Shown here: in pieces, positions 1-64,000 of the stretch
Position numbering within the stretch: position 1 is the first letter of the stretch
How the letters are laid out: each line of letters opens with the position of its first letter
Source of the DNA: Streptomyces sp. SS1-1
GTDB lineage: Bacteria > Actinomycetota > Actinomycetes > Streptomycetales > Streptomycetaceae
Assembly: GCF_008973465.1 (NCBI RefSeq)
Contig: NZ_WBXN01000004.1
Location: 1,116,001-1,180,000 of the forward strand
DNA length: 64,000 nucleotides
Direction of reading: 5' to 3'
Notes under the pieces: generated by a model
The model's input: only the letters and a program-made list of their open reading frames with translations
What the model was told of the DNA's origin: nothing
Databases searched by the model: none
Made by a program: the position numbers and the translations under genes

Positions 1-359
1 GCGCCTTTGTGCCGGCGGGCGAGTTTCCCCGCGGAGAAATACAGGGCGCCGCTCGTCGGATAGGCCGAGGCGACCTCCGCCATCGATGCCCCCACGAAGA
101 GCACCATGACGGACACGCCGATCCAGCCGAAGACGAGAATCGCGGGACCGCCCGCGGAGAGGCCGAATCCAAAACCGGAGAAGATTCCGGCGACCACATT
201 GATGACGGTGAAGGAGATGGCGAAATTGTCGAACGCCTGAAAACGACGTGTGAGTTTCCTCGGATAACCCATCGCGTGCAGGGTCGCGTCGTCGTCCAGC
301 GCGATCGGATCCGCTGCCGCGCGCGCCCGGGCACGCGCGGCCGGTATCCGTGAGGACAC
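1..359 (-). CDS. Amino-acid permease (APC superfamily), N-terminal part only
   Basis: About 119 N-terminal codons are visible and the gene runs off the left edge. It starts with GTG at 359, with a GAGGAAGG ribosome binding site 8-9 bases upstream. After an Ala/Arg-rich tail there is a soluble segment with LHAMGYPRKLTRRF, then the first hydrophobic helix (FAISFTVINVVAGIFSGFGF) and a second one ending in the conserved SMAEVASAYPTSGALYF loop typical of GABA/amino-acid permeases. It should be a 12-helix inner-membrane amino-acid/proton symporter. The substrate cannot be read from this part. Confidence 0.85.
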   Translation of the reverse strand, partial: MSSRIPAARARARAAADPIALDDDATLHAMGYPRKLTRRFQAFDNFAISFTVINVVAGIFSGFGFGLSAGGPAILVFGWIGVSVMVLFVGASMAEVASAYPTSGALYFSAGKLARRHKG

Positions 360-397
360 GGTTGTGACCTTCCTCTTGGTGGGGGGTGGAGGTGCCG

Positions 398-1351
398 TCA
401 GGCGCCGGGGACGGGCAGACCGCAGGCGCGGCGCGCCCGGGACAGCTCGTCGGCCGGGTCGCCGAAGACGGCCCAGGGCATGCGCGAGGCGTACGGCCCC
501 ATGGCCGTGAACGCCGTCCGCGCCTCCTCCGCGCGCCGGGCCATGACCAGGGCGTGCGCGAGGTACGCGAGGTCCAGGACCGGGGTGAAGGCGTAGTCGG
601 CCACCGTGGGCAGCCAGTCGCGGTGCAGGGCGACCGCCGTGGCGCGCCACTGGGGCTGCTCCCAGACGCGGTCGGCGAGCAGCCGGCTGGGGTCGTAGCA
701 GGCGACGAGGGCGACCAGGGGCAGCAGTCCCAGGGCCGAGCCGGCCGGGGCCCGCTGGCCGAGGAATGCGGCCACGTCCCAGGCGGCGGTCAGCGAGCCG
801 CCGTGGCGGGGGAGGAAGCAGGCGAGGAAGCGGTGGTGGGCCTCGCGGTGCCAGGGGTCCAGCGACAGCACGTGCGCGAACAGGCGCCAGGGCCCGGGCG
901 GCGCGGTGAGCAGGCCCCTCGGGGCCGTGTCGCGCAGCCGGTGCAGACGGGCCATCGCCAGCTTGGCCACCCAGGGCGTGGGGTCGGCGGGGTCGGCCCG
1001 CGCGGCCCGGTCGCAGGCGGCCAGCGCGATCCGCTCCAGCGCCTCGGCGCGCGGGTCGTGGGCGTCGGCCGCGCGCAGGGCCCGCACCACGGCGACCCGC
1101 GCCCACAGCAGCTTCGCCTCCGGGCCGGGCTCCTCGGCCAGCCAGCGCTCCACGAGGTCGGAGTCGGCGGCCTCCGAGGCGAGCACCAGTGAGCGGTGGG
1201 CCCGCAGCGCGAAGTCGCCGCGGGTTTCCGCCAATGCCTCGCGGGCGCCCAGATATCGACCGGCGCGCACCTCGACGCAAACCCGCGCGAGCACCCGGTC
1301 GTCGGCCGCCGGATGCCACACGTACTGCCCCTCGAATAACCCAGCGGTCAT
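398..1351 (-). CDS. Unknown soluble alpha-helical (TPR-like) protein
   Basis: A 317-residue protein not assigned to a named function. It has no signal peptide or membrane segment. It is rich in Ala, Leu, Arg and Trp and consists of successive helix pairs (for example ADPADPTPWVAKLAMARLH) resembling a TPR-type solenoid. The ATG at 1351 has only a weak purine-rich stretch upstream. It lies 38 bp upstream of the permease on the same strand but has no clear link to it. Codon use is normal for the window. A long plus-strand frame over the same bases is a high-GC shadow. Confidence 0.7.
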   Translation of the reverse strand: MTAGLFEGQYVWHPAADDRVLARVCVEVRAGRYLGAREALAETRGDFALRAHRSLVLASEAADSDLVERWLAEEPGPEAKLLWARVAVVRALRAADAHDPRAEALERIALAACDRAARADPADPTPWVAKLAMARLHRLRDTAPRGLLTAPPGPWRLFAHVLSLDPWHREAHHRFLACFLPRHGGSLTAAWDVAAFLGQRAPAGSALGLLPLVALVACYDPSRLLADRVWEQPQWRATAVALHRDWLPTVADYAFTPVLDLAYLAHALVMARRAEEARTAFTAMGPYASRMPWAVFGDPADELSRARRACGLPVPGA

Positions 1352-1546
1352 CTGTCCCGGCCCATCCCCCGTTGTGACACCTCACCGTTGCGCACCTGGC
1401 ACCCTACTCAGCACCGCCCGTCTCCGGAACATGGATTTCACCCGTGGTGGCCGGAGTTTTTCGACGGCAATGGAGAAAACATGGAGTAGTTCAAAGCGAC
1501 ACGTTTTCCCATCACGGTCCGGATACGGTTCCGGCCGCGCACTAGA

Positions 1547-2233
1547 ATGTGCGGACGCGACGCGCCCCCAGCACTCCCTCCGACTTCGACTTCGGGACGA
1601 ACGATTCACGAGCTCGCCTCCCGGCTCCGCCGGCTGCCCCCCTCCTGCGGTCCGGTCCGCCTGATCGCCGTCGACGGGCACGCCGGCTCCGGAAAGTCCA
1701 CGTTCGCCGCGGAGTTGGCGCGCGCCCTCGGGGACGCCCCGGTCCTGCACCTCGACGACATCGCCAGCCACGACGAGCTGTTCGACTGGACCGCGCGCCT
1801 GACCGCCCAGGTGATCGAGCCGTTCACCCGCGGGGGGACCGCCCGCTACACGCCCTACGACTGGCGCGCGCGGCGCTTCGGTCCCCCGGTCGCCCTGCCG
1901 CCCGCGCCGGTGGTCGTCGTCGAGGGGGTGGGCGCGGGCCGGCGCGCCCTGCGGCCGTATCTCGCCCGGCTGCTGTGGATGGAACTGCCGGCCGAGGAGT
2001 CCTGGGCCCGCGGCCGGGCCCGCGACGGGGAGGAGCAGCGGGAGTTCTGGGACGGCTGGGTCCCGGCGGAACGCGCGCACTTCGCCGCGGACCCGTCCCG
2101 GCCCTTCGCGGACCTCCTGGTCCGGCGGAAAAAGCAGGGGACGACGGGATATGAGGTGACTCCCGGGCCTGCTGCGACACCTGGAACGGACCACTCCGTC
2201 ACGCACCGTGACGACCCATCTGCAATGTGCTGA
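1547..2233 (+). CDS. Uridine-kinase-like P-loop NTPase
   Basis: A 228-residue protein of the P-loop kinase fold. Around residues 41-54 there is LIAVDGHAGSGKSTFA, a classic Walker A, followed by LHLDDIASHDELFDW, an acceptor-binding Asp-rich loop, and VVVVEGVGAGRRAL. This matches small uridine kinase/phosphoribulokinase-like proteins of actinomycetes, which probably phosphorylate a nucleoside or sugar; the substrate is inferred. The start is uncertain: the ATG at 1547 overlaps a TAGAAT sequence and lacks a Shine-Dalgarno motif, and no other in-frame ATG or GTG occurs before the Walker motif. The last 25-30 residues are low-complexity and may be dispensable. Confidence 0.75.
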   Translation: MCGRDAPPALPPTSTSGRTIHELASRLRRLPPSCGPVRLIAVDGHAGSGKSTFAAELARALGDAPVLHLDDIASHDELFDWTARLTAQVIEPFTRGGTARYTPYDWRARRFGPPVALPPAPVVVVEGVGAGRRALRPYLARLLWMELPAEESWARGRARDGEEQREFWDGWVPAERAHFAADPSRPFADLLVRRKKQGTTGYEVTPGPAATPGTDHSVTHRDDPSAMC

Positions 2234-2282
2234 ACTTGTGAAGAGGGCTCCTCGGCGACTTCCCGGAGTGCCCCAACTCCGC

Positions 2283-2390
2283 TTGACCCAAGGGCCGTAC
2301 AGGTCTTACGTTCTGAATGTGCGGTCATGAGCAACCGCTCTCCAGACGCGAAGCCCCCGATTGTTCCCCCGTGATCGGGGGCTTCGTTCT
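2283..2390 (+). ncRNA. Candidate small RNA: promoter followed closely by a terminator
   Basis: Between the kinase gene and the AAA+ gene there is a sigma-70-type promoter, TTGACC (2283-2288), 18 bases, TACGTT (2307-2312), which fits the Streptomyces HrdB pattern TTGAC-N17/18-TAnnnT. Transcription would start near 2319. A strong 13-bp hairpin at 2349-2386 lies only about 30-70 bases further on. No good ORF fits between them. The unit could encode a transcript of about 70 nt, or be an attenuated leader of the AAA+ gene. No expression evidence is available. Confidence 0.35.
2349..2386 (+). terminator. Rho-independent-type hairpin
   Basis: There is a perfect 13-bp inverted repeat, CGAAGCCCCCGAT at 2349-2361 paired with ATCGGGGGCTTCG at 2374-2386, around a 12-base loop and followed by TTCT. 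It ends the putative small RNA and/or the kinase transcript. Confidence 0.75.
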
Positions 2391-2662
2391 GCCCTGACGC
2401 CGTTTCGCGGGCGCCGAGAGGGGCGATCCGATCACCGACGGTCACCGCCGCGCACTCCCCCGATGTGCTCCCACCTCCCCCGACGGCCTGTGCGGCACCC
2501 TGGGGCGCGCCACGCCCTCGCAGGTACGATGCCCCTGGTGCGACCTACGGACGGCTGCTCTGCGCACCGTGGCAACTCCGGTCCGCGGTACGGCGGTTCG
2601 ATACCGGCGGCCGGGGGCGAGCGGTCGGCCAACCGACGGGGGCACGGTTTGTGGGGGACGTG

Positions 2663-4522
2663 ATGGACTTCGGCACGCGGGGCCCCGAGGCCCCGGCCGA
2701 CCTCGCCTGGCTGCGAGGTGTGGACGCGTACACGATGGGGGCGTATCCGCAGGCGGAGGAGGAGTTCCGCACTGCGGTGCGGATCGATCCCGGGATGGCC
2801 GACGGCTGGCTCGGCCTGCACGCGCTGCGGGTCGACACGACGACCGCGCTGCTGCGGATGTTCCGGCACCGGGACCGCTTCGGGGAGCAGCGCGCCCGGC
2901 ATCGCCGTACGCTCAACTCCTGGTACTGGCTGGGCTGGTGGGTGCAGCCGGTGCTGGAGAGCCCGCGCGATCTGCTGCTGGCCCACGCCTCCCACTGGCT
3001 GGACGGACGGCACGTCCCCGAGTTGGACCGCGCGCTCGCCGGACTGCCGCCCGTGGACACCGACCACCAGGTCCGCTTCCTGCACGCCTGCCGGGCCTAT
3101 CTGGTCAAGGACTGGGAGCAGCTCGTCCGGCACACCGACCCCCTCCTCGACGATCCGATGCTCGGCATCGAGGCCGGCCTGTTCGGCGGCATGGCGCGGG
3201 TGCGGCTGGAGATGTACGGGCAGGCCGAGCCGCTGCTGTCGGCCGCGCTGATGCGGTGCCGCAGCGAGCAGCCGCAGCGCAAGGAGCTGCGGTACTGGCT
3301 GGCCCGCGCGCACGAGGGCACCGGCCGGTCGGCGGCGGCGCTCCCCCTGTACCGGGCGGTGCACCGGGTCGACCCGGCCTTCATGGACACCTCCGCAAGG
3401 CTCGCCGCCATCGCCGAGGGCGACGGGTACGACGACAACGCCGACCTGGCCGCGATCACGCTCGCCGGGTTCGGGCAGGACGTCGACGGCACCGACGGGC
3501 TCGACCCGCTGTTCGGCGTCGAGGGACGCGATCTGAGGCTGCCGGACCCCGAGCCGCCGGCCGGTCCGCTGCCGTCGGTGGCGGACCCCGCGGTGCGGGA
3601 GAAGGCGGCCGTGTCGTCGCAGCCCCTGCCCGCCGGGCCGACCGATCCCGCGTTGCTCGAGGAGGCGCTCACCGAACTCGAGCGCATGGTGGGGCTGGAG
3701 CCCGTCAAGCGGCAGGTCAAGGCGCTGTCCGCGCAGCTGAACATGGCACGGCTGCGGGCCGGCCAGGGTCTGCCGGTGCAGCCGCCCAAGCGGCACTTCG
3801 TCTTCTCCGGTCCCTCCGGCACCGGCAAGACCACGGTCGCCCGCATCCTGGGCCGGGTCTTCTACGCGCTCGGGCTGCTCGGCGGCGACCACCTCGTGGA
3901 GGCCCAGCGGGCCGACCTGGTCGGCGAGTACCTGGGGCAGACCGCGGTGAAGGCCAACGAGCTCATCGACTCCGCGCTCGGCGGGGTGCTGTTCGTGGAC
4001 GAGGCGTACGCGCTGTCCAACACGGGCTACGGCAAGGGCGACGCCTACGGCGACGAGGCCCTGCAGGTCCTGCTGAAGCGGGCCGAGGACAACCGGGACC
4101 ACCTGGTCGTGATCCTCGCCGGCTATCCCGAGGGCATGGACCGGCTGCTGGCCGCCAACCCCGGGCTGTCCTCCCGGTTCACCACCCGCGTCGACTTCCC
4201 CTCGTACCGCCCGCTGGAGCTGACCGCGATCGGCGAGGTGCTCGCCGCCGAGAACGGCGACCTGTGGGACGAGGAGGCGCTGGACGAGCTGCGGTCCATC
4301 GCCGGGCACGTGGTCGACCAGGGGTGGATCGACGAACTCGGCAACGGGCGGTTCCTGCGCACGCTGTACGAGAAGAGCTGCGCCTACCGGGATCTGCGGC
4401 TGTCGGCCTACCCGGGCGCACTGACCCGGGAGGAGCTGGCGACGCTGCGGCTGCCCGATCTGATGCAGGCGTACGGCGAGGTGCTGTCGGGGCGGGGGCC
4501 GCAGGACCCGTCGGCGCGCTGA
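2663..4522 (+). CDS. AAA+ ATPase of the CbxX/CfqX (EccA/SpoVK) family
   Basis: A 619-residue protein. The first 330 residues or so are TPR-like helices (GVDAYTMGAYPQAEEEFRTAVRIDP is the first repeat). The C-terminal AAA+ module has Walker A GPSGTGKTT near residue 383, Walker B GVLFVDEAYAL near 440-448 and the SSRF arginine-finger segment. This arrangement is shared with EccA of type VII secretion systems and with CbxX. No other ESX component lies nearby, so a general chaperone/remodelling role is only inferred. The ATG at 2663 is chosen because GGGGGAC sits 6 bases upstream; the frame is open further upstream but that part lacks family features. Confidence 0.88.
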   Translation: MDFGTRGPEAPADLAWLRGVDAYTMGAYPQAEEEFRTAVRIDPGMADGWLGLHALRVDTTTALLRMFRHRDRFGEQRARHRRTLNSWYWLGWWVQPVLESPRDLLLAHASHWLDGRHVPELDRALAGLPPVDTDHQVRFLHACRAYLVKDWEQLVRHTDPLLDDPMLGIEAGLFGGMARVRLEMYGQAEPLLSAALMRCRSEQPQRKELRYWLARAHEGTGRSAAALPLYRAVHRVDPAFMDTSARLAAIAEGDGYDDNADLAAITLAGFGQDVDGTDGLDPLFGVEGRDLRLPDPEPPAGPLPSVADPAVREKAAVSSQPLPAGPTDPALLEEALTELERMVGLEPVKRQVKALSAQLNMARLRAGQGLPVQPPKRHFVFSGPSGTGKTTVARILGRVFYALGLLGGDHLVEAQRADLVGEYLGQTAVKANELIDSALGGVLFVDEAYALSNTGYGKGDAYGDEALQVLLKRAEDNRDHLVVILAGYPEGMDRLLAANPGLSSRFTTRVDFPSYRPLELTAIGEVLAAENGDLWDEEALDELRSIAGHVVDQGWIDELGNGRFLRTLYEKSCAYRDLRLSAYPGALTREELATLRLPDLMQAYGEVLSGRGPQDPSAR

Positions 4523-4546
4523 CGGGTCCCGCGGCGTACGGCCGGC

Positions 4547-5635
4547 TCAGCCGGCCAGGGCTCCCTCCGGTTCGCCCGTGCCGATCCGGGGGCCGGTCAC
4601 CCGTACCTCCGGGAGCTCCCGGTGGGCCGGGTCGCGGACCTCGCCCACCAGCAGCTCCAGCACGTCCTCCAGGGCGACCAGGCCGAGGACCCGGCCCGAC
4701 GCGTCGGCCACCTGAGCCAGATGGGTGGCGGCCCGGCGCATCACCGTCAGGGCGTCGTCCAGAGGCAGTTCGGAGCGCAGGGTCGTCATCGGGCGCCACA
4801 GGTGCTGCGGCACCGCCCGTTCGGACTCCTCCGCGTCCAGGACGTCCTTCACATGCAGATAGCCCATGAAGGCGCCGTTCTCGGCCGCGACCGGGAACCG
4901 GGAGTAGCCGGTGCGGGCGGTGAGCGCGACGATCTGGCCGGGGGTGACCGAGGGGCTGACGGTGACCAGCGACTCGCGCCGCAGCAGGACGTCCGTCACC
5001 GGGCGCGACCCCAGCTCCAGGGCGTCCTCCAGGCGCTCCTGCTCCTCGGGGTCGAGGAGCCCGGCCTGGCCGGAGTCCTCCACGAGCCGGTTGAGCTGCT
5101 CGCTGGTGAACACCGCCTCGACCTCGTCCTTCGGCTCCACGCGGAACAGCCGCAGGATCGCCTGCGCGACCGCGCCGAGGGCGACGGTGATCGGCCGGCA
5201 GAAGCGGGCGAAGTACACCAGGCCCGGGCTCAGCCACAGCGCGACCTTCTCCGGTGCCGCCATGGCCAGGTTCTTCGGCACCATCTCACCGATGACCAGG
5301 TGGAAGAAGACGACCGCGGCGAGCGCGATGACGTACGTCAGCGGATGGATCATGCCGTCCGGCAGACGCACCCACTCGAACACCGGCTCGAGGAGATGCG
5401 CCACCGTCGGCTCGGCGACCGCCCCGAGCGTCAGGGAGCAGACGGTGATGCCGAACTGGGCGGCGGCCATCATCCGCGGCAGATGCTCCAGGCCGTACAG
5501 CACCTGGCGGGCGCGGGCCGTGCCGAGCGGTTCGACCTGGCTGCGGCGGACCGAGACCAGGGCGAACTCGGCGCCGACGAAGAAGCCGTTGGCGAGCACG
5601 AGCAGGGCGGCGAAGAGGAGTTGGAGGACGCTCAT
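4547..5635 (-). CDS. CNNM/CorC-type membrane protein (DUF21 plus CBS pair)
   Basis: A 362-residue protein. The N-terminal DUF21 domain begins LLFAALLVLANGFFVGAEFALVSVRRS and has about four hydrophobic segments up to residue 160, including GEMVPKNLA. A tandem CBS pair follows at about 200-330 (VTDVLLRRESLVTV, GYLHVKDVL, LGLVALEDVLELLVGEVRD). Unlike its neighbour it lacks the C-terminal CorC_HlyC domain. Family members are linked to Mg2+/Co2+ transport or resistance. Its ATG overlaps the stop codon of the upstream paralogue by 4 bp, so the two are co-translated and may form a heteromer. It is often labelled hemolysin, which is historical. Confidence 0.9.
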   Translation of the reverse strand: MSVLQLLFAALLVLANGFFVGAEFALVSVRRSQVEPLGTARARQVLYGLEHLPRMMAAAQFGITVCSLTLGAVAEPTVAHLLEPVFEWVRLPDGMIHPLTYVIALAAVVFFHLVIGEMVPKNLAMAAPEKVALWLSPGLVYFARFCRPITVALGAVAQAILRLFRVEPKDEVEAVFTSEQLNRLVEDSGQAGLLDPEEQERLEDALELGSRPVTDVLLRRESLVTVSPSVTPGQIVALTARTGYSRFPVAAENGAFMGYLHVKDVLDAEESERAVPQHLWRPMTTLRSELPLDDALTVMRRAATHLAQVADASGRVLGLVALEDVLELLVGEVRDPAHRELPEVRVTGPRIGTGEPEGALAG

Positions 5636-6957
5636 CGGGCGACCTCCACCACGGCGCCGGTGCGCACCAGCCGGACCCGTTCGGCCCGGTAGTGCCCGAC
5701 CCGGCGCACGGACAGCCGCCAGCCGGGCAGCTCCGCCTTGTCGCCGACGGCCGGGATGCGTCCGAGCAGGTCGGCGACCAGGCCGGCGACGGTCTCGTAC
5801 GGGCCCTCGGGCACGTCGAGCCCTATCCGCTGGAGGATGTCGACCCGGCAGCTGCCGTCGGCGTCCCAGGCGGGCCGGCCGTCCTCGGGCGGGGCCGCGG
5901 CGAGTTCGGGCAGGTCCTGCCCGTCGTGCTCGTCGCGGACCTCGCCGACGAGTTCCTCGACGATGTCCTCCAGCGTCACCACGCCGGCCGTGCCGCCGTA
6001 CTCGTCGACGACGACGGCGATGGGCTGCTCGCTGCGCAGCCGGGCGAGGAGCGGCTGGACCGGCAGGGTCTCGGGGACCAGCAGGGCCGGCTGGGCGATC
6101 CGGCCGACAGGAGTGCGCAGCCGGTCGCTCGAACGGACCGCGAGCGCGTCCTTGAGATGGACCATGCCGACGATCTCGTCGATCCGCTCCCGGTAGACCG
6201 GGAAGCGGGACAGGCCGGTGGCGCGGGTGAGGTTCACCACGTCCTCGGCCGTGGCCGACGACTGGAGCGCGCTGACCTTCACCCGGGGGGTCATCACGTG
6301 CTGCGCGGTCAGCTCGCCGAGGGACAGGGTGCGGACGAACAGGTCCGCGGTGTCCTGCTCCAGGGCGCCGGCCTGGGCGGAGTGGCGGGCCAGGGAGACC
6401 AGCTCGCCGGGGGTGCGGGCGGACGCCAGCTCTTCGGCGGGCTCGATGCCCATGGCCCGGACGAGCCGGTTGGCGACGGAGTTCAGCGCGGCGATCACCG
6501 GGCGGAACAGCCGGGCGAAGACGTGCTGGGGTCCGGCGACGAAGCGCGCGACCTGCAGGGGCCGCGACACCGCCCAGTTCTTCGGCACGAGTTCGCCGAT
6601 CACCATCTGCACGGCCGAGGCCAGCAGCATGCCGACGACCACGGCGACGCCCGACACGGCTCCCTCGGGGACGCCGATCGCGCCGAACGGGCCGCCCAGG
6701 AGCTGGGCCAGGGCGGGTTCGGCGAGCATGCCGACGACCAGGGAGGTGATGGTGATGCCGAGCTGGGTGCCGGAGAGCTGGAAGGACAGTTCCCGGAGGG
6801 AGGCGACGACCCGGTGGGCCCGTCGGTCGCCCTCGGCGGCGGCCTTCTCGGCCTCCGTGGCCTCGACGGTGACCAGGCCGAACTCGGCGGCCACGAAGAA
6901 GCCGTTGGCGAGGATGAGGAGGAACGCGGCTGCCAGGAGCAGCAGGGGGGTACTCAT
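5632..6957 (-). CDS. CNNM/CorC-type membrane protein with CBS and CorC_HlyC domains
   Basis: A 441-residue paralogue of the next gene. It starts with a hydrophobic helix ending in ANGFFVAAEFGLVTVE, followed by the DUF21 core with VIGELVPKNWAVS. A CBS pair lies at about 200-330 (TAQHVMTPRVKVS, GMVHLKDALAV, VVDEYGGTAGVVTLEDIVEELVGEVRDEHD) and a CorC_HlyC domain at about 350-435. It is an integral membrane protein of the magnesium/cobalt efflux family; the transported ion is inferred from the family. It is first in a two-gene unit with an ATGA overlap. Confidence 0.9.
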   Translation of the reverse strand: MSTPLLLLAAAFLLILANGFFVAAEFGLVTVEATEAEKAAAEGDRRAHRVVASLRELSFQLSGTQLGITITSLVVGMLAEPALAQLLGGPFGAIGVPEGAVSGVAVVVGMLLASAVQMVIGELVPKNWAVSRPLQVARFVAGPQHVFARLFRPVIAALNSVANRLVRAMGIEPAEELASARTPGELVSLARHSAQAGALEQDTADLFVRTLSLGELTAQHVMTPRVKVSALQSSATAEDVVNLTRATGLSRFPVYRERIDEIVGMVHLKDALAVRSSDRLRTPVGRIAQPALLVPETLPVQPLLARLRSEQPIAVVVDEYGGTAGVVTLEDIVEELVGEVRDEHDGQDLPELAAAPPEDGRPAWDADGSCRVDILQRIGLDVPEGPYETVAGLVADLLGRIPAVGDKAELPGWRLSVRRVGHYRAERVRLVRTGAVVEVAR

Positions 6958-7081
6958 GATGCCGCCGCCCCGGTATGTCGGGGGCGGGCGGCGCAGGTAC
7001 TACAGGACGATCCGTCCATCGCTGGAGGGAATCACTCCTCGGGTAGCAGGGGCCTTCGAAGGACCGGTCGGACCCACGAGA

Positions 7082-7110
7082 GGCGGAGGCGTCGTGAAAA
7101 CGCCTCCGCC
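7082..7110 (-). terminator. Terminator hairpin ending the rib-his operon
   Basis: An 11-bp inverted repeat, GGCGGAGGCGT at 7082-7092 with ACGCCTCCGCC at 7100-7110 and a 7-base loop, lies about 70 bp beyond the last gene of the leftward ribE-to-PH-protein operon. Confidence 0.7.
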
Positions 7111-7179
7111 ACCAGATTAATCAAGACCGGGGCACTTGCGGCAGGGCGAGCGCCCCCGAACGAGCCCCGGCGGGGTCGG

Positions 7180-7656
7180 TCAGCCGTTACGGCCCTCATG
7201 GTCCTGGACGGCGCGGGCCTCGGCGAGGGCGCGCAGGGCGCGGGCGTCGGCGATGGCCTTCTCCTTGGCGATACCGGGCTGGATGCCCAGCGCGGGCAGG
7301 CTGGTGCCGTCGCTGAGGTCGAGGAACACCCAGGGGTCGCCGGGCCGCAGGTTCACCCGGACGATCTCCGCCCAGGCCAGCCGGCGGCGGGATGCGATGT
7401 TCACCACGGTGACGCCGGACTCGTCGGCGACCACGCGGACGCGTGCCAGCTGGGCGAGCACGCCGAACATGAGGGCGCCGGTGAGGATGAAGCTGAGCCG
7501 CTCCCCCGGGCCGAGCTTGTCCAGCAGCAGCGCGACCGCCGTGATGACGACGAAGATCGCGACGCCCGCGCTGAGCAGGATGGCGCGGGTGCGCCCCGGC
7601 CGGAAGGTGACGGGGAGGGTGGGCGGCTCGGACATGACGGGGCTCTCGGAGGACAT
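7180..7656 (-). CDS. Membrane protein with PH-like domain
   Basis: A 158-residue protein with two adjacent hydrophobic helices (AILLSAGVAIFVVITAVALLL and LSFILTGALMFGVLAQLA). These are followed by a short bacterial PH-like domain (RVRVVADESGVTVVNIASRRRLAWAEIVRVNLRPGDPWVF) and a helical tail. It is the last gene of the flavin-histidine operon, 11 bp after hisG. Its molecular role is unknown. The start could be ATG 7656 or, more likely by its GAGAG motif, the in-frame ATG at 7635. Confidence 0.8.
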   Translation of the reverse strand: MSSESPVMSEPPTLPVTFRPGRTRAILLSAGVAIFVVITAVALLLDKLGPGERLSFILTGALMFGVLAQLARVRVVADESGVTVVNIASRRRLAWAEIVRVNLRPGDPWVFLDLSDGTSLPALGIQPGIAKEKAIADARALRALAEARAVQDHEGRNG

Positions 7657-7667
7657 CTCGGTGGGCG

Positions 7668-8519
7668 TCAGAGGCGGCAGGCGTGGATGGCGGTGGTCAG
7701 GATGGCGCGGGCGCCGATGTCGTACAGGTCGTCCATGATCCGCTGGGCCTCGCGGGCGGGGACCATGGCGCGGACGGCGACCCAGCCCTCGTTGTGCAGC
7801 GGCGAGACGGTCGGCGACTCCAGGCCGGGCGTGAGGGCGACGGCCTTCTCCAGCTGCTCGACGCGGCAGTCGTAGTCCATCATCACGTACGTCCGGGCGA
7901 CGAGGACGCCCTGGAGGCGGCGCAGGAACTGCTGCACCTTGGGGTCCTCGGCGTCGGCGCCGGTACGGCGGATGACGGCGGCCTCGGACTTCATGATCGG
8001 GTCGCCGACGACCTCCAGGCCGGCGTTGCGCAGCGAGGTGCCCGTCTCGACGACGTCGGCGATGACCTGGGCGACACCGAGCTGGATGGCGGTCTCGACG
8101 GCGCCGTCGAGGTGCACGACGGAGGCGTCGACGCCGTGGTCGGCGAGGTACTTGGCGACGATGCCCTCGTAGGAGGTGGCGATCGTCTTGCCCTTGAGGT
8201 CCGCGAGGTCGCCGCCGACGGTGCCCGGCTTGGTGGCGAAGCGGAACGTGGAGCGGGCGAAGCCGAGGGGCAGGATCTCCTCGGCGTCGGCGCCGGAGTC
8301 GATCAGCAGGTCGCGGCCGGTGATGCCGATGTCGAGCTGGCCGGAGGCGACGTAGATCGCGATGTCCCGGGGGCGGAGGTAGAAGAACTCGACCTCGTTG
8401 ACCGGGTCGACGATCCGCAGTTCCTTGGACTCCCGCCGCTGCTGGTAGCCGGCCTCATGCAGCATGTCCGCCGCAGGGCCGGAGAGTGAACCCTTGTTGG
8501 GGACGGCGATGCGCAGCAT
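7668..8519 (-). CDS. hisG: ATP phosphoribosyltransferase
   Basis: A 283-residue enzyme for the first step of histidine synthesis, joining ATP and PRPP. It begins MLRIAVPNKGSLSGPAADML. The phosphate-binding region DVVETGTSLRNAGLEVV is present, and the extra C-terminal domain (SPTVSPLHNEGWVAVRAMV onward) marks the long, histidine-feedback-inhibited form. It is the second his gene in the operon, 48 bp after hisE. That hisE lies next to hisG inside a flavin operon is the notable context. Confidence 0.97.
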   Translation of the reverse strand: MLRIAVPNKGSLSGPAADMLHEAGYQQRRESKELRIVDPVNEVEFFYLRPRDIAIYVASGQLDIGITGRDLLIDSGADAEEILPLGFARSTFRFATKPGTVGGDLADLKGKTIATSYEGIVAKYLADHGVDASVVHLDGAVETAIQLGVAQVIADVVETGTSLRNAGLEVVGDPIMKSEAAVIRRTGADAEDPKVQQFLRRLQGVLVARTYVMMDYDCRVEQLEKAVALTPGLESPTVSPLHNEGWVAVRAMVPAREAQRIMDDLYDIGARAILTTAIHACRL

Positions 8520-8567
8520 GAGGTCGGCTTCCTTCGTTCGCTTGGCGGTGGGGTGGAGTGGTGGTGC

Positions 8568-8840
8568 TCAGAGGTGGGCGTAGACGTCGTCCAGGGAGAT
8601 CCCGCGGGCCACCATCATCACCTGGACGTGGTAGAGCAGCTGCGAGATCTCCTCGGCGGCGGCTTCCTTGCCCTCGTACTCGGCGGCCATCCAGACCTCG
8701 GCGGCCTCCTCGACGACCTTCTTGCCGATGGCGTGGACGCCCTTCTCGACGAGTTCGGCGGTGCGGGAGGTGGCGGGATCGCCCTGGGCGGCCTTGTGCT
8801 GGAGCTCGGTGAAGAGCTCCTCGAACGTCTTCTTGGACAT
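8568..8840 (-). CDS. hisE: Phosphoribosyl-ATP pyrophosphohydrolase
   Basis: A 90-residue all-helical MazG-like enzyme that hydrolyses PR-ATP to PR-AMP, the second histidine step. The conserved core runs [19 protein letters not shown] and [18 protein letters not shown], with the Mg-binding Glu and Asp/Glu residues. ATG 8840 gives the usual family length; the frame extends eight codons upstream without similarity. It lies 34 bp after ribH on the same strand. Confidence 0.96.
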
Positions 8841-8874
8841 GGTGACGCTCAGCCTATGCCACATGTGCCGTTCG

Positions 8875-9360
8875 TCAGCGCCAGGGTTCGGATACTGAGC
8901 GCAGGGTCGCGGCCGTGGCCACGGCCGCGGTCACCGCCTCGTGCCCCTTGTCCTCGCTGGAGCCCTCGATGCCGGCCCGGTCGAGGGCCTGCTCCTCGGT
9001 GTCGCAGGTCAGCACGCCGAACCCGACGGGCACGCCGGTGTCGACCGACACCTGGGTGAGTCCCTGGGTCACGCCCTGGCACACGTACTCGAAGTGGGGG
9101 GTGCCGCCGCGGATGACGACCCCCAGGGCCACGATCGCGTCGTAGCCGCGGCCCGCGAGGACCTTGGCGACGACCGGGAGCTCCCAGCTGCCGGGGACCC
9201 TGAGCAGGGTCGGCTCGTCGATCCCCAGGTCGTGCAGGGCGCGCAGCGCGCCGTCGACCAGTCCGTCCATCACCTTCTCGTGCCACTGTGCCGCGATGAC
9301 GGCGACCCGCAGGTCACCCACATTGCGTACGGACAGCTCCGGTGCGCCCTTGCCGCTCAC
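8875..9360 (-). CDS. ribH: 6,7-dimethyl-8-ribityllumazine synthase
   Basis: A 161-residue enzyme for the penultimate riboflavin step, condensing ribitylaminouracil with dihydroxybutanone phosphate; the family usually assembles as a 60-mer shell or a pentamer. Typical motifs are [46 protein letters not shown] and the His-containing [17 protein letters not shown]. It lies 43 bp after ribBA and belongs to the FMN-riboswitch operon. Confidence 0.97.
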
Positions 9361-9403
9361 GTTCTCGTGTCTCCTCGGTGTGGTCTTACTGGTCGGTGTG
9401 GTC

Positions 9404-10768
9404 TTACTGGGGGGTGCAGGTGGACAGGGCGGACGGGGCCGGGACCGCGGGCTCGGGGTCGAGCCAGGGCAGGTCGTGCCCCATCCGGTCGCGCTTGGTG
9501 CGCAGGTACCGCAGATTGTGCTCGCCCGCCTGGACGGGCATCGGCTCGCGCTCGCTGACCCGGATGCCGTGGGCGAGCAGCGCGTCGGACTTGTCGGGGT
9601 TGTTGGTCAGCAGACGCACGCTGCGCACGCCGAGGTCGGCGAGGATGCGCGCGCCGGCGCCGTAGTCGCGGGCGTCGGCGGGCAGGCCGAGTTCGAGGTT
9701 GGCGTCGAGGGTGTCGCGGCCGCGCTCCTGCAGTTCGTAGGCGCGCAGTTTGGACATCAGGCCGATGCCCCGGCCCTCGTGGCCGCGCAGGTAGACGACG
9801 ACGCCGCGGCCCTCGTCCTGGATGCGGTCGAGCGCGGCCTCCAACTGGGGGCCGCAGTCGCAGCGCTGGGAGCCGAAGACGTCACCGGTGAGGCATTCGG
9901 AGTGGACGCGGACCACGACGTCCTCGCCGTCGCCGATCTCGCCGTGGACGAGGGCGACGTGTTCGACGCCGTCGACGGTGGAGCGGTAGCCGTAGGCCGT
10001 GAACGTGCCGTGGGCGGTGGGGAGATGGACCTCGGCCTCGCGCCGGACGGTGGAGTCGGCGGCGAGCCGGTCCTCGTCGGGGGCGGTGGGCTCCACGGGC
10101 TCCGGGTGCTCGGACCGGCGGCGGTAGGCGACGAGGTCGGCGATGGAGACGATCGTCAGGCCGTGCTTGCGGGCGAACGGGATCAGCTCGGGCAGCCGCA
10201 GCATCTCGCCGTCCTCGCCGGCGATCTCCACGATGGCGCCGGCCGGGCGCAGTCCGGCGAGCCGGGCGAGGTCGACGGCGGCCTCGGTGTGCCCGTTGCG
10301 GACGAGGACGCCGCCGGGCCGGGCGCGCAGCGGGAAGATGTGCCCGGGGCGGACGAGGTCCGAGGGCTGTGCCGTGCCGCTCGCGAGGAGCTGGAGGGTG
10401 GTGGACCGGTCGGAGGCGGAGATGCCGGTGGTCACGCCGTGCTCGCCGGAGGCGTCGACGGAGACGGTGAACGCCGTCTTCATCGACTCGGTGTTGTCCG
10501 CCACCATCTGCGGCAGTTCGAGCCGGTCGAGCTCGTCGGGCTCCATGGGCGCGCAGATCAGTCCGCGGCACTCGCTCATCATGAAGGCGACGATCTCGGG
10601 GGTCGCGTGTTCGGCGGCGATGACGAGGTCGCCCTCGTTCTCGCGGTCCTCGTCGTCGACGACCACGACGGGGCGGCCGGCCGCGATGTCGGCGACGGCC
10701 CGCTCGATCGGGTCGAGCGTGAGGTCCTCGGCGCTCTCGGCGCTGTACAGAATCGGTGCCGCGGTCAT
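9404..10768 (-). CDS. ribBA: Bifunctional DHBP synthase / GTP cyclohydrolase II
   Basis: A 454-residue fusion. The N-terminal DHBP synthase domain contains [28 protein letters not shown] and [22 protein letters not shown], and makes the four-carbon unit from ribulose-5-phosphate. The C-terminal GTP cyclohydrolase II domain has the zinc-binding [19 protein letters not shown] and [12 protein letters not shown], and opens GTP. ATG 10768 has GGAAGGAG upstream and overlaps the ribM stop by 4 bp (ATGA). The tail after DLPWLDPE is short and low-complexity. Confidence 0.97.
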
Positions 10769-11406
10769 GCCGGCGCTCCTTCCAGGACGGGCCGCGCGTC
10801 GTTGCGGGAGCGCAGCCACCAGTCGCGCATGCCCCACAGGACGAGTGCGCCGTAGATGACGTAGACGAAGCCGGAGAAGGCGTAGCCGTTGGCGAAGTTG
10901 AGGGGGACGCCGACCAGGTCGACGAGGAGCCAGGCGAACCAGAACTCGACCATGCCGCGCGCCTGGGCGTACATGGCGACGACGGTGCCGACGAAGATGT
11001 AGGCGTCGGGCCAGGGGTCCCAGGACAGCGTCGGGTACGCCTTGAACAGCAGCGCGACGCCGACGGTGCCGACGGCGGCGGCGCCGAGCATGGCCGCGCG
11101 CTCGGGCCAGGTGGCGAACCGGACGGCGATGTGGCCGTCCTCGCCGCTGCCCTTGCCGCGCTGCCACTGCCACCAGCCGTACAGGGCGACGACCATGACG
11201 ACGGCCTGCTTGCCCGCGCTGCCGGTGAGGTGCCCGAAGAAGGCGCCGAAGAGGATCAGCCCGGCCAGGAACTGCACGGGCCAGGTCCACAGGGAGCGCC
11301 GCCAGCCGAGGGCGAGGGCGGCCAGGCCGAAGAGGTTGCCGATCATGTCCGACCAGAGGATGTGCTGGCCGAACAGCGTGAACGCCTCGGAGTTCAGCGA
11401 GTTCAC
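10765..11406 (-). CDS. ribM: PnuC-like riboflavin transporter
   Basis: A 213-residue membrane protein of the PnuC family with about seven helices ([72 protein letters not shown]). Members inside actinobacterial rib operons (RibM/PnuX) import riboflavin by facilitated diffusion; the NMN-transporter label is the generic one. The GTG start at 11406 overlaps the ribE stop by 4 bp, so translation is coupled. Placement between ribE and ribBA matches the described Streptomyces davawensis cluster. Confidence 0.9.
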
Positions 11407-12020
11407 CGGGTGGCCGTCCCTTCGGAGGAGAGGCGGTCGCCCAGCATCCGCTCGACGTACTTGGCGATGACGTCGACCTCGAGGTTGACCGGGTCGCCGG
11501 GCTGCTTGTGGCCGAGCGTGGTCAGGTCGAGGGTGGTCGGGATGAGGCTGACGGTGAAGTGGTCGGCTCCGGCCTCGACGACGGTGAGGCTGATGCCGTC
11601 GACCGTGATGGAGCCCTTCTCCACGACGTAGCGCGAGAGGTCCGCGGGCAGGGAGATCTTCACGATCTCCCAGTGCTCGGAGGGGGTGCGCTCGACGACC
11701 TGGCCGGTGCCGTCGACGTGTCCCTGCACGATGTGCCCGCCGAGGCGGTCGCCCACGGCGGTGGGCCGCTCCAGGTTGACGCGGGAGCCCACGCTCAGGG
11801 CGCCCAGGCTGGAGCGCTTGAGGGTCTCGGCCATGACGTCGGCGGTGAACTCGTCGCCCTCGTGGTCGACGACCGTCAGGCAGACGCCGTTGACCGCGAT
11901 GGAGTCGCCGTGCTTGGCGCCGACGGTGACGACGGGGCCGCGCAGTCGGAAGCGACAGGCGTCGCCGAGGGTCTCGACGGCCGTGACGTGGCCCAGCTCT
12001 TCGACGATTCCGGTGAACAC
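11403..12020 (-). CDS. ribE: Riboflavin synthase, alpha chain
   Basis: A 205-residue enzyme for the last riboflavin step, dismutation of two lumazine molecules. It begins with the invariant FTGIVEELG and has two homologous lumazine-binding repeats: the first around [14 protein letters not shown], the second around [14 protein letters not shown] with [11 protein letters not shown] between. The start is GTG 12020, with AGGAGG 9 bases upstream. It is the first gene after the FMN riboswitch. Confidence 0.97.
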
Positions 12021-12168
12021 TTCCCGGGTCCTCCTGCCTCATAGGGGCACGGACTCCGGGGCTGCCGATGACGGCGGAATGTACGAGCGAGAGCACCGGG
12101 GGCGACGCCGGACGAGGGTCCGCCCCATGGACGAACCGGTACGGCGGCGCGCACGAGGCTCGCCCGCC

Positions 12169-12295
12169 GCGCACTGCCTCCCATCCGGACTTTAACCGTC
12201 GGTCCAGGAATTTCACCTGGTCAACCGGTCGCTGGAGGCGACCGGGTCGCGGACTGTAACCGCCGGTTCGGACTTTCACCGACCCCGGAGTGCGC
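12169..12295 (-). promoter_or_regulatory. FMN riboswitch (RFN element)
   Basis: Read leftward, the segment contains the conserved RFN blocks: TCGGTGAAAGTCCG, CGGTTACAGTCCGCGACC, CCGGTTGACCAGGTGAAATT and GACGGTTAAAGTCCGGATGGG. The closing P1 stem is GCGCAC (12295-12290) with GTGCGC (12174-12169). A GC-rich GGCGG/CCGCC pairing downstream, still about 100 bases before ribE, could be the expression platform. It should lower expression of the whole ribE-to-hisG operon when FMN is abundant. Confidence 0.95.
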
Positions 12296-12437
12296 TGCTT
12301 GTGGTACATGGCCAGTGTGCCACGACCGATGGGCGTCCATACGGGCGAAGGGTGTGGGGTGGCTCACAGGACGCTTCCCTGGACGTCTCGGGCGGGCGGC
12401 GATGCCCTCAACTCGCCCGCACCGCCGGAGTCTTGCG

Positions 12438-12482
12438 AGTGGTCCATACCTATTGACGCTGTGGTCTAGTCCTCTCTACTGT
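12438..12482 (+). promoter_or_regulatory. Chitinase-type promoter with two DasR-like boxes
   Basis: Two direct repeats lie 22 bp apart: TGGTCCATACCT (12440-12451) and TGGTCTAGTCCT (12462-12473). Each matches 11 of 12 bases of the TGGTCYAGACCT repeats known from Streptomyces chitinase promoters and the core of the DasR operator. They flank TTGACG (12453-12458), with TACTGT (12477-12482) 18 bases on. No chitinase follows; a stretch with GC hairpins and then an epimerase-like gene does. Confidence 0.65.
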
Positions 12483-12487
12483 CAGCG

Positions 12488-12566
12488 GTGCGCGGCGGGG
12501 ACCGGTGCCCCGCCGCACCCATGAGAGCGCCCGGCGGCGGTGACGACGGCCCTTGCCCGCCGCCGG
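12488..12566 (+). terminator. Two GC-rich hairpins immediately after the promoter
   Basis: The first hairpin (12488-12518) pairs CGGCGGGG with CCCCGCCG and continues as GTG/CAC with a small bulge. The second is a perfect 10-bp stem, CCGGCGGCGG (12531-12540) with CCGCCGCCGG (12557-12566). Either could terminate transcription started at about 12489. The remaining 130 bases before the next gene show nothing else. Confidence 0.45.
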
Positions 12567-12695
12567 GTCTCCCCAAGCGCACCCCTGGGGGGTGTCTTGC
12601 CCCCTCGGATGTCACATCTCCCCGGGATGCTCCGTCGGGTACTGCGAGGGATGCTCCGAACCGGGAGTGTCCGCGTCGCGAAGGGGCTGAACACG

Positions 12696-13439
12696 ATGAC
12701 CACGATGCTGGTGACCGGCGGGACCGGAACGCTCGGCCGGCACGTCACCGAGCGGCTGCGGGCGGACGGGCACGAGGTGCGGGTGCTCAGCCGGCACGCG
12801 CAGCCGTACGCCGTCGACCTGCGCAAGGGCGGGTCCGGGCTGGACACCGCGATGGCCGGCGTGGACACCGTCGTGCACTGCGCGAGCTCACCGAACGGCG
12901 GCGACGAGGACGCGGCGCGGCATCTGATCGCCGCCGCGCGCGAGGCCGGGGTGCGCCACCTGGTCTACATCTCGATCGTCGGCGTGGACCGGGTGCCGTT
13001 CGGCTACTACCGCAGCAAGCTCGCCGTGGAGCGGCTGGTCGAGGAGTCGGGGCTGGGCTGGACCGTGCTGCGCGCGACGCAGTTCCACGATCTGCTCGCG
13101 CGGATGCTGGGTGCCCTCGCCAGGCTGCCGGTGGTGCTGCTGCCGGCCCGGGTGAAGGACCAGCCGATCGAGGTCGCCGAGGTCGCGGAGCGGCTGGCCG
13201 GACTGGCCGGGGGCGAGCCCGCCGGACGCGTCACGGACATGGGCGGCCCGGAGGTGCGGACGTTCGACTCGCTGGCCCGCTCCTACCTGAAGGCCACCGG
13301 CCGCAGGCGCCTCGTCGTGAGCGTGCCGCTGTGGGGCCGGGCGTACCGCGCCTTCCGCTCCGGCGGGCACCTCGCGCCCGGGCACGCGGTGGGCAAGGGG
13401 ACGTTCGAGGAGTACCTGGACCGGCGCTTCGGTCACTGA
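12696..13439 (+). CDS. NAD(P)-binding atypical SDR (NmrA/epimerase-like)
   Basis: A 247-residue Rossmann-fold protein. The nucleotide-binding glycine motif is at the very start (MLVTGGTGTLGRHV), followed by VVHCASSPNGGDEDAARHLIAAAREAGVRHLVYIS and a YYRSKLAVERLVEESG helix in which the Tyr-x-x-x-Lys pair is replaced by YYRSK. This resembles NmrA or TMR-type NAD(P)H-binding proteins that act as redox sensors or quinone/azo reductases; the substrate is unknown. The ATG at 12696 has AAGGGG 9 bases upstream. An upstream extension of the frame lacks similarity. Confidence 0.85.
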   Translation: MTTMLVTGGTGTLGRHVTERLRADGHEVRVLSRHAQPYAVDLRKGGSGLDTAMAGVDTVVHCASSPNGGDEDAARHLIAAAREAGVRHLVYISIVGVDRVPFGYYRSKLAVERLVEESGLGWTVLRATQFHDLLARMLGALARLPVVLLPARVKDQPIEVAEVAERLAGLAGGEPAGRVTDMGGPEVRTFDSLARSYLKATGRRRLVVSVPLWGRAYRAFRSGGHLAPGHAVGKGTFEEYLDRRFGH

Positions 13440-13448
13440 CGGCCCCCG

Positions 13449-14630
13449 TCAGCGTCCCGGTGGCGCGAACAGGACCTCCTGGGCCCGGTCGCGGGCCGTC
13501 AGGAGGGCTCCGCGCAGGACCGCCGTGCCGCCGAGGGCGCTCGGGCGGACCTCGACCGGCAGGGGCGACATCCGCCGTACCCGTTCCTCGACCAGGGCGG
13601 CGAGCGGCGGGCCGCCGGCCTGTCCGACCTCGCCGCCGAGGACCACGCAGCCGGGGTCGAGGACGGCGACGACCGAGGCCACGCCCAGCGCGATCCGGTC
13701 CGCCAGGGCGTCGAGGAACGGCTGGGCGTCGCCGGGACGCGCCACCGCCTCCTCCACCAGCCGGGCGGCGGCCGGCGCGTGGGCGTCCGCGGCCGGGAGG
13801 CCGTGCTCCGCCGCCAGCCGTGCGATCGCCGCCGAGCCCGCCAGCGAGTGGAAGCCCCCCGCGCAGTCGGTCGCCGACGGCAGTCCCGTGGTGCCCGGCA
13901 CCGGCAGGAAGCCGATCTCGCCGGTGCCGCCGGACGCGCCGCGGCGCAGCGCCCCGTCGAGGACGACGGCGGCGCCGGTGCCGTGCCCGAGCCACAGCAG
14001 GACGAAGGTGTCGCGGTCGCGGGCCGCGCCGTCGCGCTGTTCGGCGAGGGCGGCGAGGTTGGTCTCGTTCTCGACGCTGACGCGGGCCTCGGGGAACCGC
14101 TCCTGGAGGGTCGCGACGAGGCCCCGGTGCCATGGGGGCAGGCCGGAGGAGTCGCGCAGGTCGCCACTGGCCGGGTCGATCAGGCCGGGGGCGCCGATGC
14201 CCACGGTGTGCGGCCGGTCCGCGCCGGCCTCCTTCACGGCCCGCTCGACGAGGGCGACGGCCCGCTCCACGGCGGGGCCCGTCCCGGTGTCGTCGCCGAT
14301 GGGCACGGACGCCTCGGCGAGCACGGTGCCGATCAGGTCGGACACGGCGACGGAGACGCCCTCGGTACGCACGTCCAGCGCGGCGAGATGGGCCCGGTCG
14401 GCGACGATGCCGTAGAGCCGGGCGTTCGGGCCGCGGCGCTGTTCTCCCGCCTCGCCGACGACGGTGATCAGGCCGGCGTCCGTGAGGCGCTCGACGAGGT
14501 CGGCGACGGTCGGCCGGGACAGCCCGGTGAGCTGCTTCAACTGTCCGGCCGTCAGCGGGCCTTCGCGCTGCAGCAGGCGCAGGGCGAGCCGGTCGTTGAT
14601 GGCCCGGGCGGTGCTCGGGGATGCGGGCAT
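13449..14630 (-). CDS. ROK-family transcriptional regulator
   Basis: A 393-residue protein. The N-terminal winged helix (LLQREGPLTAGQLKQLTGLSRPTVADLVERLTDAGLI) precedes a ROK sugar-kinase-like domain with GIGAPGLIDPASG, VENETNLAALAEQ, WLGHGTGAAVVLDG, GGTGEIGFLPV and DPGCVVLGGEVG. The Cys-rich zinc site typical of ROK proteins is largely absent: only one Cys lies near the ATDCAGG segment. It probably represses the divergent MFS gene through the palindrome between them. The ATG at 14630 has GGAAGG 8 bases upstream. Confidence 0.9.
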   Translation of the reverse strand: MPASPSTARAINDRLALRLLQREGPLTAGQLKQLTGLSRPTVADLVERLTDAGLITVVGEAGEQRRGPNARLYGIVADRAHLAALDVRTEGVSVAVSDLIGTVLAEASVPIGDDTGTGPAVERAVALVERAVKEAGADRPHTVGIGAPGLIDPASGDLRDSSGLPPWHRGLVATLQERFPEARVSVENETNLAALAEQRDGAARDRDTFVLLWLGHGTGAAVVLDGALRRGASGGTGEIGFLPVPGTTGLPSATDCAGGFHSLAGSAAIARLAAEHGLPAADAHAPAAARLVEEAVARPGDAQPFLDALADRIALGVASVVAVLDPGCVVLGGEVGQAGGPPLAALVEERVRRMSPLPVEVRPSALGGTAVLRGALLTARDRAQEVLFAPPGR

Positions 14631-14692
14631 GCCGGGATCCTTCCAGATCGGCGGGGCCGCGCGCGGTGGCGGGCGGCGTCCCGGCACTCTAT

Positions 14693-14715
14693 CTATCAGG
14701 CAGGGTTCCTGATAG
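14693..14715. promoter_or_regulatory. Palindromic operator between ROK regulator and MFS gene
   Basis: A perfect 8-bp inverted repeat, CTATCAGG (14693-14700) and CCTGATAG (14708-14715) with a 7-base spacer, sits in the 132-bp divergent intergenic region. It is AT-richer than its surroundings and is the only clear dyad there, so it is the likely ROK binding site. Confidence 0.6.
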
Positions 14716-14762
14716 TTTACGCCCGGACCGCGCGGAGGCGAGGGTCAGGAGGGGGTCACTTC

Positions 14763-15983
14763 ATGAGTGGGACCGCTGGGAAGGTCTACGACCTGCGGGA
14801 GGTCAGGCGCGCCCGGTACGCCGTGGCCGCCGTCTTCGCCGCGCACGGCGCCGTCACCGGGTCGTTCGCGACACGGGTGCCCTGGATCCAGGACCACGCC
14901 GGGGTCAGCGCCGGCCAGCTCGGTCTCGCGCTGGCGTTCCCCGCGCTCGGCGCCTCCCTCGCGATGCCGCTCGCGGGCCGCGTCACCCACCGCTTCGGCG
15001 CCCGCAACGCGCTGCGCGGGCTGATGGCGCTGTGGACGCTCGCCCTCACCCTGCCCTCGCTGGCGCCCAACCTGCCGGCCCTGTGCCTGGCCCTGTTCGC
15101 GTTCGGGGCCACGGCGGGCATGGCGGACGTGGCGATGAACGCCCTCGGTGTCGAGGTGGAGGGCCGCCTGGGCCGTTCGATCATGTCCGGGCTGCACGGC
15201 ATGTGGAGCGCCGGCGCCCTGATCGGCTCGGCGGCCGGCACGCTCGCGGCGCACCTGGGCTCGGACGCGCGGCTGCACCACGCGCTCGCGGCGGCGGTGC
15301 TGACCGTGCTCGGGGTGGCGGCCTGCCGGTGGGTGCTGGACCTGCAGCCCGCCGAGGACGAGGACCCGCCGCCGCGGTTCGCGCTGCCGCCCCGGTCCGC
15401 CCTGCTCATCGGGGCGGTCGGGTTCTGCGCGGTCTTCGCGGAGGGTGCGAGCCTGGACTGGTCGGCGGTGTATCTGCGGGACCAGTTGGACACCTCGGCC
15501 GGCCTGGCGGCCGCGTGCACCACGGGCTTCACGCTCACGATGGCGATCGCCCGGATCGCCGGCGACCGGGTGGTGGACCGCTTCGGCTCGGTGCGCACGG
15601 TCCGGGCCAGCGGTGTCCTCGCGACGCTCGGCGGGCTGCTGGTCGTCGTCTCGGACGCCCCGGCCCTGGCGATGACCGGGTTCGCGCTGCTGGGGCTCGG
15701 GATCGCGGTGGTCGTGCCGCTGTGCTTCGCGGCGGCGGGCCGCAGCGGCTCGAACCCCTCGCTGGCCATCGCGGGCGTCGCGACCATCACCTACACCTCG
15801 GGCCTGGTCGCCCCCAGCGCGATCGGCGGGCTCGCCCAGCTCACCAGCCTGGTGGTGTCGTTCTGCCTGGTCACCCTGCTCGCCTCGGGTCTGGCGGTGT
15901 TCGCGGGCGTCCTGCGCACCGCCGACCGCGACCGCCCGAAGGTCAGCCGGCCGGACGCAGCAGTTCCCGGCCCGCGGCCCTGA
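14763..15983 (+). CDS. MFS transporter
   Basis: A 406-residue, 12-helix transporter. The first half has GAVTGSFATRVPWIQDHAG and the inter-helix loop GRVTHRFGARNALR. The second half starts at PRSALLIGAVGFCAVFAEGASLDWSAVYLRD. It resembles MFS proteins of the YbjJ/fucose-like class; the substrate is not known. ATG 14763 has AGGAGGGGG upstream. It is divergent from a ROK regulator, suggesting a sugar or sugar-derived inducer. Its last 41 bp overlap the convergent thioesterase gene. Confidence 0.88.
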   Translation: MSGTAGKVYDLREVRRARYAVAAVFAAHGAVTGSFATRVPWIQDHAGVSAGQLGLALAFPALGASLAMPLAGRVTHRFGARNALRGLMALWTLALTLPSLAPNLPALCLALFAFGATAGMADVAMNALGVEVEGRLGRSIMSGLHGMWSAGALIGSAAGTLAAHLGSDARLHHALAAAVLTVLGVAACRWVLDLQPAEDEDPPPRFALPPRSALLIGAVGFCAVFAEGASLDWSAVYLRDQLDTSAGLAAACTTGFTLTMAIARIAGDRVVDRFGSVRTVRASGVLATLGGLLVVVSDAPALAMTGFALLGLGIAVVVPLCFAAAGRSGSNPSLAIAGVATITYTSGLVAPSAIGGLAQLTSLVVSFCLVTLLASGLAVFAGVLRTADRDRPKVSRPDAAVPGPRP

Positions 15984-16401
15984 ACTCCTCGCTCCACGGC
16001 GCCGGGCGCAGCGTCCGGGCGTCGAGCCGGACCAGCACCCGGCTGCCGTGCGCGTAGGTCACGGAGCCGTCGGACGAGCAGAAGCGGAACCCGTACGTCA
16101 GCCCGGTGGTGCCCAGCCGCTCCAGCCAGAGGTGCACCGCGTAGGCGCCGGGCTTGGTGACCGGCGCCTCGTAGGTGATGCGCAGTTCCTTGACGGCGTT
16201 GCAGGCGTCGCCGGCGGCCACCCAGTCGCCCTCGAAGCGGAATCCGTGCTCCTGCCACAGCTCGGTCCACGCCCGCTCGACCATCAGCGGGTAGCGGGCG
16301 TTGTGCAGCAGCCCGAGCGCGTCGAGGTCGTCGAAGTGCACGGTGACGGGCACGAGCCGGCCGTGGGACGGGGCGGACAGGGGCAGGGCTTCGGCGGTCA
16401 C
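15943..16401 (-). CDS. Acyl-CoA thioesterase (4HBT hot-dog family)
   Basis: A 152-residue single hot-dog domain. The signature VHFDDLDALGLLHNARYPLMVERAW carries the catalytic Asp of the YbgC/4-hydroxybenzoyl-CoA thioesterase family. It likely hydrolyses short or aromatic acyl-CoA; the substrate is unknown. The start is GTG 16401, with AGGAG close upstream. It is convergent with and overlaps the MFS gene. Confidence 0.88.
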   Translation of the reverse strand: MTAEALPLSAPSHGRLVPVTVHFDDLDALGLLHNARYPLMVERAWTELWQEHGFRFEGDWVAAGDACNAVKELRITYEAPVTKPGAYAVHLWLERLGTTGLTYGFRFCSSDGSVTYAHGSRVLVRLDARTLRPAPWSEEFRAAGRELLRPAG

Positions 16402-16545
16402 GGCGGGACTCCTGGGACGTACGTGCGGAACCCACCCATCCTAAGCGGACGCTCAGAACCCGAGGTGGCCCCGGGTCGGCGGCCCGGTCGGTGTACCCGA
16501 CAATGGTCCGGACCCCCGCTCGCACGACGAAAGCGAAACCGCACC

Positions 16546-17952
16546 ATGGATCTCGGCGTCCGCTGGAAACTGCACGGAGACGGACGCACTCCGGCGCCCG
16601 GCGCGGTGGTCCGCCCGGACGAGCGGCTGTCCTGGCCGCGCACGGTCGGGCTCGGCGCCCAGCACGTGGTCGCGATGTTCGGCGCCAGCTTCGTGGCACC
16701 GGTTCTCATGGGGCTCGACCCCAACCTGGCGATCATGATGTCCGGCGTCGCCACGGTGATCTTCCTGCTGGCCACGCGCGGCCGGGTGCCCAGCTACCTC
16801 GGCTGCTCGCTGTCCTTCGTGGGCGTCGCGGCCGTCATCCGGGCGGACGGCGGGTCGAGCGCGGTCGTGACCGGCGCGGTCCTCGTGGTCGGCGCGGCGC
16901 TGTTCCTGGTCGGCCTCGCCGTGCAGCGGTTCGGGGCGCGCATCATCCATGTCGCGATGCCGCCGATCGTGACCGGCGCGGTGGTCATGCTGATCGGCTT
17001 CAACCTCGCCCCCGTCACGGCCTCCACCTACTGGCCGCAGGACCAGTGGACGGCCCTGCTGGTGATGCTGTTCACCGGTCTGGCCGTGGTCTGCCTGCGC
17101 GGTTTCTGGTCCCGTATCGCGATCTTCCTGGGCCTGGTCCTCGGGTACGCCCTGTCCTGGGTGTTCGACCGGGTGTTCGGCCGTATCCACTCGGTCGACG
17201 CGAGCGGCAAGCTCACCGACCACTGGCGGCTCGACCTGTCCGGAGTGTCGAAGGCGGACTGGATCGGCCTGCCCGAGCTGCACGGCCCGTCGTTCCAGTG
17301 GTCCGCGATCCTCGTGGCCCTGCCCGTGGTCATCGCCCTGGTCGCCGAGAACGCCGGACACGTCAAGGCCGTCGGCGAGATGACCGGTGACAACCTCGAC
17401 GACAAGCTGGGCACCGCGATCTCCGCGGACGGCGCCGCCTCGATGCTGTCCACCGCCGTCGGCGGCCCGCCCAACACCACGTACTCCGAGAACATCGGCG
17501 TGATGGCCGCGACCCGCGTCTACTCGACCGCCGCCTACTGGGCTGCCGCCGGCTTCGCCCTCCTCTTCGGGCTCTGCCCCAAGTTCGGCGCGGTGGTGGC
17601 CGCCGTCCCCGGCGGTGTCCTCGGCGGCATCACCGTCATCCTGTACGGCATGATCGGCCTGCTCGGCGCGCAGATCTGGATCAACGCCAAGGTCGACCTG
17701 CGCAATCCGCTGAACCTGGTGCCGGCCGCGGCGGGCATCATCATCGGAGTCGGCAACGTCACGCTGAAGATCACCGACACCTTCGAGCTGAGCGGTATCG
17801 CGCTCGGCACGCTGGTCGTCATCACCGGCTACCACGCGCTGCGGGCGTTCGCCCCCGCCCACCTCAAGACGCAGCAGCCGCTGCTCGACGAGGGCACGTC
17901 GTCGTACGACGAGGGAAGCTCCGGCGAGGGGCCTCAGCGCGCCAGCTCGTAG
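16546..17952 (+). CDS. Uracil/xanthine permease (NCS2 family)
   Basis: A 468-residue membrane protein of the UraA/UapA family. Recognisable parts are LGAQHVVAMFGASFVAPVLMGLDPNLAIMMSG (TM1 region), the substrate-site motif LVAENAGHVKAVGEMTGDNL in TM8, and GGPPNTTYSENIGVMAATRVYS in TM10. It imports a pyrimidine (probably uracil) or purine base with protons. The ATG at 16546 has only weak purines upstream. It ends inside the convergent GH6 remnant by 19 bp. It is not next to the pyr genes, but serves pyrimidine salvage. Confidence 0.92.
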   Translation: MDLGVRWKLHGDGRTPAPGAVVRPDERLSWPRTVGLGAQHVVAMFGASFVAPVLMGLDPNLAIMMSGVATVIFLLATRGRVPSYLGCSLSFVGVAAVIRADGGSSAVVTGAVLVVGAALFLVGLAVQRFGARIIHVAMPPIVTGAVVMLIGFNLAPVTASTYWPQDQWTALLVMLFTGLAVVCLRGFWSRIAIFLGLVLGYALSWVFDRVFGRIHSVDASGKLTDHWRLDLSGVSKADWIGLPELHGPSFQWSAILVALPVVIALVAENAGHVKAVGEMTGDNLDDKLGTAISADGAASMLSTAVGGPPNTTYSENIGVMAATRVYSTAAYWAAAGFALLFGLCPKFGAVVAAVPGGVLGGITVILYGMIGLLGAQIWINAKVDLRNPLNLVPAAAGIIIGVGNVTLKITDTFELSGIALGTLVVITGYHALRAFAPAHLKTQQPLLDEGTSSYDEGSSGEGPQRASS

Positions 17953-18776
17953 GCGTAGGAGGCGGTGAAGGTGCCGGGCTCCCCCTTGCAGCCGTCCGAT
18001 TCCCCCGGCAGCTTCACCCACAGATAGCCGTCGATCCGGGCCTCACCCGTGGCCAGGGTGGGTGCCCGGCCCAGCTTGCGGCCCGACGGGTCGCACCACT
18101 CGCCGTCCGCCGGGGCACCGGCGCCATTGCGGCTGGTGTCGATGACGGCGCCCAGGCCCGGGCCGCCGCCGAGCGCGTCGAGGACCCGCCGGTCGTAGGC
18201 GATCTCGGCGGCCGTGGTGTGGAAGTTGGAGACGTTGCTGAAGACGCCGTCGGAGGACGCGGCCGAGGCGGCGCCCGCCTGCCGCAGCCATCCCGCCTGC
18301 GTGGCCGGAGCGTGCCAGCCGGAGTGCCCGGCGTCGTAGTACACACGGGCCCGGGGGTTGGCGGACTTGATGACCCGGCCGGCCCGGGCCAGGGACGCGA
18401 AGCGCGCGGCCCGCTGGCCCGCGGAGAGGCACTCGGACTGGGCGACGGAGTCCGGCTCCAGGACGACGACGACGTCACCGGAGCCCAGCCCGGCGGCGAA
18501 CCGGTCGATCCACGCGTCGTACGCGGCCAGGTCGGGCGCCCCGCCCTCGGAGTACCCGCCGCAGTCACGGTCCGGGATCACGTACGGCACGACCACCGGG
18601 GTGCGGCCCTGTGCCGCGCCGGCCGAGGTGACCGCGCGGACCCGGGCGGTGATGGTGCCCGGCGTGACGCCAGTCGCTGGGCGCGTGTGCCTGGCACCGT
18701 CCTGCTCCCCCCTCCCCCACGGCGGGCGCGTTCCCCCGTTCTGGGGAAGCGCCGGGCCCGCCGTCACTGCGGTCAC
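17934..18776 (-). pseudogene. Truncated GH6 endoglucanase
   Basis: The last 240 residues match glycoside hydrolase family 6 catalytic domains: IPDRDCGGYSEGG with the acid Asp, VVVVLEPDSVAQ, YYDAGHSGWHAPA, VIDTSRNGAGAPADGEWCDPSGR and LWVKLPGESDGC. The protein lacks a signal peptide and the first part of the barrel. Similarity starts near residue 40, preceded by low-complexity sequence, and the GTG at 18776 has no ribosome binding site. Only 23 bp separate it from the divergent gene, so no room remains for the missing part. It was probably a secreted cellulase and is now a remnant. Confidence 0.6.
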
Positions 18777-18799
18777 CCTAAAGCTGGGACTCTGCCCCC

Positions 18800-19486
18800 A
18801 TGGCGCAATGCGAACAATTCACCACACCCGTGGACGCCGTCCTCTCCCGTATGCGCGCCCTCGACGCGAGGCTGCCCGGGCGCGACGGGGTCGCCGTCTT
18901 CAACCGCGTCTACCTCACCGTCACCGAGGCGGTCGACCGGCACATCGACGCGGGGCTGTTCCCCGACGCGCGCGCCGCGATCACCCTGGACGTTCGGTTC
19001 GCGGAACGGTATCTCACGGCGGTGGAGACGGCGGAGGAGGGCCTGCGTCCGCCCGCCTGCTGGCGGCCCCTGTTCCAGATGCGCCGCCATCCGGGCGTAC
19101 GGCCGCTGCAGTTCGCGCTCGCGGGCATCAATGCGCACATCGGGCACGATCTCGCGCTCGCCGTGGTGGACGCCTGCCGTAGCCTCGGCTGCGAACCCAC
19201 CGACCTGGAGGACGAGTTCGACCGGGTGGGCGATCTGCTCATCTCGCTGGAGGAGCAGATCCGCGAGGAGCTGATGCCGGGTCCCGACCTGTTCCGGATC
19301 GCGGACCCGCTCACCCATCTGCTCGGCTCCTGGAGCCTGGAGCGGGCGCGGGACGCCACCTGGGCGGCGGCGCGTGCCCTGTGGGCGCTGCGCCGGCTCC
19401 CCGACCTGGCCGGGGAGTTCACCGAGCGGCTGGACGCGGCCGTGGGACTGGCCGGGCGCATGCTGCTGACCCCGCTGCGCGACTGA
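18800..19486 (+). CDS. DUF5995 family protein
   Basis: A 228-residue soluble helical protein with the family hallmark PLQFALAGINAHIGHDLALAVV around residues 99-120 and two conserved Trp/Arg-rich helices near the end (LGSWSLERARDATWAAARALW). The conserved Asn-His-x-x-His pattern suggests a metal-binding helical bundle, but no function is established. It begins close to the truncated cellulase and is followed 80 bp later by an LLM oxidoreductase on the same strand. Confidence 0.8.
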   Translation: MAQCEQFTTPVDAVLSRMRALDARLPGRDGVAVFNRVYLTVTEAVDRHIDAGLFPDARAAITLDVRFAERYLTAVETAEEGLRPPACWRPLFQMRRHPGVRPLQFALAGINAHIGHDLALAVVDACRSLGCEPTDLEDEFDRVGDLLISLEEQIREELMPGPDLFRIADPLTHLLGSWSLERARDATWAAARALWALRRLPDLAGEFTERLDAAVGLAGRMLLTPLRD

Positions 19487-19566
19487 GCGGCCGCCGAGTG
19501 GCGGTTCCCCGGGCCTTCAGTACGTTGGCCGGTGGGGGTCCGCCGATCGCGAAGGAGCTCTCCGCC

Positions 19567-20496
19567 ATGGCCATCCGCCTCGGACTCGGTCTTCCCCAGC
19601 TGCGGCAGTACGACCTGAGCAAGGACGTGACGGACGTGGCCCGCGCCGCCGAGCGGACCGGCTACGACAGCGTCTGGGTCTACGAGCGGCTGCTGGTCCC
19701 CGAGTCGCCCACCCAGGGCCTGTACGACGTGCCGGGGCTGCCCTGGCCGGACTGGTACCGCGGGATGGCCCACCCCCTGGTCACGCTGACCCTGGCCGCG
19801 GCGGTCACCGAACGGGTCCGGCTCGGCACCGGGGTGATGGTCGCCCCGCTGCACGGCGCGGTCCAGCTCGCGAAGGCCTTCGCCACGCTGGACGCGGCGA
19901 GCGGCGGCCGGGTCGTCCTGGGACTGGGCACGGGCTGGTCGACCGACGAGTTCGCCGCGGCGGCCATCGGACCGCACAACCGGCGCGGCGGCCTCCTGGA
20001 GGAGGTCATCAAGGTCTGCCGGGCCGTGTGGGGCCCGGACCCGGTGTCCTTCGAGGGCCGTACGGCGAAGATCGACGCGGCCGTGATCGGCCCCAAGCCC
20101 GCCAGCCCCATCCCGGTCCTGGTGGCGGCGGCCGGCGACCGGGCCCTCGGGCGGGTCGTCGACCTCGGCGACGGCTGGATCCCGGTCGCCATGGACGTCG
20201 ACGCGTACGCCGCCGGATGGCGGCGGCTGCAGGAGCTCGCCGCCGAGCGCGGGCGGACCCGGCCGATCGAGCGGGTGCCCCGCGTGAACGCCCTGTACTC
20301 CGCGACGCCCTACGACGGCGCCGACCGCCAGCCCTTCCAGGGCAGCGCCGACCAGATCGTGGCGGACCTCGCCGCGTACACCGAGGTCGGCGTCGACGAG
20401 GTCCTGCTCGACCTCCAGACGAACACGCGCGACGCCGAGGAGCTCAAGGACGCGGCCGCGCAGGTGTACGAGAAAGTACGGGCCGCCGGGCTCTGA
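19567..20496 (+). CDS. LLM-class (luciferase-like, probably F420-dependent) oxidoreductase
   Basis: A 309-residue TIM-barrel protein. It begins IRLGLGLPQLRQYDLSKDVTDVARAAERTGYDSVWVYERL and contains TERVRLGTGVMVAPLHGAVQLAKAFATLD, GGRVVLGLGTGWSTDEF and LVAAAGDRALGRVVDLGDGWIPV. These fit the TIGR03619-like F420-dependent group common in actinomycetes; the substrate is unknown. The ATG at 19567 has AAGGAG 9 bases upstream. It ends 8 bp from the convergent amine oxidase gene. Confidence 0.88.
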   Translation: MAIRLGLGLPQLRQYDLSKDVTDVARAAERTGYDSVWVYERLLVPESPTQGLYDVPGLPWPDWYRGMAHPLVTLTLAAAVTERVRLGTGVMVAPLHGAVQLAKAFATLDAASGGRVVLGLGTGWSTDEFAAAAIGPHNRRGGLLEEVIKVCRAVWGPDPVSFEGRTAKIDAAVIGPKPASPIPVLVAAAGDRALGRVVDLGDGWIPVAMDVDAYAAGWRRLQELAAERGRTRPIERVPRVNALYSATPYDGADRQPFQGSADQIVADLAAYTEVGVDEVLLDLQTNTRDAEELKDAAAQVYEKVRAAGL

Positions 20497-20503
20497 GCCG
20501 GGG

Positions 20504-22204
20504 TCAGTCCTCGGGCAGCTCGACCGGCGCGATCTCGTCGTAGACGTCACCCGGACCCGGGTTGGTGGTGTCCGTGGTGCCGCCCAGGTGGTGCATGACG
20601 CCCCACACCGCGTTCAGCGCGGTCTGGACGGCGCCCTCGGCCCAGCCGGCGGTCCAGGAGATGTCGTCTCCGGCGAGGAAGATGCCCCGCTTGTCCTCGG
20701 GCAGCCGGTCCTGCATGAAGTGGGTGAACAGGCGCCGCTGGTAGCGGTAGTGGCCGGGCAGGTTGGCCTTGAACGCGCCCATGAAGTAGGGCTCGTTCTC
20801 CCAGGAGACCGTCACCGGGTTGCCGATGATGTGCTTCCTGATGTCGACCTTCGGGTAGATCTCGCCGAGCGACTTCAGCATGACCTCCATCCGCTCCCGC
20901 GCGGACAGCGGCAGCCACTTCAGGCTGTCGTCGCACCAGGTGTAGGAGAGGCAGATGACGGCGGGCTTGTCCGGGCCGTCGTCGAGGAGGTAGGTGCCTC
21001 GGGTCATGCGGTCGGTGAGCGTCATCGACATGACGTCCCGGCCGGTCTCCTCGTCCTTGTCCAGCCAGAACGGCCGGTCCACCGGAACAAAGAGCTTGCT
21101 GGACTCCATGTAGTGGGTGCGCTCGATCGCGGTCCAGTGGTCGATCGGGAAGAGCGAGTCGTCGCAGTCGATCTTGGAGAGCAGCATCCAGGACTGGGCC
21201 GTGAAGATCGCCGCCCGGTAGGTGCGGATGTCGCCGGTCGCGTCGGTCACGGTGATCCGGTTGCCGGCGGCTCGGTGCAGCCGGGTCACGGCCGGGCGCG
21301 GGGCGCCGTCGACGTGCAGGGACTTCAGGGACGTCCCGTACGGCCAGTGGACGATCTTCTGCGGCTCGCGTTCCCACAGGCGCAGCGGCAGCTGCTGGGA
21401 GCCGCCGACGATGCCGCGGTGGTGGTCGTCGGCCTCGGTGTAGACGACACGCAGGATCTCCAGGATGGAGTTCGGGAAGTCGGTGTCCCAGCCGCCGGTG
21501 CCGAAGCCGACCTGGCCGAAGATCTCGCGGTGCCGGAAGGACCGGAAGGCGTCGGAGTCGCAGAGGAAGCCGTAGAAGGTCTGGTTGTCGAGCTTCTCGA
21601 CGAGCCTGGACCAGATCTCGCGGATGCGCGGCACGTCCCGCTCGCGCATGGCCTGGTTCATGTCGGAGAAGTCGGCGCCCTCCTCCAGGCACTTGTTCCA
21701 GGCGGCGGCGACGTCGCGGTAGACCTGCGGCAGGTCGTCGATCGTCTCCGCGTAGTGCGACTCTCCCTTGAGGTCGACGACGGTCGAGGGGGTCGCCTCC
21801 GCCAGGGGGTTGGGGAAGGGCCGGGTCTCCAGGCCCACCAGGTCGATGTAGTGCTGGAGGGCCGTGGAGGACGGCGGGAAGCGCATCGCGCCCATCTCGG
21901 CGGTCAGGCCCTCGGTGCTGGGGCCGTCGAAGCCGACGGTACGCAGCCGGCCGCCGATCTGGTCGGCCTCGTAGACGACGGGCCTGAGGCCCATCTTCAT
22001 CAGCTCGTAGGCGGCGACGATGCCGGACAGGCCGCCGCCGATGACGGCGACCTCGGTGCCGTGCTCGGTGGCGGGTATCTGGCCGAGGCCGGCCGGGTGG
22101 TTCAGGAAGTCGTCGTACGCGTAGGGGAAGTCCGGGCCGAACATGGTGATCGGCGGCTGCTGCTCGTCGGCGTGCTCGACGGCGTTGGGCACGGTGGACG
22201 TCAT
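20504..22204 (-). CDS. Flavin monoamine oxidase / L-amino-acid oxidase-like enzyme
   Basis: A 566-residue FAD enzyme. The dinucleotide fold is at 51-70 (EVAVIGGGLSGIVAAYELMK), followed by VVYEADQIGGRLRT and MGAMRFPPSS with the substrate-binding Arg of the amino-acid oxidase group. The C-terminal FAD loop is GIFLAGDDISWTAGWAEGAVQ. No signal peptide or twin-arginine motif is seen, so it is probably cytoplasmic. It is closest in layout to tryptophan 2-monooxygenase/L-amino-acid oxidases. A nitrilase-family gene lies 43 bp upstream on the same strand, which suggests two sequential steps of amino-acid conversion. Confidence 0.88.
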   Translation of the reverse strand: MTSTVPNAVEHADEQQPPITMFGPDFPYAYDDFLNHPAGLGQIPATEHGTEVAVIGGGLSGIVAAYELMKMGLRPVVYEADQIGGRLRTVGFDGPSTEGLTAEMGAMRFPPSSTALQHYIDLVGLETRPFPNPLAEATPSTVVDLKGESHYAETIDDLPQVYRDVAAAWNKCLEEGADFSDMNQAMRERDVPRIREIWSRLVEKLDNQTFYGFLCDSDAFRSFRHREIFGQVGFGTGGWDTDFPNSILEILRVVYTEADDHHRGIVGGSQQLPLRLWEREPQKIVHWPYGTSLKSLHVDGAPRPAVTRLHRAAGNRITVTDATGDIRTYRAAIFTAQSWMLLSKIDCDDSLFPIDHWTAIERTHYMESSKLFVPVDRPFWLDKDEETGRDVMSMTLTDRMTRGTYLLDDGPDKPAVICLSYTWCDDSLKWLPLSARERMEVMLKSLGEIYPKVDIRKHIIGNPVTVSWENEPYFMGAFKANLPGHYRYQRRLFTHFMQDRLPEDKRGIFLAGDDISWTAGWAEGAVQTALNAVWGVMHHLGGTTDTTNPGPGDVYDEIAPVELPED

Positions 22205-22247
22205 GGGGTACGGACTCCTTGCGACTGCGGGGGAAGAGCGGGGAGGT

Positions 22248-23036
22248 TCAGACGAGGGACCCGTACAGGCCGGGGCGGCGGTCCTGCAGATACGGGTTGG
22301 CCTCGCGGGAGGCGGCGACGAGGGCGGGGTCGACGTCGGCGAGGACGAGGTCCTCGGCGCGGCCCGCGCGGGTGCGGGCGATGCCGTCGGGGCCGGCGAG
22401 CGTGGAGAGGCCGACGAACTCGAACTCCCCTTCCTGACCGACCCGGTTGACGTACGCGACGTACATCTGGTTCTCGAAGGCCCGCACCGGGATCATCGAC
22501 TCGGCGACGAACTGGAACGGGTGCATCTGCGCGGTCGGGACGATCAGCAGCTCGGTGCCGGCCAGCGCGTGGGCGCGGACGTTCTCCGGGAACTCGACGT
22601 CGTAGCAGATCAGGATGCCGACCCGGACGCCGTCGACCTCGGTCTGGACGACCTGCCGGTCCCCCGGCGTGAAGTGGTCGCGCTCGAAGCAGCCGAAGAG
22701 GTGCGTCTTGCGGTAGCCGGCGAGCCGGGTGCCGTCGGCGGAGATCACCTGCGCGGAGTTGTACACGGTGTCGCCGGCCCGCTCGGGGTAGCCGTAGGCG
22801 ATCGCGAGTCCGTGGCGTACGGCGCTCTCGGCGACAGCGTCGGCGTACGCGCCGTCGGCGGGCTCGGCGAGCCGGGCGATGTCGTCGCCGATCGCGTACC
22901 CGGTGAGGAACATCTCCGGCGTCACCAGCAGCCCGGCGCCCGCGGCGGCGGCGCGGCCCGCGGCCTCGTCGAGGACCTTGAGGTTCTCGACGGTGGAGCC
23001 GGGGCGGCCGGAGCTCTGGAGCAGGGCGGTGCGCAT
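22248..23036 (-). CDS. Carbon-nitrogen hydrolase (nitrilase superfamily)
   Basis: A 262-residue enzyme with the full catalytic triad: Glu41 (LLVTPEMFLTGY), Lys110 (GYRKTHLFGCFERD) and Cys144 (VGILICYDVEFPENVRA). It belongs to the amidase/carbamoylase branch rather than true nitrilases; the substrate is not determined. It precedes the amine oxidase by 43 bp in one transcription unit. An amide formed by the oxidase would be a logical substrate (inference). Confidence 0.9.
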   Translation of the reverse strand: MRTALLQSSGRPGSTVENLKVLDEAAGRAAAAGAGLLVTPEMFLTGYAIGDDIARLAEPADGAYADAVAESAVRHGLAIAYGYPERAGDTVYNSAQVISADGTRLAGYRKTHLFGCFERDHFTPGDRQVVQTEVDGVRVGILICYDVEFPENVRAHALAGTELLIVPTAQMHPFQFVAESMIPVRAFENQMYVAYVNRVGQEGEFEFVGLSTLAGPDGIARTRAGRAEDLVLADVDPALVAASREANPYLQDRRPGLYGSLV

Positions 23037-23216
23037 GTGTCCTCACCGGGGCGAAAGGGGTGGTTGTGGGGCCATGAAGAAGGTACGGTCGGCCGCCCGG
23101 CAGGGACAAGGAGGAGCCGTTGCGCGCCGGTGAGCGGTTCGTTGCGTTCGAGGACGGCTTCGCGGCGATTCGTTGCGGGACCGGGCGCGGGGGTCGTCCC
23201 CCGCGCCCTTCACGCG

Positions 23217-24407
23217 TCACGCCGGGGCGGTCCGGGCCCTGGTCAGCGCGGCCGCCGTCACCAGGTACGGCACCGCGAGGACCGCGAAGACGGTGCCGTG
23301 GGCGAGGTCCGTGCCGAGCAGGGCGTACACGCCGAACGCGGCGATCGTGGCGAGCTCGGTGCCCAGGCTCGCCACCGAGGTGAGCGTGGCCCGGCGGGAC
23401 TCGTCGATCCGGTGCTGGAGGCGGACGTCGGCGAGCACCTCGGCCAGCTGGAAGCCGGCGAAGGCGACACCGACCAGGACGATCCCGGCCAGGGTGCGGG
23501 ACGCCGCGCCGACGGCCAGCGCGAGGGCCGCGCCCGCGAGCAGCGCCGCCAGCCCCCTGGTGCCGAGGCGTTCGGCCGGTCCGGCCAGCAGGCTCCCGAC
23601 GGTGACGGCCGCCCAGACCAGCATGACCAGGTACGGCACGGCCGACTCGGCGACCCCGAGGTCGCGGACCAGCAGCGGGACGTACTCGTCCAGCGCGCCC
23701 CACACGGCCGCGACCGCCGGGACGAGCAGCAGCGCGCCGCGCACGGCCCGGTCGTCACGCACCTCGGCGAGCCCGGACCGCAGGGTCGCGGCCCAGCCGC
23801 CGTGGCCGCCGGCCGGCCGTTCGTGCCGCTCGGGGAACAGGGTGGCCACCGCGGCGGTGACCAGGCACGCCAGGACGCTGGCGCCACCGACGGCCGGGTA
23901 GCCGCCCAGGGCGAGCACAGGGCCCGCGAGGCCGAGGGAGGCGACGGTGCCCAGCAGACGCGCGGCACGGGCGCGGCCCATGACGCGCGCGTACCGGCCG
24001 GCGGCGCCGCGCCGGTCCAGTTCGTCGTAGACGAGGGCCTCCAGCGCGCCGGAGCCGAGCGCCCCGCCCGCGCCCCACAGCACGAAGCCGGCGGCGAAGG
24101 CGGCGTACGACGGCGCGGTCACCCACAGCGCGAAGCCGGCGGCGGTGAGCAGCGGGCCGATCCACAGCAGCCGGCGCCGGGAGACCGTGTCGGCCCAGAC
24201 GCCCGAGGGCACCTCCAGGAGCACGGCGGTGAGCGACCACAGGGCGAAGAGCGAGGAGATCTGCCACAGCGGCAGGCCGGTGTCGGCGAAGAGCAGCGCG
24301 TACACCGGGTAGAGCAGGACGAAGTCGTCGAGGAACGCGTAGCCGTACAGCGTGGCCGTCAGGCGCCGTACGCCGGTCGTGGGCACACGCGTCGGTGAGA
24401 GTGTCAT
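23217..24407 (-). CDS. MFS transporter
   Basis: A 396-residue 12-helix protein beginning LTATLYGYAFLDDFVLLYPVYALLFADTGLPLWQISSLFALWSLTAVLLEVPSGVWADTVSRRR, followed by a second half from RDDRAVRGALLLVPAVAAVWG. It resembles actinobacterial MFS proteins near the tetracycline/drug group; the substrate is unknown. The ATG at 24407 has GGGAAGG upstream. It is 180 bp from the nitrilase gene and 124 bp from the Lrp gene, with no regulatory motif recognised in either gap. Confidence 0.85.
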   Translation of the reverse strand: MTLSPTRVPTTGVRRLTATLYGYAFLDDFVLLYPVYALLFADTGLPLWQISSLFALWSLTAVLLEVPSGVWADTVSRRRLLWIGPLLTAAGFALWVTAPSYAAFAAGFVLWGAGGALGSGALEALVYDELDRRGAAGRYARVMGRARAARLLGTVASLGLAGPVLALGGYPAVGGASVLACLVTAAVATLFPERHERPAGGHGGWAATLRSGLAEVRDDRAVRGALLLVPAVAAVWGALDEYVPLLVRDLGVAESAVPYLVMLVWAAVTVGSLLAGPAERLGTRGLAALLAGAALALAVGAASRTLAGIVLVGVAFAGFQLAEVLADVRLQHRIDESRRATLTSVASLGTELATIAAFGVYALLGTDLAHGTVFAVLAVPYLVTAAALTRARTAPA

Positions 24408-24531
24408 GGGGCCTTCCCGCAGGGACGTCTCGGACACCGGGGGTGCGGCGTCCGGGGCGGACCTCGGGAGGCACGGCTGGTGGATCAATGTCGCCAGGTC
24501 ATGACACCGATGATAGGCGCCGGGGCGGCTC

Positions 24532-24984
24532 TCAGGCGGGTGAGCCGGAGGAGAAGCGGCGCAGCAGCGGGGAGAGCACCAGCACCGACTTGGTGCGCTC
24601 CACGAACGGCTCCCCGGCGATCCGCTCCAGGACCCGTTCGAAGTGCCGCATGTCGGAGGCGAAGACCTGCACGACCGCGTCCGCGTCGCCGGTGACGGTC
24701 GACGCGGCCACGACCTCCTGGTACGGCTCCAGACCTCGCCGGATCGTCTCCGGCGAGGTGTTGTGCCGGCAGTAGATCTCGACGAACCCCTCGGTCTCCC
24801 AGCCGAGGGCGGAGGGGTCGACGCGGACCGTGAAGCCGGTGATGGCCCCGGTGGCCCGCAGCCGGTCCACGCGCCGCTTCACGGCGGGCGCGGACAGGCC
24901 GACCAGGGCCCCGATGTCGGCGTAGGAGCGGCGGGCGTCCTCGGCGAGGGCGTGCACGATGCGTTCGTCGAGATCGTTCAGCAC
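24532..24984 (-). CDS. Lrp/AsnC-family transcriptional regulator
   Basis: A 150-residue protein with an N-terminal HTH (LDERIVHALAEDARRSYADIGALVGLSAPAVKRRVDRLRATGAI). The C-terminal RAM domain (GFVEIYCRHNTSPETIRRGLEPYQEVVAASTVTGDADAVVQVFA) binds an amino-acid effector. It follows the amino-acid permease gene by 10 bp, so the two are co-transcribed, and it probably controls the permease and itself. Confidence 0.93.
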   Translation of the reverse strand: MLNDLDERIVHALAEDARRSYADIGALVGLSAPAVKRRVDRLRATGAITGFTVRVDPSALGWETEGFVEIYCRHNTSPETIRRGLEPYQEVVAASTVTGDADAVVQVFASDMRHFERVLERIAGEPFVERTKSVLVLSPLLRRFSSGSPA

Positions 24985-24994
24985 TGCGGGCGGT

Positions 24995-26467
24995 TCACTT
25001 CACTTCAGGTACGGCGAGACGGGACCGGCGATACCCGTACAGGAAGTAGAACACGAGTCCGGCGGCCATCCAGCACCCGAAGACGACCCAGGTGACGGTG
25101 TCGAGGCTGGCCATGTTGTACACGCAGAACAGGAAGCCGAGCGCCGGCAGCACCGGCCCGAACGGCACCCGGAACGTGCGCTCCAGCTCCGGCCGCTTCC
25201 GGCGCAGCACGATCACCGCGATGTTGACCAGCGCGAAGGCGAACAGCGTGCCGATGCTGGTGGCGTCGACCAGCTTGCCCAGCGGGATGAGGGCGGCCAG
25301 CGCACCGCAGAACAGCGACACGATCACCGTGTTGAGGCGGGGGGCGCCGGTCTTCGGGTGGACCTTGCCGAGGGCCTTGGGGACGAGGCCGTCGCGGGAC
25401 ATGGCGAACAGGACGCGGGTCTGGCCGTAGAGGACGGTGAGGACCACGCTGGCGATGGAGATGACCGCGCCGAGGGCGAGCAGGGTGCCCCAGAAGGTCT
25501 GGCCGCTGACGTCGTTCATGATCGCGGCGAGGGAGGCCTGGGAGCCCTCGAACTTGGTCCAGTGCCAGGCGCCGACGGCGACCCCGGCGACGAGGACGTA
25601 CAGCGCGGTGACGATGATCAGCGAGAGCATGATCGCGCGCGGCAGGTCCTTCTTGGGGTCCTTGGCCTCCTCGCCCGCGGTGGAGGCGGCGTCGAATCCG
25701 ATGTAGGAGAAGAACAGGGTGGCGCCGGCCGCGCTGACCCCGGCCATGCCGAGCGGCATGAAGTCGGCGTAGTTGCCGGACCTGAAGCCGGTGAAGCCGA
25801 CCGCGCAGAACAGCACCAGCGCGACGATCTTGACCGCGACCATGATCGTGTTGGCGCGGGCGGACTCGCGGACGCCGCCGAGCAGGAACACCATCGCCAG
25901 CAGGACGACGACCAGCGCGGGCAGGTTGATGACACCGCCCTCGCCGGGGGCGGAGGAGAGCACGGACGGGATGGTGACGCCTATCGTCCCGTCGAGCAGT
26001 TCGTTGAGGTACTCGCCCCAGCCGACGGCGACGGCGGCCACCGAGACCCCGTACTCCAGGACCAGACACCAGCCGCAGATCCAGGCGACCAGCTCGCCCA
26101 TCGTTGCGTATGCGTACGAGTACGAGGAGCCCGCGACGGGGATGCTGCCCGCCAGTTCGGCGTAGGACAGGGCCGAGAAGAGGGCCGTGAGACCGGCGAT
26201 CACGAAGGCCAGGGTGACCGCGGGGCCGGCCTCCGGGACCGCGTCGCCGAGGACGACGAAGATGCCGGTGCCGAGGGTGGCACCGATGCTGATCATGGTG
26301 AGCTGCCACAGCCCGAGGGAGCGCCGCAGGGACCCTCCCTCGCCCTGGCCACCCTCGGCGACCAGGTGTTCCACGGGCTTGCGGCGCATCAGGCGCGCGC
26401 CGGTCCCACGTGGGGCGGCGGCTGCCGTCCGGTCTCTGTCCTGCGGGGGTGCGCCTTGGTCGAGCAC
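24995..26467 (-). CDS. Cationic amino-acid transporter (APC superfamily)
   Basis: A 490-residue permease. After a 45-residue cytoplasmic tail come LGLWQLTMISIGATLGTGIFVVLGDAV (TM1 with the substrate-binding Gly-rich break), YAELAGSIPVAGSSYSYAYATMGELVAWICGWCLVLEYGV, FFSYIGFDAASTAGEEAKDPKKDLPRAI and the C-terminal CAT motif. It resembles CAT/YfnA-type arginine/lysine permeases. GTG 26467 is chosen because GAAGGAG lies 7 bases upstream; the family core would also fit from ATG 26389. It is co-transcribed with an Lrp regulator. Confidence 0.9.
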   Translation of the reverse strand: MLDQGAPPQDRDRTAAAAPRGTGARLMRRKPVEHLVAEGGQGEGGSLRRSLGLWQLTMISIGATLGTGIFVVLGDAVPEAGPAVTLAFVIAGLTALFSALSYAELAGSIPVAGSSYSYAYATMGELVAWICGWCLVLEYGVSVAAVAVGWGEYLNELLDGTIGVTIPSVLSSAPGEGGVINLPALVVVLLAMVFLLGGVRESARANTIMVAVKIVALVLFCAVGFTGFRSGNYADFMPLGMAGVSAAGATLFFSYIGFDAASTAGEEAKDPKKDLPRAIMLSLIIVTALYVLVAGVAVGAWHWTKFEGSQASLAAIMNDVSGQTFWGTLLALGAVISIASVVLTVLYGQTRVLFAMSRDGLVPKALGKVHPKTGAPRLNTVIVSLFCGALAALIPLGKLVDATSIGTLFAFALVNIAVIVLRRKRPELERTFRVPFGPVLPALGFLFCVYNMASLDTVTWVVFGCWMAAGLVFYFLYGYRRSRLAVPEVK

Positions 26468-26589
26468 GCGCTGGCTCCTTCGCTGCCGGTCAGACGGGCA
26501 GGGACCGGCGGCATCCCCTGAGGGCGGGGACCCACCGAGCGGGGTCCCTGCCACGCCACGTTCGAGGCGACAGCCTACGAGGATCGACG

Positions 26590-26687
26590 TTGCGGGTGAA
26601 ATGCAGCAACCTTGCGCATACCCGCAAGATCATTGCGTCTCCGGCGACTCGGTGGGGTTTCGTTGCAGCGGGCCTTTCGACCGTTGC
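26590..26687. promoter_or_regulatory. Phased TTGC/GCAA motifs, probable Lrp-type control region
   Basis: In the 305-bp gap upstream of the permease, TTGC occurs at 26590, 26612, 26633, 26663 and 26684, mostly 21-22 bp (two helical turns) apart, with GCAA at 26606 and 26624. One pair forms the dyad CTTGCG (26611-26616) / CGCAAG (26623-26628). Arrays of this kind suit octameric Lrp/AsnC proteins. Binding is inferred from spacing and from the Lrp gene in the same operon. Confidence 0.45.
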
Positions 26688-26718
26688 ACACGGCGAGGAA
26701 CCGGGAGCGGTGCACGAG

Positions 26719-26759
26719 ACGGCCCCCGCCCTCCCGGCGTGCGGGAGAACGGGGGCCGT
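26719..26759 (-). terminator. Terminator after the GuaB1-type gene
   Basis: A 10-bp stem, ACGGCCCCCG (26719-26728) with CGGGGGCCGT (26750-26759), is extended by the inner CTCCCG/CGGGAG pair. It lies 14 bp beyond the stop of the leftward GMP reductase gene. Confidence 0.75.
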
Positions 26760-26772
26760 ACGTGACGAGACG

Positions 26773-28317
<1,545 letters not shown>

Positions 28318-28343
28318 TCACATCGTCCAAGCAGGTCAGCCCC

Positions 28344-28661
28344 CTACTTGGAGGAACCTCCGAGGTCGAGCAGCACGGTGAGGTCCGGGGTGCGGTCCGT
28401 CGCCTCGGCGAGGACGTCCCGCGCCACCCGCCACTCCTCGGGCCGCGCGTCCGCGTAGCCCCGCCAGTTCCGTACGACGACCCACAGGCCCCGCTCGCGG
28501 GCGTCCTCGGGCCAGACGGTGCGGTCGGACAGGGAGTCCGCCAGCGCGTCCCAGTTGCGCCCGAACCAGTCCGGCAGCCGCAGGGCCTCGGCGCAGCGGT
28601 CCATCAGCGCCGCCTTGTCGGTGACCCCGTCGAGGTCCAGGGTGACCACGAGCTCCGTCAT
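28344..28661 (-). CDS. Barstar-like protein
   Basis: A 105-residue protein with the barstar fold signature: an N-terminal strand LVVTLDLDGVTDKAALMDRCAEAL, then LPDWFGRNWDALADSLSD, the conserved helix-2 motif whose Asp/Glu residues block barnase-type nucleases, then LWVVVRNWRGYA. ATG 28661 has GGAG about 10 bases upstream. No barnase-like ribonuclease gene is adjacent, so its target is unknown. It is 119 bp from the GMP reductase gene and 72 bp from the SorC-type regulator. Confidence 0.85.
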   Translation of the reverse strand: MTELVVTLDLDGVTDKAALMDRCAEALRLPDWFGRNWDALADSLSDRTVWPEDARERGLWVVVRNWRGYADARPEEWRVARDVLAEATDRTPDLTVLLDLGGSSK

Positions 28662-28733
28662 ACGCGTGCCGCTCCGATGTTCGTCGATGCGGAGAGGGGG
28701 CGGCACCGGGCCGCCCCCTCGTCCGACGTGTCG

Positions 28734-29753
28734 TCAGTTCCCGTCCGGGTCCGACCTGCTGAGCGCGGGCTTCGGCGCCGGGCCGGCCGTCATCAGGACG
28801 TCCGCCGCGGAGGTGTCCGTCACCAGGCTGGTGACGAGCCCCGAGCGCAGCACCGCGTCGATCGCGGCCGCCTTGCGCGCGCCGCCCGCGATCGCGACGA
28901 CCTCGGGGATACGGCGGAGCTGGTCGGCCTTGACGGTGATGCACCGCTCGCCGAGGTCCCGGCCGACCCGGCGGCCCTGGGCGTCGAAGAGGTGCGCGGA
29001 CATCTCGGCGGCGACGCCGAGCGAGGCGTAGTGCGCGCGCTCCTCGTCGCTGAGCATGTCGTGCACCGTCGAGATGCCCGGCTCCCAGGAGCCGATGGAG
29101 ACGCAGGCGACCGTGACCTTGTCGAAGTACTCGAAGGCCCGGGCGATCCCCGTCTGGTGCCGCAGCGCCTTCGCGGTGGCCGCGTCCGGCAGCAGCATCG
29201 GCGCGTAGATGGGGTGCGCGTCGCCGCCGGAGACCTGCGCGGCCCGCCGGACGGCCTCCACCGAGCCGCGCTCGGCGGTCCCGGCGTCGTACACGCCCGT
29301 CAGCTGGACCACCGTGCACGGGGGCAGCCGGCTGAGGGCGGCCGCCATGTGGATGGTGGACCGGCCCCAGGCCAGGCCCAGCACGTCTCCCTCGTCGACC
29401 AGCTCGCCGAGCAGGTCGGCGGCCACCTCTCCCAGGTTCTCCGGGTCGGGCGTCTCCTCGGCGTCGGCCGGGGACTCCACGACCACGGCGTGCCGCAGGC
29501 CGTACCGGGCGCGCAGCGCGTCCGAGCGCTCGGCGTCCAGTTCGGCCGGCACGCGGATCTCGATGCGCACCAGATCCCGTTCGAGAGCGGTCTCCAGGAC
29601 CCGGGCCACCTTGAAGCGGCTGACGCCGAACTCCTCCGCGATCTGGATCTTGGACTTCCCCTCGAGGTAGAAGCGGCGGGCCATGGCCGCCGCCTGCACC
29701 AGCTCAGCGGGTCCCATCCGCATGGCTGACCGGCCCGCCGACATACCCGACAC
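28734..29753 (-). CDS. SorC/DeoR-like sugar-binding transcriptional regulator
   Basis: A 339-residue protein. The N-terminal HTH is AAAMARRFYLEGKSKIQIAEEFGVSRFKVARVLETALERDLV. The large effector domain (VVVESPADAEETPD to the end) has the phosphosugar-isomerase-like segments LGLAWGRSTIHMAAAL and VAIAGGARKAAAIDAVLRSGLVTSLVTDT. It probably senses a phosphorylated sugar. GTG 29753 is chosen for the GAGGAG 6 bases upstream; a longer frame to 29816 lacks this. It is directly downstream of rpe, suggesting control of pentose metabolism. Confidence 0.9.
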   Translation of the reverse strand: MSGMSAGRSAMRMGPAELVQAAAMARRFYLEGKSKIQIAEEFGVSRFKVARVLETALERDLVRIEIRVPAELDAERSDALRARYGLRHAVVVESPADAEETPDPENLGEVAADLLGELVDEGDVLGLAWGRSTIHMAAALSRLPPCTVVQLTGVYDAGTAERGSVEAVRRAAQVSGGDAHPIYAPMLLPDAATAKALRHQTGIARAFEYFDKVTVACVSIGSWEPGISTVHDMLSDEERAHYASLGVAAEMSAHLFDAQGRRVGRDLGERCITVKADQLRRIPEVVAIAGGARKAAAIDAVLRSGLVTSLVTDTSAADVLMTAGPAPKPALSRSDPDGN

Positions 29754-29856
29754 GGCGATCTCCTCACTGCTGTTCACACTCTGGATTCGCCGTTCATCCT
29801 TGCAGATCCGGCGCACTTGATCCGCCCCGATGGGCGGGCGTTCACGTTCCCTTGGT

Positions 29857-30543
29857 TCAGTGGCCGCACGCCCAGCCGGCCGTCCTGGTGGCCTCGTCGG
29901 CCCGGGCCCGCAGCGCGCGGACCGCTTCCGCCGGGTCGTCGGCCCCGTAGACCGCCGACCCGGCGACGAACACGTCGGCGCCGGCCTCGGCGCATCGCTC
30001 GATCGTGGACTCCGACACGCCGCCGTCGACCTGGAGCCACAGCTGCAGACCGTGCTTGCTGATCAACTCGCGGGTGCGGCGGATCTTCGGAAGCATGATG
30101 TCCAGGAACGCCTGCCCGCCGAAGCCGGGTTCGACGGTCATGACCAGCAGCATGTCGAGCTCGGGGAGCAGGTCCTCGTAGGGCTCGATGGGCGTGGCCG
30201 GCTTGAGCGCCATGGAGGCACGGGCGCCCTTGGCCCTGATCTCCCGGGCCAGCCGCACGGGGGCGGCGGCGGCCTCGACATGGAAGGTGACGGAGGATGC
30301 GCCTGCCTCGACGTACTGCGGTGCCCAGCGATCGGGCGCCTCGATCATCAGATGGCAGTCCAGCGGGGTGTCCGTCGCACGGGCCAGTGACTCCACGACC
30401 GGCACGCCGAGCGTGAGGTTCGGGACGAAATGGTTGTCCATGACGTCGACGTGGAGGTAGTCGGCTCCGTCGACCGCCTTCGCCTCGTCCGCGAGGCGGG
30501 CGAAATCGGCGGACAGGATGCTGGGGTTGATCTGCGCGGCCAT
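29857..30543 (-). CDS. rpe: Ribulose-phosphate 3-epimerase
   Basis: A 228-residue TIM-barrel enzyme interconverting ribulose-5-P and xylulose-5-P. Motifs are [31 protein letters not shown] with metal-binding His and Asp, [20 protein letters not shown] and [11 protein letters not shown] 30543 gives the family length. It feeds the pentose pathway that supplies ribulose-5-P for riboflavin and PRPP for the his and pyr genes in this window. It is divergent from the MMPL gene. Confidence 0.96.
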
Positions 30544-30677
30544 GACCCAAGCCTGCCATGCCCCGGCGCGATTGTTACCCCCGGTCCAGACCTCAGACGA
30601 TCGTCGTATGCCGACGGCGGGCCGCGCGTGCCATGCTGGGCGGCCGACCGGGTCGTCGGACGGCTGCGGGGGTGCCC

Positions 30678-32783
30678 ATGACGGGGACGCGAGGCGTGGC
30701 ACACCTGGTGTGCGGGCGGCGGGCGAAGTGGGTCGTGCTGGTCCTCTGGCTGGTGGTGCTGTTCGTGACGGCACCGCTGGCCCAGAAGCTGACGGACGCG
30801 CAGGACAACGACGCGGCGTCCTGGCTGCCGGGCTCCGCCGAGTCCACGCAGGTCCTGCACCTGGCCGAGAACTTCCGCCCGGAGCAGATCCCGGCGGTCG
30901 TGGTCTACGCCCGTGACGGCGGCCTGACGGCCCGGGACCGGGCGGACATCGCCGAGGACGTGGCCGAGCTCAAGCGGCTGACCGCCCACGGCATCCGGGG
31001 CGCCGAGACCCGCGGGCCGGTTTTCGACCGGGAGACCGACCCGCGCGCGGCCCAGGTCCTGGTGCCGATCACCATGGACGAGGACGGCTGGCAGCGCATC
31101 TCGTCGGCGGTCGACTCCATCCGGGACGTCGTCGGTGACGGCGGCGCCGGGCTCGCCGTGCACATCACGGGCCCCGGCGGCACGTCAGCGGACTTCGCCG
31201 AGGCGTTCGAGGGGATCGACTCCACGCTGCTGTTCGCGGCGATGGCGGTCGTCATCGTGATGCTGCTGATCACGTATCGCAGTCCGTCCCTGCTGCTGGT
31301 CCCGCTGGTCTCCGTGATCGTCGCCCTGTTCACCGCGCAGGCCCTCATCTACCTGCTCGCGCGGCACGGGGGCCTCACCGTGAACGGGCAGAGCGCGGGC
31401 ATCCTGACGGTGCTGGTGTTCGGGGCCGGGACGGACTACGCCCTGCTGCTCGTCGCCCGCTACCGGGAGGAACTGCGCCGCCACGACGACCGCCACGAGG
31501 CGATGGCGCGCGCCCTGCACCGGGCCGGCCCGGCGGTGATCGCGTCCGGCGCGACCGTCGTGGTGAGCATGCTGGTGCTGCTCGCGGCCGAGATGAACTC
31601 CACCAGCGGGCTCGGCCCGGTGGCGGCGATCGGTGTCGCGGTGGCTCTGCTCGCGATGATGAGCCTGTTCCCGGCGCTGCTGGTCGTCTTCGGCCGCTGG
31701 ATCTTCTGGCCCGTGATCCCGCGGCTCGGCTCGGAGAACCCCGACGACCGGGGCGTCTGGGCGCGGCTCGGCCGCCGTATCTCCCACCGGCCGCGGGCGA
31801 CCTGGGTGGCCACGGCCGTCGCGCTCGCGATCTGCTCGCTCGGCCTCATCCAGCTGCGCGCGGAGGGCCTGAGCAACGCCGACGCGTTCACGGACAAGCC
31901 GGACTCGATCGCCGGCCAGCAGGTCTCGGCCCGGTACTTCCCGGCGGGCAGCGGCGACCCGCTGGTCATCGTCAGCAACAAGGCGCAGGCCGTGCGGGTG
32001 GGCCGCGCGGTCGCGGAGACCGAGGGTGTCGTGCCCACGTCGCTGGGCCTGCCGCCGGGCACGAAACCGTCCTGGGACGGCAAGGTGCTCTTCGAGGCGA
32101 CGATGAGCTCCCCGGCCGACAGCGAGGCCGCCAAACAGACCGTCGAGCGGGTCCGGGACGCCGTGCACGCGGTGCCGGACGCCGACGCGAAGGTGGGGGG
32201 CGGCACGGCGGCGCTGCTGGACGCGGACCGGGCGACCACCCACGACAACATCCTGATCATCCCGCTGGTGCTGGTCGTGGTCCTGCTGATCCTGAGCGTC
32301 CTGCTGCGGGCGCTCATCGCGCCGCTGCTGCTGGTCGGGACGGTGATCCTGTCGTTCACCGCCGCCCTCGGCATCAGCGCGCTGGCGTTCCGCCACGTCT
32401 TCGACTACGCGGGCGAGGCGACGGACTTCCCGCTGTTCGTCTTCGTCTTCCTCGTGGCCCTGGGCATCGACTACAACATCTTCCTCACCACGCGCATCCG
32501 CGAGGAGGCCACCCACCAGGGCACCCGCCCGGGCGTGGTCACGGGCCTCGCCGCGACGGGCGCGGTCATCACCTCGGCCGGTCTGGTCCTCGCGGGCACC
32601 TTCGCCGCCCTCGGCACGCTGCCGATGGTCGCCTTCGCCGAGATCGGCTTCACGGTGGCCCTGGGCGTGCTCCTGGACACGTTCATCGTGCGGTCGGTCC
32701 TGGTGACGTCCCTGTTCCTGGACGTGGGCCCGGCCGTGTGGTGGCCGAACCGCCTGGAACCGGCGGCGCCCGCGCGCGAGTGA
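30678..32783 (+). CDS. MMPL-family (RND-type) membrane transporter
   Basis: A 701-residue protein with two repeats. TM1 ([19 protein letters not shown]) is followed by an extracytoplasmic domain (residues about 35-175), then five helices with [22 protein letters not shown]. The second half repeats this with [22 protein letters not shown]. The [14 protein letters not shown] motifs carry the proton-relay Asp of MmpL proteins. It probably exports a lipid or drug; the cargo is unknown. ATG 30678 follows a G-rich stretch. It stands alone, divergent from rpe and convergent with rsmB. Confidence 0.9.
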
Positions 32784-32812
32784 CGCGCGAGTCCCGGTCA
32801 GGCCTGCGAGCG

Positions 32813-34231
32813 TCAGGCCACGCGCCGCATCAGCGCCAGATACATCGCGTCCGTGCCGTGCACATGGGGCCACAACTGCACGTCGGGGCCCTCCCCCAGC
32901 TCGGGCACGCCCGGCAGCAGACCGCGCGCGTCGATCAGTTCGACGCCGGTGCGCTGCTTGAGGACGTCGTCCACGACGGCCCGGGTCTCCGCGAGGTGCG
33001 GGGAGCAGGTGGCGTATCCGACGATCCCGCCCACCCGTACGGCGTCCAGCGCGCTGCGCAGCAGACCCCGCTGCAACGGACCGAACCCGTCGAGGTCCTC
33101 GGGCCTCCGGCGCCACCGCGCCTCGGGCCGGCGCCGCAGCGCGCCCAGACCCGTGCACGGCACGTCCACCAGCACCCGGTCGAAGCTGCCCGGCCGCCAC
33201 GCGGGCCGCGTCCCGTCGGCGGCGATCACCTGGTAGGGCCCCGGGTTGCCGGCCAGCGCGCGGGCCACGAGCCCGGCCCGGTGCGGCTGCTTCTCGGAGG
33301 CCACCAGCATCGCGCCGCGCTCGGCGGCCACCGCGCCGAGCAGCGCCGCCTTGCCACCGGGTCCCGCGCACCCGTCGAGCCAGCGCCGGTCGGGGCCCTC
33401 CAGCGGCGCGTTGGCCACCGCGAGCGCGACGAGCTGACTGCCCTCGTCCTGCACGCCCGCGCGCCCCTCGCGCACTGCCTCGATCGCGCCGGGCTCCCCA
33501 CCCTCGGCGAGCCGCACGGCGTACGGGGACCAGCGGCCCGGCACGGCGGCCTCCTCGGCCAGCAGCTCCTCGGTCGTGGCCCGGCCCGGCCGCGCGACCA
33601 GCGTCACCTCGGGGCGCTCGTTGTCGGCCTCCAGCAGTCGCTCGATCCCGGCCCGGCCGCCGCCGAGCGAGTCCCACAGCGCGGAGACGACCCAGCGCGG
33701 GTGCGAGTGCACGACGGAGAGGTGGTCCTCGGGGTCGTCGTCGTAGGGCGGGGCGACCCGCTCGATCCATCCGTCCAGGTCGTCCTGGGCGACCTTGCGC
33801 AGCACGGCGTTGACGAACTTGGCACGCCCGTCACCGAGCACGACCCGGGCCAGCTCCACCGAGGCGGACACGGCCGCGTGCGTCGGGATGCGCGTCCCGA
33901 GGAGCTGGTGGGTGCCGAGGCTCAGCACGTCGAGCACCGGCGGGTCCACCTCACGCAGCGGCCGGTCCACACAGGCGGAGATGACCGCGTCGTACGTGCC
34001 CTGCCGGCGCAGCGTCCCGTAGACCAGCTCGGTCGCGAGCGCGGCGTCCCGGCCGTCGAAGTCGCCCTTCTCGCGCGCCTTGCGGAGCAGCGGCGGCAGC
34101 ACGAGGTTGGCGTACGCGTCCCGCTCGTCCACGGCGCGCAGCGCCTCGAAGGCGAGGATGCGGACGGGGTCCTTCTGGGGCCGACGGTAGGGCTTGCCGG
34201 GCCTGCGGGGCCGACGAGAGGTGTCGCTCAC
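32813..34231 (-). CDS. rsmB: 16S rRNA m5C967 methyltransferase
   Basis: A 472-residue enzyme. The N-terminal NusB-like RNA-binding domain (PVRILAFEALRAVDERDAYANLVLPPLLR to residue 170) precedes a Rossmann methyltransferase domain with DGCAGPGGKAALLGA (SAM binding), VDVPCTGLGALRRRPEARWRR and the catalytic GYATCSPHLAET. It is also known as Sun/Fmu. The start is GTG 34231. It follows fmt by 74 bp on the same strand, a common bacterial pairing of translation-related genes. Confidence 0.95.
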   Translation of the reverse strand: MSDTSRRPRRPGKPYRRPQKDPVRILAFEALRAVDERDAYANLVLPPLLRKAREKGDFDGRDAALATELVYGTLRRQGTYDAVISACVDRPLREVDPPVLDVLSLGTHQLLGTRIPTHAAVSASVELARVVLGDGRAKFVNAVLRKVAQDDLDGWIERVAPPYDDDPEDHLSVVHSHPRWVVSALWDSLGGGRAGIERLLEADNERPEVTLVARPGRATTEELLAEEAAVPGRWSPYAVRLAEGGEPGAIEAVREGRAGVQDEGSQLVALAVANAPLEGPDRRWLDGCAGPGGKAALLGAVAAERGAMLVASEKQPHRAGLVARALAGNPGPYQVIAADGTRPAWRPGSFDRVLVDVPCTGLGALRRRPEARWRRRPEDLDGFGPLQRGLLRSALDAVRVGGIVGYATCSPHLAETRAVVDDVLKQRTGVELIDARGLLPGVPELGEGPDVQLWPHVHGTDAMYLALMRRVA

Positions 34232-34305
34232 GAAAAAGGTGCTCCGGATTGCTGGACGAGAGATACGCCCAGCCTACGTCCCGGCAGGGCCCCGGTGTGC
34301 CGCGG

Positions 34306-35238
34306 TCAGGCCCCGACCCGCTCGCCCGCGGCGATACGCGCGCCGCGCGCCCAGTCCGCCGCCCGCATGGGCTTCTTGCCCTGCGCCTGCACCCACAGCA
34401 GCTCGACGGCGTACGAGCCGGTTCCGACGTACACGTTGTTCTTCCCGGCGGCGAGCTCGCCCGGCGCGAGGTCGTCCCGGCCCGGCACCGGCTGCACCTG
34501 GACAAGCTTCAGGCGCTCGCCGCGGAACGTGGTCCAGGCGCCCGGCGCGGGCGTGCACCCGCGCACGACCCGGTCGACGCGCAGGGAGGGGGCGGTCCAG
34601 TCGACGTGGGCGTCCTCGACGTTGACCTTGGGGGCGAGGCTGACGCCGTCGGCGGGCTGCGGCACGGCCTTCAGGGTGCCGTCCTCGATGCCGTCCATGG
34701 TGGCGGCGAGCAGCCCCGCGCCCGCGAAGGCGAGACGGGTGAGCAGGTCGCCGCTGGTGTCGGTGGGCCGGATCTCCTCGGTGACCGTCCCGTAGACCGG
34801 CCCGGAGTCCAGGCCCTCCTCGATGAGGAAGGTGGAGGCGCCGGTGATCTCGTCGCCGGCCATGATGGCGTGCTGCACGGGGGCGGCGCCGCGCCAGGCG
34901 GGCAGCAGCGAGAAGTGCAGGTTGACCCAGCCGTGGGCGGGGATGTCGAGGGCGACGCGCGGCAGCAGGGCGCCGTACGCGACGACGGGGCAGCAGTCGG
35001 GCGCGATCTCCCGCAGCCGCTCCAGGAACTCCGGATCGCGCGGCTTGGCGGGCTTGAGCACCTCGATCCCGGCCTCGGCGGCCCGCTCGGCCACCGGGCT
35101 CGCGACCATCCGCCGTCCGCGTCCGGCCTGCGCGTCGGGCCGGGTGACGACGGCGGCCACCTCGTGCCGCCCGGAGGCGATCAGAGCGTCCAGAGCGGGA
35201 ACGGCGACCTCGGGGGTGCCGGCGAAGACGAGCTTCAT
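34306..35238 (-). CDS. fmt: Methionyl-tRNA formyltransferase
   Basis: A 310-residue enzyme that formylates initiator Met-tRNA. It starts [19 protein letters not shown] and carries the formyl-transfer motif [21 protein letters not shown] and [17 protein letters not shown]. The C-terminal OB-fold domain follows from [21 protein letters not shown] 35238 has AGAGG about 12 bases upstream. It forms a unit with rsmB. Confidence 0.96.
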
Positions 35239-35436
35239 GGGTGGGCGGGGCCTCTCGGGCGGGGGCGGCTGGGCGACGCACCAGTCTATGGGTGCGGGGG
35301 CCTCTGACTCACGCCGGAGCACCGGCCGTTCGGGACCCCGTCCCACCTGCCGTCGCCCGCGGCGCGCACCCCTCCACCGGGCGTAGGCATATGCCCACAC
35401 GCCCCCACAGCGTGACCAGCGGCGCGCTGCCGCGTT

Positions 35437-36062
<626 letters not shown>

Positions 36063-36079
36063 CACCCCCTCGACTCTGC

Positions 36080-36104
36080 CCTCCCGGAGCGCACCCGGGA
36101 GGGC
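36080..36104 (+). terminator. Terminator after the HTH gene
   Basis: A 9-bp stem, CCCTCCCGG (36080-36088) with CCGGGAGGG (36096-36104), lies 17 bp after the stop codon. Confidence 0.7.
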
Positions 36105-36113
36105 AGACCATTC

Positions 36114-36573
36114 CCTGGCCGGGGGCATGGGGGGCCGTAGGCGCCGGTGGTTCGCTCATCCGACGGCAGCGGCCCGCCCCGCGCGAGCGCTGTCCGGCCT
36201 CCTGAGCCCAGCGCCCCCTCTGCGGGTTTCGCCGGGGGCCGACGCCTGCGCCCGGCAGCCCCCGTCACCGGCCCCCGGCCCGACAGCTCGTCGCCGAGCC
36301 GATGCCTGACGGGGCGAGCCTCACGAGCGCGATCCCACCCGTGCCTGGGCGGGGGCATGGGGGGCCGTAGGCGCCGGTGGTTCGCTCATCCGACGGCAGC
36401 GGCCCGCCCCGCGCGAGCGCTGTCCGGCTCCTGCGCCCGGCGCCTCCCTCCGCGGGCTTCGGCGGGGGCCGATGGCTGTGCCCGGCAGCCCCCGTCACCG
36501 GCCCCCGGCCCGACAGCTCGTCGCCGAGCCGATGCCTGACGGGGCGAGCCTCACGAGCACGATCCCACCCATG
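36114..36573. repeat. Tandem direct repeat, two units of 230 bp, non-coding
   Basis: Two head-to-tail copies run from about 36114 to 36343 and 36344 to 36573 with an exact 230-bp offset. The first 70 bases (GGGGGCATGG at 36121 and 36351) and the last 95 (CCCGGCAGCC at 36251 and 36481) are nearly identical, while the middle 45-50 bases differ at many positions. No ORF with codon bias or ribosome binding site spans a unit. It lies between the convergent HTH gene and priA. The remaining 135 bp up to priA show nothing recognisable. Confidence 0.9.
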
Positions 36574-36707
36574 CCGGGCGCCTCCGCCGTCTCACCGGGC
36601 GCGCGCAGCAGCCCGCCCCCGTCGCCATGACGTCCGACGGATCGACCCGCGCCGGCACGATCGCCCCGGCCGGCCCACCCCCGGCGCCCGTACCTCGCGG
36701 TCGTCCC

Positions 36708-38858
36708 TCAGCCGATGTCCAACGGATCGATCCGCACCAGCACCGTCTCGCCGCCGCCCCGGGCCATCCGGGCCGCCCGGGCCGACTTCAGGGCCGTCGC
36801 CAGGGCCGCACCGCTGCCGGGGGGCACCCGGATCAGGGCGCGGTCCCACTGTTCGCCCGGCGGGGGGCCGCCGGGGCGGCGGGGGCGGCCTGCCGGGGTG
36901 ACCGGTACGGGTACCGGTCCCAGCACCTCCGCGTCGCCCGGCAGCCGCACGCCTGCGAGGAACTCCGCGAGGGCGTCCGGCGGTCCGGAGACCGCCGCCA
37001 TCCGGGACACGGGCGGGAAGCCCAGTTCGGCGCGCTCGGCGAGTTCCCGGACGGCGAACCCCACCGGGTCCCAGCGCACCAGCGCCTGCACCGGGCGGAG
37101 CGTGGCCTCGGCGACGATCACCACGGTGCCGCCCGCCTCCTGCGGCCGGACCAGAGCCGAGGCGGTGATCCAGCGCCGCAGCGCCTCCTCACCGGACCGC
37201 AGGTCCGCCCGGCCGAGCATCGCCCAGCCGTCGAGCAGCAGCGCCGCCGCGTACCCGCCCTCGGCGACCGGCTCCGCGCCCGGTGTGCTCACGACCAGCG
37301 CGGGCGCCCCCGGCACGGTGTCCAGCACATGCTCCCGCCCCGAGGTGCGCACGGGGACGGCCGGGAACGCCCGCCCCAGCTCCTCGGCGGTCCGGCGCGC
37401 ACCGACGACCTGGGCCCGCAGCCGGAACCCGCCGCACTCGGGGCAGTGCCAGTCGGGGCTGCCCTGCCCGCACCAGGCGCACGACAGGGCCCCGCCGGCT
37501 CCGCTCGCCTCCAGGGGTCCCGCGCAGTGCCGGCACCGGGCCGGCTCCCGGCACCGGTCGCAGGCGAGCCGGGGGACGTACCCGCGTCGGGGGACCTGGA
37601 CGAGCACGGGGCCGTGCCGCAGCCCTTCCCGGGCGGCCTTCCAGGCCAGGGACGGCAGCCGGGCGGCGCGGGCGGCCTCGTCACGGGCGAGGTCCCCGTC
37701 GCCGACGGTCCGCACCAGCGGGGTGAGCCGCCGGGCACGCTCGCGGTCCGCGACGAGCGGGACGGCCCACTCGCTGCGGACGAGCTGGGCCGCCTCCACG
37801 GTGCAGCCCCAACTCCCCAGCAGGAAACCGCACTTGCCGCCCGCGGCACGCAGCTCCAGCACCTCCCGCACATGCGGGAACGGGGCGTTGTCGTCGCTGT
37901 GGCTGGAGTCGCCGTCGTCCCAGATCACCACGAGCCCGAGGTCCCGCACGGGGGCGAACATCGCGGCCCGGGTACCGACCACGGCCCGGACGGAACCGCG
38001 CCGCACGGCCAGCCACTCCAGATAGCGGCGCTCCTGGCCCGCGTCGGCGGTGAGCAGCGCGTGCTGCCCCTCCCCCAGCGTCTCGGTGAGCGCGGCGTCC
38101 ACCCGTGCGGCCGAGCGGCCGGACGGCACGACGACCAGCGCGCCGCGCCCAGACGCCAGGGTCGCCCGGACGGCCAGGGCGATCTCCTGGGCCCACTGCG
38201 GCCCCGGCAGCGCGGTCCACACCGCGCGCGGCGACAGCCCGGACGCCAGCGCCTCCAGGAAGCGCGGCCCGTGCTCGTACCGCTGCCAGGGACCCGGGTC
38301 CGGTGCCGACGGCGGCGGTGGGGGCGGCGGAAGGGTGCGCGCCTCGGCGCGGGCGTGCCGGGGCGGAACGGCCAGTTGCAGGACGTCGGCGAGGCTGCCG
38401 GCGTACCGGTCGGCGACGGCACGGGCGAGGGCGAGCAGCTCGGGGTCGAGGACGCGCTCCGGCGAGACCACCTGGGCGAGCGCGGCCAGCGGCCCCTGGT
38501 AGTCGCTCTCGGCGAGGCGCTCGACGATGTACCCGTCCCGCAGCCCGCCGCCCTCGCGGCGCCCCTCGCGCACGTTGTGGGCCCCGGCGCCGAACCGCAC
38601 CCGGACCCGGACCCCGGGCTGTGCCTGTTCGTCCAGCTCCTCGGGCACGGCGTAGTCGAAGTAGCGGTCGAGGTGCAGCACGCCCTTGTCGACCAGCACC
38701 CGCGCCACGGGCAGTTCCTCGGCGAGCTTGGCGCCGCGCCAGGTCCGCGGCTTGGCGCGGGGCACCTTGGCCTTGCGCACGCTCTCGCGGATGAGGGCAA
38801 GCTGCTCGGGCGGCGCCCCGTCGGTGCCGCCTCCCGGCTGCTCGTCCTCGCTGCTCAC
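36708..38858 (-). CDS. priA: Primosomal protein N' (PriA), helicase motifs degenerate
   Basis: A 716-residue PriA homologue that should bind stalled forks and help reload the replicative helicase. The N-terminal DNA-binding part (ARVLVDKGVLHLDRYFDYAVPEEL) and the eight-Cys zinc module (CDRCREPARCRHCAG, CAWCGQGSPDWHCPECGG) are intact. The Walker A site reads VVVPSGRSAARVD near residue 245 and the DEEH box reads IWDDGDSSH near 312, so ATP hydrolysis is unlikely. Such loss is usual in actinobacteria. GTG 38858 has AGGA 9 bases upstream; ATG 38888 is an alternative. Confidence 0.92.
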   Translation of the reverse strand: MSSEDEQPGGGTDGAPPEQLALIRESVRKAKVPRAKPRTWRGAKLAEELPVARVLVDKGVLHLDRYFDYAVPEELDEQAQPGVRVRVRFGAGAHNVREGRREGGGLRDGYIVERLAESDYQGPLAALAQVVSPERVLDPELLALARAVADRYAGSLADVLQLAVPPRHARAEARTLPPPPPPPSAPDPGPWQRYEHGPRFLEALASGLSPRAVWTALPGPQWAQEIALAVRATLASGRGALVVVPSGRSAARVDAALTETLGEGQHALLTADAGQERRYLEWLAVRRGSVRAVVGTRAAMFAPVRDLGLVVIWDDGDSSHSDDNAPFPHVREVLELRAAGGKCGFLLGSWGCTVEAAQLVRSEWAVPLVADRERARRLTPLVRTVGDGDLARDEAARAARLPSLAWKAAREGLRHGPVLVQVPRRGYVPRLACDRCREPARCRHCAGPLEASGAGGALSCAWCGQGSPDWHCPECGGFRLRAQVVGARRTAEELGRAFPAVPVRTSGREHVLDTVPGAPALVVSTPGAEPVAEGGYAAALLLDGWAMLGRADLRSGEEALRRWITASALVRPQEAGGTVVIVAEATLRPVQALVRWDPVGFAVRELAERAELGFPPVSRMAAVSGPPDALAEFLAGVRLPGDAEVLGPVPVPVTPAGRPRRPGGPPPGEQWDRALIRVPPGSGAALATALKSARAARMARGGGETVLVRIDPLDIG

Positions 38859-38930
38859 GCCTGCATTCCTACCAAACGCCACTGACATCCGGCGCCGCCC
38901 CCGCCCTCTGGGGGCCGCCCCGCGCACACG

Positions 38931-38968
38931 CCGAGGCCCGGCCCCCAGAGAAGGGCACCGGGCCTCGG
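38931..38968 (-). terminator. Terminator after metK
   Basis: An 11-bp perfect stem, CCGAGGCCCGG (38931-38941) with CCGGGCCTCGG (38958-38968), extends outward as CACA/TGTG. It lies 22 bp beyond the metK stop in the gap before priA. Confidence 0.8.
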
Positions 38969-38990
38969 TGTGACGTACCTACGGGCCTGA

Positions 38991-40199
<1,209 letters not shown>

Positions 40200-40430
40200 A
40201 ACGCTCCCTGGGGTTGCAGCGGCTGCTGGCTGATCATTGGTGGACGGGACGGGGGCTGCGCCCGGCGTCGTCCGTGGACAGTTTATCTGTCGTGCCCGGT
40301 CACGGACCCCCCTGTCTCGCCTCTCGGGAGGGCTGTGACCTGCGGCACGGGCATTCTGCCAATCGCACACGGCGGTGGCCAGAGGCGCCACGCCCGAATC
40401 GGGCGGGTGCCGGACACCCTTCCGGGTGGG

Positions 40431-41642
40431 TCAGACGGCACCGTCCAGACGACGCGCCACGAGATCCCAGACGATGTCGGCGAGGGCTTCCTTCGGACCG
40501 TGCGGCACGGGCGTCTCGGTGCCGTCGGCGCCCAGGACGACCGCCTCGTTCTCCTCGGAGCCGAACGTCTTGCGCTCGCCCACCTCGTTGACCACGAGGA
40601 GGTCGCAGCCCTTGCGCTCCAGCTTGCGGCGGCCGTTGGCGAGGACGTCGTCCGTCTCGGCGGCGAAGCCGACGACGACCTGGCCCTCCCGGGGCCGGTC
40701 GCCCGCGATCTCGGCCAGGATGTCCGGGTTGCGCACCAGCACGATCGGTTCGGGCTCCTGGCCGTCCTTCTTCTTGATCTTCCCGGTGGCGTACGTGGCC
40801 GGGCGGAAGTCGGCGACGGCCGCGGCCATGACCACCGCGTCCGCGTCCGCCGCGGCCTTCACGACCGCCTCCCGCAGTTGCACGGCGGTGCCGACCCGCA
40901 CCACGTCGACACCGGCCGGGTCGGGCATCTGGGTGTTGGCGGCGACCAGGGTGACCCGGGCGCCGCGCGCGGCGGCGGTGCGGGCGAGGGCGTAGCCCTG
41001 CTTGCCGGAGGAGCGGTTGCCGAGGAAGCGGACGGGGTCGAGGGGCTCGCGGGTGCCGCCCGCGCTCACCACGACATGCCGGCCGGCGAGGTCGGGCTCG
41101 GTGACGCCCCGGGTCAGCACCCGGCGGCAGACCTCGAAGATCTCCCCGGGGTCGGGCAGCCGGCCCTTGCCGGTGTCGACGCCGGTGAGACGGCCGACGG
41201 CGGGCTCGATGACGACGGCTCCGCGCCGGCGCAGGGTCGCCACGTTCTCCTGGGTGGCCGGGTGTTCCCACATCTCGGTGTGCATGGCGGGGGCGAAGAC
41301 GACCGGACACCGGGCGGTGAGCAGGGTGTTGGTCAGCAGGTCGTCGGCGAGGCCGTGGGCGGCCTTGGCCAGCATGTCGGCCGTGGCGGGGGCGACGACG
41401 ACGAGGTCGGCGTGCTGGCCGATGCGGACGTGCGGCACCTCGTGGACGTCGTCCCAGACCTCCGTGGAGACCGGGTTGCCGGAGAGAGCGGACCAGGTGG
41501 CGGCGCCGACGAAGTGCAGGGCGGAGGCGGTCGGCACGACGCGTACGTCGTGGCCGGACTCGGTGAGTCTGCGCAGCAGCTCACAGGCCTTGTAGGCGGC
41601 GATGCCGCCGCTGACCCCCAGAACGACCTTCGGCTTGTCCAC
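40431..41642 (-). CDS. coaBC: Bifunctional PPC synthetase / PPC decarboxylase
   Basis: A 403-residue CoA-pathway enzyme (Dfp). The N-terminal CoaC flavodomain has VVLGVSGGIAAYKACEL, the catalytic His in ASALHFVGAATWSAL and FAPAMHTEMWEHPATQEN. The C-terminal CoaB domain has VSAGGTREPLDPVRFLGNRSSGKQGYALA, VMAAAVADFRP and FGSEENEAVVL. The usual PxMNxxMW motif has His in place of Asn. GTG 41642 has GGGGAG 7 bases upstream. It lies between rpoZ and metK. Confidence 0.96.
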   Translation of the reverse strand: MDKPKVVLGVSGGIAAYKACELLRRLTESGHDVRVVPTASALHFVGAATWSALSGNPVSTEVWDDVHEVPHVRIGQHADLVVVAPATADMLAKAAHGLADDLLTNTLLTARCPVVFAPAMHTEMWEHPATQENVATLRRRGAVVIEPAVGRLTGVDTGKGRLPDPGEIFEVCRRVLTRGVTEPDLAGRHVVVSAGGTREPLDPVRFLGNRSSGKQGYALARTAAARGARVTLVAANTQMPDPAGVDVVRVGTAVQLREAVVKAAADADAVVMAAAVADFRPATYATGKIKKKDGQEPEPIVLVRNPDILAEIAGDRPREGQVVVGFAAETDDVLANGRRKLERKGCDLLVVNEVGERKTFGSEENEAVVLGADGTETPVPHGPKEALADIVWDLVARRLDGAV

Positions 41643-41683
41643 CGTCTCTCCCCGCACTCGGCTGCGTACGACTCCACTACACA

Positions 41684-41718
41684 CCACAGGCCCGGCGGAC
41701 CTGCCGCCGGGCCTGTGG
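41684..41718 (-). terminator. Terminator after rpoZ
   Basis: A 15-bp perfect stem, CCACAGGCCCGGCGG (41684-41698) with CCGCCGGGCCTGTGG (41704-41718) and a 5-base loop, lies 29 bp beyond the rpoZ stop and just upstream of coaBC. It likely separates gmk-rpoZ from coaBC. Confidence 0.85.
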
Positions 41719-41747
41719 AAAAGTCAGCGTCAAGCTGAAGATCGTAC

Positions 41748-42020
41748 TTACTGCGCCGGGCCCTCGACGGCCTCGGACGTCAGCAGACCCGCGTTGATCT
41801 CCCGGAGGGCGATCGAGAGCGGCTTCTCGTGGACGTGCGTGTCGACGAGCGGACCGACGTACTCGAGGAGGCCCTCGCCGAGCTGCGAGTAGTACGCGTT
41901 GATCTGGCGGGCCCGCTTGGCCGCGTAGATCACGAGGCTGTACTTCGAGTCGGTGGCCTCGAGGAGCTCGTCGATCGGCGGGTTGATGATGCCCTCGGGC
42001 GCGGAGATGGAAGAGGACAC
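41748..42020 (-). CDS. rpoZ: RNA polymerase omega subunit
   Basis: A 90-residue protein, the normal length. It contains [41 protein letters not shown], the conserved omega core that latches the beta-prime subunit. The start is GTG 42020 with GGAAGG close upstream. It follows gmk by 50 bp, the common gmk-rpoZ pairing. Confidence 0.97.
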
Positions 42021-42070
42021 GCTCTACCTTCCGATGGATGGGAAAGATTCAGTCATGCGATCGGACACGA

Positions 42071-42664
42071 TCACACAACGTCCATCAAGGCTAGCAGCTC
42101 GCGCGCCACGTCCTCGACGGAGGTGTTGACCAAGGTCACATCGAACTCGGGCTCGGCCGCCAGCTCGATCTTCGCCGCTTCCAGCCGGCGCTCGATCACC
42201 TCGGGCGGCTCGGTGCCCCGCCCGGTGAGCCGGCGCACCAGCTCCTCCCAGGAGGGAGGGGCCAGGAACACCAGCTGGGCGTCGGGCATGGACTCGCGGA
42301 CCTGCCGCGCGCCCTGGAGGTCGATCTCCAGGAGCACCGGCTCGCCCGCGTCGAGCCGCTCCAGCACGGCCGCGCGCGGTGTGCCGTAGCGGTTGCCCGC
42401 GAACTCGGCCCACTCCAGCAGCTCGCCGTTGGCGATCAGCTTGTCCATCTCCTCGTCGGTGACGAAGAAGTAGTGGACTCCGTGCTGCTCGCCGGGGCGG
42501 GGCTTGCGCGTCGTCGCCGACACGGAGAGCCAGACCTCGGGGTGTTCTTTGCGCATATGAGCGACGACCGTGCTCTTGCCGACCCCGGAGGGGCCGGAGA
42601 GCACGGTCAGCCGCGGACGTGCGTCCGGGGGCTCGGGGGTCGTCCCCCGGGGTGTTACAGCCAT
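42071..42664 (-). CDS. gmk: Guanylate kinase
   Basis: A 197-residue enzyme converting GMP to GDP. It has [19 protein letters not shown] (Walker A), the GMP-binding [22 protein letters not shown] and [13 protein letters not shown], and the lid [12 protein letters not shown]. It precedes rpoZ in one unit and lies 60 bp downstream of mihF. It links to the ppGpp/GTP balance along with the GuaB1 enzyme in this window. Confidence 0.97.
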
Positions 42665-42724
42665 GCGGCGATTATTCCAGCAATCGCGGACCGCCCGGGA
42701 CCCGAGGTCCCGGGGAGCCGGGAC

Positions 42725-43048
42725 TCAGGAGCCGGTGCTGCCGAACTCACGCTCAAGGGAGGCGATCTGGTTGGAGCCGAGGCCCCGCACGCGGCGGCTC
42801 TCGGAGATGCCGAGTCGCTCCATGATCTGCTTGGCGCGGACCTTGCCCACGCCCGGCAGGGACTCGAGCAGTGCGGAGACCTTCATCTTGCCGATGACGT
42901 CGTTCTCCTGGCCCTGCTTGATGACCTCGTGAAGGGAGGCGCCGGAGTGCTTGAGTCGATTCTTGACCTCGGCCCGCTCCCGGCGAGCCGCGGCGGCCTT
43001 TTCGAGCGCGGCTGCGCGCTGTTCAGGGGTAAGGGGCGGAAGAGCCAC
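42725..43048 (-). CDS. mihF: Actinobacterial integration host factor (sIHF)
   Basis: A 107-residue nucleoid-associated protein. A long N-terminal helix (LPPLTPEQRAAALEKAAAARRERAEVKNRLKHSG) leads into a helix-two-turn-helix with a helix-hairpin-helix (LLESLPGVGKVRAKQIMERLGISESRRVRGLG). The length and sequence match the Streptomyces sIHF family, which binds DNA, influences topology, and affects sporulation and antibiotic production. The start is GTG 43048 with GAGGTG 8 bases upstream; a longer frame lacks similarity. Confidence 0.96.
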   Translation of the reverse strand: MALPPLTPEQRAAALEKAAAARRERAEVKNRLKHSGASLHEVIKQGQENDVIGKMKVSALLESLPGVGKVRAKQIMERLGISESRRVRGLGSNQIASLEREFGSTGS

Positions 43049-43157
43049 GCCTACGTCACCTCGGATGTCGAACTGTCGGATACGGACCGGTGAGGAACCT
43101 AGTCGCCCCACACCTGGGGAGCCACGAGCAACACGCTTGCCCACTGACTCTCGTCGG

Positions 43158-43186
43158 AGACTAGCGGGCAAGTCCGCAAGAGTCAG
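43158..43186 (-). promoter_or_regulatory. Probable mihF promoter
   Basis: Read leftward, CTGACT (43186-43181), 17 bases, TAGTCT (43163-43158) lies about 110 bases upstream of the mihF start. It resembles the HrdB-type consensus. Confidence 0.45.
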
Positions 43187-43275
43187 CGAGAACAGCGGAA
43201 AAGTCCTGGTCAGCCTCCGTCAGGCCGGACATTTAAGACATACTGCCCTGGATTTGAGGATGTATCCAGACTCAA

Positions 43276-43315
43276 GTCGGCCGCGGGCCCCTCACGGGAG
43301 GACCCCGCGGCCGAC
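43276..43315 (-). terminator. Terminator after pyrF
   Basis: A 12-bp perfect stem, GTCGGCCGCGGG (43276-43287) with CCCGCGGCCGAC (43304-43315), lies 20 bp beyond the pyrF stop. It closes the pyr operon. Confidence 0.85.
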
Positions 43316-43335
43316 CTGGACACCGTCACCTGCCC

Positions 43336-44171
43336 TCAGGCGCCCGCGACCGCCTCGCGGACCTCGTCGGCGAAGCGTGACGCGGCGTCACGCAGGGTCA
43401 CGACGTCGGGGCCGTGCCGCAGCACCCCCCGGCTGACGTTCGGGACGACGTCGCGCACCGCCGCGCCGAACACCCTGGGGAGATCCGCGGGCGTGGCCCC
43501 CTGGGCGCCGATGCCGGGGGCGAGCAGCGGGCCGTTGATGGCGAGGTCGTAGGACGACAGGTCACCGAGCGTGGCGCCGACGACCGCCCCGAAGGAGCCC
43601 AGCGGCTCCTCCCCCGCGTTCTCGGCGGCGAGGTGGGCGAGCATCGTCGCGGCGACGTCCCGGCCGTCCGCGCGGACCGCGTGCTGGACCTCGCCGCCCT
43701 CCGGGTTGGAGGTGAGGGCGAGCACGAACAGACCGGTGCCGCTCTCCCGCGCCAGCGCCACCGCCGGGGACAGCGACCCGTAGCCGAGGTACGGCGAGAC
43801 CGTCAGCGCGTCGGAGAACAGCGGCGAGTCCTTGCGCAGGAAGGTCTCCGCGTACGCGGCCATCGTGGAGCCGATGTCGCCGCGCTTGGCGTCCATGACG
43901 ACGAGCGCGCCGGCCGCGCGCGCCTCCTCCACCGACTTCTCCAGCACGGCGACCCCGCGGGAGCCGAAGCGCTCGAAGAACGCGCTCTGCGGCTTGAGCA
44001 CGGCGACCCGGTCGGCCGTCGCCTCGACGACCGTACGGCTGAACCGCTCCAGGCCGGCCACGTCGTCGTTCAGGCCCCACTCGGCGAGCAGGGAGGCGTG
44101 CGGGTCGATGCCCACACACAGGGGGCCGCGCTCGTCCATCGCACGGCGCAGTCGACTGCCGAAGGGCTCGG

Positions 44172-44175
<4 letters not shown>
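43336..44175 (-). CDS. pyrF: Orotidine-5'-phosphate decarboxylase
   Basis: A 279-residue enzyme for the last step to UMP. It is the long (type 2) form, with [16 protein letters not shown], the catalytic [21 protein letters not shown] and [18 protein letters not shown]. Its start overlaps the pyrD stop by 4 bp. It is the last gene of the operon and is followed by a strong terminator. Confidence 0.97.
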
Positions 44176-45278
<1,103 letters not shown>

Positions 45279-45292
45279 GATTCCCTCATGAA

Positions 45293-45322
45293 GAGGGGGA
45301 CACCGTTTCCGGTGTCCCCCTC
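45293..45322 (-). terminator. Strong hairpin between carB and pyrD
   Basis: A 13-bp perfect stem, GAGGGGGACACCG (45293-45305) with CGGTGTCCCCCTC (45310-45322) and the loop TTTC, fills most of the 52-bp gap between carB and pyrD. It looks like an intrinsic terminator inside the pyr operon and may reduce pyrD-pyrF expression or protect the carB message end. Confidence 0.75.
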
Positions 45323-45330
45323 GTCGGCTG

Positions 45331-48631
<3,301 letters not shown>

Positions 48632-48639
<8 letters not shown>

Positions 48640-49774
48640 GCTGGCCCTCCATCAGGGAAACGAAGCGGTCGAACAGATAGGCGGCGTCGTGCGGGCCGGC
48701 GGCCGCTTCGGGGTGGTACTGGACGCTGAAGGCCGGGCGGTCCAGGAGCTGCAGGCCCTCCACCACGTTGTCGTTCAGGCAGACGTGGGAGACCTCGGCA
48801 CGGCCGTAGGGGGTGTCGGACGCCTGGTCGAGCGGGGCGTCGACGGCGAAGCCGTGGTTGTGCGCGGTGACCTCGACCTTGCCGGTGGTGCGGTCCTGCA
48901 CGGGCTGGTTGATGCCGCGGTGGCCGTACTTCAGCTTGTAGGTGCCGAAGCCGAGGGCGCGGCCGAGGATCTGGTTGCCGAAGCAGATCCCGAACAGCGG
49001 GGTGGAGCGCTCCAGGACGCCCCGCATCACGGAGACGGCGTGGTCGGCGGTGGCCGGGTCGCCGGGTCCGTTGGAGAAGAAGACTCCGTCGGGGTTCACC
49101 GCGTACACGTCGTCGACGGTGGCGGTGGCGGGCAGGACGTGCACCTCGATGCCGCGCTCGGCCATCCGGTGCGGGGTCATGCCCTTGATGCCGAGGTCGA
49201 CGGCGGCGACGGTGAACTTCTTCTCACCGATCGCGGGGACGACGTACGCCTCCTTGGTGGCGACCTCGGCGGCGAGGTCGGCGCCCTCCATCTCGGGGGC
49301 CTGGCGGACCTCGGCGAGCATGGTGCCCTCGTCGGGCAGGGCGTTGCCGGAGAAGATGCCGACGCGCATGGCGCCGCGCTCGCGCAGATGGCGGGTGAGG
49401 GCGCGCGTGTCGATGCCGGAGATGCCGACGACGCCCTGGGCGCGCAGCTCGTCGTCCAGGGAGCGGCGGGAGCGCCAGTTGGACGGGGTGCGGGCGGGGT
49501 CGCGGACGACGTATCCGGCGACCCAGATCCGCCTGCTCTCGGGGTCCTCGTCGTTCACGCCGGTGTTGCCGACGTGCGGGGCGGTCATCACGACCACCTG
49601 GCGGTGGTACGACGGGTCGGTCAGGGTCTCCTGGTAGCCGGTCATGCCGGTGGAGAACACGGCCTCGCCGAAGGTCACCCCCACGGCCCCGTAGGCACGG
49701 CCGCGGAAGGTCCGGCCGTCCTCCAGGACGAGTACCGCGGGAACCTTGTCGGCTCCCCTTGTGGAGGTGGTCAT
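48632..49774 (-). CDS. carA: Carbamoyl-phosphate synthase, small (glutaminase) subunit
   Basis: A 380-residue subunit. The N-terminal domain has [41 protein letters not shown]. The class I glutamine amidotransferase domain has [19 protein letters not shown] with the nucleophilic Cys, and [13 protein letters not shown] with the catalytic His and Glu. ATG 49774 overlaps the stop of the preceding membrane-protein gene (ATGA), and its own stop overlaps carB. Confidence 0.98.
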
Positions 49775-50352
49775 CGTTCGGCGCCTTCCGTGCTGGTGTC
49801 GTTGGTCATGGAGTTGAGGGCCTCGACCCACGCGGTGTGTTCCGCCGCGTGGTCCGAGCGGAACCCGGAGTCGATCAGCCGGTCGCCGTGCGCCCAGGTC
49901 ACCACGAGCAGGCCGCCCTCGGTGAGGACCTTGCCGGCGATGCCCTTGTCGAGCCGGGCGCCGCGCAGCCGGTCCGCGGGGACGAAGAAGTCGGCCGCGC
50001 CGGGGCGTACGACGTCGAGTCCCGCGTCCGTCAGCGTGAGCTCGGCCCGGCTGCGGGTGCCCAGGCCGTGCGCCACGATGCGGTCGAGCCACTGACCGGC
50101 GGTGGTGGAGCCGTGGTAGCGGCCGCTCATGCTCAGTCTCGCCGGGCCCGGGTCGTCCGGCGCGCTGGGCAGCGCGGGCAGGTCGCTCTGGAGCGTGCCG
50201 CGCCATTTCCAGCCCTCGCGCATCAGCCAGTAGACGAGCGCCACGAAGAGGGCGAGTCCGACGACCCAGCCGACGCGGGCGGCCCAGTCGGTGACCTCGG
50301 CCGACTTCTGGTCCGCCGCGAGTCCGGCCGCGAGGAGTGTTGCAGGTGTCAC
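49771..50352 (-). CDS. Membrane protein with PH-like domain, embedded in the pyr operon
   Basis: A 193-residue protein with one strong membrane helix ([22 protein letters not shown], residues about 27-49) and a cytoplasmic domain resembling a bacterial PH-like fold ([58 protein letters not shown]). Both ends overlap neighbours by 4 bp (GTG on the pyrC stop, its TGA on carA ATG), so it is translated with the pathway enzymes. Its role is unknown; tethering pathway enzymes to the membrane is only a hypothesis. Confidence 0.85.
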
Positions 50353-51635
50353 GTGAGCTTCCCGTCGACGAGCGTGGCCTTGCCCCGGAGCCAGGTGTGG
50401 GTGACACGGCCCGGCAGCTCACGCCCCTCGTACGGGGTGTTCCGGCTGCGCGAGGCGAAGCCCGCGGGGTCCACGGACCCACGGTATGCCGTGTCGACGA
50501 GCGTGAGGTTGGCGGGCTCACCAGCCGAGACGGGCCGGCCGTGGCCCTTGGCCCGCCCGATCTCGGCGGGCTTGACGGACATGCGCTCGGCGACCCCGGC
50601 CCAGGTGAGGAGCCCGGTGTCCACCATGGTCTCCTGCACCACTGACAACGCGGTCTCCAGGCCGACCATCCCCATGGCGGCGGCGGCCCACTCGCAGTCC
50701 TTGTCCTCGTGCGGGTGCGGGGCGTGGTCGGTGGCGACGATGTCGATCGTGCCGTCGGCGAGCGCCTCGCGCAGGGCGAGCACGTCGCGCTCGGTGCGCA
50801 GCGGCGGGTTCACCTTGTAGACCGGGTTGTAGGTGCGCACCAGCTCGTCGGTGAGGAGCAGGTGGTGCGGGGTGACCTCGGCGGTGACGTCGATACCGCG
50901 GGACTTGGCCCAGCGGACGATCTCGACGGACCCGGCGGTCGACAGGTGGCAGATGTGGACGCGGGAGCCGACGTGCTCGGCGAGCAGGACGTCCCGGGCG
51001 ATGATCGACTCCTCGGCCACCGCCGGCCAGCCGCCGAGGCCGAGCTCGGCGGAGACGACGCCCTCGTTCATCTGGGCGCCCTCGGTGAGCCGGGGCTCCT
51101 GCGCGTGCTGGGCGACGACGCCGCCGAAGGCCTTCACGTACTCCAGGGCGCGGCGCATGATCACGGCGTCGTCGACGCACTTGCCGTCGTCGGAGAAGAC
51201 GGTGACGCCGGCGGCGGACTCGTGCATGGCGCCGAGCTCGGCGAGCTTGCGGCCCTCCAGGCCGACGGTGACGGCGCCGATGGGCTGTACGTCGCAGTAG
51301 CCGTGCTCCTGGCCGAGCCGGTAGACCTGCTCGACCACGCCGGCGGTGTCGGCGACGGGGAAGGTGTTGGCCATGGCGAAGACGGCCGTGTAGCCGCCGG
51401 AGGCCGCCGCGCGGGTACCGGTGAGGACGGTCTCGGAGTCCTCGCGGCCGGGCTCGCGCAGGTGGGTGTGCAGGTCGACCAGTCCCGGCAGGAGGACCTT
51501 GCCGGCGGCCTCGACGACCTCGGCGCCCTCGGCGCTCAGCCCGGTGCCGACCTCGGCGATGATCCCGCCGTCGATCAGCACGTCCTGCGGTTCGCCGCCG
51601 AGCACCTTCGCACCACGGATCAGGGTCTTGCTCAT
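50349..51635 (-). CDS. pyrC: Dihydroorotase
   Basis: A 428-residue class I dihydroorotase of the amidohydrolase fold. It has [22 protein letters not shown] (metal-binding His-x-His), [55 protein letters not shown] and the base [13 protein letters not shown] 51635 is preferred because GAGGAG lies 11 bases upstream; a GTG at 51644 overlapping the pyrB stop is too close to the same site. Confidence 0.97.
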
Positions 51636-51640
51636 CGTCT

Positions 51641-52618
51641 TCACTTCTCCTCGGTACGCGTGTGGGTGACGGCGGGCTCGTTGCCGCCGAGCAGCAGGTA
51701 GAGGACGGCCATGCGGATGGAGACTCCGTTTGCGACCTGCTCGACGACGGTGCAGCGGTCGGAGTCGGCGACCTCGGCGGTGATCTCCATGCCGCGGACC
51801 ATCGGGCCGGGGTGCATCACGATGGCGTGCTCCGGCATCCGGGCCATGCGGTCGCCGTCGAGGCCGTAGCGCCGCGAGTACTCGCGCTCGGTCGGGAAGA
51901 AGGCGGCGTTCATGCGCTCACGCTGGACGCGCAGCATCATCACGGCGTCGGACTTCGGGAGCACGGCGTCGAGGTCGTACGACACCTCGCAGGGCCAGGT
52001 CTCGACGCCGACCGGCACCAGGGTGGGCGGGGCGACCAGGGTGACCTCGGCGCCGAGCGTGTGCAGCAGGTCGACGTTGGAGCGGGCGACCCGGCTGTGC
52101 AGGACGTCGCCGACGATGGTGATGCGCCGCCCGTCGAGGTCGCGGCCGAGCCCGGCGTCCCGGCCGACGAGCCGGCGCCGCATCGTGAAGGCGTCCAGCA
52201 GGGCCTGGGTGGGGTGCTGGTGGGTTCCGTCGCCGGCGTTGATGACGTGGGCGTCGATCCAGCCGGAGGTGGCCAGGCGGTACGGCGCGCCGGAGGCCCC
52301 GTGCCGGATGACGACGGCGTCCACGCCCATGGCCTCCAGGGTCTGGGCGGTGTCCTTGAGGGACTCGCCCTTGGACACGCTGGAGCCCTTGGCGCTGAAG
52401 TTGATGACGTCCGCGGACAGGCGCTTCTCCGCGGCCTCGAAGGAGATACGCGTGCGCGTGGAGTCCTCGAAGAAGAGGTTGACGACGGTGCGGCCGCGCA
52501 GGGTCGGCAGCTTCTTGATCGGCCGGTCGGCGACCCGGGCCATCTCCTCGGCGGTGTCGAGGATCAGGACGGCGTCGTCGCGGGTGAGGTCGGCGGCCGA
52601 GATGAGATGACGCTGCAT
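51641..52618 (-). CDS. pyrB: Aspartate carbamoyltransferase, catalytic subunit
   Basis: A 325-residue enzyme. Carbamoyl-phosphate motifs are [22 protein letters not shown] and [13 protein letters not shown], and the aspartate side includes [24 protein letters not shown] and [10 protein letters not shown]. No pyrI regulatory subunit is nearby, as usual when pyrR is present and the enzyme pairs with PyrC. The 99-bp gap to pyrR holds a small GTGCGC/GCGCAC hairpin (52665-52680). Confidence 0.97.
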
Positions 52619-52717
52619 CTGTCAGGCTCCGTAAGGCAGTTCATGAAGGATTTCGGGCAGACGGGTGCGCCTGGGCGCACTGAGCGGGCGTACGGCGGCG
52701 CCGCACGCCGTCCGGCG

Positions 52718-53326
<609 letters not shown>

Positions 53327-53444
53327 CCTTAAAGGACGTCTGGTTTGCGCCATCCACCGTAGCAGGCCGCGAGTACACCCCCTGTCACCCCCCTGGCCCA
53401 ATCGGCCACGGCGGAAGCGGAAGCGTCGGTGTGGACCATTCGGC

Positions 53445-53487
53445 TTGACGCACGAGAGTAACGCTGCGTAACCTCACAGTGAGTTAC
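53445..53487 (+). promoter_or_regulatory. bldD promoter with overlapping BldD operator
   Basis: TTGACG (53445-53450), 18 bases, TAACCT (53469-53474) forms a promoter about 70 bases before bldD. The imperfect palindrome GTAACCTCAC-AGTGAGTTAC (53468-53487) covers the -10 element and fits the BldD consensus with GTNAN half sites. Autorepression is established for bldD in S. coelicolor. Confidence 0.75.
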
Positions 53488-53543
53488 CAACCGCGCGGCA
53501 TGGAAGCCAAGCCAGTCGCGTCGACCCAGTGCCGGGGAGCCAT

Positions 53544-54047
53544 ATGTCCAGCGAATACGCCAAACAGCTCGGGGCCAAGCTCCGGGCCATCCGCACCCAG
53601 CAGGGCCTTTCCCTCCACGGTGTCGAGGAGAAGTCCCAGGGACGCTGGAAGGCCGTCGTGGTCGGTTCGTACGAGCGCGGCGACCGCGCCGTGACCGTGC
53701 AGCGGCTCGCAGAGCTGGCGGATTTCTACGGCGTGCCGGTGCAGGAACTGCTGCCGGGGACGACCCCGGGCGGGGCCGCCGAGCCGCCGCCGAAGCTGGT
53801 CCTGGACCTGGAGCGGCTGGCCCACGTGCCGGCCGAGAAGGCGGGTCCGCTCCAGCGGTACGCGGCGACGATCCAGTCGCAGCGCGGTGACTACAACGGC
53901 AAGGTGCTGTCGATCCGCCAGGACGACCTGCGCACACTCGCCGTCATCTACGACCAGTCCCCCTCGGTGCTCACCGAGCAGCTGATCAGCTGGGGTGTCC
54001 TCGACGCGGACGCGCGCCGCGCGGTCTCCCACGCCGAGGAGAGCTGA
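53544..54047 (+). CDS. bldD: Developmental master regulator BldD
   Basis: A 167-residue protein, nearly identical to the S. coelicolor form as remembered. The N-terminal XRE-type HTH is AKQLGAKLRAIRTQQGLSLHGVEEKSQGRWKAVVVGSYERGDR. The C-terminal domain carries the c-di-GMP signature RGD-x8-RQDD (RGDYNGKVLSIRQDD). c-di-GMP brings two dimers together to repress sporulation genes during vegetative growth. ATG 53544 has GGGGAG upstream. It is monocistronic, divergent from pyrR and ending in a large hairpin. Confidence 0.98.
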   Translation: MSSEYAKQLGAKLRAIRTQQGLSLHGVEEKSQGRWKAVVVGSYERGDRAVTVQRLAELADFYGVPVQELLPGTTPGGAAEPPPKLVLDLERLAHVPAEKAGPLQRYAATIQSQRGDYNGKVLSIRQDDLRTLAVIYDQSPSVLTEQLISWGVLDADARRAVSHAEES

Positions 54048-54074
54048 GCACGTCCCCGGGTTGGGTCCTCTCAG

Positions 54075-54135
54075 CAGAAACGTGCCGCCGGGGTGGCCGG
54101 AACCGAACGGTTCCGGGCGCCCCGGCGGCTTTCTG
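54075..54135 (+). terminator. Long terminator hairpin after bldD
   Basis: A nested hairpin has CAGAAA/TTTCTG outside (54075-54080, 54130-54135), GCCGCCGGGG/CCCCGGCGGC in the middle (54084-54093, 54120-54129) and CCGGAACC/GGTTCCGG inside. Confidence 0.8.
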
Positions 54136-54198
54136 CGGCCCTGGAGGGCCGTCCGAGCAGCCCGGGGACCCCTAGGAGCCCCCGAGTGTCCGGGACAT

Positions 54199-54238
54199 GC
54201 CGAAGGGCCCGCAGCGTGCGTGCTGCGGGCCCTTCGGC
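54199..54238 (-). terminator. Terminator after nusB
   Basis: A 16-bp perfect stem, GCCGAAGGGCCCGCAG (54199-54214) with CTGCGGGCCCTTCGGC (54223-54238), lies 22 bp beyond the nusB stop. Confidence 0.85.
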
Positions 54239-54259
54239 GTGTTCGCCTGATGCGGGAGC

Positions 54260-54694
54260 CTACGCGTCCTCGCGGCGCAGCGAGGGCTTCAGATCCTTGA
54301 ACCGGCCGAGCAGGCCGTTCACGAACGACGGCGACTCGTCCGTGGAGAACTCCTTCGCCAGCTGGACCATCTCATCCAGCACGACCGCGTCCGGCGTCTC
54401 GTCGACCCAGATCAGTTCGTACGCGCCGAGGCGCAGGATGTTCCGGTCCACCACCGGCATACGGTCGAGCGTCCAGCCGACCGAGTACTGCGCGATCAGC
54501 TCGTCGATCCGCCGGGCGCGCTCCGCGTACCCCTCGACCAGCTGCATCGTGTACTCGCTGACCGGCGGCTGCCGGGTGTCCTCCCGGGAGAGCCGGACCC
54601 AGTCCGCGAGGACGGTGAGGACGCCGACGCCGCGCTGGTCGCCCTCGAAGAGGATCTGGAAGGCGCGCTTACGGGCCGTGTTGCGGGCAGCCAC
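54260..54694 (-). CDS. nusB: Transcription antitermination factor NusB
   Basis: A 144-residue all-helical RNA-binding protein. It begins RNTARKRAFQILFEGDQRGVG and has the conserved WTLDRMPVVDRNILRLGAYELIWVDETPDAVVLDEMVQLAKEFSTDESPSFVNGLLGR. It acts with NusE in rRNA antitermination. It is 2 bp after efp, so the two are co-transcribed. Confidence 0.97.
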   Translation of the reverse strand: MAARNTARKRAFQILFEGDQRGVGVLTVLADWVRLSREDTRQPPVSEYTMQLVEGYAERARRIDELIAQYSVGWTLDRMPVVDRNILRLGAYELIWVDETPDAVVLDEMVQLAKEFSTDESPSFVNGLLGRFKDLKPSLRREDA

Positions 54695-54696
54695 GG

Positions 54697-55263
54697 TTAG
54701 CTGTTCACCCGGCCGAGGTAGTCGCTCGTGCGGGTGTCGACCTTGATCTTCTCACCGGTGGTGATGAAGAGCGGGACCTGGATCTGGTGGCCGGTCTCCA
54801 GGGTGGCGGGCTTGGTGCCACCGGTGGAGCGGTCGCCCTGGACACCCGGCTCGGTCTCCTGGATGACGAGCTCGACGGCGGCCGGCAGCTCGACGAAGAG
54901 CACCTCGCCCTCGTGCTGCGCGACGGTGGCGGTGAAGCCCTCGATCAGGAAGTTGGCGGCGTCGCCGACGGCCTTGCGGTCGACCATGAGCTGGTCGTAG
55001 GTCTCCATGTCCATGAAGACGAAGTAGTCGCCGTCCATGTAGGAGAACTGCATGTCGCGCTTGTCGACGGTGGCCGTCTCGACCTTCACGCCGGCGTTGA
55101 AGGTCTTGTCGACGACCTTCCCGGACAGCACGTTCTTGAGCTTGGTGCGCACGAAGGCCGGGCCCTTGCCGGGCTTGACGTGCTGGAACTCGACGACGGA
55201 CCAGAGCTGGCCGCCTTCGAGCTTGAGCACCATGCCGTTCTTGAGGTCGTTCGTGGAAGCCAC
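54697..55263 (-). CDS. efp: Elongation factor P
   Basis: A 188-residue tRNA-shaped protein that relieves ribosome stalling at proline runs. It begins [20 protein letters not shown] and carries the loop [19 protein letters not shown], where the tip Lys lies, then the two OB domains ending [19 protein letters not shown]. No modification enzyme genes are adjacent. It is co-transcribed with nusB and 51 bp downstream of the M24 peptidase. Confidence 0.97.
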
Positions 55264-55314
55264 GGTTGCGGAATCTCCTGGACTGACGTGGACGACCCCG
55301 GCGCACGCACCTGC

Positions 55315-56419
55315 CTACAGGGCGAGCAGCTCCTTGGTCGTGATGGTGAGTAGCTCGGGTCCGCCGTCCGCCTCGGGGCGGACGACGAGCGTGTCATCGA
55401 TCCGGACGCCGCCCCGGCCCGGGAGGTGGACCCCCGGTTCGACGGTGACCGGCACGCAAGCGTCCAGTTTACCCATGGCCGCGGGGGCCAACTGCGGGTC
55501 CTCGTCGATTTCGAGTCCGACACCGTGGCCCATGAGCGACGGCAGGCCCTCGTGGTGCCCGGCGGAGTCCAGCACCTGGCGGGCGGCCCGGTCCACGTCA
55601 CGGTAGGCGGCGCCCGGCGTCAGACTTTCCCGTCCGGCCCGCTGAGCGGCGAAGACGAGGTCGTACAGCTCGATCTGCCAGTCCGCGGGGGACGTGCCGA
55701 TCACGAAGGTACGGCCGATCTCGCAGCGGTAGCCGCGGTACGTCGCGCCCAGGCAGACGGAGAGGAAATCGCCCTCCTCGACCCGGCGGTCGGTGGGCCG
55801 GTGCGCCCGGCGGCCGGAGTGGGGGCCGGTGGCGACGGCCGTGGGGAAGGCGGGGCCGTCGGCGCCGTGGTCGACGAGGCGGCGCTCGAGCTCCAGGGCG
55901 AGGTGGCGTTCGGTACGGCCGACGAGGATGGACTCGAGGAGTTCGCCGAGGGCCTGGTCGGCGATCTCGGCGCCGATCCGGAGACAGGAGATCTCCTCCT
56001 CGTCCTTGACGACGCGGAGCTGTTCGACGGCGGTGCCGAGGCCGGCGAGACGGAGCCGCGGCGCGGCCGCGTGGAGGGCCTGGTGCCGGGCGACGGTGAG
56101 GTGGTGCTCCTCCACGGCGAGGGAGTCGGCGCCCTGGGCCGCGGCGAGGTCCGCGGCGGCGACGGCGGCGTCCCCGCCGGGGCGGGGAAGGGTGTGGATC
56201 AGCAGCGTCTCGTCGGGCGGCCCTCGTGGGGGCGCTCGTCGGGTGGCTCGGCGCACACGAGCAGGTCGTCGGTCCTGCCGAGGAGCAGCACGGCGCCCGC
56301 GGGGCGGCGCCCGCGAGGTAGCGGACGTTGGCGGGGCGGGAGATCAGCGCGGTGGCGCTGCCGCTGGCTTGGCAGCGGTCCCTCAGGCGGGAGCGGCGGG
56401 TGGCGTACACCTCTGACAT
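55315..56419 (-). pseudogene. M24 metallopeptidase (Xaa-Pro aminopeptidase-like), with two frameshifts
   Basis: The C-terminal 310 residues hold a full pita-bread domain: VVKDEEEISCLRIGAEIADQAL, GADGPAFPTAVATGPHSGRRAHRP, EGDFLSVCLGATYRGYRCEIGRTF, SLMGHGVGLEIDEDP and VTVEPGVHLPGRGGVRIDDT. The N-terminus (MSEVYATRRSRLRDRCQASG..ANVRYLAG, ATG 56419) is in another frame. Similarity passes through a third frame (GAVLLLGRTDDLLVCAEPPDERPHEG) between two single-base losses, near 56294-56310 and 56226-56240, both in GC-rich runs. It is either a pseudogene or an assembly error. The expected intact length is about 368 residues. Confidence 0.75.
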
Positions 56420-56515
56420 GACCCGAGCGTATGAGCTCCGCTCGGTTGGCGCCGGTTGGGGGCGGCTGAGTGGGGGTGGGGGGCTGTGCCGGGTGCGGGT
56501 TGATTTGGGGTTTTT

Positions 56516-56825
56516 GCGCAGTTTCCCGCGCCCCTGGGTGGGTGGCGGGCGTTGTTTGTCGGCTTCCCGCCGGTGGGGGGTGGTCGCGCAGTTCCCCGCG
56601 CCTCTGGGGGGGTGGGTGGTCGGCCTTGTTCGTCGGCCTCGGGCCGGTGGGGGTAGAGCGCGCAGTTCCCCGCGCCCCTGCAAGGTGGCGGGCGTCGACT
56701 GTCGGCTTTCCGCCGGTGGGGACTTCTCGCGCAGTTCCCCGCGCCCCTGGAGGGAGGTGGGTGGCCGGTCTCGTTCGTCGGCCTCAGGCCCGTGGGGGTT
56801 GGGCGCGCAGTTCCCCGCGCCCCTG
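56516..56825. repeat. Array of five GC-rich repeats, 70-76 bp period
   Basis: The 21-mer GCGCAGTTCCCCGCGCCCCTG or a one- or two-base variant begins at 56516, 56586, 56660, 56729 and 56805. The spacer sequences also resemble each other (CTTGTTCGTCGGCCTCGGGCCGGTGGGGG type). Its complement is, from memory, a very common dispersed intergenic element of Streptomyces genomes. The array fills most of the 480-bp gap between the peptidase and the P-loop gene. The remaining parts of this gap (56420-56515 and 56826-56899) show nothing recognisable. Confidence 0.9.
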
Positions 56826-56899
56826 AGGGGGTGGGTGGTGGTCCTCTGTGGGTGGCCTCGGGCCCGGGGGTGCGAGGCGTTGTGGCCCTTGCGCGAGGG

Positions 56900-57778
56900 C
56901 TACCAGGGCGGAGGGCTGGCCAGGGAGCGGGAGAGGACCTCGTCGAGGAGGTGGGCTGTCTGGGGGACGTCCAGTTGGGAGTTGTCGATGATGGGGAGGC
57001 CCGAGCCGTACCAGCCGGCCATGCGACCGTGGATGCGGGCGACCTCCTCGTCGGTGAGGCGGCGGTTGCCCGAGCGTTCGGCGTTGCGCTCCAGGACGAT
57101 CTCCAGGCCCGGGAGGAGGACGACCGGCAGAAGGCCGGGGCCCACATGCCGCTTCCAGCCGCCGAGGCCGACGACCGGCCGGTCGGGGAAGACCGCGTCG
57201 TCGAGGATGCAGGAGATCCCGTTGGCCAGGAAGTTGCGCGCGGCGAAGCCGCAGGTGCGGCGGGCGAGGCGGTACTGGGCCTCGGAGTGGTCGTTCCAGC
57301 CGGACTGGGGGTCGGCGAAGCCCGAGCGGACCCATTCGCGGACGTCGTCGAGGCTGATGTGCGCGGTGGGCACCCTGCGGTGGTCCGCCCAGTACTTGGC
57401 GACGCTCGTCTTGCCCGCTCCGGCCGGGCCGATGAGCAGGACCGCGAGGGTCGTGGACGTCGGGTCGGGGGCCGTCGCGGCGGGCGGGGCGCTCGGCATG
57501 GCGACGGGGCCGCCGGGCGGCAGCGGGACATGGCCGGTGCTCTCGGGCGCCGGGGGGCCGTAGCCGCCGTGCTGCGGGGCGGGCGCCGCGGGTCCCGGGG
57601 GTGCGAAGCCCGGCGCGGAGGGCGGCGGGGGCACGGGGGCGGGCCCCTGCGGTGCTCCCTGCGCTCCGGGGTGGTGCGCGGCCGGCGACCAGCCGTGCCC
57701 CGGCTGGTGGGGCGGCGGCAGCGGAGAACCCACTGCGTGCTGCATCCGGTGCCACTCCGTCTCGTCGTCCATGGCCAT
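56900..57778 (-). CDS. Proline-rich P-loop ATPase/kinase-like protein
   Basis: A 292-residue protein. Residues 1-108 are a disordered Pro/Gly/Ala-rich segment. Then comes a P-loop domain with LAVLLIGPAGAGKTSVAKYWAD (Walker A near residue 119), HISLDDVREWVRSGFADPQSGWNDHSEAQYRLARRT and LERNAERSGNRRLTDEEVARIHGRM. This resembles small kinase or zeta-toxin-like folds. Function unknown. It is conserved upstream of the aro genes in streptomycetes as recalled. Start ATG 57778 or 57772; a short AGCGGGG/CCCCGCT hairpin sits just upstream. Confidence 0.8.
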   Translation of the reverse strand: MAMDDETEWHRMQHAVGSPLPPPHQPGHGWSPAAHHPGAQGAPQGPAPVPPPPSAPGFAPPGPAAPAPQHGGYGPPAPESTGHVPLPPGGPVAMPSAPPAATAPDPTSTTLAVLLIGPAGAGKTSVAKYWADHRRVPTAHISLDDVREWVRSGFADPQSGWNDHSEAQYRLARRTCGFAARNFLANGISCILDDAVFPDRPVVGLGGWKRHVGPGLLPVVLLPGLEIVLERNAERSGNRRLTDEEVARIHGRMAGWYGSGLPIIDNSQLDVPQTAHLLDEVLSRSLASPPPW

Positions 57779-57820
57779 TGGCGCTGGCAGCGGGGCCTGC
57801 CCCGCTCCCTACCGAACGGT

Positions 57821-57860
57821 ACCGCCCCCGGCCGTCGTTTGGTGAACGGCCGGGGGCGGT
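57821..57860 (-). terminator. Terminator after aroB
   Basis: A 15-bp perfect stem, ACCGCCCCCGGCCGT (57821-57835) with ACGGCCGGGGGCGGT (57846-57860), lies 53 bp beyond the aroB stop. Confidence 0.85.
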
Positions 57861-57912
57861 CCGAAGTGCCCGTCGCCACAGGCGAATCGGACACAATCGT
57901 GCGTGCGTGGAC

Positions 57913-60700
<2,788 letters not shown>

Positions 60701-60880
60701 CGGTGCTCCTCGATGCTCGCGCCCTGGTACTGCACTGGGTACGCGTGTCAGCGCGTACCGCGACGGCGGCCAGGTGCGCGGCCCGGGCCCGCCACCTCCG
60801 ATCCTCCCACGTCCGGGACCGGCCACCGGCCGCCGGTCCATCTGGCGGACGTCCGGTGGACGCCTGGCGGCCGGGGCGGG

Positions 60881-60985
60881 TCAGGCGGAGGGCTCGCCCT
60901 GGCCCCGCGGCGGAGCATAGGAGCCGAAGAAGACGGCGCCGCTCATCTCGCTCTTGACGGACGCGAGCGGCACGCCTGCGGACAC
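60881..60985 (-). CDS. Possible small ORF (34 residues) between aroC and the SDR
   Basis: GTG 60985 has AGGGAAG about 10 bases upstream and reads VSAGVPLASVKSEMSGAVFF.. to a stop at 60881. An internal ATG is at 60946. No known family is recognised. The rest of this 367-bp gap holds no clear promoter or hairpin. Only the ribosome-binding-like motif and position support it. Confidence 0.3.
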   Translation of the reverse strand: MSAGVPLASVKSEMSGAVFFGSYAPPRGQGEPSA

Positions 60986-61067
60986 GGTGTCGTGCTTCCC
61001 TGTGAAATCCGCTCCGCCCCTGCGGAACTCAGCGGATCCTAGCTCGTACCCGGTTCCGGACAGGCAC

Positions 61068-61799
61068 TCACCAGGGGACCGGGCCGTGCTCGTCGAAGAA
61101 GCCGCCGGTCGGCCCGTCGTCGGGCAGCGTGGCGAGCCGGACGATCACGGCCGCGCCGTCGGCCGCGGTGCGGGTGAGGCCGGGGAACGCGGTGGTGAAG
61201 TCGGTCGCGCACGGCCCGGGATCGGCGGCGTTGACCAGGATGCCGCGGCCGCGCAGTTCCTTGGCGTACTGCACGGTGAGCGAGTTGAGCGCGGTCTTCG
61301 ACGGGACGTACGCGGCCATCGCGGGCCGGGTCGTGAAGTAGTCCTCGGGGTCGGTCATCCGGGTGAGGGAGCCCAGTCCACTGCTGACATTGACGATCCG
61401 GGCGGCGCGGGAGCGGGCGAGCAGCGGCAGCATCGCGGTGGTCACGCTGATCACGCCGAACACGTTGGTCTCGAACACCTCGCGTACGGCGGGCAGTTCG
61501 GCACCGCCGGGGCTCTGGGCGGCGAGGTCGCCGGAGATGCCGGCGTTGTTGACCAGGATGTCCAGCCGGCCGAAGCGCTCCTCGATCCAGCGGGCGGCGG
61601 ACAGGACGCTCGCCCGGTCCGTGACGTCCAGGGTGACCGGGTGCACCCGGTCACCCAGCTCGGCAGCGGCGGCCGCACCGCGCCGCGGGTCGCGCGAGGC
61701 CAGCAGGACCTGCGTGCCGAGCGAGGCGAGCCGGGCCGCGACCTCGCGTCCGATGCCCTTGTTGGCCCCGGTGACCAGGGCAATCGTGGTTTCTGTCAT
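61068..61799 (-). CDS. Short-chain dehydrogenase/reductase
   Basis: A 243-residue classical SDR. Cofactor motif IALVTGANKGIGREVAARLASLGTQVLLASRD suggests NADP preference (Arg after the second strand). It has LDILVNNAGISGD, VNVSSGLGSL and the catalytic AAYVPSKTALNSL (Tyr-x-x-x-Lys). The long loop before Tyr and the Asn-Lys-Gly pattern resemble plant-like carbonyl reductases. Substrate unknown. It is divergent from the LysR remnant, its likely former regulator. ATG 61799 has a weak ribosome binding site. Confidence 0.9.
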   Translation of the reverse strand: MTETTIALVTGANKGIGREVAARLASLGTQVLLASRDPRRGAAAAAELGDRVHPVTLDVTDRASVLSAARWIEERFGRLDILVNNAGISGDLAAQSPGGAELPAVREVFETNVFGVISVTTAMLPLLARSRAARIVNVSSGLGSLTRMTDPEDYFTTRPAMAAYVPSKTALNSLTVQYAKELRGRGILVNAADPGPCATDFTTAFPGLTRTAADGAAVIVRLATLPDDGPTGGFFDEHGPVPW

Positions 61800-61869
61800 G
61801 CGTCCAGCCCACCACGGGGGCGGCCGGGAGTTCCAACACCGATCAGGTGCGCGGCGATACCGTGCGGGT

Positions 61870-62656
61870 ATGGAACGACTGGAGGTCCGCGAGCTCGCCG
61901 CTCTCCCGCGCCATCCAGCAGCTCGAACGGCGACTGGGCGTGGCCCTGCTGGAACGCGGCGGTCGCCGGGTCGCACTGACCGAGGCGGGTGCCGTCCTGC
62001 TCCGCGAGAGCCGTACGGTGCTCGACGCCGTGTCGGCCGCGGCGCACCGCACCCGGCGGGCGGGCCGCGCCGACCCGTGTCTGGTCCTGGTCATCAAGCC
62101 GGGCGGCGACGGTGGCCTGCTGCCCGCGATCCTCGACGCCTATCAGGCCGAGCCGGACGCGCTGCCGGTCGAGCTGGTGTGCAGCCTCGGCGAGCGGGAG
62201 AACCTCCTGCGGGAGGGCCGTGCCGACGCCGCCCTGCTCCACCTCCCCCACCACGACCTCACCGGCCTGGACACCCAGGACCTCCTCACCGAGACGCAAC
62301 TCCTCGTGGTGCCGAGGTCGCATCGCCTCGCGGGCCGTACCCGGGTCCGCCTGGACGACATCGCAGGGGAGCCTCTGCCGCGCTGGCCGGGCGCATCCGA
62401 GGGTCACGGACCCGAGATCCACGACCTGGGGCAGCTTCTGCACCTGATCGCCCTGGGCCGCATGGTCGCCGTCCTCCCGTGCTCCATCCGCGGGCAGCTC
62501 CGCGACGACCTAGTGGCCGTCCCGGTCGATGACGCCGAGCCCACCACGCTCGCCCTCGCCTGGCCCGAGCACGCCACCTCCCCGGCCCTGGCCGCCTTCG
62601 TCCGCGCGGCCGCCACCGTGGCGGGCGGACGACGGGACTTCGCGGATACGACCTAG
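61870..62656 (+). pseudogene. LysR-family regulator lacking its HTH through an internal deletion
   Basis: The expected N-terminus MERLEVREL starts at ATG 61870, but it joins directly, in the wrong frame, to SSPLSRAIQQLERRLGVALLERGGRRVALTEAG. About 24 residues holding most of the winged helix (the part between ..LRYF and ..QPPLSRAI in relatives) are missing. The C-terminal effector domain is intact to the stop at 62656 (LVIKPGGDGGLLPAILDAYQ onward). The alternative GTG start at 61847 has no ribosome binding site. It overlaps aroE by 4 bp. Confidence 0.7.
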
Positions 62657-63504
62657 CCGGCCGCGAGAGCCCGCTCGCCCGCTGTGCGCACCGCCTCCAG
62701 CGGCGCCGGGGCGCGGCCGGTCATCTGCTCCACCTGGAGCACCGCCTGGTGCACCAGCAGGTCGAGGCCGCTGACGACGGCCCCGCCGAACATCGACCAG
62801 CGGGCCGCGAGCGCGGTGGGCCAGGGGTCGTAGAGCACGTCGAACAGGGTGGCGGGACGCTCGGGCACGGCGTGGGCGAGGGCGTCGGTGGTGCCGGCCG
62901 GGGTCGTCGCGATCACCAGCGGGGCGCGCAGCGCCTCGGCGGCGTCGGCCCAGTCGGCCGTATGGACCTCGATGCCGAGCCGCTCGCCCCACTGCCGCAT
63001 CTCGGAGGCGCGGGCCTCGCTGCGGACGTACGCCACGACCTCGCCGGTGCAGACGCGGGCCAGCGCGGCGAGCGCCGAGGACGCGGTGGCGCCGGCGCCG
63101 AGCACGGCGGCCGAGCCGACCTCCTCGATGCCGCGTTCGCGCAGGGCGGCGACCATGCCGGGGATGTCGGTGTTGTCACCGACGCGGCGGCCGTCCTCGG
63201 TGACGACGACGGTGTTGACGGCCTCGACCGAGGCGGCCGTCTCGCTGATCTCGTCGAGCAGCGGGATGACGGCCCGCTTCAGCGGCATGGTCAGCGACAG
63301 CCCGGCCCACTCGGGACCGAGCTCGGCGAGGAAGCCGGGCAGGGCGGCCTCGTCGACCTCGAAGCGGTCGTACGACCAGCCGGTGAGCCCCAGTTCGGCG
63401 TAGGCGGCCCGGTGCAGGACCGGGGACAGGGAGTGCCCGATGGGGGAACCGAGCACCGCCGCCCGGCACCGCCTGTCCGTCGCGGCCATCGCGGAGTCGT
63501 TCAC
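62653..63504 (-). CDS. aroE: Shikimate dehydrogenase
   Basis: A 283-residue enzyme reducing 3-dehydroshikimate. The N-terminal substrate domain has AAVLGSPIGHSLSPVLHRAAYAELGL, LSLTMPLKRAVIPLLDE (catalytic Lys) and AVNTVVVTEDGRRVGDNTD. The NADP domain has AAVLGAGATASSALAALAR, and the end has GLDLLVHQAVLQVEQMTG. The start is GTG 63504. It follows mltG by 13 bp, so it is in the mltG unit, separate from aroCKB. Confidence 0.96.
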   Translation of the reverse strand: MNDSAMAATDRRCRAAVLGSPIGHSLSPVLHRAAYAELGLTGWSYDRFEVDEAALPGFLAELGPEWAGLSLTMPLKRAVIPLLDEISETAASVEAVNTVVVTEDGRRVGDNTDIPGMVAALRERGIEEVGSAAVLGAGATASSALAALARVCTGEVVAYVRSEARASEMRQWGERLGIEVHTADWADAAEALRAPLVIATTPAGTTDALAHAVPERPATLFDVLYDPWPTALAARWSMFGGAVVSGLDLLVHQAVLQVEQMTGRAPAPLEAVRTAGERALAAG

Positions 63505-63517
63505 TTCTGCGTGATCC

Positions 63518-64000
63518 CTAGCTCTTCTTCCTCGACGCGTTGAACTCGTCGACCAGCTTCTCGTGGTCCTTCAGCGTCTTGGTGAACTTGCTGGTCTTGC
63601 CGTCCAGCGAGATGAAGTAGTACCAGCCGTCCTTCGTCGGGTTCAGCGCGCCCTTGAGCGCCTCCTCACCCGGGTTGTCGATGGGGCCGGGCGGCAGACC
63701 CTTGACGAAGTACGTGTTGTACGGGTTGTTGTACCGCCGCAGCTCGGCGATGCTCAGGTCGATCTTGCTCTGGTTCTTGATGTAGTTGTACGTGGAGTCG
63801 AACTCCAGGGACCCGTAGGTCTCGGGGTTCCCCCGCTTCAGGCGGTTGTAGACGACCTCGGCCATCTTGCGGTAGTCGTCGTGGCTGGTGCCCTCGGCCT
63901 GGGCCAGGCTCGCCACGGTGAGCACCTCCCACGGGTTGTCGAGCCCGAGGCCGGCGGCCTTCTTCTCCAGCCCCATCTGCTCGTACTTCTCCGTGGCCCG
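63518..64000 (-). CDS. mltG: Endolytic murein transglycosylase MltG, C-terminal part
   Basis: The C-terminal 160 residues are visible; the gene continues past the right edge. It has VLTVASLAQAEGTSHDDYRKMAEVVYNRLKRGNPETYGSLEFDSTYNYI, where the Glu of QAEG is the catalytic residue of the YceG fold, then YNTYFVKGLPPGPIDNPGEEALKGALNPTKDGWYYFI. It cuts nascent glycan strands at the membrane. The usual asparagine-rich and N-terminal membrane parts lie outside the window. Confidence 0.95.
   Translation of the reverse strand, partial: RATEKYEQMGLEKKAAGLGLDNPWEVLTVASLAQAEGTSHDDYRKMAEVVYNRLKRGNPETYGSLEFDSTYNYIKNQSKIDLSIAELRRYNNPYNTYFVKGLPPGPIDNPGEEALKGALNPTKDGWYYFISLDGKTSKFTKTLKDHEKLVDEFNASRKKS

Follow-up and report, generated by a model that had tools for sequence, protein, structure and literature searches.

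Why should a promoter of the type that drives chitinase genes in Streptomyces stand at a locus where no chitinase follows? The question is raised by a 64,000-nucleotide stretch of the Streptomyces sp. SS1-1 genome (the window), for which an earlier note had offered three explanations: a chitinase deleted with its promoter and end hairpin left in place, a short GlcNAc-responsive RNA, or control of an epimerase-like (NmrA) gene downstream. Coordinates are positions in the window, on the forward strand unless stated otherwise.

The promoter and its operators

The two direct repeats described in the earlier note, 22 bp apart around a -35 element and each matching TGGTCYAGACCT at 11 of 12 positions, are confirmed. 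Operator 1 (TGGTCCATACCT) occupies 12440-12451 and operator 2 (TGGTCTAGTCCT) 12462-12473, and between them lies the -35 element TTGACG (12453-12458). This hexamer was read by eye, as was a predicted -10, TACTGT, at 12477-12482, 18 nt from the -35; relatives mostly carry TAGGGT or similar at the -10 position. Simple consensus scanners returned no promoter and no T-run terminator over 12300-12760, the predicted -10 also being missed. Within the window, three sites match TGGTCYAGACCT with at most one mismatch, two of them being operators 1 and 2; the third, CGGTCCAGACCT at 30582-30593, stands singly. At up to three mismatches the motif is hardly enriched (88 matches vs 69.7 expected, with 5 of 100 shuffles as high).

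The repeats had been assigned to the type of chitinase promoters and DasR targets, and this assignment is borne out by the promoter of S. coelicolor chiI (SCO1444), whose two operators, as printed in Table 1 of PMC4398421, have the same 22-bp spacing; the 16-mers surrounding operators 1 and 2 agree with the chiI sites at 15 of 16 and 14 of 16 positions, respectively. By this match to a printed dre, the locus carries a dre-type operator over a promoter, as expected of the DasR regulon. According to the same source, the chiI promoter was EMSA-positive for DasR, and in ChIP-on-chip chiI gave a single enriched probe, below the authors' strict cut-off (PMC4398421). DasR control of the window's promoter is putative and rests on this published orthologous promoter, which in S. 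coelicolor serves a chitinase, whereas at the window site the coding sequence is gone (PMC4398421). A further promoter of the same type (TTGACGTACTGGTCTAGTCC) precedes a GH18 chitinase gene that lies 17.7 kb away (L319, G000:C4:1110734-1114534, about 5 kb before the window start), which, from its position and sites, looks like the orthologue of chiD (SCO1429).

The chitinase locus in related genomes

As the earlier note had observed, the expected chitinase is missing: no chitinase gene lies between ribE and the ROK gene of the window. The position beside ribE is also, presumably, that of chiI in S. coelicolor. Elsewhere in the SS1-1 genome there are five GH18 matches and one GH19 match, and the chitinases found at this locus in relatives resemble the GH18 proteins at only 24-34%, a distance on which relocation of the chitinase within the genome was rejected.

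The comparison of the ribE-to-ROK interval with other Streptomyces, which the earlier note had proposed, was made by a ribE scan independent of promoter and hairpin. Among the best 80 loci, 40 were from Streptomyces (L001-L039 and L048); 12 of these carry a chitinase at the locus, one a truncated chitinase (L021), and 27 none. The 12 chitinases (L002, L004, L006, L014, L015, L023, L032-L036 and L038) all stand behind the promoter, with TTGACNNNNTGGTCTAGTCC exact in every case, and the locus protein of L036 has GH18, ChiC and CBM5/12 domains. In nine of the 12 (L004, L006, L015, L023, L032, L033, L034, L036 and L038) the window's conserved hairpin is found in the chitinase 3' UTR, its stem beginning 13-63 nt past the stop codon and its loop sharing the motif GCCCTTG; of the others, L002 runs into the end of its contig, and in L014 and L035 the hairpin is a different one or absent. 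Promoter and hairpin are both kept in 20 of the 27 chitinase-less loci, 19 of them with an identical 16-nt loop, although among these 20, L012 and L031 have a degraded operator 2 beside an intact operator 1, and the stem is imperfect in L016 and L026. The remaining seven comprise L037, with the promoter alone, and L009, L025, L028, L029, L039 and L048, with neither part.

A wider census used a model of the hairpin (R1), which matched 96 of 199 sampled Streptomyces genomes at an E-value of 0.01 and, at 1e-4, 91 of 197 genomes of the order, in one of six genera, although filters this strict may lose weak matches. Loci were taken from all 95 matches apart from the window's own; at least seven come from genomes of loci already named (L171 being a copy of L019). 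All adjoin ribE except four weak matches (L241, L243, L245 and L246), and of the 91 beside ribE, 24 have a chitinase and 67 do not. The promoter is present in all 67, in 61 within three mismatches of the pattern and in six by eye, one of which (L187) has operator 1 only.

Genomes with a promoter-pattern match and no R1 match numbered 67, and loci were obtained from 49 of them, the others lacking coordinates or lying close to the ends of contigs. Among the 35 such loci beside ribE, 33 have a chitinase, one a partial chitinase (L280) and one none (L291). Bare promoters are thus almost confined to loci with the special hairpin, in a comparison that is uncorrected for kinship and leaves promoter-less genomes uncounted. 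Different hairpins follow most of the model-negative chitinases, and the L318 locus breaks off. Another recurring hairpin, GACCCGGTGGCCCGGCGGCCACCGGGT, lies behind the chitinase in L273, L274, L278, L285, L287, L289, L307, L311 and L313, species without the GCCCTTG loop; the chitinase 3' hairpins of L308 and L295, missed by the strict search, have loops close to that one (GGCCCTTGCC, on an imperfect stem, and GGCCCTGCC, respectively). L037 and L291, with a bare promoter and no special hairpin, and L280, whose chitinase is reduced to its last third, represent decay in lineages without the GCCCTTG loop.

How often the chitinase was lost was considered on a tree built from the codons of ribE, pnuC and ribBA. 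Its distribution over the 120 rows takes 13 Fitch changes, or 23 losses if regain is disallowed, gain and loss not being told apart. In a 92-row subset, a single clade of the 77 chitinase-less rows was rejected (p-AU 2.4e-44, for a group named after the first tree was seen), and 10 changes are needed. Several loci retain traces of deletion: L181 joins both unit ends of L172, which overlap by 5 bp where they meet, L021 is L015 in shortened form, and C-terminal scraps of the chitinase ORF remain in L161 and L008. The window itself matches L213 at 93-94% across a 44-nt promoter segment and a 48-nt segment around the hairpin. Moreover, chitinase distances track ribE-pnuC-ribBA distances (r 0.74 for 28 chitinases; 0 of 2000 permutations). 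The reverse history, in which a chitinase was inserted into an older small-RNA locus, is disfavoured by the ORF scraps and by this correlation, although some gains may have occurred. The first explanation of the earlier note, deletion of the chitinase, is thus upheld by the chitinase present here in relatives and by the traces in L181, L021, L161 and L008.

What conservation of the remnant implies

Two GC hairpins had been reported behind the promoter. Both are present, but wide conservation is seen in the second alone: the first (12492-12516) was seen in the window and its sister L177 and is absent from the other units compared, whereas the second (about 12529-12568), matched by R1, is the hairpin that stands behind the chitinase stop codon in relatives and is its presumed mRNA 3' end. 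Its loop, TGACGACGGCCCTTGC (12541-12556), holds the GCCCTTG motif and is the predicted active part. In an alignment of 22 sequences, four of the 12 stem pairs changed on both sides, and 97.7% of cells are paired vs 31-57% when the alignment is slid; conserved structure and covariation of this kind are expected of a small-RNA gene. An intrinsic terminator is less well matched, the GC hairpin having no T-run after 12568.

Rfam at the locus gave the FMN riboswitch of the divergent ribE operon as its sole family (12167-12297, minus strand; RF00050, 98.8 bits), a neighbour outside the unit; promoter and hairpin themselves match no Rfam family. Far from the site, a Streptomyces-metK RNA (RF03063, 116 bits) lies at 40204-40320 on the minus strand. 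A repeated element was rejected, as R1 has one strong match in the SS1-1 genome and the next scores 26.9 bits. A hidden peptide was rejected as well: the frames that open with a GTG at the border of stem and loop range from 16 to 511 codons, five of 74 units lack this GTG, and stem indels shift the frame.

These 74 distinct chitinase-less units had hairpin and promoter as conditions of selection, so that the constancy of the loop among R1 matches is partly by construction. Operator 2 has a mean pairwise identity of 99% and the loop one of 93%; third codon positions reach 79% and the 16-nt flanks 31-34%. The 27 loci of L001-L039 without an intact chitinase (L021 included), chosen through ribE and free of this bias, have the 16-nt loop exact in 19 cases and the 11-bp core of operator 2 exact in 20; in 81 background intervals from the same loci, operator matches never had fewer than two mismatches and loop matches never fewer than three. 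Variants of the loop sit in its 5' half, leaving only GCCCTTG common to all. The -35 is kept as TTGAC in 67 of the 74 units, a shifted reading, TGACC, being listed apart; the units that have lost it (L017, L027, L159, L175, L176, L188 and L192) keep operator 2 and the loop exact, which may reflect a switch to another type of promoter or a role of the operator on its own.

The spacers between promoter and hairpin range from 16 to 430 nt (median 37.5), and in one clade of 16 rows the -35 is 36-38 bp away from the stem, the promoter almost abutting it, and any RNA made there would consist of hardly more than the hairpin. In seven loci of six genomes (L018, L019, L024, L026, L154, L166 and L171) the unit is inverted as a block relative to ribE. 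Promoter and hairpin thus belong together without the enzyme, given that repeated ORF loss mostly spared both ends, operator and loop are retained over variable spacers, and the unit was inverted as a block.

What they jointly encode admits several readings. That the loop is a protein-binding site or an mRNA 3'-end stability signal, the bare unit serving as a sponge and not by base pairing, seems unlikely. A long and constant loop would suit it, as would the presence of the hairpin on the chitinase mRNA itself and the fact that no complementary target stands out in the SS1-1 genome; it has, however, no candidate protein, and the reduction of the common loop to GCCCTTG suits a short seed equally well. 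Slightly less probable still is that the parts are non-functional leftovers, either because little time has passed since the loss or because the hairpin still terminates neighbouring genes, for instance the convergent ROK gene. The deletion scraps do show some losses to be recent, and where NmrA is missing the end of the ROK gene lies just behind the hairpin. Yet species whose third positions and flanks have diverged as given above share an exact operator 2 and an exact loop, in the ribE-found set as well; a terminator needs neither a fixed loop nor an operator, and the rarity of bare promoters without this hairpin also speaks against decay.

A role of the operators as DNA, as a DasR decoy or in control of the divergent ribE operon, is very improbable: ribE adjoins the site and operator 2 is exact even in the seven units with an altered -35, but the loop is left unexplained, the promoter lies at least 1.5 kb from ribE in L014, L015, L021, L032-L035, L037 and L038, and inversion in six genomes left the internal order of the unit unharmed. 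The NmrA-like gene of 247 residues is where the earlier note had reported it (12696-13439), with the Pfam domains NAD_binding_10 and NmrA, but its control by this promoter is hardly credible and was rejected: units are kept without such a gene in L005, L007, L011, L012, L016, L026, L027 and L031, the gene also lies behind intact chitinase genes in L004, L006, L014 and L023, and its direction is unchanged where the unit is inverted (L018, L019 and L024).

A predicted small RNA and its relation to known systems

We consider it probable that the site is the emptied locus of the chitinase at the chiI/SCO1444 position, whose promoter and 3' hairpin have been kept as a predicted small-RNA gene likely induced by a chitin-derived amino sugar. 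The chitinase of relatives at this place, the promoter and hairpin common to both kinds of locus, the repeated absence of the chitinase across the tree and the conservation of operator and loop amid variable spacers and flanks are established at the level of sequence, and a small hairpin RNA maintained under a DasR-type promoter, rather than decaying, is the plainest reading that fits them. The earlier suggestion of a short GlcNAc-responsive RNA thereby joins that of deletion in one story, in which the kept parts resemble a short-RNA gene that has been maintained.

Such an RNA would be transcribed from about 12489 to about 12572, ends predicted from the position of the promoter and from the hairpin; the segment folds at -54.4 kcal/mol (z -3.0), and one of 200 shuffles was as good. 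DasR would be released from the operators when GlcN-6-P is high, and the RNA would act in trans through its open loop, GACGACGGCCCUUGC. The loop complement GCAAGGG resembles a ribosome-binding site, and target mRNAs complementary to GGCCCUUGC might thus be masked by pairing. Within the SS1-1 genome the loop complement occurs at 20 sites within two mismatches (one being the locus itself) vs seven for the reversed pattern, with no target above control, and pairing of its own chitinase genes with the loop did not exceed that with shuffled loops. Where a species still has the chitinase, this hairpin would form the 3' end of the chitinase mRNA, and there it may yield a 3'-UTR-derived small RNA or act as a terminator and stability element; only after ORF loss would the hairpin RNA have its own promoter. 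Against a small RNA count the loss of TTGAC in seven of 74 units, the loss of both parts in six of the 27 chitinase-less loci found through ribE, and the missing T-run.

More broadly, repeated ORF deletion may have fused a chitin-responsive promoter and a hairpin into a minimal, trans-acting, GlcNAc-induced small RNA, with selection defending the RNA and not the enzyme; we rate this route to small-RNA genes at about even chances. If true, the RNA would couple chitin sensing to mRNAs in a large share of Streptomyces and add another small RNA to the GlcNAc/DasR circuit, through which nutrition is connected with development and antibiotics. The natural series of intact gene, partial deletion and bare promoter with hairpin would illustrate how small-RNA genes can arise from mRNAs. 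It would also account for the many genomes in which a chitinase promoter has no chitinase behind it, and it suggests that, where the enzyme is still encoded, the hairpin downstream of chiI has a separate function.

ChiX of enterobacteria is likewise a small RNA tied to the use of chitin sugars, although it belongs to an unrelated phylum, depends on Hfq and has no origin in a chitinase gene. Within Streptomyces, a regulatory parallel is scr5239, a small RNA under a dre with core TGGTCTAGTCCA (PMC4398421) in the GlcNAc circuit (PMC7025569). It differs in its 159 nt, five stem-loops and location near dasR (Rfam RF02605; PMC7025569); the site described here fails to match RF02605, which has a separate match in the SS1-1 genome at C4:4798731. 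S-SodF, from the 3' end of S. coelicolor sodF mRNA, resembles the predicted RNA in origin, although, as summarised in the review, the mRNA is retained and the target, sodN, is known (PMC9438474). Similar in form is scr1434/sar6912/svr1031, which is strongly expressed in three species and forms one very stable stem with a C-rich loop (PMC3765725); it is named for SCO1434, ten genes from SCO1444, and is thus, going by gene number, a different RNA. The tables of Moody et al. (PMC3765725) may hold a transcript of the predicted RNA. Literature on Streptomyces small RNAs (SCO1444, DasR, chitinase and GlcNAc) and on mRNA-derived small RNAs, outside subscription journals and supplements, yielded neither this RNA nor a conversion of this kind. 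DasR-controlled small RNAs, 3'-UTR-derived ones and those with C-rich loops are already known kinds; new would be the repeated change from an mRNA gene to a stand-alone small-RNA gene.
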